DNA of 64,000 nucleotides from Nitrospira japonica (GTDB lineage Bacteria; Nitrospirota; Nitrospiria; Nitrospirales; Nitrospiraceae): the NCBI RefSeq assembly GCF_900169565.1, contig NZ_LT828648.1:1614876-1678875 (forward strand), read 5' to 3'. Shown here in pieces: positions 1 through 64,000 of this stretch; positions within the stretch are counted from its first letter, which is position 1; the number at the start of each line of letters is the position of its first letter. The translations under genes and the position numbers were made by a program. The notes under the pieces were generated by a model. The model was not told where the DNA came from and ran no database searches. It saw only the letters and a program-made list of their open reading frames with translations.

Positions 1-80
1 CGCCCGCCGTATTCACCTCTGGCAGGTCGTGCTGTCCAAGCACGGTGCGTTGGGGGGATACGAGCCGGTACGATAAGCGC

Positions 81-1421
81 ATGATTCCTTTTGACGCGTA
101 TGCCGAGAAGCGGGCGCGCGCCGCCGCGAGCATGCAGTCCCTCGGTTCCGAGGGACTTTCGCTGGAGAAATCCACTTCCAATCTCTTCCGGCATCGGACC
201 GGATCCGCCAAACCTCGGCTCGATCTGCGGGAGTTTCGTCACGTCATTCGCATCGACGAACAGGCTCGGACCGCGGAAGTGGAAGCCCTGACGACGTACG
301 AAGAACTGGTCCGCGAAACCTTGCCATTCCAATTGATGCCGGCGGTGGTGCCGCAGCTCAAGTCCATCACGGTCGGCGGCGCGATCGCGGGGATCGGCAT
401 CGAATCTTCATCGTTCCGATACGGGTTCGTTCACGAGACCATGCGTGAACTCGACGTCCTGCTCTCCGACGGGCGCGTCGTCACGGCGACCGCCGACAAC
501 GATCATCGCGACCTGTTCTTCGGGTTTCCCAATTCCTACGGCACGCTGGGCTATGCGTTGCGCACCGTCATCGATCTGATTCCGATCAAACCCTTCGTGA
601 AGCTGACGCACCGCCGCTTTACGGATCCGGATCGGTATTTTGAGGCCATGGCGGACGCCTGCCGCCAGGGCGGCGCCGATTTCGTGGACGGCACGATGTT
701 CGACGGGCGGACGTTCTACCTGACGACGGGAATCTTCGTCGGCCAGGCGGAATGGCTGAGCGATTACACCTATCTGCAGATGTACTACCGGTCCATCACG
801 GAGAAGACGACCGATTACCTGATCACACACGACTATCTCTGGCGTTGGGATACGGATTGGTTCTGGTGCTCCAAGCATTTCCTGCTGCAATATCCGATCA
901 TGCGCCGGTTATGGGGCAAAGAGCGGCTCAATTCCGGAGTGTACTGGAGGTTGTGGAAGCGGGCCCACGGCTCACGGGTCGCGCAATTGGCCCTGAAGAT
1001 GATCGAAGGCCGTCAGGAGGCCGTCATTCAAGACGTGGAGATTCCGATCGAACAGGCCCCACGATTTGCGCGGTTCTTCAACGAGCGCATCGGCATCACG
1101 CCGGTCTGGCTCTGTCCGGTCGCGGTTCGCGATCCCGCCCGTTCGTACAGTCTGTATCCCATGGAACCCGGCATGCCCTATGTCAATTTCGGTTTCTGGG
1201 ATACGGTCAAGAGCCGTCACGGCGACGGGCATTTCAATAAGCTGGTCGAAGAGACGGTTCGGGATCTTCGCGGCCATAAGTCGCTGTATTCGACCTCGTA
1301 TTATTCTCGGGAAGAATTCGATCGGCTGTACAATGGCGAGGCCTATCGCCGTTTGAAGGGCCTGTACGATCCGGGGAAACGGCTGAAGGGTCTCTATGAA
1401 AAATGTGTGCTCAAGCTCTGA
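81..1421 (+). CDS. FAD-binding (PCMH-type) oxidoreductase
   Basis: Probable flavin-dependent oxidoreductase of the FAD/FMN-containing dehydrogenase superfamily, the group that includes DHCR24-like and GlcD-like proteins. The N-terminal third has the features of a PCMH FAD-binding domain: TSNLFR near residue 36, then SITVGGAIAGIGIESSS, a Gly-rich flavin-contacting stretch, then the ELDVLLSDGRVV strand typical of the fold. The C-terminal part ends YDPGKRLKGLYEKC, a usual ending for the family. I place the start at the ATG at 81 (446 aa). A GTG at 45 is in frame, and the frame is open to the left edge, so a longer or truncated gene cannot be excluded. The substrate is unknown; lipid or sterol-like double-bond reduction is only a family-based guess. 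Confidence 0.8.
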   Translation: MIPFDAYAEKRARAAASMQSLGSEGLSLEKSTSNLFRHRTGSAKPRLDLREFRHVIRIDEQARTAEVEALTTYEELVRETLPFQLMPAVVPQLKSITVGGAIAGIGIESSSFRYGFVHETMRELDVLLSDGRVVTATADNDHRDLFFGFPNSYGTLGYALRTVIDLIPIKPFVKLTHRRFTDPDRYFEAMADACRQGGADFVDGTMFDGRTFYLTTGIFVGQAEWLSDYTYLQMYYRSITEKTTDYLITHDYLWRWDTDWFWCSKHFLLQYPIMRRLWGKERLNSGVYWRLWKRAHGSRVAQLALKMIEGRQEAVIQDVEIPIEQAPRFARFFNERIGITPVWLCPVAVRDPARSYSLYPMEPGMPYVNFGFWDTVKSRHGDGHFNKLVEETVRDLRGHKSLYSTSYYSREEFDRLYNGEAYRRLKGLYDPGKRLKGLYEKCVLKL

Positions 1422-1473
1422 CGTTCGCCGTACCGGAACTGCCGGCTGGGACGCCCGCCGATTTTCCGGCCGC

Positions 1474-1503
1474 TTGTCATTCGGGAGCCCGCTTGGCTAT
1501 ACT
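1474..1503 (+). promoter_or_regulatory. sigma70-type promoter, possibly leaderless
   Basis: TTGTCA at 1474-1479 and TATACT at 1498-1503 are separated by 18 bp. Only 8 nt lie between the -10 box and the ATG at 1512, and there is no Shine-Dalgarno sequence. Transcription would therefore begin at or within a few bases of the start codon. Confidence 0.55.
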
Positions 1504-1511
1504 GCCTCCCT

Positions 1512-1796
1512 ATGAGCATTAGGAAAGCTGGTGGTGATTGGGAGCCGATGCTCCTTCCGATCGAGCCGCGACAGTGCAAGGTGTGCCAGTTAGGGCTCTA
1601 TCGCGACAAAACGATGCTTCGTGGAGGCTGGTCCCGCTGCAGCGTTTGCGACGAGTTCGTCCACTACAGTTGCCTGGCCAGCGGCAAGGTGTCGTTCCTC
1701 AAGGCTCGTCCGCGTATCTGCAAAACCTGCCGCGCTGCGGAGAAGGCCGCCTCCGTCCCCCCGACGGCGGAGCAGCCGGTGGCCGTGGGCTCGTGA
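1512..1796 (+). CDS. small Cys-rich zinc-finger-like protein
   Basis: A 94-aa protein I do not recognise by name. It has ordered metal-ligand pairs: CKVC (residues 22-25), CSVC (43-46), then H and C a few residues on (FVHYSC), and CKTC near residue 72. This spacing resembles a RING/PHD-like or double zinc-ribbon module, so it probably binds Zn. The last four bases (GTGA) overlap the start of the next gene, which suggests translational coupling to the small membrane protein downstream. No enzymatic residues are evident. It could be a protein-interaction or nucleic-acid-binding module; function unknown. Confidence 0.65.
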   Translation: MSIRKAGGDWEPMLLPIEPRQCKVCQLGLYRDKTMLRGGWSRCSVCDEFVHYSCLASGKVSFLKARPRICKTCRAAEKAASVPPTAEQPVAVGS

Positions 1797-2125
1797 CCGA
1801 CCCCGACTTCGGCCGATCTTCCGATGACCCGAGATGGCAGCAGGTGTTGGCGCAGAGCGTGCACTACGTTCTGGCCCCGCTGATTCTCTTCTCCAGCGGA
1901 TTCTTCACGGCAAATTTTCTCATCAGCGGCCAGTACACCTGGCCGAGAACGAGTCGGGCCGCAGCCTTGACGCTGACGGTGCTCGTCCTGTGCTATGAAT
2001 TCGTCTATAAGGAACATCGAACGCGAACCGGATCGCACGAGCAGGCCCGCGCCGTCGTGCTGTATGCCTGCGTGATTCCCTATATCATGGGCGCCATGAT
2101 CATGGTGGCGCTGTGGAAACTGTGA
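1793..2125 (+). CDS. small integral membrane protein
   Basis: A 110-aa protein with a GTG start that overlaps the stop of the Cys-rich gene (GTGA). It has about three hydrophobic segments: VHYVLAPLILFSSGFFTANF, a second around AAALTLTVLVLCYEFVY, and a C-terminal one around VLYACVIPYIMGAMIMVAL. A longer reading in the same frame exists upstream, but it runs out of frame across the preceding gene, so the GTG at 1793 is preferred. No recognised domain; probably an inner-membrane partner of the preceding protein. Confidence 0.6.
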   Translation: MTDPDFGRSSDDPRWQQVLAQSVHYVLAPLILFSSGFFTANFLISGQYTWPRTSRAAALTLTVLVLCYEFVYKEHRTRTGSHEQARAVVLYACVIPYIMGAMIMVALWKL

Positions 2126-2140
2126 CCGGTTCATAACCGG
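2126..2140 (+). other. short perfect hairpin after stop codon
   Basis: CCGGTT-CAT-AACCGG starts immediately after the TGA of the membrane-protein gene. The 6-bp stem has a 3-nt loop and no T-tract follows. It may pause or protect the transcript end. Confidence 0.3.
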
Positions 2141-2194
2141 GCTCGTGGGCTCGTCGCGATCGGTTGCCAACCTGCACGGTCGGAAGAGAGACAA

Positions 2195-2569
2195 ATGGCC
2201 GAGGTCTTTCACAGCGGGGCGTTTCTCCAGCAATGCTGGTCGGTACATCCGCTCTGCATCGCGGTCAAACGGATGGGAGCAGACCGCACGCTTATTCTGA
2301 GCTGCAGTTCCTGTCGATCCGTTCATCATTTGGCATTGGGATCGGTCACGGTCAGAGCCTCGGTGGTATCGGCCGACCCGCAGGACCCCGAACGGCCCGG
2401 CGATCCCGACGAGGGCGAGGTACGGCTGACGGAGTGTCTCCGGGCCCATGCGGCGGCCTTGTCGCTCCGGGACATGGATGTGTTCAAGGATTTGGTCTTG
2501 ATCCGTTGTGCGGAATGCCGCAGGCATTATGCCGTGGCGGTGACGGCCTTTGAGACGCACCAAAAGTGA
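2195..2569 (+). CDS. hypothetical protein with two CxxC knuckles
   Basis: A 124-aa soluble protein of unknown function. Two CxxC pairs, CSSC near residue 37 and CAEC near residue 105, are each followed by a His (VHHL and RHYA), suggesting two half-sites of one zinc ribbon separated by an acidic linker (DPERPGDPDEGE). GAGAGAC stands just before the ATG as a modest ribosome-binding site. It follows the membrane-protein gene in the same orientation and precedes another unknown gene, so this stretch reads as a run of small lineage-specific proteins. Confidence 0.6.
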   Translation: MAEVFHSGAFLQQCWSVHPLCIAVKRMGADRTLILSCSSCRSVHHLALGSVTVRASVVSADPQDPERPGDPDEGEVRLTECLRAHAAALSLRDMDVFKDLVLIRCAECRRHYAVAVTAFETHQK

Positions 2570-2647
2570 CGGGGCCGAAGAGACGTTTCCCGGACGCGGT
2601 TTCCCGGGATCGACGGTCCGGTTCATCGTGGACGTGGAGCGACTGCA

Positions 2648-3277
2648 ATGAATCCCCTGGATCGTTCGGGCTCGTTTACCGACGAGGAAACAGTCCTGCT
2701 TGCCGACGGCGAATTCTTTCGCAAGAAGCAGCGGATCTCGGCAAAGATCCGAACGATGCTGGAGGCCTCGCACGTTGCGCTTCGCGACGAACTGACGCGC
2801 TCGCGTCTGCTGGCCCCTTCCGATTTCGACGCGACGCATCACCAATTCGTGAAGGGCGAACACCTCGAATCTTGCCCGTATCAATACCTCGATTGTCCCA
2901 AACACTTTCAAGGATCGGACAAGTACACATTCCGAACGCTTGTCTGGTGGGGCCACCATGTGGTCTTTGTCTGGATTCTGGAAGGGCGGCTCGTGAAGCA
3001 ATACAAGAAGAATCTCGTGGATCGTTTCCATTCCGTCGCCGGCCGGCATCTGGAGTTGTCCACGGCGCCGACGCTCTGGGAATGGAAATGCGGAGAGGGA
3101 TACACGCTTCCTCTCACCCATGACCGCAAGGCAACGGTCGCCGCTGTCGTGGCTGAGCGGGGATTCCTGAAAATCGGGCGGTATGTTCCTCTCGGCGATG
3201 CCCGGGTCCGCCAAGGAGACTTGGCATCGCTCGCCCGGGAGGCCTTTGCCGCCCTGAGTCCCATCGTCTCCTCTTGA
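2648..3277 (+). CDS. hypothetical protein, 209 aa
   Basis: Soluble protein with no family that I recognise. It contains two Cys (LESCPYQYLDCPKHF, about residues 77-87) close to several His residues, and an aromatic segment WWGHHVVFVWILEG. No signal peptide or clear membrane segment. It runs in the same direction as its neighbours and ends about 100 nt before the lipoprotein gene, which appears to have its own promoter. Codon use and composition look like those of its neighbours, so it is probably a genuine gene. Confidence 0.55.
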   Translation: MNPLDRSGSFTDEETVLLADGEFFRKKQRISAKIRTMLEASHVALRDELTRSRLLAPSDFDATHHQFVKGEHLESCPYQYLDCPKHFQGSDKYTFRTLVWWGHHVVFVWILEGRLVKQYKKNLVDRFHSVAGRHLELSTAPTLWEWKCGEGYTLPLTHDRKATVAAVVAERGFLKIGRYVPLGDARVRQGDLASLAREAFAALSPIVSS

Positions 3278-3287
3278 AATTCCCTGT

Positions 3288-3316
3288 TTGTGAAGGCATA
3301 GGGATTTCGGTAGACT
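3288..3316 (+). promoter_or_regulatory. probable promoter of the lipoprotein gene
   Basis: TTGTGA at 3288-3293 and TAGACT at 3311-3316 with a 17-bp spacer. The same TAGACT -10 box occurs in the pilC promoter of this window. Confidence 0.45.
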
Positions 3317-3373
3317 AGCGCCATTCTTTCTCACGGACTCAATGATGCGGCTGTCGATGCGCAAGGAGGTCAA

Positions 3374-4021
3374 ATGGATAAGGTGTTGATGCGTGCCGGG
3401 GCGGTGATGGTGTTGCTGGTGGGGGGACTGATCGGGTCCGGTTGCGGTGGAAGCGGCCAGACCGTTCATTTGGATGTCGTTCCCAAGCCGATGCCCGCAC
3501 AGATGGCGGAGCCCGAAGCGGTCAAGATCGTGGTTGTCCCGTTCGAGGACCGGCGCATGGAGAAGAGCCGCGTCGGTATGCGGACGCATCTCTGGGGCGG
3601 AGTCACCTATTTCAACACGAAGGGCGACAAGCCGGGCGACGCCTATGCGCAAGCGCTGGCGGAGCGGCTGCGGGCCAGGGGGTGGCATGACCGGTCGTGG
3701 GATGTCCGGGTGTTGCCGGCCGGCTCAGAAAACTCGGCGGACATCGTGATTACCGGGCAGATCGTCGACTTATCCGCCAACGCCAAGAGCCGGATGTTCT
3801 CGACGGCGCTGACGTCCAGCAGCAAGGTGACGATTTCAGCGCACAACAACGCGGATAAGACGACCACCAATCGCACGATCGAGGGCGCGCAGACCGACAC
3901 CGTCTTTTGGTTCACGGATAGCGACATACAGAAAGTGCTCACTGCGACCATCAAGGACACGATCGATCGGTATGTCGAGGACACGACGATTTCACAGCGC
4001 ACGCTCCGGCCCAGCCGATAG
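3374..4021 (+). CDS. YajG-like lipoprotein
   Basis: A 215-aa exported lipoprotein. Residues 1-24 form a signal peptide ending in lipobox IGSGC with Cys24 as the lipidation site, and AAGGAGG stands before the ATG. The mature part (VKIVVVPFEDRR, then AYAQALAERLRARGW and IVITGQIVDL) has the layout of YajG-like proteins and other envelope lipoproteins that carry a conserved strand, a helix and a repeat of the fold. These proteins sit in the periplasmic face of a membrane; no catalytic function is known or suggested. The next gene begins 26 nt downstream and is probably co-transcribed. Confidence 0.65.
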   Translation: MDKVLMRAGAVMVLLVGGLIGSGCGGSGQTVHLDVVPKPMPAQMAEPEAVKIVVVPFEDRRMEKSRVGMRTHLWGGVTYFNTKGDKPGDAYAQALAERLRARGWHDRSWDVRVLPAGSENSADIVITGQIVDLSANAKSRMFSTALTSSSKVTISAHNNADKTTTNRTIEGAQTDTVFWFTDSDIQKVLTATIKDTIDRYVEDTTISQRTLRPSR

Positions 4022-4047
4022 GAGGACGATGGGAGAGGAGGACGCCA

Positions 4048-5109
4048 GTGCGGGAACGTCGCTGGGAAACGACCACGCCCCTGTCGTTCGGGCAGGTATT
4101 GGCCGTGGGCGATCGGCTGGCCACCCTGGGCCTGAAGCCGGCGGTTGCGGCCAAGGACGTCATCTGTTACGTCGAGGATTGGAAGGTAGAAGCGCCGGAG
4201 GATCTGGACGGTCTCGACGCCTGGGCCACGGAAGACGTCACCCTGGTGCACGTGCGAAGCGGCTGGCGAGGGGATTTTTTCCTGCTGGCGGGGGCCTATC
4301 ACACGGTCTATCAGCGACATCAGAATCTCGGCACCTACTGTTCGATCAGCCACCCTTGGCGCAATCGCGAGCCGCTGGTCCATCACGAAAGCCGCAACAT
4401 GCTCTGGCTCGGTTTTCGCCACGCCCATTCATTCGTGCGCGTACGTCTCCAAACGAGGGAGGTCATCAGCCCCGGAGAGACCAGAGGGGACGACCGGCGG
4501 GAGCAATGGCTGGAAGAGCGCCGTACCGCGTTCCTCGAGGCCATCACCTCGCTCGAAGTGCCGGTTGAAACGGCGATTGACAAGCAGCAGGTCGTCTTGC
4601 ATCCGGTCGATCCGCATGTCCCGTTTTTTTGTTCCTGGCCCGACGCCTTCGGCCCCTGCCAGTTCGAGTACAACACCACGGATGCCTATGAGTTCCTGGT
4701 CCCAGCCAGCCGGCTGGCGGCGACGTTTGCCCCCGAGCCTGCCGGCGTCCGGGCCTACCTGACCGGTTTTTCCGAAGAAGCGCTCGGCGAATTTGCGGCC
4801 ATCGAGCCACAGGCCGGCTTGGCCTATCGGTGTTCGGTGCATTGTCCCCTGGACGACCTGCCGGAGATCCGGAGCGTGATCGAACCGGAGGGCCGGCTCT
4901 ATGCCACACTCTGCGAATTTCAAACGCAGGACTTGATTCCGGAACAGGACGACGCGTCGGCCATTGTGGGAGTCATGGGGACCGGCGCAGGGTTTCACTT
5001 GGAAGTCCGCTTGAATCGGGCCCCGTTGCCCGAGGAGCAGATGGCCGGATGGCTGGAGCGACTAGTCGGGTACCCGGTCGTGTATGCACCGCTCCCCGCC
5101 TTCATCTGA
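4048..5109 (+). CDS. hypothetical protein, 353 aa
   Basis: Large soluble protein of unknown function. The GTG start at 4048 is favoured because GGAGAGGAGG lies 7 nt upstream. It has no signal peptide or membrane segment and is rich in aromatic residues and His. The region around VRLQTREVISPGETRGDD could be a basic/acidic surface loop. It is followed directly by the palindromic repeat at 5110. It may be co-expressed with the upstream lipoprotein, but nothing indicates a shared pathway. Confidence 0.55.
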   Translation: MRERRWETTTPLSFGQVLAVGDRLATLGLKPAVAAKDVICYVEDWKVEAPEDLDGLDAWATEDVTLVHVRSGWRGDFFLLAGAYHTVYQRHQNLGTYCSISHPWRNREPLVHHESRNMLWLGFRHAHSFVRVRLQTREVISPGETRGDDRREQWLEERRTAFLEAITSLEVPVETAIDKQQVVLHPVDPHVPFFCSWPDAFGPCQFEYNTTDAYEFLVPASRLAATFAPEPAGVRAYLTGFSEEALGEFAAIEPQAGLAYRCSVHCPLDDLPEIRSVIEPEGRLYATLCEFQTQDLIPEQDDASAIVGVMGTGAGFHLEVRLNRAPLPEEQMAGWLERLVGYPVVYAPLPAFI

Positions 5110-5232
5110 CAGAATGTTGAAAAAGCCTACGGGCATCGTTCTCGCATCGCTCAAACCCTCGACGTACCCGGAACCGTACGCCTCAGGGTTTCACTCGCTG
5201 CGGCCTCGCCGGTGGGCTTTTTGAACATTCTG
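5110..5232. repeat. 123-bp imperfect palindromic repeat element
   Basis: Terminal arms 5110-5130 and 5212-5232 are inverted copies with 2 mismatches in 21 bp, each containing CAGAATGTT and AAAAAGCC. Inner parts are also related in inverted order: AAACCCT near 5153 against AGGGTTT near 5185, and CGTAC blocks around 5163 and 5175. The element begins right after the stop codon at 5109. It resembles non-coding MITE/REP-like palindromes; no ORF is inside. Confidence 0.75.
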
Positions 5233-5305
5233 TACGAAATCTCAATGCGAATCGCAAAGAGTATTTTTCGTTGATCAATTCTTGGCGATTCAGCACAGTG
5301 GGCCC

Positions 5306-6412
5306 ATGAGCCCGCTCGGGAAGGTTCAATCGATTCTCGCCAAGCCGTTCATGCCGGCCGTGTTTTTCTTCTCCGGCGTGACCTATGACACGCTGACCTT
5401 GACGCGTATCGACCGGCTGCAGGACAACTTACTGTTGCTGCTCTACATTCTGTTGCTCGGAACCCTGATCGTGCTGACCGGCCGGTTGGGAATCGAGCCG
5501 CCTCCCGATCGCGCGCAGCTGGCCTCATTCCCCCCGCTCGTCCGATGGACGCTCGGCAGCCGGCCCTATTATCCAATGGTCAGCCAGTTCCTGCTCGGCG
5601 GGCTCTTCAGCGCCTATGCCGTCTTTTATTCCCGCAGTGCGTCGCTGACCGGTACGGCCGTGTTTTTCGGCCTGCTGGTCCTCCTATTGGTCGGCAACGA
5701 GTTCCTACGGGACCGGCTCTCGAATCTGCGGTTGACCGTGAGCCTCTATGCGCTCGTGTGTTTCTCGTTCTTCACCTTCTTCCTGCCCGTCATGACCGGC
5801 CTGATGAATGCGGCGATGTTCCTGCTCGGCGCGGTGCTCAGCGGCCTGGTCACCCTGCGGGTCGTGGAGCTGATCTATCGGAACAACCCGGACCGATCCC
5901 GGCGTGAGGCGGTCGGAGTCACTGCGCCCGCGCTCGCACTCATCGCCCTACTGGTGTCGTTCTACTTTCTCAATTGGATTCCGCCGGTGCCGCTGTCGTT
6001 GAAGTTCGGAGGCATCTATCACGAGGTGAAGAAAAGCGACGACCGGTTTGAGCTGTCCTACGCCAAGAAGTGGTACGAAGTGTGGAAGCGGTCCGATACT
6101 GTGTTCCCTGCTGATGAGCCGGTCTATTGCTTTACGGCGGTGTTTGCGCCGGTATCGCTCAATACGACGGTGTATCATCACTGGTATTTCCGAGCCCGGC
6201 ACGATAGGCCGTTTACCCATGCGGATCGCATCCCGGTCAGGATTTCCGGAGGACGAGAGGGCGGATACCGGGCCTACACGTTCAAGCAGCGACTCGACTC
6301 GGGAGAGTGGCGCGTCGACGTGGAATCCGAGGACGGCCGTATCATCGGCCGGGTCTCCGTCACCGTGGAACAAGACTACGGGATGGGGCCGTTGGTCACG
6401 ACCTTCTATTAA
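5306..6412 (+). CDS. polytopic membrane protein with C-terminal DUF2914 domain
   Basis: A 368-aa protein from the ATG at 5306; an in-frame TTG at 5282 is less likely. About seven hydrophobic segments fill residues 15-235 (LLLLLYILLLGTLIVLTG, FFTFFLPVMTGLMNAAMF and others). The C-terminal ~110 residues match the DUF2914 pattern: VYHHWYFR, then DRIPVRISGG, YRAYTFKQ and GEWRVDVESEDGRIIG. That domain is expected to be periplasmic and its function is not known. The stop TAA shares a base with the ATG of a 38-aa ORF, which in turn overlaps the flavoprotein gene, so the three are probably translationally coupled. Confidence 0.75.
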   Translation: MSPLGKVQSILAKPFMPAVFFFSGVTYDTLTLTRIDRLQDNLLLLLYILLLGTLIVLTGRLGIEPPPDRAQLASFPPLVRWTLGSRPYYPMVSQFLLGGLFSAYAVFYSRSASLTGTAVFFGLLVLLLVGNEFLRDRLSNLRLTVSLYALVCFSFFTFFLPVMTGLMNAAMFLLGAVLSGLVTLRVVELIYRNNPDRSRREAVGVTAPALALIALLVSFYFLNWIPPVPLSLKFGGIYHEVKKSDDRFELSYAKKWYEVWKRSDTVFPADEPVYCFTAVFAPVSLNTTVYHHWYFRARHDRPFTHADRIPVRISGGREGGYRAYTFKQRLDSGEWRVDVESEDGRIIGRVSVTVEQDYGMGPLVTTFY

Positions 6413-6528
6413 TGCGTGTGCACATCCATCTGCCTGACATTCGCATCGAACCATCCCGACGGACGACCCCAAGACGTCTGTGGTACGGTATTCGGGAACA
6501 GCTTGAAACAAAGGCGGATCGGCGGTGA
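6412..6528 (+). CDS. 38-aa basic small protein bridging two genes
   Basis: The ATG at 6412 overlaps the upstream TAA (TAATG) and the TGA at 6526-6528 overlaps the GTG of the next gene (GTGA). The peptide is basic with an acidic patch (RIEPSRRTTPRRLWYG, then REQLETKADRR). Both overlaps being present at once suggests a translated coupling ORF. Its product may or may not have its own function. Confidence 0.45.
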   Translation: MRVHIHLPDIRIEPSRRTTPRRLWYGIREQLETKADRR

Positions 6529-7232
6529 CGTTGACCTACCAAGCGGAAGTCTGTCGAATTCGAGACTTGACGCATGATGTTCGTGAACTGGAACTGGCCT
6601 TGCACGAACCGTCTCGTCTTTCCTTCAAGGCCGGACAGTTCATTTCGTTTGAGGTGCCGAAGGCCGGTCTCCCCCAACCCGTGGTCCGGCCCTATTCCAT
6701 TGCGTCTCCCCCCTCGATCGGGGATCGGGTGACCTTGGTCTTTAATTTGGTGCAGGGGGGGCCGGGTTCGCAGTATCTCTATGGTCTTCGGACGGGTGAT
6801 GCCGTCCGGTTCAAGGGCCCGGCCGGGTCGTTCTACCTGCGAGAGGATTCCAACCGACGGATGCTCTGTGTCGCCACGGGGACCGGCATCGCTCCTCTTT
6901 GGTCCATGATTGTTTCGGAATTGGAGCGGCAGAGTTCTCAGCCTGTCACCCTTTTCTGGGGCCTCAGATACGAGCGGGACCTGTATTACCGGGAGGAACT
7001 GGACGGGCTGGCCTCCCGCTTCCCGAGGTTTTCGTTCGTCACCTGCCTCTCGCAGCCTGGTCCGGACTGGACGGGGGTCAGGGGACGAGTCACGGAGTTG
7101 GTCCGGGACCGGGTGACGTCGGTGCGTGACCTTTCCGTGTATCTATGTGGTAACGGCGCGATGATCAAGGATGTGACGGCCCTGATTCAGGCGAAAGGGT
7201 TGTGCCCGATCTATCGGGAGAAGTACTACTGA
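6525..7232 (+). CDS. ferredoxin-NADP+ reductase-like flavoprotein
   Basis: A 235-aa oxidoreductase of the FNR superfamily. The N-terminal beta-barrel carries the flavin motif RPYS at residues 55-58 and AGQFISFEV before it. The nucleotide-binding half has ATGTGIAPLWSM (about residues 115-126), the usual pyridine-nucleotide loop, and CGNGAMIKDV near the C-terminus. It ends EKYY, consistent with a terminal aromatic stacking on the flavin. No [2Fe-2S] domain is attached, so it must work with a separate electron carrier; the partner is not in the window. It is coupled by GTGA overlap to the 38-aa ORF and DUF2914 membrane protein. Confidence 0.85.
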   Translation: MTLTYQAEVCRIRDLTHDVRELELALHEPSRLSFKAGQFISFEVPKAGLPQPVVRPYSIASPPSIGDRVTLVFNLVQGGPGSQYLYGLRTGDAVRFKGPAGSFYLREDSNRRMLCVATGTGIAPLWSMIVSELERQSSQPVTLFWGLRYERDLYYREELDGLASRFPRFSFVTCLSQPGPDWTGVRGRVTELVRDRVTSVRDLSVYLCGNGAMIKDVTALIQAKGLCPIYREKYY

Positions 7233-7268
7233 CAGGCGGTGAATCGCATTCTAGCGGCATTCTCGCAT

Positions 7269-7333
7269 CGCTCACGCGTCCACATAGAGCGGAAACCACT
7301 GTCCCCACAGTCCGATGGGTGGACGGGTGAGCG
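7269..7333. repeat. inverted repeat between convergent genes
   Basis: Arms 7269-7283 and 7319-7333 are 15 bp with one mismatch (CGCTCACGCGTCCAC against its complement), 35 nt apart. Shorter matching blocks (AGCGGC near 7254, GCCGCT near 7336) extend it. It shares the 14-mer TCTCGCATCGCTCA with the repeat at 5110-5232. It lies between the flavoprotein stop and the minus-strand zinc-ribbon stop and could serve as a bidirectional terminator. Confidence 0.6.
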
Positions 7334-7358
7334 GGGCCGCTGGCCTCCGCGTCATGGA

Positions 7359-7574
7359 CTAGTGTTTTGGCGATGCTTGGGGTTTCGGCCCCAACCGGGT
7401 GGTGTGTTGAAAGATGCACTTTGGGCAGGTGTAGTGAACGAATTGTCCTCCTCCCACGAGCCGTTTCTTCATCGAAATCTTGCACCAGGTGCATAGGCGA
7501 TCGGGAAGCTCGGAGAGAACGGGAGCAGAACCGGACGGGGGCGGCGTTGCAGACGACGACGACATGGGGAGCAT
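7359..7574 (-). CDS. small zinc-ribbon protein
   Basis: A 71-aa protein with CTWCK (about residues 28-32) and HYTCPKC (about 47-53), a classical four-Cys zinc ribbon, preceded by a Ser/Pro-rich disordered N-terminus. A second Met four residues in is an alternative start. It is convergent with the flavoprotein gene and divergent from the AdoMetDC-like gene. The paired CxxC motifs argue that it is coding despite its small size. Function unknown; DNA/RNA or protein binding are possible. Confidence 0.6.
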   Translation of the reverse strand: MLPMSSSSATPPPSGSAPVLSELPDRLCTWCKISMKKRLVGGGQFVHYTCPKCIFQHTTRLGPKPQASPKH

Positions 7575-7673
7575 TGTGTCCGAGCGTCGAGAAGCTTGTC
7601 AACCAATCGTCGCGATTCAGCAGCGGACGAAACAGATTTTTTTTCTGCCCGAGTCCTGCATCCGAACGAATCA

Positions 7674-7682
7674 TGTTATAGT
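7674..7682 (+). promoter_or_regulatory. extended -10 promoter element
   Basis: TG-T-TATAGT: a TG extension one base before a TATAGT -10 box, 52 nt upstream of the ATG at 7734. The -35 region is weak, as is common with extended -10 promoters. Confidence 0.45.
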
Positions 7683-7733
7683 GCAAACATTCAAACGGTT
7701 TTCCCACCACATCACAGAAAGGCGGAATATCCT

Positions 7734-8177
7734 ATGAGCGTAACCGTTGGATCGGAATCGACGATTTTGCCATCGAGTGCCCCGACGACTTCCTCGCCCG
7801 TTCAAGCCCACGAAATGGTGGGAGAGGGGAAGGCGTGGGGACTCTGCACCGCCGTGGATCTCCAAGACTGCCAACCGGATTTGATTCGCAATGCGGAACA
7901 TATTCGCCGTTACGTCGTGGAACTCTGCGAGCTGATCGGCATGAAGCGGTTCGGTGAGTGTCAGGTCGTCGATTTCGGCTCGGGTCGTGTCGCCGGCTAT
8001 TCGATGGTACAACTGATTTCGACCTCGCTGATCAGCGGGCATTTCGCCAACGATACCAACAACGCCTATTTGGATATTTTCAGCTGCAAGGGGTATGACC
8101 CCGCCGTCGTGGAGGCCTTTTCGAAGGATTTTTTCAAGGCCCGTCGCAGCACGGCGACCGTCACGCTTCGATATTAA
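7734..8177 (+). CDS. S-adenosylmethionine decarboxylase-like protein
   Basis: A 147-aa member of the prokaryotic AdoMet decarboxylase (SpeD) family. Classical enzymes self-cleave to form a pyruvoyl group and make decarboxylated AdoMet for spermidine synthesis. The alignment is anchored by spacing: candidate pyruvoyl Ser98, His103 and Cys118 fall at the same separations as Ser63, His68 and Cys83 of the Thermotoga enzyme. SGRVAGYSM corresponds to the GGVSG region and YLDIFSC to the VDxFTCG strand. Two oddities: the residue before the candidate serine is Thr (classical Glu or Lys), and there is a ~35-aa Ser/Thr-rich N-terminal extension. No spermidine synthase gene is nearby. Decarboxylase activity is therefore unproven. 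Confidence 0.7.
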   Translation: MSVTVGSESTILPSSAPTTSSPVQAHEMVGEGKAWGLCTAVDLQDCQPDLIRNAEHIRRYVVELCELIGMKRFGECQVVDFGSGRVAGYSMVQLISTSLISGHFANDTNNAYLDIFSCKGYDPAVVEAFSKDFFKARRSTATVTLRY

Positions 8178-8184
8178 CGAGTTT

Positions 8185-8212
8185 GCCGGGAGCCGCGTAA
8201 TCGGCTCCCGGC
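8185..8212 (+). terminator. perfect 11-bp stem-loop between AdoMetDC-like and SCP2 genes
   Basis: GCCGGGAGCCG at 8185-8195 and CGGCTCCCGGC at 8202-8212 flank a 6-nt loop, 8 nt after the stop codon. There is no T-tract, so it may be an mRNA stabiliser or Rho-associated barrier rather than a true intrinsic terminator. Confidence 0.45.
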
Positions 8213-8242
8213 TCCGCATCACTTCCGCCTTCGTGCGGCTTC

Positions 8243-8578
8243 ATGAAGCCTCCGACACTCAAAGAATTCTTCCGGCATCTGCCCGAGAAACTCGACACAG
8301 ACGCGGCCGAAGGCCTGGAGGCCGTCTATCAGTTCGACTTGAGCGGCATCGAGGGCGGGAACTACTTCCTGACCGTCAGCCAGGGCGCGTGCCGGGTCAA
8401 CGAGGGGAAGCACGACGATCCGCATGTGACGCTGGCCATGGCGGGCGAGGATTGTATCAAGGTCCTCACCGGGCAATTGAGCGGTCAAATGGCCGCCATG
8501 TCCGGCAAGTTGAGGATCATGGGAGATCTGGGACTGGCGCTTCAATTGCGCGCGCTCTTTCCCGGTATTGGGTCGTAG
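8243..8578 (+). CDS. SCP2 sterol-binding domain protein
   Basis: A 111-aa stand-alone SCP2 domain. The pattern VYQFDLSGIEGGNYFLTV, DPHVTLAMAGEDCIKVLTGQ and MSGKLRIMGDLGLALQL matches the family (strand, strand, helix with the KLRIxGD signature). Such proteins have a hydrophobic tunnel that binds lipids or acyl-CoAs and are cytosolic. The gene is separated from the AdoMetDC-like gene by a strong hairpin and converges with the RND gene, whose stop is only 10 nt away. Its ligand is unknown. Confidence 0.8.
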   Translation: MKPPTLKEFFRHLPEKLDTDAAEGLEAVYQFDLSGIEGGNYFLTVSQGACRVNEGKHDDPHVTLAMAGEDCIKVLTGQLSGQMAAMSGKLRIMGDLGLALQLRALFPGIGS

Positions 8579-8587
8579 ACAGGCCGA

Positions 8588-11500
8588 CTATCCTCTTAGC
8601 GGCTCAATCGAGGATTGCGCCGGTAGGTCGCCCCCACCTGGCTGCTCGTCGACAAGGGGCCTCGGAAACCGCTCCTCGAGAATCAAATACATCGTCGGTA
8701 CGAGAAAGAGGGTCAGCAAGGTGGAGAGGCTGAGACCGCCCACCACAGCTCGGGCCAAGGGGGCATTGGTCTCTCCGCCGGTTCCCCAGCCGATTGCCAT
8801 GGGGATCAATCCGAACACGGTGGCCAAGGACGTCATGAGGATAGGGCGAAGTCTGGTCCTGGCGGCAGTGATCACGGCCTGATGGAGCTGGGTTCCCTTG
8901 CGGCGCAAGACGTTCGTGTAATCCACGAGCAACACGCCATTGGAGACGACGATACCCAACATCATGATGATGCCCATCATCGACGTGGTGGACAGGGTCG
9001 TGTCGGTCAGGAACAGCGCCAAAATGACGCCGGGGAAGCCCATCGGAACCGAAAACATGATAATGAACGGATCGATCAGCGATTTGAATTGGGCCGCCAT
9101 GACCATATAGACCAGGATCAAGGCCAGCACCGTGGCAAACAACAGGCCGGTGAAGGTTTCGCGCTGCTGCTGGATTTGACCGGCCAGTTTGATGCTGAAA
9201 CCGGTTGGCAGCTGCAGACGGGAGAATCCGGCCTCGAGGTCGGCGGCGATCGCGCCGAGGTCCCGATTCAACGGGTTGGCCGTGATATGGATGACCCGTT
9301 GGAAATACTTGCGGTCGATCTTGACCGGCCCGGCATTGAGCTTGAGCGAGGCGACGTTTTTCAGGAGCACCGGCTCCTTGTTGCTGGCGGTCAGGATGAT
9401 GTTCTCCAGGTCGGTCAGGTCTTTGCGATGGTCTTCGGCCAGCCACGCGCTGATGTAGTACTCGTTGCCGTTCTGCGGATCGGTATAAATGATGGGGTCC
9501 GTTTGCCCGTTGCCGTTCAACGAAAATAAGACGGCGTTGGCGATGTCCGTTTCGCTGATTCCAAGCAGCGCGGCTTTTTCCCGATCCACGACCACATTCA
9601 CTTCCGGATAATTTTCTTCACGACTGACCTCGATGTCGGCCAGGCCGGGAGTCTGGTGCATGAGCGCCTCGACGTCCCGGATGACGCCGCGGGCCTTCTC
9701 AAAGTCATAGCCGTAGATTTCCACGTCTACCGATTTTTGCGAGCCGAAGCTCGTCACCCGTTTGACCAGCCCGCCCGGGTCGAAAAACATGGCCACACCG
9801 GGAAAGAGCTTGACCACTGCCGGCCGCACGTCATTCATGATTTGCACCTGATTACGGGTCCGCATGTCCGGCGGTTTCAAGTAAACGGAGATGATCGACG
9901 TGTGCGGGCCGGTATTGGGATTGAACAGGGAGGAACGGCCCTGTGCGAGCACGCCCGTGCTCGAAACGATGGTTTCGAGTTCGTGAGGCGGAATGTTCGC
10001 GCGCAGGACCCGTTCGACTTGAGCCACCTGGTGCTCGGTCTTTTCCACGCGCTGTCCCACCGGTGCCCGCAGCACGATGCGGAATTGACTTTCGTCCGAT
10101 ACGGGAAGGAATTCCGTGCCGATCATCGGCACGAGCGCCAGGCTCAAACCGAAGATGGCCACGATGCCGAGGATGAATATCCGGCGATGACACAGGACCC
10201 ATCGCAGCGACTCTTCAAATCCCCGATCCAGCGACTCGTACCGCTCGCGGCTCCAGGCCATGAGCCGCACGAACCACTCGGGCATCCGTCGATGGGATTC
10301 GTGCTCAGGTTTGAGAAACTTGTAGCAGAGCGCCGGCGTGACGGTGCGCGAGACAAAAAACGACGTGAAGAGCGAGATGGCGATGGTCAGCGTCAGCGGA
10401 ATCAGCAGGAGCCGGGCGATGCCGACCACGAAAAACATCGGAAGGAAGACCACCACGGTCGTGACGGTCGACGCCAGGATGGGCATCGCGACCTCGCGGG
10501 CGGCCTCCAGAATCGCATCCCAGCGTCTGGGAGTGGCATTGAGATGTCGCTGGATGTTTTCCAATTCCACGATCGAGTCGTCGACCAGCCGTCCGATCCC
10601 GAGCGCGAGACCGCCGAGCGTGAACACGTTCAACGTTTGTCCCGTGAAATAGAGGACGATGAAGGTCACCATGATGGAGAGCGGAATGGCCACGGAGATG
10701 ATCAGGGTGCTCGTCAGATTCCTCAGAAAGATCAGAATGACGGCCGCGGCCAACAGGGAGCCGTGCAGGGCCTGCTCGATCAGATTGCTGATGGACTGGC
10801 GGATGTACACCGATTGATCGAAGGAAATGCCCAGCGTGACGTCGGGTGGAATGCCGAGCATCTTGGGAAGCGAGGCCCGCAGCGCATCCACCACCTCGAC
10901 GGTGTTGGCGATCGGCTGCTTGTTTACCCGAAGGTACACCGCGCGATTTCCGTCGGTTCGCACGATGTTGGTTTGGATGTCCGATGAGTCGGTGACTGTG
11001 CCGAGGTCGCGCACGCGCACCGGATTGCCGGTCTGGTTGACCTTGACGATGACGTCCTGGATCGGTTCGACGGTCCGGAATTGATTGTTCGTGAAGACGT
11101 TGTAGTCGAGATTCCCGGCCTTGATGTTGCCGGACGGAAGAATGAGATTCGCCGCTTTCACGGATCTGACCACGTCGAGGATGGAGAGCCCGCGGGCATT
11201 GAGCAGGGCGGGATCCAGATTGATGTTGATCTGGCGGATCTTTCCGCCCTCGACGGTCGCGGCGGCGACGTTGGCGATCTGTTCGATCTGCGGGGCGATC
11301 GTGTTGAAAGCCAGATCATAGAGGGCCCGCTCGTCGAGGGCATCGCTGGATACCGTGACGAAGGCCACCGGGATGTTCGACACGTCGAACTTGACGATAA
11401 ACGGCTGCAGGATGCCGGGGGGCAGGCTGTTCAGAATCTGGGTGATGCGCTGCATCACCTCCATCTGCCCCACGTTGATGTCGGCGCCCCAATTGAACCA

Positions 11501-11779
11501 GACTTGGACCGCCCCGATGCCCTGTTTGGCGAAGGATTCGACGTGTTCGACGTTCGACGCCGAACTGACCGCTTTTTCGATGGGATAGACGACGCTTTGC
11601 TCGATGTCGAGCGGCGGGGCGCCTTTGTAGAGGACGCCGACGAATGCCACGGGAACCTGGATGTTGGGAAACAGATCGACGGGTAACCGGTTCAGGGAGG
11701 TGGCGCCGAGCACGATCATGGCGAGCGACAGCATCAGGATCCCGATGCGGTTGCGCAGTGCAAGCAGCGTCAGCCACAT
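8588..11779 (-). CDS. RND-family efflux pump permease (AcrB-like)
   Basis: A 1063-aa inner-membrane proton antiporter of the HAE-RND type. It has the usual layout: TM1 (RIGILMLSLAMIVLGATS), a large periplasmic porter domain, TM2-6, a second porter domain and TM8-12. RLVDDSIVELENIQRHL in TM4 holds the paired Asp of the proton relay, and FPNIQVP follows TM1 as in AcrB. It is encoded 10 nt downstream of the membrane-fusion-protein gene in the same operon, under a TetR-type regulator. No TolC-like outer-membrane channel gene is nearby, so it must recruit one from elsewhere. Substrates cannot be deduced. Confidence 0.92.
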   Translation of the reverse strand: MWLTLLALRNRIGILMLSLAMIVLGATSLNRLPVDLFPNIQVPVAFVGVLYKGAPPLDIEQSVVYPIEKAVSSASNVEHVESFAKQGIGAVQVWFNWGADINVGQMEVMQRITQILNSLPPGILQPFIVKFDVSNIPVAFVTVSSDALDERALYDLAFNTIAPQIEQIANVAAATVEGGKIRQININLDPALLNARGLSILDVVRSVKAANLILPSGNIKAGNLDYNVFTNNQFRTVEPIQDVIVKVNQTGNPVRVRDLGTVTDSSDIQTNIVRTDGNRAVYLRVNKQPIANTVEVVDALRASLPKMLGIPPDVTLGISFDQSVYIRQSISNLIEQALHGSLLAAAVILIFLRNLTSTLIISVAIPLSIMVTFIVLYFTGQTLNVFTLGGLALGIGRLVDDSIVELENIQRHLNATPRRWDAILEAAREVAMPILASTVTTVVVFLPMFFVVGIARLLLIPLTLTIAISLFTSFFVSRTVTPALCYKFLKPEHESHRRMPEWFVRLMAWSRERYESLDRGFEESLRWVLCHRRIFILGIVAIFGLSLALVPMIGTEFLPVSDESQFRIVLRAPVGQRVEKTEHQVAQVERVLRANIPPHELETIVSSTGVLAQGRSSLFNPNTGPHTSIISVYLKPPDMRTRNQVQIMNDVRPAVVKLFPGVAMFFDPGGLVKRVTSFGSQKSVDVEIYGYDFEKARGVIRDVEALMHQTPGLADIEVSREENYPEVNVVVDREKAALLGISETDIANAVLFSLNGNGQTDPIIYTDPQNGNEYYISAWLAEDHRKDLTDLENIILTASNKEPVLLKNVASLKLNAGPVKIDRKYFQRVIHITANPLNRDLGAIAADLEAGFSRLQLPTGFSIKLAGQIQQQRETFTGLLFATVLALILVYMVMAAQFKSLIDPFIIMFSVPMGFPGVILALFLTDTTLSTTSMMGIIMMLGIVVSNGVLLVDYTNVLRRKGTQLHQAVITAARTRLRPILMTSLATVFGLIPMAIGWGTGGETNAPLARAVVGGLSLSTLLTLFLVPTMYLILEERFPRPLVDEQPGGGDLPAQSSIEPLRG

Positions 11780-11789
11780 ATCGCGGCGG

Positions 11790-13016
11790 TTACCCTTTCG
11801 GCGGGGCGGGGGCGGCCTGTTGCGGCGTGGCCGGATCGTCGTGCGCGGGTTGGAGCGATTGGGCCTGCACGGGGGTTCCGGATTGGACCAAGTCTTTACC
11901 AGACACGATGACCTGCTCGTCGCCGATCAATCCCTTGGTGATCTCGACCCGGTTCTCATCCCGCACGCCGATGTCCACCGAGACCCGCTCGGCCTTGCCG
12001 TCCCGGACGATGTACACGTACTGTGCATCCTCAAGGCGACTGACCGCATCAATGGGGATTTGCAATGCGTTGGCGTGCTTTCCCACCAACACTTCGACGC
12101 GCGCGAACATCCCGCCTTTGAGGAGATGGTTCTTGTTTGGAAGATCCAACTCGACGGTCATGGTCCGCGTGGCGCGGTTCAGAGCCTGGACGACGCGGGT
12201 CACGGTTCCTTCGAACGCGCGGTCCGGGTAGGCTTCGGCCCGTACTTCGGCTTTCTGCCCGATCTTGATCAATGGCACGTCCTTTTCGACCACTTCGATC
12301 AGCGTCCGAACGACTTCGATGTCATGTAGGCTGAGGATGCCCCTGGAGGTCGTCGACGTACTGGTCGCGGCTCCGGTGACGTAGGCGCCCAGATCAAGGT
12401 TGCGTTCCGCAATGTATCCGGAGAACGGCGCGCGGATGTACGAGTAGGCGAGGTTGGTTTCCGCCTGCGCCAGCGCCACTTCCATTTGTTGGACCTGCGC
12501 CCTCAACGATTCCTGCGCGGCGACGGCCGCGTCGGTGTTCACCTCCGCATTGTCCAAGTCCTGTTGGGACACGAACTGATCCTTGATCAGCGCCCGCATG
12601 CGGTCGAGCGTGAGCCTGGCGTTGCGCACGGAAGCGTCCTGCTGCGTCACCTTCGCACGGGCGGCGGCCAGGTTGGCCTTCGCTTGGTTGACGGCATGCA
12701 GGTAGTCGGTATGGTCGATTTCGACGAGCAGGTGATTGGCTTTGACGAAGTCTCCCTTGTCGACGTACAGCTTGGAGATATAGCCGTCGACGCGCGAGAA
12801 AATGTTGACGACCTGGTTGGGCGTGATGTCGGCCGTATAGGCGAGCCGGATGTCCAGATCCTGCTTGAGGGGCCGGACCGTTCCGACGGTAATCGTCCGG
12901 GTTTTCTTCGGATCGTTCTTGGCTCCGCTGCTCAACCGGAAGACAACCAGCGCCGTCACGGCGAAAAAAATGATCACGCCGAGCGTCACGATCGGGTGCT
13001 GTCGGACGGGGTTCAT
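11790..13016 (-). CDS. RND efflux membrane fusion protein (periplasmic adaptor)
   Basis: A 408-aa HlyD/AcrA-type adaptor. An N-terminal hydrophobic anchor (HPIVTLGVIIFFAVTALVVFRL) precedes the lipoyl half-motif FSRVDGYISKLYVDKGDFVKA, a long helical hairpin (ANLAAARAKVTQQ to QVQQMEVALAQAETN), the second lipoyl half (YIRAPFSGYIAERNLDLGAYV) and the beta-barrel and membrane-proximal domains. The C-terminus is Pro/Ala/Gln-rich. Its ATG shares one base with the tetR stop (TGATG), so the two are translationally coupled. It should bridge the RND permease at 8588-11779 to an outer-membrane channel. Confidence 0.9.
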   Translation of the reverse strand: MNPVRQHPIVTLGVIIFFAVTALVVFRLSSGAKNDPKKTRTITVGTVRPLKQDLDIRLAYTADITPNQVVNIFSRVDGYISKLYVDKGDFVKANHLLVEIDHTDYLHAVNQAKANLAAARAKVTQQDASVRNARLTLDRMRALIKDQFVSQQDLDNAEVNTDAAVAAQESLRAQVQQMEVALAQAETNLAYSYIRAPFSGYIAERNLDLGAYVTGAATSTSTTSRGILSLHDIEVVRTLIEVVEKDVPLIKIGQKAEVRAEAYPDRAFEGTVTRVVQALNRATRTMTVELDLPNKNHLLKGGMFARVEVLVGKHANALQIPIDAVSRLEDAQYVYIVRDGKAERVSVDIGVRDENRVEITKGLIGDEQVIVSGKDLVQSGTPVQAQSLQPAHDDPATPQQAAPAPPKG

Positions 13017-13660
13017 CAGCCCGGTCTCCGTCGGCGTCGGTGACCGCCGTCTTGCCGAATCAAGCCGTTGAGGAATAATTCGACATAGGTCGCCACCGTT
13101 TCGTCGTGTGTTCGATGCATCGGAACGCCAAAAATCTCGTGCAAGAGCCGGTGGTGGACGACGATGCCGATGAAGGCGCGGGCGGCGAGCAGCGGGTCGA
13201 CGTCGCGGAACGCCCCTTCTTTGATCCTCAGCTGGATGTAGGAGGCCAGGTGGTCGTAGAAGACCTTGTGGTGCTTCGCAAAGAAGATATCGGACAGTTC
13301 ATGTCCCTCGAGCGCGCTGAATAAGAGGAGCCGGAGCAGAGTCGGATCGACCCCCGGTCTGATGCGGAAGCCCGCAATCAGCATGAACACCCGATGGTCG
13401 TCGCGTTTCTTGGCGGACTCCTCCACCGCCCCGAGCAGCCCATCCACGGACACTTTCTCCGCCAAGATGGCGGCGTACAAAGCCCGCTTGGTCGGAAAGT
13501 GTTTGAAGACGAGGGCTTCGCTGACCCCGGCCGCCCTGGCGATTTCTCGCGTCGTGGTGCCGTTGAAGCCTTTCGCCGCGAAGAGGGAGGCGGCTGCGGC
13601 GATCAATCCGGCCTGTCGCTCCTGACTGGAGGGACGGCGTCGCTTGTCCATGGTCTGCAT
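13016..13660 (-). CDS. TetR/AcrR-family transcriptional regulator
   Basis: A 214-aa repressor from the ATG at 13660; an ATG at 13651 is also possible. Residues ~16-60 form the TetR DNA-binding domain, with the helix-turn-helix TTTREIARAAGVSEALVFKHF. The rest is the ligand-binding, dimerising domain. An in-frame GTG at 13699 would give 13 more residues but lies inside the palindromic operator, at the expected transcription start, so it is unlikely. As first gene of tetR-MFP-RND, it probably represses its own operon through the 13688-13703 site and is released by a pump substrate. Confidence 0.88.
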   Translation of the reverse strand: MQTMDKRRRPSSQERQAGLIAAAASLFAAKGFNGTTTREIARAAGVSEALVFKHFPTKRALYAAILAEKVSVDGLLGAVEESAKKRDDHRVFMLIAGFRIRPGVDPTLLRLLLFSALEGHELSDIFFAKHHKVFYDHLASYIQLRIKEGAFRDVDPLLAARAFIGIVVHHRLLHEIFGVPMHRTHDETVATYVELFLNGLIRQDGGHRRRRRPG

Positions 13661-13687
13661 GTGCTTTGAGGGAAGCCGACCTAGTAA

Positions 13688-13703
13688 GTGAGTATTCACT
13701 CAC
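13688..13703. promoter_or_regulatory. palindromic TetR-type operator
   Basis: GTGAGT-ATTC-ACTCAC: two perfect 6-bp half sites separated by 4 bp, placed just downstream of the predicted -10 box of the efflux operon. Position and symmetry fit autorepression by the TetR protein. Confidence 0.65.
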
Positions 13704-13708
13704 CATGT

Positions 13709-13738
13709 ACAGTAGCATGAGGCCGGGGTTGCTGACAA
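13709..13738 (-). promoter_or_regulatory. predicted promoter of the tetR-MFP-RND operon
   Basis: On the minus strand, TTGTCA (13738-13733) and TACTGT (13714-13709) with an 18-bp spacer. The -10 box is weak (three consensus bases). The expected start near 13702 falls within the operator. Confidence 0.4.
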
Positions 13739-13922
13739 TGAACGGTGTGCGGCCGAAGACTCTCGCCGGCGGCGAGGAGCATGGGATCCAGTGGCGGAAC
13801 GGTGGGAGGCAGGTGAAGGGAGAAAGATGATGCAGATGAAACGGTCCGACGAAATGAATCGGCTCCCGTGGAAGGATCTGTGACCTCGGCCGGATGTCCC
13901 GCGCGAACGGGCCGTCAGCCGG
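13739..13922. other. intergenic region between PilZ cluster and efflux operon
   Basis: About 180 bp after the stop of the first PilZ gene and upstream of the efflux promoter. I see no convincing ORF, repeat or terminator here. Confidence 0.4.
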
Positions 13923-14315
13923 CTAGTGGTCGCGCTTTTCGTGCAGGCTGCCGGCAACGAAGTAGCGGAAGCGGTTCTGTTCCCGAAGGTTCATCCCCGT
14001 GATCATCACGCCGAAGCGATGGCCTGCCGTCCAGGTGACCTTGGCTGCGGTCACGAATAGTGGATCTTGCCCGTCGGGCAGGTAGAGGAACAGCGTCAAC
14101 TCCATTCCGGTCCTGACCGGTGTGTTTCCTCTGACCCCCAGGCCGTGCCGGGACAATGACGTGACCGTCCCGTCGCCGACCAAGACGTGGCGGCCCTCCG
14201 GCTGCGCGGAGTACATGAGGCTGAAGTTGGCGGGAACCCTCAGGTGTTCTCGCCGATTACATGGAGTGGTCTGCAGCCGCAAGGACCTGTTGGAACGGAC
14301 TTTTGTGCATCTCAT
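13923..14315 (-). CDS. PilZ-domain protein (degenerate second motif)
   Basis: A 130-aa single-domain PilZ protein. The RxxxR motif is present (REHLR within NRREHLRVP, about residue 22). The second c-di-GMP motif, normally D/NxSxxG, reads SLSRHG, lacking the acidic or Asn residue. The barrel pattern (GMELTLFLYLPDGQDP, AKVTWTAGHRFGVMI) matches the two PilZ genes upstream. It is the last of three PilZ genes in one direction, with about 25-45 nt gaps. Binding to c-di-GMP may be weakened; it could have become a ligand-independent partner. Confidence 0.8.
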   Translation of the reverse strand: MRCTKVRSNRSLRLQTTPCNRREHLRVPANFSLMYSAQPEGRHVLVGDGTVTSLSRHGLGVRGNTPVRTGMELTLFLYLPDGQDPLFVTAAKVTWTAGHRFGVMITGMNLREQNRFRYFVAGSLHEKRDH

Positions 14316-14338
14316 GATCCACCTCCTTCAAATGGCGA

Positions 14339-14728
14339 TCATCCACCGATGGACGGACGGGACGATGAATTCCAGGTGTGAAAGCGCAGCTGATTCGAAA
14401 TCTCAGGTGAGAGTGAGAGCAGTTCCACGCCGAAGCGAAGGCCGGACACCCAGGACACCCGGCATTGCGGCAGGCAGATCGGATCGTCCGTGCCAGGGAC
14501 GGTGATAAAGAGAGCGAGTTCCATCCCGCTCGTCACGCCCTGGTCGCCGCAGATGCCGACGCCGCCGTCTGAGAGGTTGGCGGTCAATCCGTCGCCCATC
14601 ACCATGCGTCCGGCCTGCATTCCCGAATACATCACGGCAAACCGACTTGGGACCCGTTCAGTGACGCGGCGAGTTGGTCTGAGGACGGCAGGATGATCAT
14701 GAGGACGGTCTGACGGATACGTGTTCAT
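14339..14728 (-). CDS. PilZ-domain protein
   Basis: A 129-aa PilZ protein with both binding motifs: RVTER near residue 20 and NLSDGG near residue 52. The barrel continues through LALFITVPGTDDP and VSWVSGLRFGVELL. I choose the second of two adjacent Met codons (14728) because GAGGGGAG is well placed before it; the first Met at 14731 and a longer reading upstream are less likely. It is the middle gene of the PilZ trio. A c-di-GMP effector role is inferred from the family; target unknown. Confidence 0.82.
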   Translation of the reverse strand: MNTYPSDRPHDHPAVLRPTRRVTERVPSRFAVMYSGMQAGRMVMGDGLTANLSDGGVGICGDQGVTSGMELALFITVPGTDDPICLPQCRVSWVSGLRFGVELLSLSPEISNQLRFHTWNSSSRPSIGG

Positions 14729-14772
14729 CATGGCTCCCCTCTGGCCGCTATCGGCCGCGATTGGTCTCATCC

Positions 14773-15189
14773 TCAGACAATGCGAAATCCGGCTCGCGTC
14801 TGTCTAGATGCGGAAAAGGTGACATGCCTCCAGATTAGTTGCTGAATCCGCTTCCGTTCTTCCGGCATCAGGTCGGGGAATTCAGCCGCAAAGGCCAATC
14901 CCTTCACTCTGGGGATTGTCACGTCCGTCAGGCAGAGGGGAGGCTGTCCATCCGCGAGATAGAGAAACAGCGTGATTCGGCTGCCTACCGGCGGGGAGAC
15001 AGTCCCTTCGATGTTGCAGCCGGATTTTGAGAGGTCCGTCAATAATCCTTCCGCCTTGAGGAGGCTCGATCCGTCCGCACTCGCATATAAGACGGGGATT
15101 CGCAGGGAGGCCCGTTCGGCATAGCGGCGATCCAACGGGGTGTAGGCTTCTTTCACATCGATGCCGAGATCCACGACCCGCTGTTTCAT
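14773..15189 (-). CDS. PilZ-domain protein
   Basis: A 138-aa PilZ protein, first of the trio. RYAER (about residue 23) and DLSKSG (about residue 52) are the two c-di-GMP motifs. LFLYLADGQPPLCL aligns with the same strand in its two neighbours, showing that the three are paralogues. The ATG at 15189 follows GGGAGGG at good spacing, so the longer upstream reading to 15240 is rejected. Confidence 0.82.
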   Translation of the reverse strand: MKQRVVDLGIDVKEAYTPLDRRYAERASLRIPVLYASADGSSLLKAEGLLTDLSKSGCNIEGTVSPPVGSRITLFLYLADGQPPLCLTDVTIPRVKGLAFAAEFPDLMPEERKRIQQLIWRHVTFSASRQTRAGFRIV

Positions 15190-15389
15190 TGAGTACCCTC
15201 CCGGCGCCTCTTTTATCGACAGGTCCACGTCAGGCGACAAGTTGAAGAGTATCGGATTTCGCGGATTTGCCCATCCCCAGGGAGGGGGAAACGGGACCCA
15301 TCGTTAGGGGGGGAGGGTCAGGAGAAATCAGCAGCCGGCCGGACGAGCGTCCAGGGCATGCATAAATACAAAGACAACGGGATGGCGGA

Positions 15390-17069
15390 TTATTGGCGCA
15401 GTTTGGCCCAGGCCTTTTGATATTCTTCGAAGGAATCGACTTCAACCCAACCTTTGAAGATCGGGACGGCTTCGACCCGTTGGCCTTGGTCGATCAATTC
15501 CTGAATCAGATCGGTAAACGAGGCTTTGACGACGGCGCCGGCTTCGTGGAACCCATCGGATTTATAGCGTTCCAGGGCGGCCCGATACCCGGCTTTGAAT
15601 GCGGCGATGCCCTTCTCGGAGAACATGGCCATACCGATGAATTCACCGTGCGCTTGGTCGTGGGGTAGATGCTGTCCGATCTTGATGATCCGATGCTCTC
15701 CGTCCGGCATGACGAATCGAGACAGATAGCTCTTGCCGGGAGCATCGGCCAGACTGACCAAATCGGGGTTGATATGGACCGGTTGCCGGTCACGCTGGCG
15801 CTCCTCCTGCCAAGCCAGATCCACGACCAGCGCGATGTCCGCCGGACTCTTCAGAAGTTTTTCGAGGATCGTGTTGTCGAAGACGATATCGCCGTACAGG
15901 ATGATCGTTCGGCCCTTCATCTCGCTTTCGGCGCAGAAGATCGAGAAGAGGTCGCCGGTTTCTTCGTAGCGGTCGTTGTCGTAGTACCGGATGTTCGGAA
16001 GGGTGATCGCCTCTTTCTTGTAGCCGCGGACGAGGGCGATCTCCTTGATGTTGCATTCGTTCAAGGCGGAGATCTGCCGTTCGAGAATCGTTTTGCCCTT
16101 GATGTCCAGCAGGCACTTGGGCATGTCTGCAATGAGAGGAAGCAATTGCTTCTCGAATCCGGCGGCCGGGATGACGGCTGTGATCTGCTCTCCGCCGACG
16201 GGAAGGAATTGACGCTCATCCCGCTCCATCTGCGGAACTCCGACGATGTCGTAGACTTCCGGCAGCGTGACGATGCGGTCGTTTGCGGCGCCGGGCCTGG
16301 TGTCCCGTTTGATGAGATCCAGCGTATCGCGCATCGCGCGGATCGCCGCGCGGACCGGCTGGTTGGCATAGATGATGATTTTTACGCCCGCGTCTTCCAT
16401 TTCCTCGGCGGTCGTCTGGTCGAAAATCGTCGGCACGACCACCAGAGGCACGCGTCCGGACCAGGCTTTGTACACCGCGCGCAGCTCATCGAATTTTTTT
16501 GACTTGGAATGGATCAAGACGGCGTCGGCACCGGCCTCCGCGTAGGCTTCCGCCCGTTTGAGGGCTTCCTCCTGCCCCCATCCGGCAATCAGGGCTTCGG
16601 TCCTGGCAATGACCATGAAGTCGGGGGAAAGCTGGGACGCTTTCGCCGCCTTGATCTTGCCGCAATGTTCGTCCACGGCAATGAGCTCGCGGCGGACGCC
16701 CGCGTAAAAGCTGCAGCGCTTGGGATAGACGTTATCCTCGATGCAAATCGCCGCGACGCCCGCCCGCTCCCGGTCGGTCACCGTGCGCATGACGTTCAGC
16801 GCGTTTCCATAGCCGGTGTCGCAATCGGCGATGACCGGAATCGAAACCGCTTCGGCGATGTTTCGTTCGACTTCAAGTTGCTCGCTGGAGGTGATGAAGC
16901 TGGCGTCCGGAATGCATTTGAGCGAAGCGGAGATGGCAAATCCGCTGGCCCATACACCGTCAAATCCCGCCCGCTCGATGAGGCGGGCGCTGAGGGCGTC
17001 GTGTGCCCCGACAACTTTCAACGCACCGGGTTTCTTAAGGGCAGCCCGAAGTTTAGCAGCGTTCGTCAT
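15390..17069 (-). CDS. aepX: phosphoenolpyruvate mutase fused to nucleotidyltransferase domain
   Basis: First committed step of phosphonate biosynthesis: PEP to phosphonopyruvate. Residues 1-~290 are an isocitrate lyase/PEP mutase barrel: Asp55, DCD (82-84) and Glu111 match the Mg-site acids. The gating loop reads EDNVYPKRCSF (111-121), where classical mutases have ED-K-x3-K-x-NS, so Lys117 is kept but Asn is replaced by Cys119. Residues ~295-559 are a sugar-nucleotide/choline-P cytidylyltransferase-like domain. Its first motif, PAAGFEKQL, lacks the usual GxGxR, though MPKCLLDI is kept. The fused domain suggests nucleotide activation of the phosphonate. It is encoded opposite to the rest of the pathway (18333-23713). 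Alternative: a lyase-like member with altered chemistry. Confidence 0.85.
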   Translation of the reverse strand: MTNAAKLRAALKKPGALKVVGAHDALSARLIERAGFDGVWASGFAISASLKCIPDASFITSSEQLEVERNIAEAVSIPVIADCDTGYGNALNVMRTVTDRERAGVAAICIEDNVYPKRCSFYAGVRRELIAVDEHCGKIKAAKASQLSPDFMVIARTEALIAGWGQEEALKRAEAYAEAGADAVLIHSKSKKFDELRAVYKAWSGRVPLVVVPTIFDQTTAEEMEDAGVKIIIYANQPVRAAIRAMRDTLDLIKRDTRPGAANDRIVTLPEVYDIVGVPQMERDERQFLPVGGEQITAVIPAAGFEKQLLPLIADMPKCLLDIKGKTILERQISALNECNIKEIALVRGYKKEAITLPNIRYYDNDRYEETGDLFSIFCAESEMKGRTIILYGDIVFDNTILEKLLKSPADIALVVDLAWQEERQRDRQPVHINPDLVSLADAPGKSYLSRFVMPDGEHRIIKIGQHLPHDQAHGEFIGMAMFSEKGIAAFKAGYRAALERYKSDGFHEAGAVVKASFTDLIQELIDQGQRVEAVPIFKGWVEVDSFEEYQKAWAKLRQ

Positions 17070-17080
17070 GATGGCCTCGC

Positions 17081-17109
17081 ATGATGCGAAAGCGCGACCC
17101 GCTTGTCAA
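17081..17109 (-). promoter_or_regulatory. candidate promoter of aepX
   Basis: Minus strand: TTGACA (17109-17104) and CATCAT (17086-17081) with a 17-bp spacer. The -10 box ends only 11 nt before the ATG at 17069, so the message would be nearly leaderless or the -10 is misplaced. A GAGG Shine-Dalgarno at 17075-17078 argues for the second possibility. Confidence 0.35.
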
Positions 17110-17136
17110 CCAAAAGTTTACGGCGGAGGCACGCAC

Positions 17137-17670
17137 TTAGAAGACTGTTGCCGAGTTGCCGTCGGCGATTTTTCCCCGTAGGGTTTGGCTCTCGAAAAAA
17201 ATGATGCCTCGATCCGCTCGATTCTCGTATCGCAGGGTGACTTCCGTTTCGAATCCTTGCCAGGCGTAAAACTTCACGGGACCGACGGAGAACTGCTCCA
17301 GGGCGTCGTCGAGCGGGCCGTAGAGTGACTGCAGATACGCCAGGATCTCGTCATGGGTTGCCTTGCCCTGGTATCGCACGGTGACCCGGGCGAACTGATC
17401 GTCGATCGTGGTGAACTTCATGGACTCCACCTGGGAAGGTCCCAGGTGCGGGGGCGCATTTTTCCCCTCATAGGTTTTCAATCGTCCGGCTTCCTCCGTC
17501 TTGCCGAAGGTTTCGGACTCCGACAATGCGGCTCCCCACGGAATCCCCTCGAATCCGTTCGGATCGTGCTGGAGAGGCACCGCAAACGCTACGAGGCTCG
17601 ACAGGAGCAGGGTCGATGCCGTTGACAGCACCCCCCGTAGAAGCACGCTGCAATAAGAGGGTTTGGCCAT
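17137..17670 (-). CDS. secreted hypothetical protein, paralogue of the adjacent gene
   Basis: A 177-aa exported protein of unknown function. The ATG at 17670 gives a signal peptide (LLRGVLSTASTLLLSSLVAFA) ending before VPLQHDPNGF. The mature part shares, in the same order as the gene upstream, DPxGFxxIxWG, QFARVTxRYxG, THxxILxYL, a GP-rich turn and RGxIFxxS. The two are therefore a tandem duplication, with 2 nt between them. Likely periplasmic. It lies between aepX and the phosphonate operon but has no phosphonate-enzyme signature. Confidence 0.65.
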   Translation of the reverse strand: MAKPSYCSVLLRGVLSTASTLLLSSLVAFAVPLQHDPNGFEGIPWGAALSESETFGKTEEAGRLKTYEGKNAPPHLGPSQVESMKFTTIDDQFARVTVRYQGKATHDEILAYLQSLYGPLDDALEQFSVGPVKFYAWQGFETEVTLRYENRADRGIIFFESQTLRGKIADGNSATVF

Positions 17671-17672
17671 GC

Positions 17673-18188
17673 TCAATCGGCTGTGTCGGCGATTTGATCG
17701 TTGAACAGAGGTGCCAGACTGCGGCTGTCGATGAAAATGAACCCGCGCTCGGTCGCTGCCTGGTAGGTCACGTTGATTTCCGAATCGGTCCCGCGCCAAT
17801 TGTACTGCTGATTGAGTCCGCGCACCATCTGCCCGGGCAGGCGTTCCACCGGGCCGAATTCTTCCTCGAGATAGACGAGAATCCGCTTGTGAGTCTGATC
17901 GCCTTTGTAGCGAATTGTGACTCTGGCGAACTGTTCGTCGACGGACGTCAACCGGACGCTTTCAACCGGGATGCCTCCGAACGACGGAGCATCACGGCTG
18001 AACTCATAGTCCCGAAGGTGGTCTCCCTCCTGCTTGACCTTCAAGTCCGGCCGTTCGGCCAACGACGAACCCCAGGCAATGTCGCGGAACCCCTTTGGGT
18101 CCTTCGTCATCGGCACGGCATGAAGGGCGTTGGGGAACCAGAGAAAAACGAATGCCAGAAGGAATAAATGTCCCGAGCGCTGTTTCAC
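17673..18188 (-). CDS. secreted hypothetical protein, paralogue of the adjacent gene
   Basis: A 171-aa exported protein from a GTG at 18188; the reading frame is open further upstream, but the start there would leave no sensible signal peptide. HLFLLAFVFLWFPNALHA is the hydrophobic core, with cleavage probably after AHA-like LHA. The mature region carries the block pattern shared with the downstream paralogue (KDPKGFRDIAWGSS, DEQFARVTIRYKG, THKRILVYL, RGFIFIDSRSL). It is divergently transcribed from the phosphonopyruvate decarboxylase operon, with a 144-bp shared upstream region. Confidence 0.6.
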   Translation of the reverse strand: MKQRSGHLFLLAFVFLWFPNALHAVPMTKDPKGFRDIAWGSSLAERPDLKVKQEGDHLRDYEFSRDAPSFGGIPVESVRLTSVDEQFARVTIRYKGDQTHKRILVYLEEEFGPVERLPGQMVRGLNQQYNWRGTDSEINVTYQAATERGFIFIDSRSLAPLFNDQIADTAD

Positions 18189-18256
18189 GGAAGGCCACCG
18201 GTATGTATGGAGCACGCTAACATGCGAAGATTCGAGGTGCAACCGTCCAGATTTCT

Positions 18257-18286
18257 TGAGAACACCTCGGTGCATGGCATATAATG
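18257..18286 (+). promoter_or_regulatory. promoter of the phosphonate operon
   Basis: TTGAGA (18257-18262) and a consensus TATAAT (18281-18286) with an 18-bp spacer, 46 nt before the ATG at 18333. Confidence 0.65.
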
Positions 18287-18332
18287 CGCGCGTTTTTCCC
18301 GTTGGGACCGCATACACGAGGAACAAGATCCG

Positions 18333-18830
18333 ATGATCGACAGCGATGCATTTGTACGGGCCATGCAGGACATGGGGGTGGATTTCTTTACCGGTGTGCC
18401 CGATTCGTTGCTCGGAGGCATCATCGCCGAGTTGATCGATCGGCATCTGTATACGCCGGCGGTACGCGAGGACGAAGCCGTGGCGATGGCCGCCGGAGCG
18501 TATATGGCCGGCAAGATTCCCGCCGTGCTGATGCAGAATTCGGGACTGGGCACGTCACTGAATACGCTCATCTCTCTCAATGTGATCTACCGGCAGCCCT
18601 GTATCCTGATCGTCTCGTGGCGGGGACAGGGTGGAAAGGATGCGCCGGAGCATCTCGTCATGGGAGAGGTGATGCCGCAATTTCTTGACACGATGAAGAT
18701 CCCTCACCGAACACTGACCGAGAAAACCGCCGTCGAGGATTTCAAGTGGGTGGCGGAGACGTTCATGAAGCAGCGCATTCCCGTCGCGCTCTTCATTGGT
18801 AAGGGTGTCGTCAAGGGACTGCACCCATGA
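18333..18830 (+). CDS. phosphonopyruvate decarboxylase, alpha (Pyr-domain) subunit
   Basis: A 165-aa TPP-enzyme Pyr domain. Together with the next gene it should decarboxylate phosphonopyruvate to phosphonoacetaldehyde, the irreversible step that pulls the PEP mutase equilibrium. VPDSLLGGII (about residues 22-31) and REDEAVAMAAGAY (45-57) are family motifs; Glu46 aligns with the Glu that activates the TPP aminopyrimidine. The single-chain enzyme is ~380 aa; here Pyr and PP domains are separate genes, as in the ComDE sulfopyruvate decarboxylases. Sulfopyruvate is therefore the main alternative substrate, but the PEP mutase and PhnW neighbours favour phosphonopyruvate. Confidence 0.85.
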   Translation: MIDSDAFVRAMQDMGVDFFTGVPDSLLGGIIAELIDRHLYTPAVREDEAVAMAAGAYMAGKIPAVLMQNSGLGTSLNTLISLNVIYRQPCILIVSWRGQGGKDAPEHLVMGEVMPQFLDTMKIPHRTLTEKTAVEDFKWVAETFMKQRIPVALFIGKGVVKGLHP

Positions 18831-18897
18831 ACCACCGAATGTCCGGGGTGTCCCCTGCGCGACGCAATCGGGACACCGTGATGAAAGGAACGATGTC

Positions 18898-19476
18898 ATG
18901 AGACCGGAGCAAGGGACTTTGATCAGCCGGGCTCAGGCCATCGGCGCCCTGTTAGAATTATTGACGGACCAGCCGGTCGTCATTTGCAATGGATTTCCAT
19001 CGCGCGAAGCGCACAAAATTGCGGACCGGGCCACGCATTTTTACATGATCGGATCCATGGGCAATGCGCCGGCGATCGCGCTGGGTGTGGCGCTGGCCAA
19101 GCCGAACAAGCAGGTCGTCACCTTCGACGGAGACGGCAACGTGCTCATGGGCATGGGGACCTTGGCCACCGTGGGCGCGCTGAAGCCGAAGAATTTCATC
19201 CACGTCGTGTTCGACAACGAAGTCTATGGGACGACCGGAAATCAGCCGACGATCTCGAATGTGGTGCCGCTGGACAAAGTGGCCAAGGCCGCCGGCTACG
19301 TGAATGTCGAGCGTGTGCGCGACCGGGAGGATCTTGTCTACGAATTCAAGGATATGCTCAAAAAGGACGGGCCCAGCATGCTGCTGGTCAAGGTCAATGA
19401 ATTCGCCGAGGATGCCGGCCGTGTCCTCCTCGAGCCGCCAGATTTAACCAAGCGATTCATGAAAGCGATAGAGTAG
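18898..19476 (+). CDS. phosphonopyruvate decarboxylase, beta (PP-domain) subunit
   Basis: A 192-aa TPP-binding PP domain, partner of the upstream Pyr subunit. The Mg/diphosphate motif is GDGN (78-81) through the downstream Asn107 in VFDNEVYG. MIGSMGNAPAIALGVALA is the usual segment before it. The ATG at 18898 is preceded by AAAGGA; a reading from 18796 overlaps the upstream gene and is not used. The two subunits lie 67 nt apart and are surely co-expressed. The active site is expected to form at the interface. Confidence 0.86.
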   Translation: MRPEQGTLISRAQAIGALLELLTDQPVVICNGFPSREAHKIADRATHFYMIGSMGNAPAIALGVALAKPNKQVVTFDGDGNVLMGMGTLATVGALKPKNFIHVVFDNEVYGTTGNQPTISNVVPLDKVAKAAGYVNVERVRDREDLVYEFKDMLKKDGPSMLLVKVNEFAEDAGRVLLEPPDLTKRFMKAIE

Positions 19477-19491
19477 GAGTCGAACCGCACC

Positions 19492-20574
19492 ATGATGTTG
19501 TTGAATCCGGGACCGGTCAACGTATCCGACAGAGTCAGACAGGCGCTCCTTCGGCAAGACATCTGTCACCGGGAGTCTGAATTCTCCGAGCTTCTGGCGG
19601 GGATTCAATCCAAGCTTCTGAAGGCCTTCGTACCGGGAGCGGAAGCCGACTATGTCGCCGTTCTGATCACCGGATCGGGAACGTCCGCCGTCGAAGCCGC
19701 CGTGCTGTCGTCCCTTCCGCACGGCAAACGCATGCTCGTTTTGAACAACGGAGTGTACGGCGAGCGCATGTCCCAGATGGTGGGGATTCACCGATTGGGC
19801 GCCTCGGAGTTGAAATTCGAGTGGACCGTGACGCCCGATCCCGAGCGATTGCGGTTGGCCCTCAGGCAGCATCCGGAAGTCCATGCCGTGGCCATGGTGC
19901 ATCATGAGACCACGACCGGATTGATCAATCCGGTCAAGGCGATCGCGGAAGTCGTCGACAGCCAAAACCGCGTATTTATTCTGGACGCCGTCAGCGCGTT
20001 GGGCGGTGAACCTCTCGATATCGCCGGAAATCACATCTACATGGTCGGCGGTACGGCGGGCAAATGCATTCAGGGATTTCCCGGCGTGTCGTTCGTACTC
20101 CTGCGGCGGGGATTCCTGGAGCGGATGCGGGCGTATCCCAAGCGCTCATGGTATCTCCATCTGACCCACTATGTGAACGATCAAGGGCAAGGGATCATTC
20201 CGTTCACGCCGGCCGTGCAGGTGTACTACGCGTTCGACGAAGCACTCAACGAACTCCTGGAAGAAGGGGTCGCCAAGCGCATCCAGCGCTATAAGAAAAT
20301 GGCGACGTTGATCCGGGAACGCATGGCTAAACTCGGCATGAAGGCGGTTCTGACACCGGATCGCCAATCCAATACCATCACCGCGTACTATCTGCCGGAA
20401 GGATTGTCCTACCAAACCCTCCATGACCAGTTGAAGGCGCAGGGCTACGTGATCTATGCCGGCCAAGGCAATCTGGAAAACAAGATTTTTCGAGTGGCCA
20501 ACATGGGGGCGTTGACCGAAGCGCAGTTTACGGCCTTTCTCGACGCCGTGGAACGGGTTTGTGCGTCCGCATGA
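19492..20574 (+). CDS. phnW: 2-aminoethylphosphonate:pyruvate aminotransferase
   Basis: A 360-aa PLP-dependent class V aminotransferase. In the biosynthetic direction it aminates phosphonoacetaldehyde to 2-aminoethylphosphonate. LLNPGPVNVSDRV and the CHRESEF block (residues 25-31) are typical of PhnW. Asp165 (FILDAVSAL) should contact the pyridine nitrogen, and GGTAGKCIQGFPG holds the Schiff-base Lys191. The family also serves AEP degradation, but no phosphonatase, PhnA-type enzyme or transporter is encoded nearby, while PEP mutase and decarboxylase are. The stop overlaps the next ATG (ATGA), indicating tight coupling to the nucleotidyltransferase. Confidence 0.88.
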   Translation: MMLLNPGPVNVSDRVRQALLRQDICHRESEFSELLAGIQSKLLKAFVPGAEADYVAVLITGSGTSAVEAAVLSSLPHGKRMLVLNNGVYGERMSQMVGIHRLGASELKFEWTVTPDPERLRLALRQHPEVHAVAMVHHETTTGLINPVKAIAEVVDSQNRVFILDAVSALGGEPLDIAGNHIYMVGGTAGKCIQGFPGVSFVLLRRGFLERMRAYPKRSWYLHLTHYVNDQGQGIIPFTPAVQVYYAFDEALNELLEEGVAKRIQRYKKMATLIRERMAKLGMKAVLTPDRQSNTITAYYLPEGLSYQTLHDQLKAQGYVIYAGQGNLENKIFRVANMGALTEAQFTAFLDAVERVCASA

Positions 20575-21290
20575 AAGCCGTCATTCTCGCCGCCGGCGTC
20601 GGTAAGCGGCTCTGGTCCGTGACCCAGCATCGTCCGAAGTGCCTGATTGAGATCGGCGGTCGGAGTCTGCTTCACCGGTATCTGCAATCACTGGGAGCGG
20701 TCGGCGTATCCCGAGCGGACATCGTCGTCGGATACAAACAGGAGCTGATCCGGTCGGCGGTGGATGCGGATTCGTGCGGGATACGGGTGAACTTTCTCGT
20801 CAATGAGCAATTCCATCGCGGCAGCATTTCTTCTCTCTGGGTGGCGCGGGCGGTCTTGGATGATGACGTCATCATCATGGACGCGGACGTGCTGTTTCAT
20901 CGTGAGATTCTCAGAAGACTGGTGAATTCCGCGTATCCCAACGCGTTGCTGATGGATGAGTCTGTCAAGCAGACCGGCGAGGAATGCATGGTGGTGATCG
21001 AGGGGGGGCGCGTCATTGCCCTGACCAAGCGTATGCCGTTGCATTACGATTACGCGGGTGAAGGCGTCGGATTTCTCAAGGTCAGGGCGGCGGATACCCC
21101 CCATATCGTGGCATCCCTGAAAACGTACGTCGATCGGGAAGCCTGGCAGATGGAATATGAGGACGCGTTGTCGGAATTCTTCAAGGACGTCAAGGTCGGG
21201 CACGAAAAAATCGGAGGTTTGCCCTGGACCGAGATCGATTTCATCGAGGACGTGGAGAGGGCCGAGCGGGACGTGTTGCCGAAACTGTGA
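20571..21290 (+). CDS. nucleotidyltransferase, probable 2-AEP cytidylyltransferase
   Basis: A 239-aa nucleotidyltransferase of the choline-phosphate/PntC type. The nucleotide-binding signature is intact: LAAGVGKRL (residues 6-14), then RPKCLIEI with the catalytic Lys. MDADVLFH is the metal-binding DxD-like segment and EIDFIEDVERAE the C-terminal acidic motif. It overlaps phnW by 4 nt. By position it should convert 2-AEP and CTP to CMP-AEP, the activated form used for tailoring phosphonates onto lipids or glycans; I infer this, the substrate is not proven by sequence. A choline-phosphate-type substrate is the alternative. Confidence 0.72.
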   Translation: MKAVILAAGVGKRLWSVTQHRPKCLIEIGGRSLLHRYLQSLGAVGVSRADIVVGYKQELIRSAVDADSCGIRVNFLVNEQFHRGSISSLWVARAVLDDDVIIMDADVLFHREILRRLVNSAYPNALLMDESVKQTGEECMVVIEGGRVIALTKRMPLHYDYAGEGVGFLKVRAADTPHIVASLKTYVDREAWQMEYEDALSEFFKDVKVGHEKIGGLPWTEIDFIEDVERAERDVLPKL

Positions 21291-21345
21291 GGCGCGGGCG
21301 CGCGTCGCGTCGGCGAGGGGCGCAATTCGAAGAGGGTGAGCCGAG

Positions 21346-22731
21346 ATGGGTGAAAGTCTGCTCGATCAACGGGCCGATCTGCAAGGACTCTCGACGGCCA
21401 TCCTGCTGCCGTCCGTGGACCTATTCGGCGCGCCGGTCAGAGGAGCGGTCGGGCCCCTGACGCCGATTGTGGGCATCAGTTTGTTCCAGCGCGCAGTCTT
21501 GACCTTTCAGCGGGCGGGCATTCGACAATTGATTGTGGTGGCCGGGGCGGAGGAGGAAGCGCTCAAACACGCCCTCGGTAAAGGACCTCGCGTGACGATC
21601 CCGGTGCGGTGGATGCCGATTCGGGAATTTCCGCTGGACGATCCGCGAACCTGGGAGGCTTTGGCCGCAGAAGCTCGAGGATTCTGTCTGGTGTCCGGAG
21701 CCACGGGCATCTTTTCCCGCGCCTTGGTCGAGCAACTCAGACAGGACGTCCAGGAAGGACACGCAATTGTCGTCGCACCCGGACGGCCTCGACCTGGGAC
21801 GAGTCAGGGCGATGTGGGATCGACGCGCCGCCTCGTCGAATCAGGGACGGGAGAGGCGGCGGATCTGGTGGTGCTGCCGGTCAATATCTTGAACGCTGCG
21901 GGATCAGCGACGCGCGAATCCGGCACCATTCCCGTCCGTCGGTGGATCGAGCAGGCGGCGGCGACCGGACGGTTGCGCGTGTGTTCGACCGGCTCAAACC
22001 AGGCTCAGTGGTATCGGGCGGTGCGAAACTCCCGTGACGTGCGTGCCGCGGAAAACCAGCTGTTTGCCTCGCTCAAGAGCGACCTTGAAGGTTTCGTCGA
22101 CCGGTATTTCAATCGAATCCTGTCCCGAAGGTTCACGCGGGTCTTTCTCTCGCTCGGATTGTCCCCGAACGCCGTGACGATGCTGGCCACATTCGTGGGG
22201 CTGGCTGCGGCCGCGGGATTCGCGATGGGGACATATGCCGCCGGCCTTACGGCAGCCGTATTGTTCCAACTTGCGGCGGTCATCGATTGCAGCGACGGCG
22301 AGATTGCGCGGCTGACGTTCACCGAGTCCCCGTTCGGAGCCTGGCTCGATATTGCCATGGACAATGTCGTCCACATGGCCATCTTCGGAGGAATCGCCTG
22401 GGGAAGCTACACCGCCGGTTCGGGAGATCCGTACGCCTGGGTGCCGTTGGTATTGGGGGCGGCCGCAATTCTGGGGAATGCCCTGTCATTCGGCCTGGTG
22501 GGCAAGGCTCAGAAGATCAAAGCGGCGAACGGGTGGAAGACCCTTGCGCAGGCGGCACGCTCCGAATTCATTCTGCAGAATCTGGCGAGCCGGGACTTTT
22601 CGGTCATCGTCCTGTTGTTTGCGCTCGTCGGCAGACTGGAGTGGTTTCTGTGGCTCGCGGCGATCGGATCCTTGACGTTCGCGGCGATCATGTTCTGGGT
22701 GGTTCGTTTTTCCTCGACCGGCCGTGGTTAA
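21346..22731 (+). CDS. nucleotidyltransferase-like domain fused to CDP-alcohol phosphatidyltransferase
   Basis: A 461-aa two-domain protein. Residues ~15-225 resemble a MobA-like nucleotidyltransferase but lack the GxGxR and PK motifs (LLPSVDLFGAPVRG instead), so this half looks degenerate. Residues ~245-460 form a polytopic CDP-alcohol phosphotransferase with a perfect signature: Asp314, DG (317-318), AR (321-322), Gly331, Asp335 and Asp339. It is expected to transfer a phospho- or phosphono-group from a CDP or CMP donor to a lipid or lipid-linked acceptor at the membrane. The architecture also resembles IPCT-DIPP synthase fusions, so phosphoinositol chemistry is an alternative. Context favours CMP-AEP as donor. 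Confidence 0.75.
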   Translation: MGESLLDQRADLQGLSTAILLPSVDLFGAPVRGAVGPLTPIVGISLFQRAVLTFQRAGIRQLIVVAGAEEEALKHALGKGPRVTIPVRWMPIREFPLDDPRTWEALAAEARGFCLVSGATGIFSRALVEQLRQDVQEGHAIVVAPGRPRPGTSQGDVGSTRRLVESGTGEAADLVVLPVNILNAAGSATRESGTIPVRRWIEQAAATGRLRVCSTGSNQAQWYRAVRNSRDVRAAENQLFASLKSDLEGFVDRYFNRILSRRFTRVFLSLGLSPNAVTMLATFVGLAAAAGFAMGTYAAGLTAAVLFQLAAVIDCSDGEIARLTFTESPFGAWLDIAMDNVVHMAIFGGIAWGSYTAGSGDPYAWVPLVLGAAAILGNALSFGLVGKAQKIKAANGWKTLAQAARSEFILQNLASRDFSVIVLLFALVGRLEWFLWLAAIGSLTFAAIMFWVVRFSSTGRG

Positions 22732-23713
22732 GCGGCTTCTTCTCGCCGTCGGTCTTTTCACGCTCGGGTTCCTCGTCTGGTACATCGGCCCCGCCGAGAT
22801 TTACGACGCCGTTCACAGGCTGGGTCCGGTGGCGATTCTGGCGATCCTCGCCCCTTCGTTCATCATGTATCTGGTCGAGGGGTACGGATGGAAGGTGACG
22901 CTCGAACGACCGGAACGGGTCCCGTTCTGGCGTCTGCTCATGATCCGCATGGCCGGGGAGGTGGTCAATATGACCACGCCGACCGCCTACGTCGGCGGAG
23001 AACCATTGAAGGCGTATCTTCTTCAGCGGCACGGCGTGCCCATGGTCGAGGGATTGGCGTCCGTGGTTATCGCCAAGACCACCATGACGATCGCGCAAGT
23101 CTTGTTCATCATCGTCGGGATCGGCGTCGGCTTGTGGATTCTGGGGCCTGACGGCTCGCCCGGTCAGATCATCACGGCAGCCCTCCTCAGTCTGGGATTG
23201 TTGCTCTTCGGGACGGGGGCGTTTGTGTTGGTGCAGCGACGGGGTCTTTTTACCTGGACATTAGAGCTGATCCGGAAGCTCGGCTGGCGGATTGCGTTTC
23301 TGGAGCGACGGGAAGAACAACTCCGATCACTCGACCGGACAATCCTAAATTTCTATACGAGACGCCGGGGGATGTTCTATCTCTCAACAGGACTGTACCT
23401 TCTGGGATGGCTGGCTGAAGCCATCGAAGTCTATGTCATTATCTATTGCCTCGGCGGCTCGGCTGATATGTTGTCGGCGGTTTCGATCGGCGCGTTATCG
23501 GTTTTAATCAAGGGAGGAACCTTCTTTATTCCCGGAAGCCTGGGTGCGCAGGATGCAGGCAATTTGCTGCTGCTGCGCGCGTTCGGCTACAGCGAAGTCG
23601 TCGGAGTCGCATTCGCGCTCTTGCGGCGGTTTCGTGAACTGGTCTGGATCTCCGTTGGGCTGCTGTGTTTGACGCTGATCGGTAAACCGCAAGGATCGGC
23701 GAATGATTCCTAG
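22724..23713 (+). CDS. LPG-synthase TM / YbhN-type membrane protein, possible flippase
   Basis: A 329-aa polytopic protein of the lysylphosphatidylglycerol synthase transmembrane/UPF0104 family, without the catalytic LPG-synthase domain. About eight hydrophobic segments can be counted. NMTTPTAYVGGEPLKAYLL (about residues 86-104) and GGTFFIPGSLGAQDAG near 265 are conserved family patterns. A GTG start overlaps the preceding stop by 8 nt, so it is coupled to the CDP-alcohol transferase. MprF- and HpnL-type relatives act in lipid translocation or hopanoid handling; here a role in moving the product lipid across the membrane is inference. Confidence 0.72.
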   Translation: MVKRLLLAVGLFTLGFLVWYIGPAEIYDAVHRLGPVAILAILAPSFIMYLVEGYGWKVTLERPERVPFWRLLMIRMAGEVVNMTTPTAYVGGEPLKAYLLQRHGVPMVEGLASVVIAKTTMTIAQVLFIIVGIGVGLWILGPDGSPGQIITAALLSLGLLLFGTGAFVLVQRRGLFTWTLELIRKLGWRIAFLERREEQLRSLDRTILNFYTRRRGMFYLSTGLYLLGWLAEAIEVYVIIYCLGGSADMLSAVSIGALSVLIKGGTFFIPGSLGAQDAGNLLLLRAFGYSEVVGVAFALLRRFRELVWISVGLLCLTLIGKPQGSANDS

Positions 23714-24072
23714 ATCGTGACCCGCTCCCGCTGAATGGCCTGGATCCGTTCCACCATCAGGTCCCACACGAAACTGTGCAGGCGAAGGTTCGCGGTCCGA
23801 TCCATCTTGGTGAATTCGATCCCCGCGCGATTCCCGTCGACCCATCGCACCTCGCCAAGTTCAATGGGGAGAGAATCATGACGATCCGGCAACAGCAATC
23901 TGAGGGCGACGCTCCGTTCATGCGGTAGGGGATTGTCGGTTTGGATCGTGCAGCCTACGGCCGACAGGTTGACGATGACCCCCTCTCCTATCGTAGACAG
24001 TACGCAATACATTGCCGGATAGCTGACCGGAAGGCGGTAGAGCCCGCGATGATAGGGCCGGATGGTTTCCAT
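23710..24072 (-). CDS. PilZ-domain protein
   Basis: A 120-aa PilZ protein, separate from the trio at 13.9-15.2 kb. RGLYR (about residues 9-13) and NLSAVG (about 35-40) are the two c-di-GMP motifs; RLLLPDRHDS and VRWVDGNRAGIEF align with the other PilZ genes. Its stop overlaps by 4 nt the end of the phosphonate operon on the opposite strand, so transcripts converge. Target unknown. Confidence 0.82.
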   Translation of the reverse strand: METIRPYHRGLYRLPVSYPAMYCVLSTIGEGVIVNLSAVGCTIQTDNPLPHERSVALRLLLPDRHDSLPIELGEVRWVDGNRAGIEFTKMDRTANLRLHSFVWDLMVERIQAIQRERVTI

Positions 24073-24133
24073 GATTGGCAGAGTTTAAATGGTTCCCTGC
24101 TCATCGAATATTCCCCGTAAGGGGGGCGGCCGA

Positions 24134-25213
24134 TCACGGATCGACTGCCGGCTTCATAAACGGGATCGCGACCGATTCGGGTTTGAGCATAGTGGGCTGC
24201 CGCATAGCACTTGGTCCTGATGCGGGCCGGCTGAACTCGATCAGTTGTCTGACCTGTTCGACGATGATCTCGGGCTGATCGAAGTTGACGAAGTGAGTGC
24301 TCTTGTCCGCGAAGACCTGACGGCTGTTGGTAGAAAGCTTCAGGAGATCGGCCTGGAGATTCAACCACATGTGGCGGAACCTGGAAAGGTCCACGTCTTG
24401 CGGCATATCGGGCCACCAGGTCGGTCCCGCCGCCGTGACGATGATCAGCGGGAGGTCGCCGAGCAGACCGGCGCGCTTCACTTGGGAGGCGGTGGCTTCC
24501 AGTGACGCCTCTTCATCCGCCATGGTGGCGAAATAGCGAGTTTTTGCCCAACCCGCTCGCAGCATAGGGCGAATATCCGGAGGCGCCCCTTTCTCTTGTC
24601 TGGCGAACAGCGGCGGCAGGACATCCAATGTCAGCATCAGCCGCGTGATTCCGAGCGTGGTGGCCGCTCCCATGATTGGAAAGGCCGTTCTGACCGCAGC
24701 GATGAATTCCCGAAACTCTTCTTCGTCGAATTGTCGTTCGTGGTGAGCGTCGACCAGCACCATCGCGGCGACGTCCTCCCTGTGGGTTTCGTAGTACAGC
24801 CTGGTTACGAAGCCTCCGAGCGAATGGCCGACCAGGATAAAGGGTCCGGAAACTCTCGCGCGGGCGAGCAGGGTATGGAGTTCGTTGGCAATATGCCGGC
24901 CTGTCCGTGGTGACGGCCCGCGCTCGCTCCAACCCAATCCCGCTCGATCATAAGAGCAGACGCGCGTAAGCCGGGCGAGATCGAATTGGATCGTCGTCCA
25001 ATAAAGCGACCAGCCCATATTGGCCGATTCGAGAACGACGGTGGGAATGCCTTCTCCCATACAACGAAGATGGAGTTCGTGTCCGCCGACGTCGACGAGC
25101 CTTCCCGGCGGCGGATACAGTTGAGCGTCCAGGGCCAGATCAACGGCTTGGTATGCCGCTCCGGTTAGGGCGAGCAGCAACATCCCGACGATGAAACGAA
25201 TCAGCCATCGCAT
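24134..25213 (-). CDS. alpha/beta-hydrolase, membrane-anchored
   Basis: A 359-aa alpha/beta-hydrolase. An N-terminal hydrophobic segment (IRFIVGMLLLALTGAAYQAV) probably anchors it, leaving the enzyme outside the cytoplasm. The nucleophile elbow is GHSLGG (about residues 128-133), preceded by the CSYDRAGLGWSE block. Asp is probably in MVLVDAHHE or in a later strand, and His in KSTHFVNFDQ near residue 310. Family members include esterases, lipases and epoxide hydrolases; the substrate is unknown. It is divergent from cstA across a 220-bp region. Confidence 0.78.
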   Translation of the reverse strand: MRWLIRFIVGMLLLALTGAAYQAVDLALDAQLYPPPGRLVDVGGHELHLRCMGEGIPTVVLESANMGWSLYWTTIQFDLARLTRVCSYDRAGLGWSERGPSPRTGRHIANELHTLLARARVSGPFILVGHSLGGFVTRLYYETHREDVAAMVLVDAHHERQFDEEEFREFIAAVRTAFPIMGAATTLGITRLMLTLDVLPPLFARQEKGAPPDIRPMLRAGWAKTRYFATMADEEASLEATASQVKRAGLLGDLPLIIVTAAGPTWWPDMPQDVDLSRFRHMWLNLQADLLKLSTNSRQVFADKSTHFVNFDQPEIIVEQVRQLIEFSRPASGPSAMRQPTMLKPESVAIPFMKPAVDP

Positions 25214-25433
25214 ACGATGTCAGTCGACCTCTTCCGCCATTCCGTGAAGATGTCCTCGACTCGCCGGCCAAGCTCTCAGGAGGTCATGTGGCATGACGAG
25301 TCATAGCTTTTTAGCGCACTTCTTCCGCGTATGGCCTAGTAGACTCCCTTGAAAATGTGAAGATCTGTACGAGGTCTGGCAGATACTTTCGTCCACCATT
25401 TCCCTTCTTTTCCATCCGGATCTTTATGATAGG
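25214..25433. other. divergent intergenic region, hydrolase/cstA
   Basis: About 220 bp that must hold promoters for both genes. It contains one perfect inverted repeat, GTCATG-TGG-CATGAC (25283-25297), a plausible operator. TATGAT at 25425-25430 lies too close to the cstA ATG for a confident -10 call. No other structure is visible. Confidence 0.4.
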
Positions 25434-27449
25434 ATGCCGCGAATGTCGGTCATGATGCGTGCGACTTGGATATTGCTCGCCGTACTGGGGGCGGTGGCGT
25501 TCGGTTTCGTCGGCGGTCTTATCAATCCCAACGAAAAAGTGAACGGGCTCTGGCTCGTCGTCGCGGCGGCCTGTTTGTACGTGCTGGCCTACCGGTTCTA
25601 CGGACGCTGGCTCGCCAGCAGGGTCATGGAGTTGAATGACCGGCGGATTACTCCTGCCGTCCGTTTGAATGACGGCGTGAATTTTCACCCGACCAACAAG
25701 GTTGTCCTGTTCGGGCATCACTTCGCGGCCATCGCGGGCGCCGGCCCGCTCTTGGGGCCGGTACTCGCCGCACAATTCGGGTTCCTTCCCGGGTTTCTCT
25801 GGCTCGTCGTCGGCGCGGTGCTTGCCGGAGCCGTGCAAGACTTCATCGTGCTCGTGGCTTCGATGCGACGAAACGGCCGGTCATTGCCGCAGATCGCGCA
25901 CGACGAGTTGGGAACGATTACTGGAACGGCAACGGCGGCGGCGGTGCTGTTCATCGTGGTGGTCGCTCTGGCTGGGCTCGGATTTGCCGTCGTGAATGCA
26001 CTGTATCACAATGCATGGGGAACGTTTACGATTGCCATGACGATTCCCATCGGATTCTTGATGGGATTTTATCTTCATCGGTTTCGCCCCGGGGCGGTTG
26101 CCGAGGTGACAATACTGGGGGTGATATTGCTGGTGCTAGCGGTGCTGGGCGGGCGCGTGGTTGCCCAGTCGACTTATGCCTGGATGTTTGAACTCGACAA
26201 GATCACGCTTGTGTGGACGCTTGCCGGGTACGGCCTCCTGGCCTCGGTGTTGCCTGGATGGATGCTATTGGTACCGCGCGGATATCTCTCCACATTCATG
26301 AAGCTCGGAGTCGTCTTCCTTTTGGGATTGGGGGTCATCCTCATGGCACCCACCATCGAAATGCCCCGGGTGACGAGATTTGCCCTCGGCGGAGGACCGA
26401 TCATTCCCGGCTCCCTGTTCCCGTTCTTATTTATCACGATTGCATGCGGAGCGGTTTCCGGCTTCCATTCCCTCGTCTCGTCCGGAACGACTCCGAAGAT
26501 GATCGAACGGGAATCGCATGCGAGGGTGGGGTATGGAGCCATGCTGCTGGAGAGCTTCGTCGGCGTGATGGCGCTCATTGCGGCATCCGTCCTTATTCCC
26601 GGAGATTACCTCGCGATCAACACGACACTTTCAGCCGACGCGCTGGCGGCGCTAGGATTTGCGCCCGTACACATTACTGAACTTGCTCATTTGGTAGGGA
26701 CGGACATCGAGGGGCGTCCAGGTGGTGCCGTGTCGCTGGCCGTCGGTATGGCCTCGATCTTCTCCGCCTTGCCGGGCATGGGTGGCCTGATGGCCTACTG
26801 GTATCAGTTCGCGTTGGTCTTTGAGGCGCTGTTCATTTTGACGACCATCGATACGGGTACTCGGGTTGCCCGCTACCTGGTGCAAGAGATGATGGGGCGG
26901 GTCTATGCCCCTTTCCGGCACATGAACTGGTGGCCTGGGGCTCTGGCCACGAGTGTCCTGGTCGTCGGTGCTTGGGCCTATCTGATAGGGACCGGCAATA
27001 TCTCGACGATCTGGCCGATGTTCGGGGCGGCCAATCAGCTCTTGGGCACGTTGGCCCTCTGCATCGGTACGACGGTTCTCATCAAGATGTGGAAATCTCC
27101 CTATCTGTGGGTGACCGCCGTGCCGATGAGCTTTGTCGGTGTCGTCACGTTGACCGGCTCCTATGAACTCCTGGGAATGTTTTTGAGCAAAGCGGCAAAG
27201 GTCGCAGGCCGTGAAGCGTTTTCTTTGTATCTGGATGCGGTACTCGTCGTGGCGGTTGCCATGTTGGGACTCGTCGTCTTGGGAGACAGTTTCAGGCAAT
27301 GGTACGGATATGTCGTTCGGAAAGAACCATTTACGAGCAGCGAGGTGATCGTCATGGCCGGAGGCGGCTCTGCGGGGCGGGCACAACCGGTCATTCAGGA
27401 CGAAGAGGTCCAGCGAGGCTTTAAGCTTCCGTTCGGGGGCTGCTGCTGA
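25434..27449 (+). CDS. cstA: carbon starvation protein CstA-type transporter
   Basis: A 671-aa inner-membrane protein of the CstA/BtsT family, which includes peptide and pyruvate transporters in enterobacteria. Around 16 hydrophobic segments can be traced. FGHHFAAIAGAGPLLGP (about residues 98-114) is a family signature, as are AVQDFIVLVASMRR and SGFHSLVSSGTTPKMI. The length is slightly below the usual ~700 aa but both ends look intact. Start candidates are ATG at 25434, 25443 and 25452. No BtsSR-type two-component system is adjacent. Likely substrate is a small organic acid or peptide; uncertain in this lineage. Confidence 0.88.
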   Translation: MPRMSVMMRATWILLAVLGAVAFGFVGGLINPNEKVNGLWLVVAAACLYVLAYRFYGRWLASRVMELNDRRITPAVRLNDGVNFHPTNKVVLFGHHFAAIAGAGPLLGPVLAAQFGFLPGFLWLVVGAVLAGAVQDFIVLVASMRRNGRSLPQIAHDELGTITGTATAAAVLFIVVVALAGLGFAVVNALYHNAWGTFTIAMTIPIGFLMGFYLHRFRPGAVAEVTILGVILLVLAVLGGRVVAQSTYAWMFELDKITLVWTLAGYGLLASVLPGWMLLVPRGYLSTFMKLGVVFLLGLGVILMAPTIEMPRVTRFALGGGPIIPGSLFPFLFITIACGAVSGFHSLVSSGTTPKMIERESHARVGYGAMLLESFVGVMALIAASVLIPGDYLAINTTLSADALAALGFAPVHITELAHLVGTDIEGRPGGAVSLAVGMASIFSALPGMGGLMAYWYQFALVFEALFILTTIDTGTRVARYLVQEMMGRVYAPFRHMNWWPGALATSVLVVGAWAYLIGTGNISTIWPMFGAANQLLGTLALCIGTTVLIKMWKSPYLWVTAVPMSFVGVVTLTGSYELLGMFLSKAAKVAGREAFSLYLDAVLVVAVAMLGLVVLGDSFRQWYGYVVRKEPFTSSEVIVMAGGGSAGRAQPVIQDEEVQRGFKLPFGGCC

Positions 27450-27471
27450 CATTGAAATAAAGGAGGCCGAC

Positions 27472-27969
27472 ATGGCCGATCAGTTCTCGTTTGACATCGT
27501 CTCGGAAGTCGACATGCAGGAACTCAAGAATGCGCTCGATCAAGCCGTCAAGGAGATCAAACAGCGGTTCGATTTCAAAGATTCGAAAACCGAGATTCTC
27601 CTGAAAGAAAAGGAGAAGGAGTTGGTCGTCGTATCGGATGACGAGTATAAACTGGCCGCGGTTCAGGAAATCATCAAGGCGAAGTGTGTGAAGCGAGGCG
27701 TCTCTCTAAGAGCGTTTACGCATGGAAGCATCGAGCCGGCCCTCAGCGGGACGGTTCGACAGATATCGAAGATCCAAAGCGGACTCGCCTCGGACAAGGC
27801 GAAAGAGATTGCCAAATCGATCAAGGAGTCGAAGCTGAAGGTGCAGGCCCAAATCCAGGGGGAGCAAGTGCGCATTCTTGGCAAGAGCAAAGATGAACTG
27901 CAGGGAGCCATCGCGTTCCTGAGAGGAAAAGACTTCGGAATCGACATTCGGTTCACAAACTACCGGTGA
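27472..27969 (+). CDS. YajQ-family nucleotide-binding protein
   Basis: A 165-aa member of the YajQ/DUF520 family. FSFDIVSEVDMQELKNALDQA at the N-terminus, then RFDFKDSKTEI and GKSKDELQGAI near the end are diagnostic. Some members bind c-di-GMP (for example the Xanthomonas XC_3703 protein) and others bind nucleic acid or heat-shock proteins. AAAGGAGG precedes the ATG. It lies between cstA and a lipoprotein gene, with short gaps, so the three may be one transcript. With four PilZ genes in this window, a c-di-GMP role is plausible but not shown. Confidence 0.9.
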   Translation: MADQFSFDIVSEVDMQELKNALDQAVKEIKQRFDFKDSKTEILLKEKEKELVVVSDDEYKLAAVQEIIKAKCVKRGVSLRAFTHGSIEPALSGTVRQISKIQSGLASDKAKEIAKSIKESKLKVQAQIQGEQVRILGKSKDELQGAIAFLRGKDFGIDIRFTNYR

Positions 27970-27976
27970 CCGGGAG

Positions 27977-29017
27977 GTGGTGCGGCTCTCCACTATGCGC
28001 CTCGTCTTTCTTCTGCTTTCACTCGTCGCGATCGCAGGGTGCGATCGCAGCGACCCGATTGTCCTTATCCAACTCCATCCAACGAATCCCGACATTATGT
28101 ACGTGGCGACGAACGACTATATCTATAAGACGCGCGACCGGGGACAGACCTGGACGAACCTCTCGCAAGGCATGAGTCATTCGCGGGTCATTTCCATGGC
28201 CGTGGATCCCACGTATCCGGCGACCGTATATGCGGGGACAAAAGGGGACGCCGTGTTTAAGAGCCATGACGGTGGACAGCGCTGGGTTTCGATGCGCTCA
28301 GGGCTGGACGACGCCACCATCTCTTCGGTCGTGAATCAGTTCGTGTTCGATCCGGCGGAGAGCAATCACATTTATCTCGCCACCACAATGGGAGTGTTCG
28401 AGACGAATAACGGCGGGGACAATTGGATCAAGAAAATGGAAGGGATGAAAGAAGTTCTGATGGTCGTGACGCTCGGCATGGATTCCTCGAGGCCGGAAGT
28501 TCTGTATGCCGGCACGAGTGGTGGGGTCTATAAGACCTCGAACAAGGCGGCCCGCTGGGACAAGGTCAACAACGGTCTGGTCGCGCCCGATATGATCAAA
28601 ACTTCCCGTGCACTCAACGTCACCGCGGTCGTCGTCGATCCGTTCGCGTCAGACACGGTATATGCCGCGACGTTAACGGGACTTTATAGAACGACGGACG
28701 GAGCGAAATCGTGGACGCGTATCGGCCAATCGCTTGCCGATCAAATGATCATTGGCATGATCGTGGATCGGACGAAGCAGGGAGTCATTTATATTTCAGG
28801 ACGCGACGGGATCCATCGAAGCGAGGACGGCGGGTCGACCTGGAAGACGATGAATCGCGGGCTTATAACTACAAACGTTCGATGCATTGTCCAAAGTTCA
28901 ACTGACCCCAAAGTGTTCTATGCGGGAACCAACGGGAGCGGGCTCTATCGTAGCGGGGATGGCGGGGAGACCTGGGACGCCATGCCGGCAATCGTCCCGG
29001 TCAAAGCGACGCCATGA
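27977..29017 (+). CDS. Ycf48-like lipoprotein with BNR/Asp-box repeats
   Basis: A 346-aa exported protein whose signal peptide ends at lipobox AIAGC. Start may be the GTG at 27977/27980 or the ATG at 27995, which would give a short 15-residue signal. At least six Asp-box-like motifs follow: KTRDRGQTW, KSHDGGQRW, ETNNGGDNW, RTTDGAKSW, RSEDGGSTW and RSGDGGETW, with one more degenerate copy. This predicts a seven-bladed beta-propeller. The closest named family is photosystem-II assembly factor Ycf48, but nothing else here is photosynthetic, so a general assembly or binding role is more likely. Confidence 0.75.
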   Translation: MVRLSTMRLVFLLLSLVAIAGCDRSDPIVLIQLHPTNPDIMYVATNDYIYKTRDRGQTWTNLSQGMSHSRVISMAVDPTYPATVYAGTKGDAVFKSHDGGQRWVSMRSGLDDATISSVVNQFVFDPAESNHIYLATTMGVFETNNGGDNWIKKMEGMKEVLMVVTLGMDSSRPEVLYAGTSGGVYKTSNKAARWDKVNNGLVAPDMIKTSRALNVTAVVVDPFASDTVYAATLTGLYRTTDGAKSWTRIGQSLADQMIIGMIVDRTKQGVIYISGRDGIHRSEDGGSTWKTMNRGLITTNVRCIVQSSTDPKVFYAGTNGSGLYRSGDGGETWDAMPAIVPVKATP

Positions 29018-29041
29018 TTGACGCGTGTACAGGTAACTGGC

Positions 29042-30112
29042 TTAGTGAGGAGATGTTCCGCGATTCTGCAGGCTAGACCCGACGGACGAACCGCCCAATG
29101 TGGAGCCGATCGTGCTGTCGCTGAGGCCTGAACCGATCGTCGAGCCTCCCAAGGTCGATCCAACCGTGGAGTCCGGCAGATTCGATTCGACGGAAGACGG
29201 GCGAAGGCTGGATCCAACGGCGGACTGATTTGTATTCAAGGTAGATTCTCCTACGGCGGCCCCGGCACGTCCCGTCGTTCCGATTTCGAAGCCCACAGGC
29301 CCGGTAGCACCGATGTCCACGCCAGTCTTCGGAGTCACTCCGAAGTCTGATCCGGTCGTACCTCCTTTCCCGATGGCCGATCCGGTTTTCGGCGTCATTC
29401 CGATTCCCGTTCCTACCGACGGGCTCGCTCCGATTCCCGTCCCGGTCTTGGGGCCGGCGGGAACCGGACGAGGCTGGAAATCGCGCTGAATGGCATCCTC
29501 GAGTTCGTGAATCTTGCGGGAATCTTTCGCAGCTGTGTCGGAATGGCCGCTTGCCAGACGCTCACGGGTTCTTGAGATTTCGTCGAGTTGCGCATGGAGT
29601 CGTTTTAAATCGGCGCGTGCCTGCGCAACCGGAGGAATCAGTTCGCCGATCGTCCAGCCTCGCACCTTAATTTGTTCGCTGAAAAGCCCGGACTGGGCCA
29701 GACTGAGCAGTTCGTTGACCTCGTCTCCCATCGCTTCCACTGCTTCCAGTTCGGCAAGATCGGTCTTACAGCAGGCAAGGAATTTATTGTAGCGCTGAAG
29801 AAAGGAAGCGACCTCCGCTTCAAGATTATCGATTTTGAGCTGGCGGCTTTGCGCACGTCCTGACGTCGCTTTCTTACCAGATTCGTCTTTTTTCTCCACC
29901 AGCGGTACACAAGGTCCGTCGGCTGATCCTTTTCCCTGCGATGCCCGTAACTGTTGATCGGCCGGCCGTCCTTCGCAAAATTCCATGGGCGGTGCCGCCA
30001 ATAATTCCGGCGCACGGGATAGAAAAGCAGCCAAGGAGAGCGCAACGGCCGCCAGCAGTACCTGTCCGCCTCTTTTGATGCTCGTCTGACTGAGATGAGC
30101 GGTAATGATCAT
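29042..30112 (-). CDS. secreted coiled-coil/repeat protein of unknown function
   Basis: A 356-aa exported protein from the ATG at 30112; upstream in-frame starts reach 30211 but would bury the signal peptide. The signal core is VLLAAVALSLAAFLS. The middle third contains a helical region (QLKIDNLEAEVASFLQRYNK, LKRLHAQLDEISRTRERL). The last ~140 residues are low complexity with two repeat types: GxGIGxTPKTG-like units, then SxVGSTLGGSTIGSGL-like units. No domain is recognised. Four Cys are present: one at FCEG, two in LACC and one in GPCVP. It diverges from the dcw promoter and converges on the Ycf48-like gene with a 24-nt gap. Confidence 0.6.
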   Translation of the reverse strand: MIITAHLSQTSIKRGGQVLLAAVALSLAAFLSRAPELLAAPPMEFCEGRPADQQLRASQGKGSADGPCVPLVEKKDESGKKATSGRAQSRQLKIDNLEAEVASFLQRYNKFLACCKTDLAELEAVEAMGDEVNELLSLAQSGLFSEQIKVRGWTIGELIPPVAQARADLKRLHAQLDEISRTRERLASGHSDTAAKDSRKIHELEDAIQRDFQPRPVPAGPKTGTGIGASPSVGTGIGMTPKTGSAIGKGGTTGSDFGVTPKTGVDIGATGPVGFEIGTTGRAGAAVGESTLNTNQSAVGSSLRPSSVESNLPDSTVGSTLGGSTIGSGLSDSTIGSTLGGSSVGSSLQNRGTSPH

Positions 30113-30303
30113 GGTTGAAGTGTCGCCTTCGATCCCCGATCTGTCAAGAAATTGACGGGTCATCGCAGTGGTCCGTTTGATGATTCTCGACATCATCAAT
30201 CCGCCTGCCACTATGCAGAGGAGGGCCTTCCTTTCCTCCTATTCCCATGGCACATGAGGCTGGGGACGACAGCATCGATCGGTAAAGGTGCAATGGGCCT
30301 CCC

Positions 30304-30340
30304 CAGACATCATTATTAAGGAATGCGAATAAGATGTCTG
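30304..30340. promoter_or_regulatory. inverted repeat upstream of the dcw promoter
   Basis: Arms 30304-30317 and 30328-30340: CAGACATC and TTATT pair with AATAA and GATGTCTG, with one bulged base, around a 10-nt loop. It lies 64 bp before the -35 box in the divergent region and could be an operator or a stem-loop. Confidence 0.4.
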
Positions 30341-30404
30341 AACGAAGAAGTTCGGACGGTGAGATTTCTGGATCGGAACCAGTGCATAAGTCTCTGAATT
30401 TCTG

Positions 30405-30432
30405 TTGACAAGACTTTTGTCTAGAGTATACT
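30405..30432 (+). promoter_or_regulatory. promoter of the dcw cluster
   Basis: Consensus TTGACA (30405-30410) and TATACT (30427-30432) with a 16-bp spacer. The spacer contains the small palindrome AGAC-TTTT-GTCT (30411-30422). Expected start of transcription is near 30439. Confidence 0.65.
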
Positions 30433-30452
30433 CCGCCACAGAGTGGGAGAAA

Positions 30453-31382
30453 GTGGGTGAACCTGGAATCGGGAAATTTTCTGAATCATTGAGGCATGTT
30501 TCGGTCATGCCAAATGAGATTGTTTCTTGGCTAATGCCAGGTCCCGATGCAATCGTGCTGGATTGCACGGTGGGATATTGTGGGCACGCGGAAAGCATTC
30601 TGAAATCGAGTGCGCCCAGTGGCCGAGTGATTGGAATAGATCGTGATCCCCAGGCGATTCATGCGTGCGAAGTGGAGTCCGCTCGCTTCGGGGGACGGCT
30701 CCAGTTGGTCAGGGGACATTTTGTTGATTTGAAACGGCATCTCGCCGATCGTGGTGTCGCACAAGTGAGCGGCGTGCTGTTTGATCTCGGGGTTTCGTCT
30801 CCCCAACTTGATGAGCCCGCTCGCGGGTTCAGTTTTCGGGCTCCTGGCCCCCTTGACATGCGGATGGATCAGTCCGTCGGAAGAACCGCAGCGGAGATCG
30901 TCAACCATGCGGATGAAGCGGATCTGGCCAAGATGATCTTCGAGTTCGGAGAAGAGCGGTTCTCCCGGCGGATCGCGCGGGCAATCGTGCGAGACCGGAC
31001 GCGAAAGCCGCTTGAAACGACCGAAGAACTGGTTGCGACCATCGAAGGCGCCGTTCCATCGTCATATCGGCGAGGCCGTCTCCACTGTGCGACGCGGACG
31101 TTTCAAGCGCTTCGCATCGCGGTCAATGAAGAGCTGGACTATCTGGAACCCGCATTGCGCGACGCCGCCGACGTGCTGAAGCCGGGAGGGCGGCTCTGCG
31201 TACTCTCATTCCACTCGCTTGAGGATCGCATCGTCAAACGGACATTCCGTTCGCTATCCGACGGACGCCTGACCATAAAAACGAAGAAACCCTTAAGGCC
31301 AACCGAGGAAGAGATGGCGCACAATCCACGGTCCAGAAGCGCGAAGCTTCGCGTCGCGGAACGAACTCACGAGGTGATGTGA
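30453..31382 (+). CDS. rsmH: 16S rRNA (cytosine1402-N4)-methyltransferase
   Basis: RsmH (MraW) methylates the N4 of C1402 in 16S rRNA using AdoMet. RHVSVMPNEIVSWL at the N-terminus, then VLDCTVGYCGHAESIL (AdoMet loop), SGVLFDLGVSSPQLD and RGFSF are diagnostic. The GTG at 30453 (309 aa) is preferred: the longest reading begins at a TTG that is itself the -35 box, so that start cannot be transcribed from this promoter. GGGAG lies 3 nt before the GTG. It is the first gene of the dcw cluster; mraZ, which normally precedes it, is absent. The stop overlaps ftsL (GTGA). Confidence 0.9.
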   Translation: MGEPGIGKFSESLRHVSVMPNEIVSWLMPGPDAIVLDCTVGYCGHAESILKSSAPSGRVIGIDRDPQAIHACEVESARFGGRLQLVRGHFVDLKRHLADRGVAQVSGVLFDLGVSSPQLDEPARGFSFRAPGPLDMRMDQSVGRTAAEIVNHADEADLAKMIFEFGEERFSRRIARAIVRDRTRKPLETTEELVATIEGAVPSSYRRGRLHCATRTFQALRIAVNEELDYLEPALRDAADVLKPGGRLCVLSFHSLEDRIVKRTFRSLSDGRLTIKTKKPLRPTEEEMAHNPRSRSAKLRVAERTHEVM

Positions 31383-31699
31383 CTATGAAAGCAATCATGA
31401 TGCTATTGGGGCTGGCGTTGGTCTTTCTCTTTGTCTGGGAGCGGGTAGACGTCGTTCGTCTTGGGTATCAGATCGAGCGATTGAAGGCCCAGAAGGTTCT
31501 GTTGGTGCGCGAGCGGGATCAGCTCCAGGTCAAGGTCTCGACACTTGCCGCTCCTGAGCGGATCGCCAGGGTGGCGACGGAGAAGCTCGGGCTGCTTCCG
31601 CCTCAGCAGGGCCAGGTTTTCCTGGTTCGTCAGCAGCAGGAGGCGCCGGTTCCTTCGTCGCCGGTTGTCGAGCAGATTCGAGTGGCACGCAACAATTAG
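31379..31699 (+). CDS. ftsL: cell division protein FtsL
   Basis: A 106-aa bitopic division protein, assigned by position and shape. After the start (GTG at 31379 overlapping rsmH; ATG at 31385 possible) there is one membrane segment (IMMLLGLALVFLFVW), then a coiled-coil with heptad Leu (RLGYQIERLKAQKVLLVRERDQL) and a short C-terminal tail. LAAPERIARVATEKLGLLPP is a common FtsL ending. It should pair with a DivIC/FtsB-type partner, which is not in this window, and act in septal wall synthesis with FtsI and FtsQ. Confidence 0.8.
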   Translation: MTMKAIMMLLGLALVFLFVWERVDVVRLGYQIERLKAQKVLLVRERDQLQVKVSTLAAPERIARVATEKLGLLPPQQGQVFLVRQQQEAPVPSSPVVEQIRVARNN

Positions 31700-31722
31700 C
31701 GGCTGGAGTTTGGGGAATAGTA

Positions 31723-33435
31723 ATGGGCACGTTTTCCCGGAGACGGTACGTCACGCTGTGCCTGCTCCTCGTGGGGTTTTGCGGCATCCTGGCTCGGCTG
31801 GTATCTCTGCAAGTCCTGCAGGCTGCGGAACTGACCGCCAAGGCGGACCGGCAGCACCAGAAGAGCGTCACCTTTGAAGGTGCGAGAGGTTCGGTGACAG
31901 ATCGCCACGGGAAGATGCTCGCAATGAATATGGAAGTGCCCTCGGTATTCGGGGTGCCGGCTGCACTGGAAAGTCCGTCTCGAACTGCGCGCTCCCTGTC
32001 CCCTGTTCTTCATGTGCGCCGCGATGAACTCGAGCGGAAATTGCGACAAGACAAAAGCTTCGTGTGGCTGGCCCGCAAAGTGGAGCCCGAACAGGGCCAA
32101 CGCTTGGAGCGTTTGTCCTTGGATGGTATCGGCGTGGTCATGGAAGGGCGGCGCTTCTATCCCAAAGGTCCGCTGCTTTCGCACGTCCTCGGATTCGCCG
32201 GCATGGATGGGCAGGGGCTGGAGGGCTTGGAACACCGCTACGAAAACCAGCTCCACGGCGAGAAGCGGGTCACCATTCTCCAGCGTGACGCACTGGGCCG
32301 CACGGTTTTCCCAAAGGGATTGGCCGAGAACCCTCCGATTCCGGGCAGCGCGCTCACGTTGACCATCGATGAAGTTATTCAATACATCGCCGAAAAAGAG
32401 CTGGAAGATGCCGTCACCCACGCTCATGCCAAGGGGGGTGCCATTATCGTGATGGAACCTCAGACCGGCGCCATCCTGGCCATGGCGGTCAACCCGCGGT
32501 TCGATCCCAACGCCGTCGGCGCATTGACGCCGGATCGCTGGCGTAACCGCGCATTGACCGACGTATATGAGCCCGGCTCTACGATGAAGGTGATTCTCGC
32601 GGCGGCAGCTCTTGAAGAGAAGGTCATGATGCCCGAGACCATGATCTTCGGGGAGAACGGTCGAATGACCGTGGCCAATACGGTCATCCACGATCACGAG
32701 AAAATGGGGTGGATGACCTTTGCGCAAATGATTCAGAAATCCAGCAACATCGGCGCGGCAAAAACGGGGATGGCGTTGGGCGAACAGCGGCTCTATCGAC
32801 ATCTCCAGGCATTCGGATTCGGGCAGCGGACTGATATTGACCTGCCCGGTGAGGTCAGCGGCCTGCTCAAAACTCCTAAAGATTGGGGGCGTCGATCCCT
32901 GGCGTCGATTTCCATGGGGCAGGAAATCGGTGTGACTCCGTTGCAATTGGTATCTGCCATTTCGGCACTCGCCAATAACGGCGTCATGATGAAGCCCTAT
33001 GTGGTGTCGGAGATCAGGGATGCGAAAGGTATGCTGCTGAAAGAGGTTATCCCCCAAGCGAAACGGCGGGTCGTATCCCCCGAAACCGCCAGGACCCTGA
33101 CGTCGCTACTGGAAGGTGTCGTCACGAACGGCACCGGGACGAAAGCGGCCATCCCGGGCTTTCGCGTGGCCGGCAAGACCGGCACGGCCCAGAAGGTCGA
33201 TCCGAAAACCGGAGCGTATTCGAATACGCTGCTGATTGCGTCGTTCGTCGGGTATGTGCCGGCCGATGCACCGAGGTTGGCGATCGCCGTCATTATCGAT
33301 GAGCCTCAGGGGGAATCCTGGGGAGGGGTCGTTTCCGCTCCCGTGTTCCGGCGGGTGGGCGAACAGGTTCTGACGTATCTGGGCGTGTCGAGAGACGATC
33401 AGGTCAAGATCGCCTCCGCTGGGGCGTATGATTGA
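31723..33435 (+). CDS. ftsI: peptidoglycan D,D-transpeptidase FtsI (PBP3)
   Basis: A 570-aa class B penicillin-binding protein that cross-links septal peptidoglycan. An N-terminal membrane anchor (YVTLCLLLVGFCGILARLV) is followed by the PBP dimer domain (RGSVTDRHGKMLAMN) and the transpeptidase domain. The active-site motifs are SxxK at Ser286-Lys289, SSN at 340-342 and KTGT at 485-488. There is no PASTA domain. It lies between ftsL and murE; murE starts 8 nt before its stop. Confidence 0.93.
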   Translation: MGTFSRRRYVTLCLLLVGFCGILARLVSLQVLQAAELTAKADRQHQKSVTFEGARGSVTDRHGKMLAMNMEVPSVFGVPAALESPSRTARSLSPVLHVRRDELERKLRQDKSFVWLARKVEPEQGQRLERLSLDGIGVVMEGRRFYPKGPLLSHVLGFAGMDGQGLEGLEHRYENQLHGEKRVTILQRDALGRTVFPKGLAENPPIPGSALTLTIDEVIQYIAEKELEDAVTHAHAKGGAIIVMEPQTGAILAMAVNPRFDPNAVGALTPDRWRNRALTDVYEPGSTMKVILAAAALEEKVMMPETMIFGENGRMTVANTVIHDHEKMGWMTFAQMIQKSSNIGAAKTGMALGEQRLYRHLQAFGFGQRTDIDLPGEVSGLLKTPKDWGRRSLASISMGQEIGVTPLQLVSAISALANNGVMMKPYVVSEIRDAKGMLLKEVIPQAKRRVVSPETARTLTSLLEGVVTNGTGTKAAIPGFRVAGKTGTAQKVDPKTGAYSNTLLIASFVGYVPADAPRLAIAVIIDEPQGESWGGVVSAPVFRRVGEQVLTYLGVSRDDQVKIASAGAYD

Positions 33436-34957
33436 TGGACGCGAGGATCCAGTCATGACGGTGGAGGACCTCGTCTCGGCGGCGCGCGGACAGATGGAGA
33501 TCCTGGAGCAGCGCGGCGATCTGCGTGTGCCCATCGGCGTGGTGACGGATGATTCGAGGGCGGTGGTGCCCGGCAGTCTCTTCGTGGCGGTCAAGGGGGA
33601 ACGGGTCGACGGACATGAATTCGTGGCGAAGGCATTGCACGATGGTGCGGCAGGGGTGATTGCGCAATCCCCCGTGGATACGGGGATCATTCCGCTCGTT
33701 CGCGTCGCCGATTCGCGAAAGGCGCTGGGCATCATCGGCAGCCGGTTCTATGGGGATCCGTCTTCGAGATTGACGATGGTCGGCGTCACAGGGACCAACG
33801 GTAAAACGACCACGACCTACTTGTGCAAGGCGCTCCTGGAAGGCATCGGGCGACAAGTCGGGTTGATCGGCACGGTTGCCTATCAGATTGGAGAGGAAGT
33901 CATCCCCGCCTCGCACACGACTCCTGGTGCGCTCACTTTGCAGGGGCTTTTGGCAAGAATGCTCAAGGCGGGATTGAATGCCGTGGCGATGGAAGTCTCT
34001 TCCCATGCATTGGCCCTGGACCGCACGGCCGGCTGCGAATACGACGTCGCGGTCTTCACCAATCTGACCCAGGATCATCTGGATTTTCATTCGACGATGG
34101 AAGAGTACTTTCAGAGCAAATTGAAACTCTTCACGGAGTTGGGTCGCGGCAGAAAATCAGGCCAGCGCGCGGTGGTCAACATGGACGATCCTCGAGGATC
34201 TCAGGTGCGTGCTGCGTGCCGAGTGCCAGTCTGGGGATACGGCATGACCGGAACCCCGGAAATCAAGGCCGAGCAGGTCAAGCTGTCTCTCAACGGTACG
34301 AATTTTATGGCCGCGACTCCGGCCGGGACGTTTCCCGTGGACAGTCGATTGGTGGGTGAACACAACGTCTACAACCTATTGGGAGCGATCGGTGTGGCGT
34401 TGCATGCCGGGGCGACCTGCGAACAAGTGCGCGAAGCGGTCACGCAGGTCAACAACGTTCCGGGACGGTTCGAACGGGTGTCGGCCGGTCAAGATTTTAC
34501 CGTGGTCGTGGATTACGCCCATACGGAAGACGCGCTGAGACGATTGCTGGCGGCGGCGCATGAACTCAAGACCCATCGGATCATCACGGTATTCGGATGT
34601 GGCGGCGACCGTGATCGGGGAAAGCGTCCGAAGATGGGCCGCGCGGCAGTAGAATACAGCGACGTAGTCATCCTCACATCAGACAATCCACGCACCGAAG
34701 ATCCTCTGGCCATTCTGCGCGAAGTTGAGGTGGGCGTCCATGAGGCGCTCCAGCGGCGCAAGGACGTGGAATATCATCTTATAGCCGACCGGCGCGATGC
34801 GATCGCGACGGCGGTTCGGATGGCTCGTTCCGGGGACATGATGCTTATCGCCGGCAAGGGCCACGAGGACTATCAAATCATCGGAACGACGAAGATTCAT
34901 TTTGACGATCGCGAAGTCGCACGGGAAGCCATTCGGCACTTAAGGGATTGCGCGTGA
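33428..34957 (+). CDS. murE: UDP-MurNAc-tripeptide ligase MurE
   Basis: A 509-aa Mur ligase. It adds the third residue to UDP-MurNAc-L-Ala-D-Glu. Motifs: TDDSRAVVPGSLFVAVKG in the N-terminal domain, ATP loop GTNGKTTTT beginning at Gly122 (Lys126), and DNPR at 419-422. The last is the signature of meso-diaminopimelate-adding enzymes, giving a Gram-negative-type stem peptide. The start at 33428 overlaps ftsI; an ATG at 33455, with GAGGA before it, is an alternative giving 500 aa. Confidence 0.93.
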   Translation: MIDGREDPVMTVEDLVSAARGQMEILEQRGDLRVPIGVVTDDSRAVVPGSLFVAVKGERVDGHEFVAKALHDGAAGVIAQSPVDTGIIPLVRVADSRKALGIIGSRFYGDPSSRLTMVGVTGTNGKTTTTYLCKALLEGIGRQVGLIGTVAYQIGEEVIPASHTTPGALTLQGLLARMLKAGLNAVAMEVSSHALALDRTAGCEYDVAVFTNLTQDHLDFHSTMEEYFQSKLKLFTELGRGRKSGQRAVVNMDDPRGSQVRAACRVPVWGYGMTGTPEIKAEQVKLSLNGTNFMAATPAGTFPVDSRLVGEHNVYNLLGAIGVALHAGATCEQVREAVTQVNNVPGRFERVSAGQDFTVVVDYAHTEDALRRLLAAAHELKTHRIITVFGCGGDRDRGKRPKMGRAAVEYSDVVILTSDNPRTEDPLAILREVEVGVHEALQRRKDVEYHLIADRRDAIATAVRMARSGDMMLIAGKGHEDYQIIGTTKIHFDDREVAREAIRHLRDCA

Positions 34958-36441
34958 ACGTCCAGCACGACGGACGATGGAGGGATGGGGACCCGCCTAT
35001 GGCGCTTTTTACGATCGAAGAGTTGCGGGAAGTCATCAGCGTCAAGGTCTTGGCTGGCGAGGCCGCGCCGTCGGCCAAGCGACGAATCAGAAATATCGGC
35101 ACCGATTCGAGATCGATCGGGCGGGGGGATCTCTTCGTGGCCCTGCAGGGCGAACGGTTCGACGGCCACGAGTTTGTGGCCACGGCCTTCGCGCAAGGCG
35201 CCATCGGCGCCATCGTTCACGACCAATATCGTCCTCCCGTTTCCAAACGCCAGGACCGTCGGCCGGTCCCGTTTCTGCTGGGGGTTCGTGATCCGCTGTT
35301 TGCGTATCAGCAGTTGGCGATGCATCACCGGAGCCGGTTCGAGATTCCGGTCGTCGCCGTCACGGGCAGCAACGGCAAGACGACGACCAAGGAGATGACG
35401 GCCGCCGTGCTGGGGCATCGGTGGCGGACGTTGAAGACCGAGGGCAATTACAATAATCGGATCGGAGTTCCCCACACGTTATTCCGATTGACGAAGCGGC
35501 ATCAAGCGGCGGTCATTGAAATGGGTGTGGACGCGCGCGGGCAGACCACGCGATTGTGCGAGATCGTCCGGCCGACGATCGGCATCATCACCAATATCGG
35601 GCCGGACCATCTGGAGTTCTTCGGAAGCATGGAAGGATCGGCCCAGGCTAAGGCGGAGCTGCTGGATCTGCTCTCCGCAGATGGCACGGCTGTGTTAAAC
35701 GCCGACGATCCGTATTTCGACTATTTGGCGTCGCGTGCACGTTCCCGCGTCGTGTCGTTCGGCCTGTCGGACAAGGCCGATGTGCGCGCGACGCGTGTGA
35801 CGTCCGATGTCAAGAGAGGAACCAAGTTCGACCTGCTGCTGCCGGGCAAGGGCCGTCCCATCGGCGTGACCATGAAGGTTCATGGCACCCACAATGTGCT
35901 CAACGCACTTGCCGCGGCCGCGACCGGTTTTGCATTGAATTTGTCGGGGGCCATCATTTCGGAAGGATTGGCCACGTTCCGTCCGGCCGCAATGCGTTCG
36001 CAGATCGTGGCGCACCATGGCGTCCAGATCATCAACGACTGCTACAACGCCAATCCCGCTTCAATGAAAGCCGCGATCGAGCTGCTGGCGACCTGGACGC
36101 CGTCACGGGCACGGGTGGCGGTGCTCGGGGACATGCTGGAACTGGGCACCCAAACCAAAGCGCTGCATCGCGAGGTCGGAGCGTATCTGGCCCGCCGCGA
36201 CGTCTCCCGCTTGATTGCGTGCGGATCTTTGGGGCGGGAAATCGCCGAGGGAGCCAGGCAGGGCGGCATGTCCGGAACCGCCGTCGCCGAAGTCGGCGAT
36301 GCGGTCGCCGCCGCCGATCTTCTCAGGGCTGAGGTCCGGCAGGGTGACGTGGTGCTGGTCAAAGCTTCACGCGGCATGAAGATGGAACAGGTCGTTCAGA
36401 GACTGACCGGTATGCGAGCGGTGACGAAAGAGGCTTCGTAG
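34954..36441 (+). CDS. murF: UDP-MurNAc-tripeptide:D-Ala-D-Ala ligase MurF
   Basis: A 495-aa Mur ligase that adds D-Ala-D-Ala to complete UDP-MurNAc-pentapeptide. MALFTIEEL begins the folded part, then TDSRSIGRGDLFVALQGERFDGH and the ATP loop VTGSNGKTTTKEM. NDCYNANPASMKAAIELL near residue 350 is diagnostic of MurF. The GTG at 34954 overlaps the murE stop (GTGA) and has AGGGA 6 nt upstream, so I prefer it; an ATG at 34999 would remove 15 residues that lie outside the domain. Confidence 0.92.
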   Translation: MNVQHDGRWRDGDPPMALFTIEELREVISVKVLAGEAAPSAKRRIRNIGTDSRSIGRGDLFVALQGERFDGHEFVATAFAQGAIGAIVHDQYRPPVSKRQDRRPVPFLLGVRDPLFAYQQLAMHHRSRFEIPVVAVTGSNGKTTTKEMTAAVLGHRWRTLKTEGNYNNRIGVPHTLFRLTKRHQAAVIEMGVDARGQTTRLCEIVRPTIGIITNIGPDHLEFFGSMEGSAQAKAELLDLLSADGTAVLNADDPYFDYLASRARSRVVSFGLSDKADVRATRVTSDVKRGTKFDLLLPGKGRPIGVTMKVHGTHNVLNALAAAATGFALNLSGAIISEGLATFRPAAMRSQIVAHHGVQIINDCYNANPASMKAAIELLATWTPSRARVAVLGDMLELGTQTKALHREVGAYLARRDVSRLIACGSLGREIAEGARQGGMSGTAVAEVGDAVAAADLLRAEVRQGDVVLVKASRGMKMEQVVQRLTGMRAVTKEAS

Positions 36442-36472
36442 GAGTGCAGGTTCGCTCCTGTCGAAAGGGTGC

Positions 36473-37549
36473 ATGCTCTACATCTGGCTGTATCCGTTTC
36501 ATACGGAATATTCGTTTCTGAACGTGTTTCGGTATCTGAGTTTCCGCATCATCTATGCGGCGGTTACGGCCTTTCTTATCGCCTTCGTTCTGGCGCCGTG
36601 GCTGATCAGGAAATTGCAGGAGATCAAGCTCGGTCAGCAAATCCGTGACGATGGGCCCAAGCGGCATTTGGCGAAAAGCGGGACGCCCACCATGGGCGGA
36701 TTGCTGATTATTTTTGCGGTGCTGCTGTCGACATTGCTCTGGGCCGACATCACTCGGCCGTATGTCTGGCTCGTGATGATCGCGACGCTGGGCTTTGGCG
36801 CTATCGGGTTTGCTGACGACTATCTGAAATTCATCAAGGCTCGCTCAAGAGGGTTGACGGCCGGGCAAAAGTTCAGCGCGCAGGTCGGTATTGCCCTCCT
36901 GATCGCAGTGGCACTCTATTTTACGCCGGGCTACACCACGAAGCTGAGCGTGCCGTTTTTTAAGAACATCATGCCGGACCTCGGCTGGTTTTATATCGTC
37001 TTCGTCGTCCTGGTGATCGTAGGGAGTTCCAACGCGGTCAATCTGACCGATGGGTTGGACGGGTTGGCCATCGGCCCTGTCATGATCGCATCCCTCGCCT
37101 ATACCATCGTCGCGTATGTGGCCGGTCATCGGATCATGTCGGACTATCTCCTGATTCCACACATAGACGGAGCAGGAGAAATCGCGATATTCACGGCTGC
37201 GATCCTGGGATCGAGCTTGGGGTTTCTCTGGTTCAACGCGTATCCCGCCACCGTATTCATGGGCGACGTCGGTTCGTTGCCCCTCGGGGCGGCCCTCGGT
37301 ACCGTGGCCGTGATCAGCAAGCATGAACTGCTGTTGCTCATGGTAGGCGGCGTCTTTGTCATCGAGGCGATTTCCGTCATCTTTCAAGTCCTGTCGTTCA
37401 AGTCTCGAGGTAAACGCATTTTTCTGATGGCGCCGATCCACCATCATTTCGAGATGAAGGGCTGGGAAGAGCCGAAAGTCGTGGTCCGTCTGTGGATCAT
37501 CGCGATCCTTCTCGCGTTGCTGAGCCTGAGTACGTTGAAGCTGCGGTGA
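36473..37549 (+). CDS. mraY: phospho-MurNAc-pentapeptide transferase MraY
   Basis: A 358-aa ten-TM enzyme that makes lipid I from UDP-MurNAc-pentapeptide and undecaprenyl phosphate. [17 protein letters not shown] (about residues 106-122) holds the paired Asp; [10 protein letters not shown] near 190 is the second Asp motif; [11 protein letters not shown] and [12 protein letters not shown] near the C-terminus are the third and the HHH motif. All conserved positions are intact. The murD start overlaps its stop (GTGA). Confidence 0.95.
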
Positions 37550-38964
37550 GTCTCATGGTGGGAGCCGATCAAACGAGTCTTGCGGGCGCGCGCGTCACGG
37601 TCATGGGATTAGCGCGCAGCGGCGTCGCGGCCTGCCGGCTGCTGCAGGAGGTCGGCGCTCGTGTCACCGTGTCGGACCGAAAGGAACCTGGCGAGCTTCA
37701 GTCGGCGCTCGGGGACATCGATCTCGGTGCCGTGCAGGTGACCGTCGGGCCGAGCTATGAATCGTCCCTCGAGGGAGCCGATCTGGTGGTCATCAGTCCC
37801 GGTGTGCCCTACCGGATGGAAGCACTTGAGCGCGTCCGCCGGCGTGGAGTTGGAGTGATCAGTGAGTTGGAATTGGCATCGCGGTTCCTCGCTGCACCGA
37901 TGCTGGCCGTGACCGGAACGAACGGCAAGAGCACGACCGTGACCTTGATCGGGAAAATACTCGCGGAACAGGGCAAACGTGTGTTCGTCGGAGGGAATCT
38001 CGGCACGGCTCTCAGCGATGCGGCATGGGCGGCCGTGAAAGCGAAAAAGGAAGGGCGTGCGGATCCCTTCGATTATCTGGTCGTGGAAGTCTCGAGCTTT
38101 CAGTTGGAGACAGTCGATCGATTCCATCCGTGGATCGCGGGCATCCTCAACGTCACCGTCGATCATCAGGATCGCTACGATTCCTTGGACGATTACCTCG
38201 AGGCGAAAGCCAGAATTTTCGAGAATCAATCGCCGGAGGATTATGCGCTCCTCAATCTGGATGATCCCAGGGTTTCGAGGCTCGGAGGGCGGATCCGTTC
38301 TCGCCGCATCGGCTTCACCAGAGCGGGAACGCTCGGCCTGGGTGCCGACCAGGGGACCTTTCTAGACGGCGACACCATCGTGACGACGGTGACCGGTTCG
38401 CGCCAGACGATTTGCCGGACGAGAGAAATTCGGATGTTGGGAAGCCACAATGTGGAAAATGTCATGGCGGCGTCGACCTATGCCGCGCTGTGCGGCTGTT
38501 CGCCCGATGTCATCAGGAAAACCGTGACGGCCTTTCCCGGTCTCGAGCACGCATTGGAATTTGTCCGCGAACGCCGCGGCGTCCGCTTCGTCAATGATTC
38601 GAAGGGAACGAACGTCGATGCCACGCTGAAGGCGCTTGAGGGCATCGATCATCCAATTTGGTTGATCGCCGGGGGCCGTGACAAAGGGGGGGATTTCTCG
38701 CGCCTCACCGACGCCGTCCGGCGACGAGTCACGCACGCGATTCTTATCGGGGAGGCGGCGCCGGTTCTCCGGCAAGCCTGGCACGGCGCGGTGAAGATGA
38801 GCGAGGCCGGTTCCCTGCGTGAGGCCGTCCAATATGCGGCACGGGAATCCTCGGCCGGCGATGTCGTCCTGCTTTCGCCAGCCTGCGCCAGCTTCGACAT
38901 GTTCAGGGACTATCAAGACCGGGGCCGCCAATTCAAGGAAGTCGTTCTGTCCTTACCGGCCTAG
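37546..38964 (+). CDS. murD: UDP-MurNAc-L-alanine:D-glutamate ligase MurD
   Basis: A 472-aa Mur ligase adding D-Glu. [17 protein letters not shown] is the N-terminal Rossmann fold and [16 protein letters not shown] the ATP loop. Downstream, EVSSFQLE and [15 protein letters not shown] are MurD-specific patterns. The GTG at 37546 overlaps the mraY stop; an ATG at 37555 is three codons in and equally sensible. The last residues ([19 protein letters not shown]) are the usual C-terminal MurD signature. Confidence 0.94.
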
Positions 38965-38996
38965 TGGGCACGACTTGGGAGGAGTGAAACAACACG

Positions 38997-40190
38997 ATGG
39001 CATCGCGGTCTGCGGGGACGTTGTCGTTGCCATGGCAGGCAGCCGGCCAACGGTCGGCAAAGCAGCGTGTGCCCATGGATCACACCCTGCTGGTTGTGAC
39101 CCTCACCTTGGCATTGGTGGGCTTGGTCATGGTGTTCAGTGCCAGCGCGATTATGGCGGCAAACCGTTTCCAGGATCCGGAGTTTTTTCTCAAGCGTCAG
39201 GTCGCCTGGCTTGGGATGGGTGTGCTCATGATGCACGCGATGTCGCGCGTCGACTACCTGCTGTGGAAGAAGCTGGCGATTCCCATCCTGATTTGTATGG
39301 TCTTGCTGCTGATCGTCGTGCTGATTCCGGGAGTCGGCGTCGTGACAAAGGGGGCGAGGCGGTGGCTCCGGGCCGGACCAATTTCGATGCAGCCGGCGGA
39401 AATGGTCAAGCTCACGGCCGTCATCTATTTGGCCTACTATCTGACGAAGAAGAAGGACAAGATCGCCCTATTTGGCTCGGGATTGTTGCCGGTACTGATC
39501 GTGATGGGGATTCTGAGCGGTCTTGTGTTGCTTCAGCCCGATTTAGGGACGGTCGTTGTCATGGGATTGGTGGCTGTTGGACTGCTGTTTCTCGGCGGGG
39601 CCAAGGTGTCCCATCTGGCCAGTCTGGCACTCTGCGCGGTCCCGGTGATGGCCGCCCTTGTGCTGGGGTCGAGCTATCGACGGCAGCGATTGATGACGTT
39701 CCTGGCTCCGTGGAAAGACGCATCGGATGCGGGCTTCCAAATCACCCAGTCGTTCCTGGCCTTCGGCAGCGGCGGGCCGTTCGGCGTGGGTTTGGGCGAA
39801 GGAAAGCAGAAGCTGTTTTTCCTTCCGGAAGCTCATACGGATTTCGTCCTCGCCCTCGTCGGAGAGGAATTGGGGCTGGCCGGGACGGCGACCGTCATCC
39901 TGTTGTTTGCGGTCTTTGTGTGGCGAGGCTTTGTGATCGCCGCCCGGGCCCGCGCTCCGTTCGGCAGGTTTCTCGGCCTGGGTATTACCCTTTTGATCGG
40001 GATTCAGGCGCTGGTCAATGCCGCGGTCGCGACCGGCATGCTGCCGACAAAGGGATTGACCTTGCCGTTCGTGAGCTACGGCGGATCATCGCTGATCGTG
40101 AATTTTGTCGGCGTGGGCATCCTGTTGAGTATTTCCCGGGATCGCCATGCCGGAGGCAGCAAAGGCGGGCGTGGTGAGTTGGATCACTGA
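38997..40190 (+). CDS. ftsW: septal peptidoglycan glycosyltransferase FtsW
   Basis: A 397-aa SEDS-family glycosyltransferase with about ten membrane segments, acting with FtsI to polymerise septal glycan strands. GARRWLRAGPISMQPAEMVK (about residues 117-136) and QPDLGTVVVM are SEDS signatures. FVLALVGEELGLAG and TGMLPTKGLTLPFVSYGGSS hold the conserved C-terminal motifs. About 30 polar residues precede the first TM. Its stop shares one base with the murG ATG (TGATG). Confidence 0.94.
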   Translation: MASRSAGTLSLPWQAAGQRSAKQRVPMDHTLLVVTLTLALVGLVMVFSASAIMAANRFQDPEFFLKRQVAWLGMGVLMMHAMSRVDYLLWKKLAIPILICMVLLLIVVLIPGVGVVTKGARRWLRAGPISMQPAEMVKLTAVIYLAYYLTKKKDKIALFGSGLLPVLIVMGILSGLVLLQPDLGTVVVMGLVAVGLLFLGGAKVSHLASLALCAVPVMAALVLGSSYRRQRLMTFLAPWKDASDAGFQITQSFLAFGSGGPFGVGLGEGKQKLFFLPEAHTDFVLALVGEELGLAGTATVILLFAVFVWRGFVIAARARAPFGRFLGLGITLLIGIQALVNAAVATGMLPTKGLTLPFVSYGGSSLIVNFVGVGILLSISRDRHAGGSKGGRGELDH

Positions 40191-41317
40191 TGATGATCGT
40201 CATTGCGGCGGGGGGAACGGGCGGCCATCTATATCCGGCCGTCGCGCTGGCGCAGGAATTTCTCCGGCGCGATCCTGCCGTGCGGGTGCTGTTTGTGGGA
40301 ACGGCGCGGGGGTTGGAATCCAAGGTGCTGGCGCACGAAGGCTTCGAATTGGCATTGATCAGCGCCAAGCCGGTCATGGGGACCGGCCCGGTCGGCATAC
40401 TGAAAGGCCTGGCCGCGATGCCGCTGAGTTTTTGGCAATGCCTCAAGATTCTCCGCAGCCGGCGGGCGAGTTTGGTGATCGGAGTCGGAGGATATACCAG
40501 TCCCATGATGGTGGCCGCGGCGGCCGCGGCCGGAGTGGCGCGCGTGATTCTTGAACCCAACGCGAATCCGGGTATGGCGAATAAGGCGGTCGGTCCGTTC
40601 GCGCAACGGATCTTTGTTGCATTCGAGTCGGCGGCCCAGAGGTTCGACCGGGCAAAAGTCCGCGTCGTGGGTACACCCATACGGCGCGCGTTTATCCAGG
40701 CCGCGCTCGCGGGTTCCGGAACGAGCCGCACGCCGGGAGAGTTCCGGCTCTTGATATTCGGCGGCAGTCAGGGGGCGAAAGCGATCAACAGCGCCGTCAT
40801 CGAGGGCCTTCGGACGGTGCGGGACGCGCAGGCCCGCCTGGCCATTACGCACCAGACCGGCGAGGCCGACCATGCACGCGTAACGGAAGCGTATCGTCAA
40901 GCCGGAATCTCGGCCTCGGTTGTGCCCTTCATCTATGACATGCCGGCCGCGATTACGGGGGCGGATCTTGTGGTGGCGCGGGCCGGCGCCATGACTGTGG
41001 CGGAGTTGACGACGTGCGGGAAGCCGGCCGTTCTGATCCCTCTGCCGACGGCCATTTATGATCACCAGACCAAGAACGCACAAGTGATGGAGGCTGCCGG
41101 TGCCGCCGTGCTGCTGCCGCAGAGTGAACTCACGGGCAAGACGTTGGCACAGCTCATCGGCTCATTGGCCGGAGATTCCGGACGGCTGGCTGCCATGGCG
41201 GCGGCGAGCCTGTCGTTGAGACGAACCGACGCGGCCGAAGCGATCGTCCGCGAATGCTACGCACTCGTAGGAGGTGGGCATGACAAGCGTCAGTCTCTTG
41301 GAGCGGGGGCACTTTGA
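40190..41317 (+). CDS. murG: UDP-GlcNAc:lipid I N-acetylglucosaminyltransferase MurG
   Basis: A 375-aa GT28 enzyme that makes lipid II. IAAGGTGGHLYPAVALA near the start is the first Gly-rich loop; GVGGYTSPMMVAAA is the second conserved block. In the C-terminal domain, FGGSQGAKAIN, PFIYDMPAAITGADLVVARAGAMT and the EL-T pair hold the UDP-GlcNAc contacts. Two adjacent ATG codons (40190 and 40193) are possible starts. The strong ribosome-binding site for murC lies inside its 3' end. Confidence 0.94.
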   Translation: MMIVIAAGGTGGHLYPAVALAQEFLRRDPAVRVLFVGTARGLESKVLAHEGFELALISAKPVMGTGPVGILKGLAAMPLSFWQCLKILRSRRASLVIGVGGYTSPMMVAAAAAAGVARVILEPNANPGMANKAVGPFAQRIFVAFESAAQRFDRAKVRVVGTPIRRAFIQAALAGSGTSRTPGEFRLLIFGGSQGAKAINSAVIEGLRTVRDAQARLAITHQTGEADHARVTEAYRQAGISASVVPFIYDMPAAITGADLVVARAGAMTVAELTTCGKPAVLIPLPTAIYDHQTKNAQVMEAAGAAVLLPQSELTGKTLAQLIGSLAGDSGRLAAMAAASLSLRRTDAAEAIVRECYALVGGGHDKRQSLGAGAL

Positions 41318-42779
41318 TGGTACCGGACAGCGAAACGGACATGGATTCAATCCATCGCAGCCGATCAGCGGCTTGAGGCGGGCACCGATGTTCAGAAAAA
41401 CGCAACAGATTCATCTCGTGGGAATCGGCGGAGCAGGCATGAGCGGGATCGCCGAAGTCCTGCTCACGCTCGGTTACAAAGTCACCGGCTCGGATCTTCA
41501 GGCCTCCGACACCACGCGGCGCCTGGAAGAATTGGGCGGGCGCATTTTCATCGGCCATGAGGAGTCCAACGTAGGCGACGCGCAAGTCGTCGTCATTTCG
41601 TCCGCGGTCTCTCCCGTGAACCCGGAGGTCATTTTCGCCAAGGCGAAACAGGTTCCGGTGATCCCGCGGGCGGAGATGCTGGCCGAGCTGATGCGACTGA
41701 AGTTCGGCGTCGCGATCGCCGGGGCTCACGGCAAGACCACGACTACGTCGATGGTGGCCAACGTGCTCGCGCAGGGCGGGCTGGATCCCACGATGGTCAT
41801 CGGCGGCAAGGTCAACGCGCTGGGAAGCCATGCGCGACTGGGGCGAGGCGATCTGTTGGTGGCGGAGGCGGACGAAAGCGACGGCTCGTTTCTGCGCTTG
41901 TCGCCGACCGTCGTCGCGGTGACGAACCTGGATAGGGAGCATCTCGATCACTACGGCAGCATGGAACGGATCAACGAAAGCTTTCTCGAGTTCATCAATA
42001 AAGTGCCGTTCTACGGCCTTGCAGTCCTGTGCGCCGACGACGACCGCCTTCGAGCCTTGTTCCCCAAGATCGTGAAGCGGTACCAAACCTATGGGTTGCG
42101 GGAGATCGACGGGATCTCGCCGGATTTCCGTGCGACCGACATCAGTCTCAAGCAATGGGGGGCAGAATTTCGCGCCTTCTACAGGGGACGCAACCTCGGC
42201 CCGTTCCGTCTCTCGATCCCGGGCATCCATAACGTCTCGAATGCCCTGGCGGCGATCGCCATCGGGATTGAGTTGGACGTGCCGACCGACTTGATCCGCA
42301 AGGCGCTGGCCGCCTTTACAGGGGTTGAGCGGCGGTTCCACTTGCGGGGAGAAGCCGGCGGGATCATGGTCGTGGACGACTACGGCCATCATCCGACGGA
42401 AATCAAAGCCACGCTGGCCGCGGCCAAACAGGGATGGACCGACCGGCGCCTGATCGTCCTTTTTCAACCGCATCGCTATACGAGGACCAGGGATCTTCTT
42501 GAGGATTTTTCGCGCGCCTTCACTGATGCGGACCGGGTGTTTCTGACGGACATCTATGCCGCCAGTGAACAGCCGATTCCGGGAGTCTCCGGGGCCAGAT
42601 TGGCCGAAGCGATTCGGGCGACCGGTCATCAGTCCGTAACCTTCGTGGAACGGAAAGAGGATCTGGTGGATCAGGTGTTTCCGGAGATCAAGCCCGGAGA
42701 CCTGGTGTTGACGCTCGGTGCCGGAGATATTTGGAAGTCGGGACCCGCGTTGCTGGCGAGGCTGGCTCCCGGTACGTGA
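41280..42779 (+). CDS. murC: UDP-MurNAc:L-alanine ligase MurC
   Basis: A 499-aa Mur ligase that adds the first L-Ala. IHLVGIGGAGMSGIAEVLL is the classical N-terminal motif and AGAHGKTTTTSMVANVL the ATP loop. EADESDGSFL and DDYGHHPTEIKATL are MurC-specific. The start is uncertain: ATG 41280 has AGGAGG at ideal spacing inside murG, giving a 36-aa leader; ATG 41388 (463 aa) begins right at the domain. I prefer 41280 because of the ribosome-binding site. Confidence 0.93.
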   Translation: MTSVSLLERGHFDGTGQRNGHGFNPSQPISGLRRAPMFRKTQQIHLVGIGGAGMSGIAEVLLTLGYKVTGSDLQASDTTRRLEELGGRIFIGHEESNVGDAQVVVISSAVSPVNPEVIFAKAKQVPVIPRAEMLAELMRLKFGVAIAGAHGKTTTTSMVANVLAQGGLDPTMVIGGKVNALGSHARLGRGDLLVAEADESDGSFLRLSPTVVAVTNLDREHLDHYGSMERINESFLEFINKVPFYGLAVLCADDDRLRALFPKIVKRYQTYGLREIDGISPDFRATDISLKQWGAEFRAFYRGRNLGPFRLSIPGIHNVSNALAAIAIGIELDVPTDLIRKALAAFTGVERRFHLRGEAGGIMVVDDYGHHPTEIKATLAAAKQGWTDRRLIVLFQPHRYTRTRDLLEDFSRAFTDADRVFLTDIYAASEQPIPGVSGARLAEAIRATGHQSVTFVERKEDLVDQVFPEIKPGDLVLTLGAGDIWKSGPALLARLAPGT

Positions 42780-42783
42780 CACG

Positions 42784-43737
42784 ATGAATCGCGCTGGATC
42801 TCGGAGAAGGACGAAACATGCCGGCACGAAATTTCGGAAGACGGACATCCTGGCGGCCGTCGCGGGGATCAGGGGCGCGGTGCGCTTCGATGCGCCATTG
42901 GATTCCTACACGTCGTTCAAGATCGGAGGGCCGGCCGATGTCGTCGTCGAACCGGCGGATGTGGAAGATATCCGTCGCTTGGTTACGCAGGCGCGCGCGC
43001 GAGGGGTGCCGCTCTTTGTCGTGGGCGGCACGAACCTGTTGATCCGTGACCGCGGCATCCGCGGAATCGTGGTGCACTTGGGAAAGCTGCGTGCGATCAG
43101 GGAAGAACCGGGGGAAATATTGTATGCGGATGGCGGCGCGGGAATGCCGACTTTGATCGGCTATGCCGTCCGGCGGGCTCTCGCCGGACTCGAATGGGCG
43201 GCGGGCATTCCGGGCACCGTCGCAGGGTGCGTCGTAATGAATGCTGGAACGAGGTTGGGGGAGATGAAGGATGCGTTGAAGGCCGTACGCCTCGTGACCG
43301 CATCGGGCGTGGTTCGCGACATTCCGGCGTCGGCGATCCCCTTTGAGTACCGGCGCGCCAGGCTGCCCAAAGGGATCGTGGTCGGCGTGTGGCTGCAATT
43401 GCGCAAGGGGATCAAGAAAGACATTGAACGGGTGGTCAAAGAGTATCTCCATTATCGGCGAGATACGCAGCCGCTTACGCTGCCCAGCGCCGGGTGTGTC
43501 TTCAAGAATCCGATCAATGATTCTGCCGGCCGCTTGATTGAGACGCTGAAACTCAAAGGGTTGCGCGTGGGCGATGCAGAGGTGTCGACCAGACACGGGA
43601 ATTTCATCGTGAATCGCGGGCACGCTCGTGCCGCCGACGTCGTTGCCTTGATCGGCAAGGTCCGGCGGGCGATCAAACGCCAGGCCGGCGTGCGGCTGGA
43701 TCTCGAACTCCGGATTGTCGGAGAGGCCGGACGGTGA
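42784..43737 (+). CDS. murB: UDP-N-acetylenolpyruvoylglucosamine reductase MurB
   Basis: A 317-aa FAD-dependent enzyme that reduces UDP-GlcNAc-enolpyruvate to UDP-MurNAc. TSFKIGGPADVVVEP near residue 38 and FVVGGTNLLIRD-like VVGGTNLLIRDRGIRG form the FAD domain. GIPGTVAGCVVMNAGT is the type II pattern, and the catalytic position lies in PSAGCVFKNP, with Cys in place of the Ser of E. coli-type enzymes; this Cys form occurs in other MurB proteins. It begins a few bases after the murC stop. Confidence 0.92.
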   Translation: MNRAGSRRRTKHAGTKFRKTDILAAVAGIRGAVRFDAPLDSYTSFKIGGPADVVVEPADVEDIRRLVTQARARGVPLFVVGGTNLLIRDRGIRGIVVHLGKLRAIREEPGEILYADGGAGMPTLIGYAVRRALAGLEWAAGIPGTVAGCVVMNAGTRLGEMKDALKAVRLVTASGVVRDIPASAIPFEYRRARLPKGIVVGVWLQLRKGIKKDIERVVKEYLHYRRDTQPLTLPSAGCVFKNPINDSAGRLIETLKLKGLRVGDAEVSTRHGNFIVNRGHARAADVVALIGKVRRAIKRQAGVRLDLELRIVGEAGR

Positions 43738-43805
43738 GCGTTCAGGATTTCACAGCCGGGCGGCGACGGGAACACCCGACAAGCGCCGACTGAAGAGCGA
43801 ACGAG

Positions 43806-44798
43806 ATGGCACGACGTTCTTTGCTAACCAATCTGCGGGTCGGAGTCTTGATGGGAGGGCAGTCCTCCGAACGGGAGGTGTCGCTCCGCACCGGTTCGGC
43901 CGTTCATCGCGCTCTTTGTCGAAGAGGATATGACGCCGTCGCGATCGACGTCGGCCCCGCCTTGAGCCGGGATCTTCAGAGGCATCGAATTGCCTTGGCG
44001 TTCTTGGCCTTGCACGGGCCTGGAGGGGAAGACGGGTCCATTCAAGGGTTTCTGGAAACTCTCGGCATTCCGTATACGGGATCGGGTGTTCAGTCCAGCT
44101 CCGTCGGCATGCATAAAGTCACGACCAAGACGATTCTCGCGGCGTACGATGTTCCGGTTCCGCCCGGGCTGGTGGTGAAACGCGGCCAGATCGTGTCCGA
44201 AAGCAGAACCCTTCGGGCAGCGAAACTGCGATGGCCCGTCGTTGTGAAGCCGGCATCCGAAGGATCGACGATCGGTGTGACCATCGTGAAGGAACGAGCA
44301 CAATGGAAGAAGGCCCTGGCGCTGGCCCATCGCTATGACCGAGACGCGGTGGTCGAAGCCTACATTCCCGGCCATGAAGTCACGGTCTCATTGCTCGGCC
44401 GTGGCGGCCGGGCACCGCTCGTGTTGCCGGCGGTCGAGATCGTCGCGCCGGGCGGCTTTTATGACTACTCCGCCAAGTATGAAAAGGGAAAGACCCGTTA
44501 TCTCTGTCCGGCGCCGTTGCCGGCGGGCGTGACGAAGGAGATCCGCGCGCAGGCGTTGCGGGCGTATGAGGTTCTCGATTGTGCAGGAGCGATCCGCGTC
44601 GATTTTCGTATTACGCCACGCGGGCGTCCCTACGTATTGGAGGTCAATACGGCGCCTGGCATGACTGAAACGAGCCTACTTCCGATGGCCGCCGCCCAAG
44701 CCGGTATCGGTTACGAAGAGTTGACGGAACGGATCTTGGAATCGGCCGTGGCACGCATGTCTTCTCATCGACCGACGGGAAGGAGCAGGCGGTCATGA
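43806..44798 (+). CDS. ddl: D-alanine:D-alanine ligase
   Basis: A 330-aa ATP-grasp ligase. VGVLMGGQSSEREVSLRTG at the N-terminus is diagnostic. WPVVVKPASEGSTIGVTIV carries the ATP-binding Lys; ALRAYEVLDCAGAIRVDF and LEVNTAPGMTETSLLP hold the Mg-binding residues. It supplies D-Ala-D-Ala to MurF. The intergenic stretch before it is ~70 nt. The stop overlaps ftsQ (ATGA). Confidence 0.95.
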   Translation: MARRSLLTNLRVGVLMGGQSSEREVSLRTGSAVHRALCRRGYDAVAIDVGPALSRDLQRHRIALAFLALHGPGGEDGSIQGFLETLGIPYTGSGVQSSSVGMHKVTTKTILAAYDVPVPPGLVVKRGQIVSESRTLRAAKLRWPVVVKPASEGSTIGVTIVKERAQWKKALALAHRYDRDAVVEAYIPGHEVTVSLLGRGGRAPLVLPAVEIVAPGGFYDYSAKYEKGKTRYLCPAPLPAGVTKEIRAQALRAYEVLDCAGAIRVDFRITPRGRPYVLEVNTAPGMTETSLLPMAAAQAGIGYEELTERILESAVARMSSHRPTGRSRRS

Positions 44799-45661
44799 TT
44801 CGGTGGTTCCGGAAAAAGAAAGTCGGAGAGCCGGCTTACCGGCAAAACAGTTGGAAAGGGTCGCGCGGCTTGATCGAGATCGATCGCCGGCAACGACGCT
44901 GGGCGCGCGTCAGGCCGACCTGGAATCCAAAAATGCGAATCGCGGCGTGGGCGGCTGGTTTGACGATGGGCGTATGGGCCGTGATCGTGGGGGCGAGCCA
45001 CCTTGCGCCGATCATCGAACATGGCCTGGAAATCCGCGAGATTCAAATCCAGGGCGTCCACCATGTGGCACGCGAGGAGGTACTTCAACGATTGGCGCTG
45101 AAGAACGGAACATCGCTGCATCGGATCAGCTTGCCATTTTTGGCTGAGCGACTGCGGACGATCGCCTGGATCAAGGAAGCCACGTTGGAGCGACTGCCAC
45201 TGCACACCCTGAGGGTCACCGTCGTGGAGCGGCAGCCGGCTGCGATTGCGCGAGTGGGATCTGAATTCTTGCTGTTGGACGAAGAAGGAGTCGTATTGAC
45301 ACGTCTGGGTGATCAGGACCAACCGTCGCTCCCGCTGGTCATCGGTGCGACTCAGAAGATCCTGTTACAAGGCGAGTCCGGATTGCGTCGGACTGTGCAG
45401 GCGTCGATCGAATTGGCCAGGACGATGGCGCATACCGTCGAAGGACGCGTGGAGATCGACGTCTCCGACCCGCTGAATCTGGTCGCGTCGGCCAAGGGCA
45501 TGCGCTTTCAGTTCGGCCATGATGCCTTGCTGGATCAGTGGAATCGCTTTCGCATGGTGAAGGCCGTGTTCAAGCCCGGCACGCTGGACGGCCGGAAGCG
45601 TGAGCTCGGTGAAGTGGATCTGCGGTACGACAATCGCGTCATCGTGCGGGAAAGGGGGTAA
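44795..45661 (+). CDS. ftsQ: cell division protein FtsQ
   Basis: A 288-aa bitopic protein. A basic cytoplasmic N-terminus (FRKKKVGEPAYRQ) is followed by one membrane segment (AWAAGLTMGVWAVIVGA) and a POTRA domain (EIREIQIQGVHHVAREEVLQRL). The rest is the FtsQ beta-domain (VTVVERQPAAIARVGSEFLLLDEEGVVL). It recruits FtsL and partners to the divisome on the periplasmic side. It starts in the ddl stop and is followed 4 nt later by ftsA. Confidence 0.88.
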   Translation: MIRWFRKKKVGEPAYRQNSWKGSRGLIEIDRRQRRWARVRPTWNPKMRIAAWAAGLTMGVWAVIVGASHLAPIIEHGLEIREIQIQGVHHVAREEVLQRLALKNGTSLHRISLPFLAERLRTIAWIKEATLERLPLHTLRVTVVERQPAAIARVGSEFLLLDEEGVVLTRLGDQDQPSLPLVIGATQKILLQGESGLRRTVQASIELARTMAHTVEGRVEIDVSDPLNLVASAKGMRFQFGHDALLDQWNRFRMVKAVFKPGTLDGRKRELGEVDLRYDNRVIVRERG

Positions 45662-45665
45662 GGCT

Positions 45666-46901
45666 GTGGCGAAGCGGGATCAAATTCTCGTGGGGTTGGA
45701 CATCGGGACCACGAAGATCTGCGCCATTGTCTCGGAGATTACCGACGATGGGGCCCTCAGCATCATCGGTGTAGGGTCGAGCCCTTCCCGAGGCCTCCGC
45801 AAAGGCGTGGTGGTGGACATTGAGAGCACGGTGGAATCGATCAAGAAGGCGGTGGAAGAGGCGGAACTCATGGCGGCGGTCCAAATCAATTCCGTCTATA
45901 CCGGTATCGCGGGCAGTCACATTTCCGCGGAAAATTGCAAAGGCGTGGTGGCGCTGAAGAAAGCCGAGGTGACTCGCGACGACGTGCAGCGCGCCATCGA
46001 AAGCGCCAGAACGCTCGCCGTGATTCCTCACGAGCGCCGGATCCTTCACGTGCTGCCGAGAGAATTCATGGTGGACGGTCAGGAGGGGGTTCGCGAACCG
46101 TTGGGACTTTCCGGCAATCGGCTCGAAGTCAATGTGCATGTCATTACAGGTGCGGTAACGTCCGCTCAGAACATTATCAAGAGCGTCAACCGCGCGGGTC
46201 TCGACGTCGTGGACATTATCCTGCAGCCGCTGGCTTCCAGCGAGGCCGTCCTGAGCCAGGAGGAACGGGATCTCGGCGTGGCCATGGTCGACCTTGGCGG
46301 CGGGACGACCGATCTCGCGATCTTTCTCGACGGCAGCATCCGGCATTCTGCCGTGCTTCCCATCGGAGGACAGAATCTCACCAAAGACTTGGCGATCGGC
46401 CTACTGACATCGCAAACGGAGGCGGAAAAGATCAAGGTTCAGTATGGGTTGGCCCGCACGGATCTTGTGCACGGTCATGAGCGTGTGGAAGTTCCTTCCG
46501 TAGGGGACCGGCCGGCCCGGACATTTTCGCGCCGCGACATCGCGGAAATTCTCGAGCCTCGAGTCGATGAAATGTTCGAACTGGTTCGCCGCGAGATCGC
46601 TCGGGCCGGCTATGAAGGCATGCTGGGAGCCGGGGTGGTCATCACAGGTGGAACCTCGCTGCTGGACGGGATGCCCGATGCGGCCGAGCACGTCCTCAAT
46701 CTGCCGGCGCGTCGCGGCGTGCCGGGCGGCGTCGGCGGCCTTCGCGACATCGTGAGCAACCCCATGCACGCGACCGGCGTGGGACTGCTGATGCACGCGC
46801 GGCGGCATACCGAGGAACTGGCAGCCGCGGGCATGCGCAACGGGCGTCCGCTCAGCCGGGTATTCGATCGGATGAAGTCCTGGATGTTTGAGTTCTTTTA
46901 A
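45666..46901 (+). CDS. ftsA: cell division protein FtsA
   Basis: A 411-aa actin-like ATPase that tethers FtsZ to the membrane. LVGLDIGTTKICAIV is phosphate-1, MVDLGGGTTDLAIF is phosphate-2, and VITGGTSLLDGM the adenosine motif. The C-terminus ends in an amphipathic helix with FDRMKSWMFEFF, the membrane-targeting sequence. The start is the GTG at 45666 after GGGGGTAAG. A stable hairpin sits between its stop and ftsZ. Confidence 0.95.
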   Translation: MAKRDQILVGLDIGTTKICAIVSEITDDGALSIIGVGSSPSRGLRKGVVVDIESTVESIKKAVEEAELMAAVQINSVYTGIAGSHISAENCKGVVALKKAEVTRDDVQRAIESARTLAVIPHERRILHVLPREFMVDGQEGVREPLGLSGNRLEVNVHVITGAVTSAQNIIKSVNRAGLDVVDIILQPLASSEAVLSQEERDLGVAMVDLGGGTTDLAIFLDGSIRHSAVLPIGGQNLTKDLAIGLLTSQTEAEKIKVQYGLARTDLVHGHERVEVPSVGDRPARTFSRRDIAEILEPRVDEMFELVRREIARAGYEGMLGAGVVITGGTSLLDGMPDAAEHVLNLPARRGVPGGVGGLRDIVSNPMHATGVGLLMHARRHTEELAAAGMRNGRPLSRVFDRMKSWMFEFF

Positions 46902-46905
46902 CGTT

Positions 46906-46930
46906 CGCGTGCGGTGCAATGCCGCACGCG
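46906..46930 (+). other. stable hairpin between ftsA and ftsZ
   Basis: CGCGTGCGG (46906-46914) and CCGCACGCG (46922-46930) form a 9-bp perfect stem with a 7-nt loop, 23 nt before the ftsZ start. No T-tract. It may protect or process the ftsZ message. Confidence 0.5.
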
Positions 46931-46953
46931 GTTAGCCCAAGGGAGGTGCCCTG

Positions 46954-48132
46954 ATGTTCTCATTTCAAGAAGATGTCCTCTCCCCCGTCCGGATCAAAGT
47001 CATCGGGGTCGGGGGAGCGGGATGCAATGCGGTCAATACCATGATTGCATCGGGGCTGGCGCGCGTCGATTTCATCGCCGCAAATACCGATTTGCAGGCG
47101 CTTGACCGTTCGCGGGCTGCCTATAAGGTTCAGTTGGGGCCCGAGAGGACCCGTGGCCTGGGAGCCGGCGCCAAGCCGGAAATCGGGAAAGAGTCGGCTT
47201 TGGAGAGCAAAGACCAAGTGCGTGAATGCCTGGAAGGAGCGGACATGGTTTTCGTGACCGCCGGCATGGGCGGCGGAACGGGGACCGGTGCGGCACCGAT
47301 CGTCGCCAGCATCGCCAGGGAGTTGGGCATTCTGACCGTGGGAGTGGTGACGAAGCCGTTCCAATATGAGGGACACCGGCGGATGTTGCACGCCGATGAA
47401 GGGCTCAGGGACTTGAGGCGTCACGTCGACACCCTGTTGGTGATTCCGAACCAGCGACTCCTCGGTATCGTCGACAAGACGACGCCGCTGCTTGAGGCGT
47501 TCAAGGTGGCCGACGATGTCTTGAGGCAGGCGATTCAAGGAATTGCAGATGTGATCACCACGACCGGCCATGTGAACGTCGATTTTGCCGACGTCCGCAC
47601 CATCATGTCGCATACCGGCCGAGCCGTGATGGGCATGGGAGTGTCGCGTGGTACCAATCGGGCGATCGAGGCTGCTCAGAAGGCCATCTGCAGCCCATTG
47701 CTGGAAGAAGGAAGCGTCGAGGGCGCCAGAGGCGTGCTGCTGAACATCACGGGCGGCCCCAACATGTCGCTGCACGAAATCGAAGAGGCCGCCTCGATCA
47801 TCCAGCAGACCGCGGATCAGGAAGCGAATATCATCGTCGGACAAGTCATTAACCCCGATATGGGAGACGATCTGGTGGTGACGGTCATTGCGACCGGATT
47901 CGAGCGCGAAGAGCAACCGGCGACCGTGCCGGTGGGAGCGGCCCGTGCATCACGGACGACTCCACAGGCGATGAACGGCGTTGGGATTGCCGTGGCGGAC
48001 CGGCATCACAAGGATATCGACCGACCGACGTTCTTGCGCCGCAGCGAGCTCGTCCAATCGGTGGATCGGGCCGCCCTGCCGGGCGAGGACGAGTGGGACG
48101 TGCCGACGTTTTTGAGAAAACAAGCGGATTGA
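46954..48132 (+). CDS. ftsZ: cell division protein FtsZ
   Basis: A 392-aa tubulin-like GTPase that forms the Z ring. [18 protein letters not shown], then the tubulin loop [10 protein letters not shown], then NTDLQAL are diagnostic; GGGAGG stands before the ATG. The C-terminal tail is unusual: the FtsA/ZipA-binding peptide DVPTFLRK at 382-389 has an earlier copy DRPTFLRR at 356-363, with 18 residues between them. The GTPase domain is otherwise canonical and complete. Confidence 0.96.
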
Positions 48133-48150
48133 TCGGGAAAGGGCTGCTCG

Positions 48151-48891
48151 GTGCACACGAACCTTCCGGTCATCACCGTGCCGGCGTTCGCCTCCTCGCG
48201 GGACGGCGTCCGGCATTTTTTCGGCACGCGGCGGCATGCCGACAGCCTGGCGCTTGCGATCGGTGTGCCGGCTGCGGCTGCCGGGTCTCGCGGTAAGGGA
48301 TGGCTATTATCCGTCAAGCAAGTCCATGGCACCGACGCATTGGTTCTCGACAGACCGTTGATCGAAGGTGACCGATTCGATGGGGGATGGGATGCATTGG
48401 TTACGGATCAGCCGGGAGTCACCGTGACGGTGCGGACGGCCGATTGTGTACCGGTTCTGATCTATGACCGACGCCGCCGGGCGGTCGCGGCCGTTCATGC
48501 TGGCTGGCGTGGTGCGGTGGCTGAGATCGTACCCAAGACGATTGACCTGCTCATGGCACGGTTTCACGTGATGTCCGAGGATCTCCGCGTCAGCATCGGA
48601 CCTTCGGCCGGACCCTGTTGCTATGAAGTCGATGAGCCGGTCTTGAGCGCGTTGCGACGGCAGATGCCGGAATGGGAGTCCGTCGTTCGGAACGCCGGAG
48701 AGGGGCGGGCGCAGTTGGATCTCAAGACGTTGATTCGCAGGCAGGTGGAACGAATCGGCGTTGCGCCGCTCCACGTCACCTCCGTCAATTTGTGCACGAT
48801 CTGTCACGACGACCTGTTTTACTCGTATCGACGGGAAGGGCGAGTGAACGGCACCATGGTCAGCGGCATCATGTTGATGCCGCGCCGTTAA
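48151..48891 (+). CDS. pgeF: peptidoglycan editing factor / multicopper polyphenol oxidase family (YfiH)
   Basis: A 246-aa laccase-domain protein. VKQVHGTDALVL, RTADCVPVLIYD and AAVHAGWRGAVAEIVP carry the conserved His and Cys metal ligands; SIGPSAGPCCYEVDEPV is a further block. In E. coli the family hydrolyses mis-incorporated L-Ser from UDP-MurNAc, which fits its place beside the mur genes; purine-nucleoside activity is also known in the family. GTG start at 48151. Confidence 0.85.
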   Translation: MHTNLPVITVPAFASSRDGVRHFFGTRRHADSLALAIGVPAAAAGSRGKGWLLSVKQVHGTDALVLDRPLIEGDRFDGGWDALVTDQPGVTVTVRTADCVPVLIYDRRRRAVAAVHAGWRGAVAEIVPKTIDLLMARFHVMSEDLRVSIGPSAGPCCYEVDEPVLSALRRQMPEWESVVRNAGEGRAQLDLKTLIRRQVERIGVAPLHVTSVNLCTICHDDLFYSYRREGRVNGTMVSGIMLMPRR

Positions 48892-48947
48892 GGGCTTCAC
48901 CCGCGCATGGCCGGTAGTGTGTCCGCTGGAGTGCGGGCTTCTTGCGT

Positions 48948-49658
48948 ATGGATGTGCGGACGGCCGATTCAATTGCAGACCGTCTCAGGATCGTGATGGA
49001 TCGCATCAGGCAGACCGCCTTGGCCGTCGGGCGTGACCCGAACGGCATCCGTCTGGTGGGGGCCACGAAAAAGGTTTCCGCTGAGCGCGTTCGTGAAGCC
49101 GTTGCAGCAGGATTGCGCGTGGCGGGAGAGAATCGGCTGCAGGAGGCGATTCCCAAGATCCAGGCACTCCGCGACGAGCCGCTCCGGTGGCATTTCATCG
49201 GGCACCTGCAACGTCGCAAGGTCCGCGACGTCGTGGCGCGGTTCGAGGTCATTCATTCGGTGGACACTTTGGAACTGGCGTCGGAAATCGACCGACGGGC
49301 TCAGGCAGCCGCGATTCGCCAAGATGTCCTGCTGGAGGTCAATGTGGCCGGTGAGTCGACGAAGGCCGGATTCTCTCCGCATCAGCTTGAGGAGCAATTC
49401 GCACAATTCTCAGGACTGACGCACCTTCGTATCCGTGGACTGATGACGATTCCACCGCCGGTCGACGATCCGGAACAGGCGAGGATCCACTTCCGTACCC
49501 TCCGCGAGCTGGCCGGACGTTTGTCGGCCCTGGCTGTTCCCGAGGTGGCGATGACGGAGCTTTCGATGGGCATGTCGAGCGACTATGAGGTGGCGGTGGA
49601 AGAAGGGGCGACACTCGTCCGGGTCGGAACGGCGATTTTCGGGAGGCGGGATGCCTGA
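48948..49658 (+). CDS. PLP homeostasis protein (YggS/PROSC family)
   Basis: A 236-aa PLP-binding protein without known catalytic activity; it keeps vitamin B6 and amino-acid pools in balance. LVGATKKVSAERVREAV holds the PLP-Lys, and LRWHFIGHLQRRKVRDVV and MGMSSDYEVAVEEGATLVRVGTAIFG-type blocks (here SMGMSSDYEVAVE) follow. The ATG at 48948 is used; a TTG two codons earlier is less likely. Its stop overlaps proC. Confidence 0.9.
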   Translation: MDVRTADSIADRLRIVMDRIRQTALAVGRDPNGIRLVGATKKVSAERVREAVAAGLRVAGENRLQEAIPKIQALRDEPLRWHFIGHLQRRKVRDVVARFEVIHSVDTLELASEIDRRAQAAAIRQDVLLEVNVAGESTKAGFSPHQLEEQFAQFSGLTHLRIRGLMTIPPPVDDPEQARIHFRTLRELAGRLSALAVPEVAMTELSMGMSSDYEVAVEEGATLVRVGTAIFGRRDA

Positions 49659-50463
49659 TCCTGTCATATCGGTCGGCTTCGTCGGCGGCGGGCAGATGGC
49701 AGAGGCCATTGTCGGTGGGATGCTTGGTGCCAAGCTGTGCTCCCCTCAAGGGCTATGGGCGACCGATCCCGTCGCTGCAAGACGCGACCAGCTGAAAACT
49801 CTGTTCGGTATTCGCGTGGGTGAAGACAACCGCGCGTTGACGGAGTGGGCCGATCTGGTCATTCTGGCCGTCAAGCCACAAGTGCTTCCCGGCGTGTTGA
49901 AGGAGATCGGCTCCTTCCTTGCCGGCAAGCTGGTTGTTTCGATCGTCGCCGGCCTGCCGATTCGGGTGATTGCCGAACGGGCGCCGGGTGTCAGAGGGAT
50001 CATCCGTGCCATGCCCAATCAGCCGGTGTTCGTGCGTGAAGGCATGACGGCGCTGACGGGTGGCCATGCCGCGCCCGCCGCCGATTTGAGTTTTGTGCGC
50101 GCGATGTTCGAAGCGGTAGGTCGGGTCGTGGAGGTGGATGAACGGCTAATGGATGCGGTGACCGGTCTCAGCGGAAGCGGTCCGGCATACGTGTTCCAAG
50201 CCATCGAGGCCTTGGCCGACGGGGGTGTAAAAATGGGATTGCCACGGCGCACCGCGGACCTATTGGCCGCGCAGACCGTGTTCGGCGCCGCGCGGATGGT
50301 ACTGGAATCCCGTGAGCATCCGGCGAGCCTCAAAGACCGCGTGGCGTCACCCGGCGGGACGACGATTGCGGGCCTGCATCGGCTTGAACAGGGCGGCTTC
50401 CGTGCTACACTGATGGGGGCCGTCGAGGCGGCTACGAAGCGATCGGAAGAATTGGGACGCTGA
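49651..50463 (+). CDS. proC: pyrroline-5-carboxylate reductase
   Basis: A 270-aa enzyme of proline biosynthesis using NAD(P)H. SVGFVGGGQMAEAIVGGML is the Rossmann loop. MPNQPVFVREGMTAL and the C-terminal block AVTGLSGSGPAYVFQAIEAL are diagnostic, followed by LKDRVASPGGTTIAGL. The ATG at 49651 overlaps the yggS stop; the TGATG shared with yggT makes one coupled run. Confidence 0.93.
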   Translation: MPDPVISVGFVGGGQMAEAIVGGMLGAKLCSPQGLWATDPVAARRDQLKTLFGIRVGEDNRALTEWADLVILAVKPQVLPGVLKEIGSFLAGKLVVSIVAGLPIRVIAERAPGVRGIIRAMPNQPVFVREGMTALTGGHAAPAADLSFVRAMFEAVGRVVEVDERLMDAVTGLSGSGPAYVFQAIEALADGGVKMGLPRRTADLLAAQTVFGAARMVLESREHPASLKDRVASPGGTTIAGLHRLEQGGFRATLMGAVEAATKRSEELGR

Positions 50464-50759
50464 TGTTCGTCGGAGGCAACATCCTACAGGCGGTCGCGAC
50501 CGTGTTGGATACGGTTCTCTGGCTGTATATGTGGGTCATCATCGCCAGGGCCCTGATCTCGTGGGTGAATCCGGATCCCTGGAACCCGATCGTGCAATTT
50601 CTCACGCGTGCGACCGAGCCGGTATTGGCCCCCATTCGCCGCTGGGTGGGGTGGCGGATGGGCATCGATCTGTCTCCTATAATCGCCATCCTTGCGATCA
50701 CATTCCTGCAGCTGGCATTGGTCCAGACGCTCCGCGATATTGCCGTCCGGTTGAACTGA
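50463..50759 (+). CDS. YggT-family membrane protein
   Basis: A 98-aa protein with two membrane segments (LDTVLWLYMWVIIARALISWV and PIIAILAITFLQLALVQTL). NPDPWNPIVQFLTRATEPVLAP between them is the family hallmark. Its role is not settled; it accompanies division genes and proC/yggS in many bacteria. It shares one base with the proC stop. Confidence 0.88.
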   Translation: MFVGGNILQAVATVLDTVLWLYMWVIIARALISWVNPDPWNPIVQFLTRATEPVLAPIRRWVGWRMGIDLSPIIAILAITFLQLALVQTLRDIAVRLN

Positions 50760-50778
50760 ATCGGTCAAGGGGGACGCC

Positions 50779-51291
50779 ATGAAGATCACGCCGCTCGACA
50801 TCCAGCAGATGGTGTTTAAGACCAGTTTCAGAGGTTACGACAAGGAAGAGGTCAACCGCTTTCTGGAAGAGATCGCGGAAACCGTCGAGTTGTTGAATCG
50901 AGACAACGCGGTACAGCGGGAGAAGATCGTCCTCCTTGAGCAGCAGATCACCGAACTTAAACGGACGGAAGTCACGCTGTCGAACACGCTGGTGTCCGCT
51001 CAATCACTCGCCGAGGACGTGAAGCGCAGCGCCCAGCGTGAATCCGATCTCGTCATCAAGGAAGCGGAACTCAAGGCGGGGGAAATGATCCGGCAGGCGC
51101 GGGTGGAGTTGCACAACACTCAGCGGGATCTGACGGCGCTTCAAAAGCAACGGCTCCTGATGGTGGAGCGGCTTCGCGCGACACTCCGCACGTTCGAGCG
51201 GATGTTGGAAGTCGAAGAGCAGGAAGCGTTCAGTGACGCGGCCTCCACGTCGGAGAACAAGCTCGAAGGACAGTCGAGTCAGGCGTTGTGA
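50779..51291 (+). CDS. divIVA: DivIVA-family protein
   Basis: A 170-aa coiled-coil protein. ITPLDIQQMVFKTSFRGYDKEEVNRFLEEI is the lipid-binding and first coiled-coil region; I note the key residues Phe17 and Arg18 of the membrane loop at TSFRG. The rest is helical to residue ~150, followed by a Ser-rich tail. In other bacteria it marks poles and septa through membrane curvature. It ends the dcw-associated run. Confidence 0.85.
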   Translation: MKITPLDIQQMVFKTSFRGYDKEEVNRFLEEIAETVELLNRDNAVQREKIVLLEQQITELKRTEVTLSNTLVSAQSLAEDVKRSAQRESDLVIKEAELKAGEMIRQARVELHNTQRDLTALQKQRLLMVERLRATLRTFERMLEVEEQEAFSDAASTSENKLEGQSSQAL

Positions 51292-51370
51292 TCCTCGGCG
51301 CAATCTCCGGAGCGCCCGGTCGCTCGGACATTATCCGCTCCTTCCAAAGGCTCTCATTTCCATACCGCGT

Positions 51371-52537
51371 ATGAGTTTGCCCTCTGCGATTCATGCGGAA
51401 CTGCGATCCGCCGTGAACGACGGCGTATTTCCGGGTGCCGTTGTGGCGGTTCGGCTGCGGGGACAGGCGCCCTGTCTTGCCGCGGCGGGACGGCTGTCTT
51501 CGGAATCCGATAGCCAGCCGGTGGAAGTCTCCACCCTCTACGATCTCGCGTCGCTGACCAAACCGCTGGTGACCGTCACCTCGATCCTGCTGCTTGCGCA
51601 ACAGGCCGGACTTTGCCTCGATGATCCAATTGAAAAAAGCCTGCCGGAGCTTGCGCGCAGCGCCGTGGGACGAGCCCCATTGAGCGATCTGCTGGCGCAC
51701 AGTTCAGGTCTTCCCGGATGGCGGCCGTTGTATGAAAAATTGTATGGAGACACCCCAGTGACGGACCCCGCGTCTCAGGGTATCGATCCGGCAGCCGCAC
51801 GATCCGCGGTGCTGAATCTGATTCGCGATGAACCGGCGGTCTATGTCAGAGGGACGAGGAGCCTGTATAGCGATCTGGGATTCATCCTTCTCGGATTTCT
51901 CATTGAACGGACGACGGGGGTTTTATTGGACGAGTGGTATCGTCGTGCAGTGACGGATCCCCTCGGGGCAGTGTCGTTGCTGTTTGCTCCCGTCTCCGGA
52001 ATGGGCATCTCGAGCGATCCGTCCGCGGGTAAAGCCGCGGGGATTGCACCGACCGAGTACGATTCCTGGCGGCAGAGATTGCTGAGGGGAGAAGTCCATG
52101 ACGAGAATGCCGCGGCTCTGGGAGGGATCGCGGGCCATGCAGGGCTTTTCGGAACGGCCGAAGGCGTCCTTGCCGTTTCCGGAGCGTGGTTGGATGCCTA
52201 CCACGGCAATGACCGCTTCTTCTCCCCGGACCTGGTTCGCCGGTTTGTGACCCGGCAGACTAACGTTCCGCAATCCAGTTGGGCGCTGGGGTGGGATACC
52301 CCGTCCGTGCCGTCGTCTTCAGGCAGCTATTTCTCGGAATGTTCCTTTGGGCATCTCGGATACACCGGCACCTCGGTCTGGGTGGATCCGACTCGAAAGC
52401 TCGAGGTCGTAATCCTGTCGAACCGTGTGCATCCAAGCAGACGAAACGAGAAGATTCGGGAGTTTCGCCCGCGTCTTCACGATTTGATCATTCGGGAGTT
52501 CGCGTTGTTCGAGAAAGGTCAGGCCGGATCGGGATAG
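51371..52537 (+). CDS. beta-lactamase-family serine hydrolase
   Basis: A 388-aa class C beta-lactamase-like protein. SLTK (in YDLASLTKPL, about residue 62) is the SxxK nucleophile, and YSD (in SLYSDLGFILL) stands at the YxN position. The region HLGYTGTSVWVDP corresponds to the third motif, with H-x-G in place of KTG as in esterases of the family. No signal peptide is evident. Function is probably an esterase or D-aminopeptidase; a true resistance role is unlikely. It ends by overlapping the convergent small gene by 19 nt. Confidence 0.75.
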   Translation: MSLPSAIHAELRSAVNDGVFPGAVVAVRLRGQAPCLAAAGRLSSESDSQPVEVSTLYDLASLTKPLVTVTSILLLAQQAGLCLDDPIEKSLPELARSAVGRAPLSDLLAHSSGLPGWRPLYEKLYGDTPVTDPASQGIDPAAARSAVLNLIRDEPAVYVRGTRSLYSDLGFILLGFLIERTTGVLLDEWYRRAVTDPLGAVSLLFAPVSGMGISSDPSAGKAAGIAPTEYDSWRQRLLRGEVHDENAAALGGIAGHAGLFGTAEGVLAVSGAWLDAYHGNDRFFSPDLVRRFVTRQTNVPQSSWALGWDTPSVPSSSGSYFSECSFGHLGYTGTSVWVDPTRKLEVVILSNRVHPSRRNEKIREFRPRLHDLIIREFALFEKGQAGSG

Positions 52538-52836
52538 TCGGTCCAGGTTTCTTTTTCGGCGAGGTACTTCGTTCCTTTGAAGTTCGCCCGCGTTCTGAGC
52601 CGCCGAAAACCCAGCCGAGAAAGTTTCTCGATCAGTTCCTTCACGGCCGCGGCGATGGTCGGGTGAGACTGCCCTTCGACGGTCAGGGCTTCATACATCA
52701 CTTTGGCGGCATATCCGGACGTCGTGCGATTGACGAGAATAGCGCGGTTAAAGTAACGGTCGCTGGGATCGACCCCCTCGAGTTGATGCTTCTCGACGAG
52801 TCCGTCTTTTTTGAAGAGTGACGTGAGAGAATTCAT
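52519..52836 (-). CDS. hypothetical protein, 105 aa
   Basis: Small soluble basic protein with no family I recognise. The N-terminal third is polar; YAAKVMYEALTVEGQSHPTIAAAVKELIEKLSRLGF looks helical, with a short C-terminal strand region (NFKGTKYLAEKETW). It overlaps the end of the serine-hydrolase gene by 19 nt on the opposite strand, and it diverges from pgsA across 140 bp. Confidence 0.55.
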   Translation of the reverse strand: MNSLTSLFKKDGLVEKHQLEGVDPSDRYFNRAILVNRTTSGYAAKVMYEALTVEGQSHPTIAAAVKELIEKLSRLGFRRLRTRANFKGTKYLAEKETWTDYPDPA

Positions 52837-52908
52837 GAACTCTCCATAGATACCGATGTGCCGCCGCCAGGCCGCAGTATAGGGAAGGTCTCGGCGGACT
52901 GCAAGACA

Positions 52909-52937
52909 TTGACAACCCCAAACGCCCCTCCTATCCT
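52909..52937 (+). promoter_or_regulatory. promoter of pgsA
   Basis: Consensus TTGACA (52909-52914) and TATCCT (52932-52937) with a 17-bp spacer, 39 nt before the pgsA ATG. Confidence 0.5.
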
Positions 52938-52976
52938 TTTGATTCGACTGCGCAAGACGAGGCGTTCCGACCCCGT

Positions 52977-53513
52977 ATGAATATTCCCAACAGTTTGACT
53001 CTGCTGCGCATTCTCTTGATCCCCGTGTATATCGGCCTGCTCGTCTATGAGGAATTCGATCAGGCTCTGTTGGTGTTGCTGGCGGCAGGAGTCACCGACG
53101 CGCTCGACGGCACCATCGCCAGGGCCGCCAATCAGAAAACCCGCCTCGGAGCTTTCCTCGACCCTCTGGCCGACAAACTGCTGTTGACGTCCGGATTCAT
53201 CACACTATCGACGATTCATCTCATACCCTCGTGGGTCACCATCCTCGTGGTCAGCCGAGACGTGATGCTTTTGCTGGGCACCGCGGTTGCGCAGCTGACA
53301 GAGACGGAGATCGATATCACGCCGACCTTTCTCGGAAAAGGCACGACGTTCCTGCAGCTCTCCTATGTCCTTCTGGTGATTTTCTTGAGTTCCCGCCAGA
53401 TTGATCTGCAGTACCTTCACCCCTTGCTCTTCGGCATGGCGGCATTCACGCTGCTCTCAGGATTTCACTACCTCTATCGTGGCTATCGACGGGCCGGTTC
53501 CGTCGGCCTGTAA
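52977..53513 (+). CDS. pgsA: CDP-diacylglycerol:glycerol-3-phosphate 3-phosphatidyltransferase
   Basis: A 178-aa membrane enzyme that makes phosphatidylglycerol phosphate. NIPNSLTLLRILLIPVYI is the usual start. The CDP-alcohol phosphotransferase motif is complete: DALDGTIARAANQKTRLGAF then LDPLADK (DGx2ARx8Gx3Dx3D). Four to five TM segments. It is a housekeeping relative of the CDP-alcohol transferase in the phosphonate locus, but shorter and without the fused domain. Confidence 0.93.
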   Translation: MNIPNSLTLLRILLIPVYIGLLVYEEFDQALLVLLAAGVTDALDGTIARAANQKTRLGAFLDPLADKLLLTSGFITLSTIHLIPSWVTILVVSRDVMLLLGTAVAQLTETEIDITPTFLGKGTTFLQLSYVLLVIFLSSRQIDLQYLHPLLFGMAAFTLLSGFHYLYRGYRRAGSVGL

Positions 53514-53575
53514 CCTGTCTTCCTGCTTGTCGGACGGAACACCTGCACTCGGCTATGCGTGGAACCTGCATTTGT

Positions 53576-53604
53576 TTGACAGGTTTTGGGGTCGTCAGTA
53601 GACT
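53576..53604 (+). promoter_or_regulatory. promoter of pilC
   Basis: Consensus TTGACA (53576-53581) and TAGACT (53599-53604) with the ideal 17-bp spacer, 64 nt before the pilC ATG. No sigma54-type site was seen here. Confidence 0.6.
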
Positions 53605-53668
53605 CGCTCGATAGAACCGTTGTTTCCGCAAGTTCGCTTCCGCACACACGTAGCAAGTGGAGTGATCT

Positions 53669-54883
53669 ATGGCGACCTTCGCATATGTCGGGCGCTCCCG
53701 GTCCGGTGCCGTCAGGAAAGGCGAGCTTTCCGCCAAGAACCGTGACGAAGCCGTCGATCAGCTCCGCAAACAAAGCATCGTCGTCACCAGTCTCGATGAA
53801 AAGGCCGGAAAATCCGGATTCAACCTCAGCTTCGGGAACGGCCTGACCGACAAAGATCTTGTGGTTTTTACCCGTCAGTTTGGCACGATGATCAACGCCG
53901 GGCTTCCGCTGGTGCAGTGTCTGGAAATTCTCTCCACGCAATCGGAAAACAAGGCCCTGCGCGAGTCGGTCGGGGAGGTCAAGGTGCAGGTTGAGGCGGG
54001 TTCTACGTTTTCCGATGCCCTGCGCCGCCATCCCAAGGTGTTCGACGATCTGTACGTGAACATGGTGCATGCCGGTGAAGTCGGCGGTCTGCTCGATACG
54101 ATTCTGACCAGATTGGCGAAGCACATCGAGAAGGCCATGAAGCTCAAGGGGCAAATCAAATCCGCCATGGTCTATCCGGCGGCCATTCTCGGCGTCGCGG
54201 GAGTCGTCATCACCGTGCTTATGATCTGGGTGATTCCAATCTTCGCAAAAATGTTCGACGAATTGTCGAGCGGTAAAGTGGGATTGCCGGGCCCTACGCA
54301 GCTGGTCATCGATATCAGCAATGCTTTCCAATCCTATTGGTATGTGGCGGCGGGACTGGTCGCAGGCCTGATATTCGGTGTGAAGAAATACTATGCGACG
54401 CCCAAGGGCCGGATGGCGATCGACAAGTTCTTGCTGAAGACCCCTGTGTTCGGGGATCTTATTCGAAAAGCCTCGGTAGCTAAATTCACGCGGACGCTTG
54501 GCACCCTGCTGTCGAGCGGCGTACCGCTGCTGGACGGCCTCATTATTTGTGCCAAGACTTCCGGCAATAAGGTGATCGAAGAAGCCTTGTTGAACGCCAG
54601 GGTCAGCATCAGCGGCGGTAAGACGATCGCCGATCCCCTGACCCAAAGCCAGGTGTTTCCGAAGATGGTCACGCACATGATCGCCGTCGGAGAGTCGACG
54701 GGCGCGCTGGATGCGATGCTGGGGAAGATCGCAGACTTCTACGAGGATGAAGTCGACCAGGCGGTCGCCTCCCTCACGTCGTTACTCGAGCCGATGATGA
54801 TGGTGTTCCTGGGGGTAGTCATCGGGTTCATCGTCATCGCCATGTACCTTCCCATCTTCAAGATGGCGTCGGCGATCGGGTAG
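53669..54883 (+). CDS. pilC: type IV pilus inner-membrane platform protein PilC
   Basis: A 404-aa GspF/PilC-family protein. KDLVVFTRQFGTMINAGLPLVQCLEIL (from about residue 63) and its second copy, AKFTRTLGTLLSSGVPLLDGL (about 270), are the duplicated T2SSF domains. Three TM segments follow the pattern of the family, with AMYLPIFKMASAIG at the end. It forms the platform on which the pilus assembly ATPases act. pilB, pilT and pilin genes are not in the window; pilS and pilR follow. Confidence 0.9.
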   Translation: MATFAYVGRSRSGAVRKGELSAKNRDEAVDQLRKQSIVVTSLDEKAGKSGFNLSFGNGLTDKDLVVFTRQFGTMINAGLPLVQCLEILSTQSENKALRESVGEVKVQVEAGSTFSDALRRHPKVFDDLYVNMVHAGEVGGLLDTILTRLAKHIEKAMKLKGQIKSAMVYPAAILGVAGVVITVLMIWVIPIFAKMFDELSSGKVGLPGPTQLVIDISNAFQSYWYVAAGLVAGLIFGVKKYYATPKGRMAIDKFLLKTPVFGDLIRKASVAKFTRTLGTLLSSGVPLLDGLIICAKTSGNKVIEEALLNARVSISGGKTIADPLTQSQVFPKMVTHMIAVGESTGALDAMLGKIADFYEDEVDQAVASLTSLLEPMMMVFLGVVIGFIVIAMYLPIFKMASAIG

Positions 54884-54913
54884 GAGTCCGTTCACGTATC
54901 ACTGCTTCAGGCA

Positions 54914-54930
54914 GCCGCCTCTACGGCGGC
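54914..54930 (+). other. GC hairpin downstream of pilC
   Basis: GCCGCC-TCTAC-GGCGGC (54914-54930), 30 nt after the pilC stop. No T-tract; a weak terminator or pause candidate. Confidence 0.3.
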
Positions 54931-55050
54931 GGTTCAGCATCATGGGTCCATCGGGATGCTCGGGCTGTTTCCCGTGGTCCGCGACCGCTTCCCTGATCTC
55001 AACGACACGCCTTGACGCCCGTTCGCAGGGGTCGTTTCTTGTCTGACGGC

Positions 55051-56742
55051 ATGGATGAATTGCGGGCCAGACTGCGCTGGTTAATGGCATTCCGGGTGGC
55101 GATTGTCACCGTGATGCTCGGCTTGTCCCTGGTCTTTCAAGCCACAAAAGGGGAACAAGTCGACACGTACTATGCGCTCATCATCCTGACCTACGCGGTT
55201 ACGATTCCATCCGCCCTCGTACTGCCCTCTCTCACCGCCCCCGCAAGTCTCACGGTATTTTTCTGGGCGCAAGTCGGGATCGATTTTCTATTGGAAACCG
55301 TGCTGGTGGTGAGAACCGGGGGCGTCGACAGCCCGTTTGCAGTTCTCTATGTCATGACGGTGACGGTCGCGAGTCTTGTGCCGCGAAAACGCGTCGGACT
55401 GTTCGCGGCCTGTGGCTGCATCATCTTGTTCGGCGCGGTGACGAACGTTCAACTCTACGGGCTTGCTGACGGATGGGACTGGGGGTCGAAGAGCCAATTG
55501 ACCGCGCCCGAGACGTTTCAGACCTTCGGCGCATATGCCCTGGCGCTTCTGGTCGTAGGACTGCTCAGTGGAACCCTGGCCGATCAACTTCAGCAAGCTG
55601 ACCGGTCGTTGCGTGAAAAGGAACAGGGACTGACCAGACTTCAGGCGTTTCATGAGAACATCGTCCAGAGTATCAGTAGCGGAGTATTCACCGCCGATGG
55701 AAGCGGGGCGATCACATCGTTCAACCCGGCTGCGCAGGAGGCGACGGGCTACACGCTATCTCAAGTGCTCAGGTGCCAGTGGCGCGAGGTATTCAACTGG
55801 CATCCTGCCCAACCACTGCACGACGGCGCCGGCATGGCGGCCGTGAGCCGTTTTGAAGTGGAATGCAAACGCGCGGATGGAAACCGGCTCGTCCTGGGTA
55901 TGACGGTGTCTCCACTGCACGAACAAGGGCAACAGGAGGGGTTAGTGGGAGTTTTCAAGGACCTGACGCAGATCAGGGATCTAGAGGAGGAAATGCGCCG
56001 AAAAGAATGGCTGGCCAACTTGGGTGAAATGTCGGCCGGCATGGCTCACGAGATTCGTAACCCGCTGGGCGCGCTCGCGGGAGCCATGCAGATGCTCCGG
56101 AAGGAAGCGGCGGCGGACGACACGGATCGGAGATTGATGGATATCGCGATCAGGGAAGCGACGCGATTGGATTCAATCATCACGGAATTTCTACAGTATG
56201 CCCGTCCCCCGGCGCTTAATCTGGCGGAGTCCGATATCAACAAAGTCCTTGCCGAGACTCTGGATCTGGTCCAACATGAAGCACGGACCCGCTCGAACAT
56301 CACGATCGTGACCACACTCGCATCCGGTTCGCTCATCGCCCAGATTGATCAGAATCAAATGCGACAGGTCTTTTGGAACCTCGCCACAAATGCTTTTGAA
56401 GCTATGCCGGACGGCGGGCAGTTGACCATCGCCACCGGATGTCGGCAGATCGACGCGGGAGGTCGAAAAGGAGAAGTCATCGAGATCTCGTTTCAGGACC
56501 AGGGGCAAGGGATTCCAAAAGCGAATCTCGACAAGATTTTTCTCCCGTTTTTCACGACCAAGAAAGCGGGATCCGGATTGGGCTTGGCAGCGGTCCATCG
56601 TATCGTCGACCTGCACGGAGGATGGATTAAGGTGGAAAGCGAACGACAGCAGGGAACTCGTTTCGTCGTGTGCATGCCCCGTTCCGGGGACGACGGCGTA
56701 CGGCTTTGGCATGAGGGGCGAACACCGTGGAAAAGATCCTAG
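55051..56742 (+). CDS. pilS: PilS-type sensor histidine kinase
   Basis: A 563-aa kinase. Six hydrophobic segments occupy about residues 15-185 (FRVAIVTVMLGLSLVFQ, FFWAQVGIDFLLETVLVV and others), the PilS arrangement. A PAS domain follows (ENIVQSISSGVFTADGSGAI). The H-box is AGMAHEIRNPLGALAGAMQ with His333 as phosphoacceptor. N-box and G-boxes (FWNLATNAFEAM, DQGQGIP, GSGLGLAAVHRIV) complete the HATPase domain. A TTG at 55012 would add 13 residues. It overlaps pilR by 16 nt. Type IV pilus regulation is inferred from the neighbouring pilC. Confidence 0.85.
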   Translation: MDELRARLRWLMAFRVAIVTVMLGLSLVFQATKGEQVDTYYALIILTYAVTIPSALVLPSLTAPASLTVFFWAQVGIDFLLETVLVVRTGGVDSPFAVLYVMTVTVASLVPRKRVGLFAACGCIILFGAVTNVQLYGLADGWDWGSKSQLTAPETFQTFGAYALALLVVGLLSGTLADQLQQADRSLREKEQGLTRLQAFHENIVQSISSGVFTADGSGAITSFNPAAQEATGYTLSQVLRCQWREVFNWHPAQPLHDGAGMAAVSRFEVECKRADGNRLVLGMTVSPLHEQGQQEGLVGVFKDLTQIRDLEEEMRRKEWLANLGEMSAGMAHEIRNPLGALAGAMQMLRKEAAADDTDRRLMDIAIREATRLDSIITEFLQYARPPALNLAESDINKVLAETLDLVQHEARTRSNITIVTTLASGSLIAQIDQNQMRQVFWNLATNAFEAMPDGGQLTIATGCRQIDAGGRKGEVIEISFQDQGQGIPKANLDKIFLPFFTTKKAGSGLGLAAVHRIVDLHGGWIKVESERQQGTRFVVCMPRSGDDGVRLWHEGRTPWKRS

Positions 56743-58112
56743 TCGTCGATGACGAGAAGAGTCTCCGTGAAGTGATGAGCATCATGCTCAAGCGGGCCGG
56801 GTACGCCGTCACGGAGGCGGCCGACGGTGAAGAGGCCATCGGCCAGGTCAACAAGGACATCTTCGATCTGGTCATTACCGATTTGCGCATGCCGAAGGCC
56901 GGCGGAATGGATGTCCTCAAAGCGGTGAAATCCTCTTCGCCGGATACGGTGGTGCTGGTCGTGACGGCCTTCGCGACGGCGGACTCGGCCGTCGAGGCCA
57001 TGAAGCAGGGAGCGTACGACTATCTCACCAAGCCGTTTCAAGTCGACGAGGTTCAACTCATCATCCGCAATGCACTTGAGAAGCGCCGGTTGTCCACCGA
57101 GAACATGCTCCTCAAGCGCGAGATGGCCAGTCAGTCGTCTTTTGCGCAGATCGTCGGCCAAAGCGAAGCGATGCAGAAGGTCTTCGACGTGGTGCGGAAG
57201 GTGGCGGATGCCAAGAGCAATGTGCTCATCTGCGGAGAAAGCGGGACCGGAAAGGAACTGGTCGCGCGGGCCATTCACTACAACAGCGCCCGCAGCACGA
57301 TGCCGTTCGTCGCGGTGAACTGTAGCGCCGTGCCCGAGACATTGCTCGAAAGCGAGCTGTTCGGCCATATGAAGGGATCGTTTACCGGCGCCGTGGCGAA
57401 CAAGGCCGGATTGTTCGAAGTCGCGAACGGGGGCACGATCTTCCTCGACGAGATCGGCGATACGACCCCGGCCATTCAGGTGAAGCTCCTGCGAGTGATT
57501 CAGGAGCGGGAGTTCCGGCGCGTCGGTGGCAATCAGGACATGAAGGTCGATGTCCGCATCATTGCGGCCACCAACCGTGACCTGGAGAAGGCCGTGGCGG
57601 ACGGATCGTTTCGGGAAGACCTCTACTATCGGCTCGACGTCATCCCCATCCGCCTGCCTCCGCTACGGCTCCGGACTGGCGATATCCCTCTCCTGGTCAA
57701 ACATTTTCTGGAAAAGTTCGCGCAGGACAGCGGAAAGGCGGCGCCGGTTCTGACTCCCGAGGCCATGCACGTTCTGCTCGGTCATGAATGGCGCGGCAAC
57801 GTCCGTGAGCTCGAAAATTTGATCGAGCGCGTGGTCGCGTTTGCAGCCGGAGGACCGGTCAGGGAGCACGATATTCGTGGATGGCTGCACCACTCGGTGA
57901 CGTCGCAAGCGCAGCAGGGAATTCCGGCGGACCTCCCGGAGGACGGCCTGGACTTGGAAGGGCTGATCAACGGCATCGAGAAGGATCTGCTGATGAAAGC
58001 GCTGGAACGGACGAGATGGGTCAAGAAGAAGGCTGCGCGGCTTCTGAGGCTTAACACCCGATCCTTTCGGTATCGGCTGGAGAAGTATGCTATAAAAGGA
58101 GGTCGTGACTAA
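56727..58112 (+). CDS. pilR: PilR/NtrC-type sigma54-dependent response regulator
   Basis: A 461-aa regulator. Receiver domain: [12 protein letters not shown] and Asp52 in [12 protein letters not shown] as phosphorylation site. AAA+ domain: Walker A GESGTGKE (170-177) and the sigma54-contacting GSFTGA loop (217-222; the usual first residue after G is A, here S). The C-terminal Fis-type HTH is [26 protein letters not shown]. It is coupled to the kinase. Its targets would need sigma54 promoters; none is obvious in the window. Confidence 0.88.
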
Positions 58113-59028
58113 CCGTGCCTCCGTATCCGAACCAACTGGCCTCTCTTCCGTCGTCACCGTTTCGGCTCCCGCCAAAATCAATCTCATCCTTCGGATCCTA
58201 GACCGTCGCCCCGACGGGTATCACAACGTCTGGTCGATCATGCAGACCGTCGCCTTGGTAGACGAAGTGCGTCTTCGGCTGTCCCATACGGGACAGGTTC
58301 GTCTTCGATGCGATTCGTCGGAGTTGTCAGGCGATCACAACAATCTCGTCCATAAGGCCGCGGTCGCCGTATTGGAACGAGCCGGGACGGCGGTGGGGCT
58401 CGACATCGAGCTCAAGAAAATGATTCCGCTGGGGGCGGGTCTGGGCGGAGGGAGCAGCGATGCGGCTGCGACAATCGTCGGTCTGAATCGGCTGCTGAGG
58501 CTCGAATGGTCCCAGATGGAGATGCGGAACATTGCGCAGACGCTGGGCAGCGATGTACCGTTTTTCCTCTTCGCGCCGTCGGCGGTCGTTGCAGGACGAG
58601 GGGAAGCGGTCAAGCCGGTAGCCGTTCAAAATGCCCGCTGGGCCGTTCTGGTGAATCCGGGATTCGGCGTTGAGACCAGATGGGCCTATCACGAACTGGC
58701 TACGTCACGGCAGGGGGTGAGGCCTCTGTCGGACAGGCAGCGCCGATTGGACGAACAGACTCAAGTGGATTGGCCGCAGCTCAAGGCGGCGGCGGAGAAT
58801 GACTTCGAATCGCCGGTGTTCGCCAAACATCCGGCTTTGGGAGCAATCAAACAAACGCTCCTCTCACGGGGGGCCGAAATCGCGCTTCTGTCGGGCAGCG
58901 GAGCCACGGTGTTCGGATTGTATGGGGACGAACAGTCTGCTCGACGCGCGCAGACGGAATTCCTATCGGATAGCCGGTTGAAAACCTTCGTGGTTCCGAC
59001 CTGTTCGGGCCCCCTCATTGCCTCCTAG
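58105..59028 (+). CDS. ispE: 4-diphosphocytidyl-2-C-methyl-D-erythritol kinase
   Basis: A 307-aa GHMP kinase of the MEP isoprenoid pathway. VSAPAKINLILRILDRRPDGYH is the diagnostic N-terminus, and IPLGAGLGGGSSDAAATI is the ATP loop. The C-terminal SGSGATVFGLYGDE block is intact. The GTG at 58105 overlaps the pilR stop and is preceded by GGAGGTC, which lies inside pilR. It provides isoprenoid precursors that also feed undecaprenyl phosphate for the wall genes. Confidence 0.94.
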   Translation: MTNRASVSEPTGLSSVVTVSAPAKINLILRILDRRPDGYHNVWSIMQTVALVDEVRLRLSHTGQVRLRCDSSELSGDHNNLVHKAAVAVLERAGTAVGLDIELKKMIPLGAGLGGGSSDAAATIVGLNRLLRLEWSQMEMRNIAQTLGSDVPFFLFAPSAVVAGRGEAVKPVAVQNARWAVLVNPGFGVETRWAYHELATSRQGVRPLSDRQRRLDEQTQVDWPQLKAAAENDFESPVFAKHPALGAIKQTLLSRGAEIALLSGSGATVFGLYGDEQSARRAQTEFLSDSRLKTFVVPTCSGPLIAS

Positions 59029-59065
59029 CGATGCTCCACGGCGCCGGGCGGACGGCCGCGCTTTG

Positions 59066-59095
59066 TTGACAAGTCCCTCCGGATTCCGCTAGAGT
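59066..59095 (+). promoter_or_regulatory. promoter of prs
   Basis: TTGACA (59066-59071) and TAGAGT (59090-59095) with an 18-bp spacer, 148 nt before prs. The long leader (59103-59243) has a short GCGGG/CCCGC hairpin but no tRNA or recognised riboswitch. Confidence 0.5.
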
Positions 59096-59243
59096 TCCCT
59101 CCCTCAGTTGGCTTCCTCAACAACGCGCAGCAAACAGGAGTAGGCGGGTTCCAAATTCTCGCCCGCTTCGGCCCGTCGTCGAGACGAACCACGATTCAGT
59201 CAGGATCTGAATAGGCTAATCCAGAGGACCGTTCGAGGGACCG

Positions 59244-60185
59244 ATGAGCAGAGAACTGATGATTTTCTCTGGCAACGCGAACCTGGCCCTCGCCCATGAA
59301 ATCTGCGCCTATCTCGGCGTCAAATTGGGCGAGGCGACCGTGGCGTCATTTAGTGATGGAGAGATTCGAGTCAAGATCGAGGAGAATGTCCGCGGGGCCG
59401 ACGTCTTTGTCGTGCAGTCTTCTTGCGAGCCGGTCAATGACTCCTTGATGGAGCTGTTGATCATGATCGATGCACTCAAGCGGTCATCGGCGAACCGGAT
59501 CACCGCGGTCATTCCGTATTTCGGGTATGCCAGGCAGGACCGCAAGGACCAGCCCCGCGTTCCGATTTCAGCCAAATTGGTGGCGGACCTCATTAGTACG
59601 GCCGGAACAGATCGCGTGTTGACCATGGATCTCCACGCGGGACAGATTCAAGGGTTCTTCAATGTGCCGGTCGACCATCTCTATGCATTGCCGGTGTTGT
59701 TGGACTACATCATGAAGAAGAAGGTCAAGGATCTCGTGATCGTGTCGCCTGACGCAGGCGGCGTCGAACGGGCCCGCGCCTTCGCCAAGCGATTGCAGGC
59801 GACCCTGGCCATTATCGATAAGCGGCGCGAGGGGCCTAATCAGACGCAGATCATGAATATCATCGGCGACGTCGAGGGCAAGAGCGCGCTGTTGCTGGAC
59901 GACATGATCGACACGGCCGGGACGATCGTGCAAGGAGCCCAGGCCTGTGCCGACAAAGGAGCCCGCGAAGTGTGGACGGCCTGCACGCACGCGGTCCTGT
60001 CGGGTCCGGCTCTCGATCGATTGCAGGGCTCCTGCGTCAAGCAGGTCATTGTGACGAATACGATTCCACTTCGCGGCAAGGATCAGACCTGCCCGAAACT
60101 GTATCAATTGTCGGTCGCGCCGTTGTTGGGCGAAGCCATCCGACGCATCCATGAAGACGAGTCGGTGAGTTCGCTGTTCGCCTAG
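59244..60185 (+). CDS. prs: ribose-phosphate pyrophosphokinase
   Basis: A 313-aa enzyme making PRPP from ribose 5-phosphate and [21 protein letters not shown] and [25 protein letters not shown] are the usual N-terminal blocks. [20 protein letters not shown] is the flexible ATP loop, [11 protein letters not shown] the ribose loop, and [13 protein letters not shown] the PRPP-binding motif. All conserved residues are present. Confidence 0.95.
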
Positions 60186-60219
60186 CGCGGATTGTGAAGA
60201 CGCGGAACGGAGGAGTGAC

Positions 60220-61011
60220 ATGAAATTCGATTTGGCGGTCACCGTGCGGGAAAAAACCGGTAAGGGCGCCGCGCGCCAGTTGCGGCGGGAGGGCAAAGTT
60301 CCCGCGGTGTTGTACGGGCAGGGCGAGTGTCTTCTATTGACCATCGAGCCGGAGCCTCTCGTTAAAATTCTGAAGTCGCAGGCGGGCAGCACGGCGCTCA
60401 TTTCCTTGAGCATCTCCGGGGTCAAATCCAATCCCAAACGGACCGCGCTGTTGCGTGATTTTCAGGTGGACCCTGTGGAGGGTCACGTCCTTCATGCGGA
60501 TCTGTTCGAGATTTCCATGGAGAAGCCGATTCGCGTCAAAGTGCCGGTGCACGTGATCGGGGGCACGCCGGCCGGCGTGAAGGAAGGCGGAATTCTCCAC
60601 TTCAACATGCGTGAGTTGTCGGTCGAGTGTTTGCCCGCCGCGATGCCCGATCATATCGAGGTGGATGCGTCTCCGCTGGCCATCGGACAGGGCATTCATC
60701 TCAAGGATATCGCCAAGCGGGACGGCGTCCGGTACCTCGACGATCCGGAGCAGATGGTCGTGAGCGTGGCCGTGCCGATGTCGGATGCCAAACTCGAAGC
60801 CTTATTGACCAGTCAGGCTGCCGGACCCGAGGGGGCAAAGGAACCGGAAGTCATGGCGAAAGGCAAGATCGCGGCTGAAGGTGCCGAAGGGGCGGAGGCG
60901 TCGAAGACGGCCGCTCCGGCTGCCGCAGCCGACGCGAAGGCTGGAGAAAAGAAGGAAGCCGCGGCTGCAGCTCCGAAGGCTGAGAAGAAGGAAGCCGAGA
61001 AGAAGAAGTAA
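60220..61011 (+). CDS. rplY: 50S ribosomal protein L25 (general stress protein Ctc)
   Basis: A 263-aa L25 of the long TL5/Ctc type. Residues 1-~95 form the 5S rRNA-binding domain (REKTGKGAARQLRREGKVPAVLYGQ); residues 96-~190 form the second beta domain. The last ~50 residues are an Ala/Lys/Glu low-complexity tail (EGAEASKTAAPAAAADAKAG, ending KKEAEKKK), longer than usual and probably disordered. It is followed after 2 nt by pth, as in many bacteria. Confidence 0.92.
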   Translation: MKFDLAVTVREKTGKGAARQLRREGKVPAVLYGQGECLLLTIEPEPLVKILKSQAGSTALISLSISGVKSNPKRTALLRDFQVDPVEGHVLHADLFEISMEKPIRVKVPVHVIGGTPAGVKEGGILHFNMRELSVECLPAAMPDHIEVDASPLAIGQGIHLKDIAKRDGVRYLDDPEQMVVSVAVPMSDAKLEALLTSQAAGPEGAKEPEVMAKGKIAAEGAEGAEASKTAAPAAAADAKAGEKKEAAAAAPKAEKKEAEKKK

Positions 61012-61013
61012 CG

Positions 61014-61598
61014 TTGCGCCTCATCGTTGGGTTGGGCAACCCCGGTGCCTCGTACGCCCATACCCGTCACAATGCCGGCATATGGGTGCTGGAACGGGCC
61101 GCTGCCCGATGGGGGATCCGTCTCTCCAGGCGCGGGACGGCTCAGCGAGGGTCGGGACGGCTTGGCTCGGAACTCATCGAGCTTGCCGGCACCCTCGACT
61201 TCATGAACGTGACGGGTCCGCCGCTCAAGGGCCTCCTCCGCCACTTTCAGCTTACCGCAGACGATCTCTTTCTCATTCATGACGACCTTGATCTGGAACC
61301 GGGACGTCTTCGGATCAAACGGGCCGGAGGCCATGGCGGACATAACGGCATCAAGTCGGTCGTCGAAGCCCTGGGCACTTCGGAGTTCGTCAGGATCAAG
61401 ATCGGGATCGGCCGACCCGCTCCCCGGCAGGATTCGGCGGACTATGTATTGGAGCCGGTGACGCAGGAAGAGTTGGATGTGTTTGAGCCGTGTTTGGAGC
61501 GCGCCGTCGATGCGCTGGAATGTGTGATTCACCGGGGCGCCGAGGCGGCGATGAACCGGTTCAATGTGCGCGATCATCAAAGTGCAATTGAAGAATGA
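61014..61598 (+). CDS. pth: peptidyl-tRNA hydrolase
   Basis: A 194-aa esterase recycling peptidyl-tRNA. RLIVGLGNPGASYAHTRHNAG holds the catalytic His21 region; FMNVTGPPLKGLL and HDDLDLEPGRLRIKRAGGHGGHNG the remaining active-site residues. The start is TTG at 61014, two bases after the rplY stop, with the GAAGAAGAAG of the L25 tail as an upstream purine stretch. Confidence 0.94.
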   Translation: MRLIVGLGNPGASYAHTRHNAGIWVLERAAARWGIRLSRRGTAQRGSGRLGSELIELAGTLDFMNVTGPPLKGLLRHFQLTADDLFLIHDDLDLEPGRLRIKRAGGHGGHNGIKSVVEALGTSEFVRIKIGIGRPAPRQDSADYVLEPVTQEELDVFEPCLERAVDALECVIHRGAEAAMNRFNVRDHQSAIEE

Positions 61599-61677
61599 AC
61601 GCTCAGTGTACGTGAACTGTGGATGAGTCGAGGGTCAGGCGCCGGTCTCTTGACCGGTAACGGAAATAGGGTGAAGC

Positions 61678-62769
61678 ATGGGACTTTGTTGCGGAATGAT
61701 CGGATTGCCGAACGTCGGCAAGACCACCGTGTTCAATGCATTGACTGGAAGCGGCGCCCTTGCGGCCAATTACCCGTTTGCCACAGTCGATCCCAACACG
61801 GGCATCGCACTGGTGCCGGACCCTCGTCTTCTCACGCTGACCGACATCTTCAAGTCGAAAAAGACGACGTACAGCACCCTCGAAGTCCGTGACATCGCCG
61901 GGCTCGTCGAGGGGGCAAGCAAGGGAGAGGGGCTTGGGAATCAATTTCTTGGGCATATCCGGGAAGTCGACGCGTTGCTGCACGTCGTGCGCTGCTTTTC
62001 TGACTCCGACGTCGTGCACGTAGCCGGTCGGGTCGATCCGCTCCGCGACATTGGCGTCATCGAGACCGAGTTGATGCTGGCCGATTTGGAGGCCCTGGAC
62101 CGGCGCAAGCAGAAGACGGAAAAAAAAGTGCGGGCCGGTGATAAAAAAGCGGCCTTCGAGATGGACTTTCTCGCACGTTTGATCGGAATGCTCGATAAGG
62201 GGGAATGGCTCGGTAACCTGGCCTATCAACCGGAGGAGCGCGCATTGCTGGACGAATGCCAGCTTCTTTCGGCAAAGCCGGTCTTGTTCGTGGCCAACGT
62301 ATCGGAAGGACAACAGGCCGACGAGGCAAGGGTCGAAGCGGTACGAGAATTTGCCGCACGACGCGGGGCGCGAGTAGTCAGGATCTGTGGACAATTTGAG
62401 GCGGAGGTCTCGTCGCTGGCCGAGGCTGAGCGGGCCGACTTCCTGAAGGAGATGGGCTTGAGCGAATCCGGCCTCGTGCGCCTCACGCGTGAGGCCTATG
62501 CGTTGCTCAATCTCATCACGTTCTTTACGGCCGGTGAAATCGAGTCCCGCGCCTGGCCGATCGTCAAGAATACCAAAGCGCCGCAGGCCGCTGGAAAGAT
62601 CCATTCGGACATGGAGCGGGGATTCATCCGCGCCGAAGTGTATACCTACGACGATCTGTTGGCACATGGATCGGAGGCCAAGGTCAAAGAAAAGGGACTC
62701 TTTCGTCTCGAAGGCAAAGACTACGTGATCAAAGAGGCGGATATCGTCTACTTCCGATTCAACGTCTAG
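61678..62769 (+). CDS. ychF: redox-responsive ATPase YchF/Obg-family P-loop protein
   Basis: A 363-aa YchF-type P-loop ATPase. IGLPNVGKTTVFNALTG is Walker A, DIAGLVEGASKGEGLGNQFL the switch II region. The noncanonical NxxE-like NVSE motif replaces the guanine-specific NKxD, which is why YchF binds ATP. The C-terminal TGS domain ends DIVYFRFNV. It ends the ispE-prs-rplY-pth-ychF run. Confidence 0.94.
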   Translation: MGLCCGMIGLPNVGKTTVFNALTGSGALAANYPFATVDPNTGIALVPDPRLLTLTDIFKSKKTTYSTLEVRDIAGLVEGASKGEGLGNQFLGHIREVDALLHVVRCFSDSDVVHVAGRVDPLRDIGVIETELMLADLEALDRRKQKTEKKVRAGDKKAAFEMDFLARLIGMLDKGEWLGNLAYQPEERALLDECQLLSAKPVLFVANVSEGQQADEARVEAVREFAARRGARVVRICGQFEAEVSSLAEAERADFLKEMGLSESGLVRLTREAYALLNLITFFTAGEIESRAWPIVKNTKAPQAAGKIHSDMERGFIRAEVYTYDDLLAHGSEAKVKEKGLFRLEGKDYVIKEADIVYFRFNV

Positions 62770-62839
62770 GCGGTTTCTCGATCAACATGCCCGACATCGA
62801 TTCCTTTCCTCGAAATCACGGATCATAGAGAGGCATCAC

Positions 62840-63427
62840 GTGCGTCAGGCCCGGGGGCGCGGGAAGCTGCGATATGCGTGTGTCGTCTGGCTCTGGATCG
62901 TCGGGGTCGGTTCGCTTGGATGGGCCGGCGAGTTCAGGCTCGAATCGTTGGCGGTGAGAGGGGGGTTCAGCGGCATCTCGCCCCTCGAAGAGGAGCAGAA
63001 GTATTACTTTCGGCAGGCCGATCTCGTGCTTACAGCGCGACTTCCCTGGGAGCGGGATCTCGGGACGGACTGGGTTCTGGGGACTAAACTGCTGACTTCA
63101 GGCGGAGTGCTCAATGCGGCCCAAGAGACCAATGGAATTTTTACATTGGTGCCGTTGGATGTCCTGATCGGCAGGAAGGACGGACTGTTGTCCTTTGACA
63201 TGGGTATCGGTGGCGCATTGCTTACCGATCACAAGTATGGCGTGCAGAATTTCGGCGGTGCATTTCAATTTGTCTGGACCTTTGGCGTGACCAGCCGCTT
63301 CCTCGGACCGCTTGGACTCGGGTATCATTTTCAGCACTACTCCGACGCGACCCTCTACGGTTCTCATTCACGTGGAGGCGACTTCCACCTCTTCGAACTG
63401 ATTTATTGGTTCAAGACCGGCAGGTAG
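62840..63427 (+). CDS. PagL-like outer-membrane acyloxyacyl hydrolase-family protein
   Basis: A 195-aa exported beta-barrel protein. The signal peptide is VVWLWIVGVGSLGWAG from a GTG start. The barrel strands alternate as in PagL. The C-terminal block FQHYSDATLYG has His166, Ser168 and Asp169 at the positions of the catalytic His-x-Ser of lipid A 3-O-deacylases, and the protein ends in an aromatic strand (FELIYWF). This suggests lipid A deacylation in the outer membrane; sequence similarity is otherwise low and the third catalytic residue is not clear. Confidence 0.6.
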   Translation: MRQARGRGKLRYACVVWLWIVGVGSLGWAGEFRLESLAVRGGFSGISPLEEEQKYYFRQADLVLTARLPWERDLGTDWVLGTKLLTSGGVLNAAQETNGIFTLVPLDVLIGRKDGLLSFDMGIGGALLTDHKYGVQNFGGAFQFVWTFGVTSRFLGPLGLGYHFQHYSDATLYGSHSRGGDFHLFELIYWFKTGR

Positions 63428-63532
63428 GATTCGCACCCCGGTTCACCAACAGTTAGTTCGGCCCTCAAGACAAGGCGCAGCGTTGCGCTCTCGAGTTGTG
63501 AAAAGCCCGTCTATGGCTCCGGTTGACATGGG
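63428..63532. other. convergent intergenic region
   Basis: About 105 bp between the PagL-like and UdgX-like stops. It contains one 5-bp hairpin (GCGCA-GCGT-TGCGC, 63475-63488) without a T-tract. Nothing else is visible. Confidence 0.3.
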
Positions 63533-64000
63533 CTAGGCTGCCTGGTTGCGTACGAATCGTCCGATGCGTCGAAGATCCTCGACCAAGCGACCAAATGCTT
63601 CACTGCGCGCGGCTGCGTCCGGATATCGGAGAATCGCCGAGGGGTGGATCGTCACAAATACGTGGGTTGCCAGTGCGGTATCCCACGGCCGACCTCTTAA
63701 CTCGCTCAGTCGGACCGTCTTGGCGAATACCGATTGCGCGGCCGTGACACCGAGGCAAACGAGTGCATGCGGCTTCAACACCGAGACCTCTGCCTGCAGC
63801 CAGGGCCGGCATGCAGCCACTTCGGCGGCCGACGGCCGCTTGTGTTTGCGCTTCTTGCCTTGCGGTTCCCATTTGAAATGTTTGACGGCATTGGTGACGT
63901 ACACCTTGTCGCGTGCAATGCCCGCTTCGGCCAGGGCCCGATTCAACAGGGCTCCAGCCGGTCCGACGAAGGGCCGTCCCATCCGGTCTTCTTGATCGCC
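63533..64000 (-). CDS. UdgX-type uracil-DNA glycosylase, 5' end off the window
   Basis: The C-terminal 155 residues of a family 4-like uracil-DNA glycosylase. GDQEDRMGRPFVGPAGALL is the motif A region (the mycobacterial-type GEQPGDxED). YVTNAVKHFKWEPQGKKRKHKRP contains the extra loop characteristic of UdgX, in which a His forms a covalent bond with the abasic sugar; here the His follows KKRK. VTIHPSAILRYPD is motif B. Because the gene runs off the right edge, an N-terminal DUF4130-type fusion, common for UdgX, cannot be judged. Confidence 0.78.
   Translation of the reverse strand, partial: GDQEDRMGRPFVGPAGALLNRALAEAGIARDKVYVTNAVKHFKWEPQGKKRKHKRPSAAEVAACRPWLQAEVSVLKPHALVCLGVTAAQSVFAKTVRLSELRGRPWDTALATHVFVTIHPSAILRYPDAAARSEAFGRLVEDLRRIGRFVRNQAA

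Follow-up and report, generated by a model that had tools for sequence, protein, structure and literature searches.

A tandem pair of apparently secreted paralogues tied to a putative 2-aminoethylphosphonate locus in Nitrospiraceae

Gene content of the locus

The window, which is the whole 64,000-nucleotide stretch of Nitrospira japonica DNA analysed here (contig NZ_LT828648.1), contains two adjacent paralogous genes, A and B, located between a gene for a PEP-mutase-like fusion ('aepX') and a divergently oriented operon that begins with a split decarboxylase. The genes are arranged as follows.

13923-15240: three tandem PilZ-domain genes, between aepX and the TetR-MFP-RND genes
15390-17069, minus strand: 'aepX', 559 aa, PEP-mutase-like domain fused to a MobA-like nucleotidyltransferase (PF13714 200.9 bits, PF12804 37.8 bits)
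17137-17670, minus strand: gene B, ATG start, 177 aa, paralogue of A
17673-18188, minus strand: gene A, GTG start, 171 aa, apparently secreted
18333-18830, plus strand: ppdA, alpha part of a split phosphonopyruvate/sulfopyruvate decarboxylase
18868-19476, plus strand: ppdB, beta part of the split decarboxylase
19492-20574, plus strand: AEPT, 2-aminoethylphosphonate aminotransferase-like (TIGR03301 352.6 bits, cut-off 360.8)
20559-21290, plus strand: stand-alone MobA-like nucleotidyltransferase
21346-22731, plus strand: CDP-alcohol phosphatidyltransferase, whose N-terminal part is a degenerate nucleotidyltransferase-like region
22724-23713, plus strand: flippase-like membrane protein (LPG_synthase_TM / HpnL-like)

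Beyond the PilZ genes, TetR, membrane fusion protein (MFP) and RND transporter genes, named by sequence reading, lie on the same strand as A and B. Judging from their sequences, the genes of the locus probably make the phosphonate 2-aminoethylphosphonate (AEP). At the level of profile scores the split decarboxylase is similarly placed between phosphonopyruvate and sulfopyruvate decarboxylases: the former model (TIGR03297) gives 129.5 bits for ppdA and 176.5 bits for ppdB, its cut-off of 312.5 applying to the whole protein, and the sulfopyruvate decarboxylase alpha and beta models give 111.4 and 185.4 bits, both under their own cut-offs. In the available excerpt of Rice et al. (2019; PMC6697681), AEP surface-tailoring clusters combine genes for a mutase-like/nucleotidyltransferase fusion, a decarboxylase and an AEP transaminase, as does the window. 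In contrast to the clusters described in that excerpt, the window has a split ppd, a CDP-alcohol transferase together with a flippase-like gene, the secreted A/B pair, and a mutase domain without the EDKxxxxxNS motif.

The A/B gene pair

The TGA of A and the ATG of B are spaced 2 nt apart, and the two products are 39% identical (60% positives) over 135 ungapped residues (BLASTP, E 2e-37), a sequence likeness that is far above chance. Three blocks occur in both proteins, namely DPKGFRDIAWG in A and DPNGFEGIPWG in B, QFARVTIRYKG and QFARVTVRYQG, and RGFIFIDS and RGIIFFES. Both N-termini, read by eye, show a hydrophobic stretch and an alanine followed by a mature 'VP..DP' start (LHA-VP in A, AFA-VP in B), and no lipobox was seen by eye in either, which is consistent with A and B being Sec-exported soluble periplasmic proteins. 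Family searches returned no families in NCBIfam, no matches in PHROGs or among PDB sequences, and only chance matches in Pfam (E 0.083 and 0.24, under the curated cut-off). The first-pass annotation had described a tandem paralogous minus-strand pair, 2 nt apart, with three shared ordered blocks, signal peptides on both proteins and no recognised family, and this description stands throughout, the apparent secretion being read by eye. A literature search on Nitrospira phosphonates, AEP and PEP mutase found no description of an A/B-ppd locus, judging by titles and abstract openings.

A loop of the form PGQMxRGLNQQYxWRG is well conserved among A genes, and its PG is lost in the B of the window. 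A third paralogue in the same genome (G000:C1:2636092) is B-like and 51% identical to B. In preparing the alignment from 80 named loci, 14 A/B sequences were skipped, two were put aside for length and the B of L138 was omitted from A3. In the 64-row alignment the polar or aromatic residues R66, Y71, H77 and W108 are invariant, as might be expected if A and B were enzymes acting on an exported lipid, for example in AEP head-group transfer to LPS. However, neither a catalytic motif nor a family match could be recognised, and with distant members included only G, F and W residues stay invariant; an enzymatic role appears very unlikely.

Linkage to the ppd operon and shared promoter region

The best 80 among the named loci were picked by A-derived patterns and are biased to A-like genes; almost all of them carry Nitrospira or Nitrospirae in their titles. 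In 77 of them ppdA lies divergently upstream of A, heading an operon ppdA-ppdB-AEPT(-nucleotidyltransferase-CDP-alcohol transferase-flippase-like). The other three comprise two contig edges ending at A and one gapped assembly (L131), and all three genomes hold AEPT. As a truly ppd-less locus L131 was rejected: upstream there is a run of unknown bases, A and a PilZ ORF form an in-frame fusion, and the AEPT of this genome is found at a contig start. Within the window's family (f1), A/B and AEPT share a contig in 62 of 62 genomes, with 61 of the distances within ~2.5 kb and one, in G244, of 4.6 kb (coordinates compared by eye). The link of A/B to the ppd operon in Nitrospiraceae is real, and the pair is firmly tied to the AEP locus there.

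In the sister family (f3), A follows lpxC (named by reading) in six of the seven loci read (L074, L076-L079 and L197; the exception is L075), and ppd genes were found elsewhere, in L192, L193 and L194, which derive from genomes with A, and in L205 of G263. This arrangement favours a rival reading, itself quite possible, that A and B are general LPS/outer-membrane housekeeping proteins that play no part in phosphonate metabolism and are tied to the ppd operon of Nitrospiraceae by no more than a common promoter region.

The genes on the other side of the pair suggest a second alternative, namely that A and B assist the products of the co-directional TetR-MFP-RND efflux genes as accessory proteins in the periplasm. 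Most of the longer loci carry homologues of these genes downstream in the same orientation, in 16 of the 80 loci no other query gene separates TetR from the second A/B gene, and L131 keeps PilZ-TetR-MFP though ppd is not upstream. Nevertheless, in those 16 loci 41 to 391 nt separate the pair from the first matched residue of TetR, insertions of other genes are frequent, the L131 assembly has a gap, and no RND block was seen next to A in the f3 loci read, which together make the efflux explanation unlikely.

The regions between and behind the genes contain the following promoter-like features.

18189-18332, between the divergent genes: intergenic region with a back-to-back sigma-70-like promoter pair
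within 18189-18332, minus strand: promoter toward A, TTGCAC-17-TAGCGT
18256-18285, plus strand: promoter toward ppdA, TTGAGA-18-TATAAT
17109-17081, minus strand, within the spacer 17070-17136: putative aepX promoter TTGACA-17-CATCAT, preceded by AAACTTT

The A/ppdA promoter-like pair is conserved. The pattern TTGnnn-16..19-TATAAT toward ppdA is present in all 78 regions (77 loci plus the window) and TTGnnn-16..18-TAGCGT toward A in 66, with both together in 66 of 78 and 12-17 nt separating the two -35 boxes in 65 of these 66; the corresponding values for dinucleotide shuffles are 0.1 (toward ppdA), 0.0 (both) and 0.0 (-35 spacing). As the patterns were picked after viewing the same regions and the loci are related, these counts express conservation and not 78 independent cases. 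At the position of the putative aepX promoter, TTGACA recurs in 13 of the 17 listed spacers shorter than 130 nt from other loci, out of 26 loci with this gene type. The -10 site of the window's aepX ends 11 nt before the ATG, and its mRNA may be nearly leaderless.

Distribution across genomes

A profile of 20 rows (A1) was searched in a 245-genome draw of the phylum and matched 84 genomes, comprising 62 of f1, 14 of f3 and eight distant ones in other Nitrospirota families. All 62 f1 genomes and 14 of the 15 f3 genomes thereby contain homologues of A/B, G263 being the f3 genome without a match; the f1 total follows from the absence of f1 from the first 20 of the 161 non-matching genomes, taken in order of kinship, and from the AEPT search, which also counts 62 f1 genomes. 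The AEPT query matched 78 of the 245 genomes, i.e. all 62 of f1, all 15 of f3, and G183. The co-occurrence with phosphonate genes that the first-pass annotation had proposed to examine was thus observed for the close homologues, as AEPT was found in every f1 and f3 genome with A/B, though the genomes of f1 and f3 share ancestry and their counts are non-independent events. Housekeeping alone explains neither the constant association of A/B with AEPT (62 of 62 f1 genomes) nor the retention of the promoter pair. The eight distant genomes with A/B gave neither AEPT nor mutase-fusion matches in the 245-genome searches.

Among 41 nearer genomes, single-protein searches at E up to 1 matched 37 with A and 38 with B, the window's own genome included and a few matches being weak. 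The AEPT query at E 1e-40 also matched 37 of the 41; in G033 and G039 the identity is only 30%, which is what a second, paralogous transaminase shows. Distant A/B homologues and close AEPT are distributed differently in families f2 and f4: G028, G033, G036 and G039 carry distant A/B homologues (26-32%) without a close transaminase, and G030 and G037 carry the transaminase without an A/B match below E 0.02.

An atypical mutase-like fusion

The EDKxxxxxNS loop is the PEP mutase motif according to the excerpted text of PMC6697681, and the aepX of the window lacks it, its loop being IEDNVYPKRCSF (EDNVYPKRCSF). The loop EDNxxPKRCSF was also read in 14 relatives, in seven further loci (one of them already counted) and in 21 named loci, and the canonical loop was read in L097, L198 and all 20 fetched loci. 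The closest solved relative of aepX is the PEP phosphomutase 5unc (287.6 bits), followed by phosphonopyruvate hydrolase (247.1 bits), the mussel mutase (222.9 bits) and methylisocitrate lyases (at most 133.9 bits).

With types assigned by identity level, the 41 genomes comprise 23 with the atypical fusion, 11 with a canonical-type fusion (35-41% identity), seven with neither and none with both; in the overlapping set of 245 genomes, at E 1e-70, 18 are atypical, 56 canonical and again none carries both. In f1 and f3, each of the 17 atypical genes stands directly downstream of an A/B gene (by eye, 245-genome draw). Of the 55 canonical fusions in f1 and f3, 54 belong to genomes that have A/B, and each of these is either on a different contig or separated from A/B by more than 40 kb, the nearest (G203) at 45 kb. 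In the stretches read from other families, the atypical gene is solitary (four genomes of f2, one of f4 and one of f8; L196 and L200-L204). A dependence of A/B on the neighbouring aepX was ruled out, since 41 of the 62 f1 genomes have a canonical-type fusion away from A/B, five have neither type, and a promoter-like block of its own precedes aepX.

That the two types exclude each other does not establish mutase activity for the atypical one. In our reading of the sequences, aepX would be an atypical mutase that the canonical type has repeatedly displaced. A lyase-like activity is also conceivable, as the Cys is placed as in the lyase-type KKCGH loops of G003 and G016. According to the same excerpt of Rice et al. 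(PMC6697681), sequences without the motif were removed as presumed non-Ppm, 22 of them being fusions. The atypical fusion suggests that surveys based on EDKxxxxxNS may undercount phosphonate producers.

Two further arrangements were noted. In the f3 locus L079 (G038) the atypical mutase follows the lpxC-linked A gene and the ppd operon is elsewhere, which suggests that the adjacency of A and the mutase may predate that of A and ppd. Near the canonical mutase, a second, less similar ppd-like gene is found in four of the 20 fetched loci (L210, L211, L215 and L223), where the canonical enzyme may belong to a different pathway.

Genomes with A/B and an apparently incomplete pathway

Three genomes with a listed completeness of 100%, the congeneric G024 and G242 together with G016, carry A/B, ppdA, ppdB and AEPT (loci L072, L199 and L069), and searches of them detected neither a mutase fusion nor, at E 1e-10, a homologue of the CDP-alcohol transferase. 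They have partial PF13714 matches of 31.6-36.6 bits, and neither an EDKxxxxxNS nor an EDNxxPKRCS loop was seen among their PF13714-scoring proteins; G016 contains a stand-alone PF13714-scoring protein of 302 aa with the lyase-type loop EDQESPKKCGH. The less complete G012 (76%) likewise gave neither a CDP-alcohol transferase homologue (E 1e-10) nor a mutase fusion. G236 and G256 are also without the mutase fusion, but have the CDP-alcohol transferase.

Given G024, G242, G016 and G012, a dependence of A/B on lipid formation is unsupported. That neither a mutase-loop protein nor a CDP-alcohol transferase homologue was found in the first three implies that A/B are there independent of an AEP lipid made in that way, and, as far as their gene content can be read, ppd-AEPT and A/B in these genomes must serve another task or use a product from outside. 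The first-pass annotation had linked the pair to an exported phosphonate product; of this proposal the genomic tie stands, in the form of the conservation beside ppd-AEPT and the promoter pair, and the exported product is weakened by these three genomes. The persistence of A/B without a mutase and lipid transferase favours the housekeeping reading.

Evolution and the wider family

In a tree of 57 rows, from which one G004 fragment without the motif had been dropped, 29 rows form an A side that includes the single-copy f3 genes, 21 rows form a B side and three rows fall outside both. The two sides have supports of 94 and 88, and 14 of the 54 inner branches are starred. An old duplication into A and B is likely from this topology. 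Solo copies fall on the B side in five of six cases, the sixth, L099, being on the A side; such extra copies away from the locus also speak for the housekeeping reading. Near the window, B is the less stable gene, as G006 retains a remnant matching 56 residues and G002 has no adjacent copy, and the A of G004 is broken by an in-frame TGA.

Distant members with the GF..W frame were found in other Nitrospirota, in Aeromonas caviae KAM479 and on a Hymenobacter plasmid. Six distant Nitrospirota loci (L186-L191, 4-19 kb each) have no phosphonate genes nearby. The Aeromonas member (L206:4932-5438), an uncharacterised protein that looks secreted, lies among portal- and capsid-like ORFs, named by reading, in an apparent prophage, and the Hymenobacter member lies among toxin-antitoxin and restriction genes, with phosphonate genes absent nearby. 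No family member was found when the Aeromonas protein was searched against a phage collection, and A had no match in plasmids. The Aeromonas protein and that of G262 (L186) share with A/B the GF-x-x-x-W-G motif, a long helix ending in YG or HG, Y-x-W, and a strand pair with a late G, at hhalign probabilities of 90.9% (Aeromonas) and 98.1% (G262), but differ in their ~19-29% identity and in a PGQ-RG loop that is short or missing; their loci differ in that no phosphonate gene was recognised in the stretches read.

The broad family, with its signature GF-x-x-x-W ... W, is itself not a phosphonate family, and its Nitrospiraceae branch is tied to the locus. Homologues widespread without a phosphonate locus, which the first-pass annotation had named as evidence against its proposal, were thus encountered among distant homologues only (the eight Nitrospirota genomes, Aeromonas, Hymenobacter and some f2/f4 genomes). 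The housekeeping reading is again favoured by distant homologues of this kind.

Predicted structure of A

An AlphaFold2 model of A based on 64 rows (pLDDT 88.3, pTM 0.84) predicts an alpha/beta domain with strands within residues 26-72, a helix at 74-88, strands within 104-132 and a helix at 136-146. The only interior block of low confidence is 91-100 (pLDDT 58). Conservation among 34 A-type rows is 0.82 for this block and 0.94 for 101-110, compared with ~0.75 over all blocks, and this low-confidence conserved stretch of the model might resemble a binding loop.

No match to the model was obtained with Foldseek at E 0.001, the best having E 0.056. With VIA-align, double-wing and Mog1-PsbP-like domains show a similar alpha/beta arrangement, led by E. 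coli YdcD (8wj5) at Z 8.0 over 110 residues, a level that the tool terms common or middling, followed by RhsI1 (6xtd, 6.1), the TagH C-terminal domain (5bnd, 5.6) and PsbP (2vu4, 4.2), PsbP/Mog1 domains in general scoring 4-5. Unlike these proteins, however, A has no PDB sequence match, the similarities lie below Foldseek significance, and function does not transfer; no fold is assigned to A on this basis. A literature search on the double-wing domain found nothing relevant to A. The structure prediction suggested in the first-pass annotation as a search for a lipid or phosphonate pocket thus yielded a confident alpha/beta model with weak fold matches, in which loop 91-100 is a candidate binding site.

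The same comparison bears on the idea that A and B form a periplasmic sensor of phosphonate or phosphate status that controls the ppd operon. The model is weakly similar to GntR/HutC effector-binding domains, including PhnF, and the divergent layout with a shared promoter region would suit such a control. Yet a Z of ~4 is not meaningful, both promoters resemble plain sigma-70 sites, and no signalling partner gene was recognised by reading in the immediate neighbourhood, so that a sensor function seems the most improbable of the explanations weighed here.

A possible periplasmic partner of the AEP pathway

The best single guess is that A and B act as a periplasmic partner of the AEP/envelope pathway, with a probability of somewhat less than 0.4, the housekeeping explanation being nearly as likely. 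In this scenario the duplicated pair would be the periplasmic arm of the divergent ppdA-ppdB-AEPT locus in Nitrospiraceae, probably co-expressed with the operon from the back-to-back promoter pair. The cytoplasmic enzymes would make AEP, charge it with CMP, place it on a lipid and flip the product, and in the periplasm A (and B) may use the flexible PGQMxRGLNQQYxWRG loop to bind the aminophosphonate head group or its carrier, presumably as a binding or hand-over module and not as an enzyme. The proposal draws on the observed conservation and linkage, on the conserved promoter-like pair and on the fold model, which resembles, weakly, partner-binding domains (YdcD, RhsI1 and PsbP/Mog1).

It is also conceivable, although doubtful as a whole, that Nitrospiraceae possess an AEP-lipid envelope pathway in which the C-P bond is formed by a PEP mutase without EDKxxxxxNS (the loop Asn being replaced by Cys) that is interchangeable with canonical mutases, and in which A/B handle the exported head group. 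To our knowledge, no periplasmic component of the A/B kind is known from any AEP-lipid envelope phosphonate pathway. As apparently secreted proteins kept with AEP genes throughout a family of important nitrifiers (nitrite-oxidising, Nitrospira-type), A/B provide a direct handle on the export side. The steps that place phosphonates on cell surfaces were described in 2019 as largely unknown, in the excerpt of PMC6697681.

Similar short proteins with a sterol-carrier-like (SCP2-type) look, as judged by eye, are encoded beyond the RND gene of the window (8243-8578) and beside the atypical mutase in an f2 locus (L202:8539-8877).
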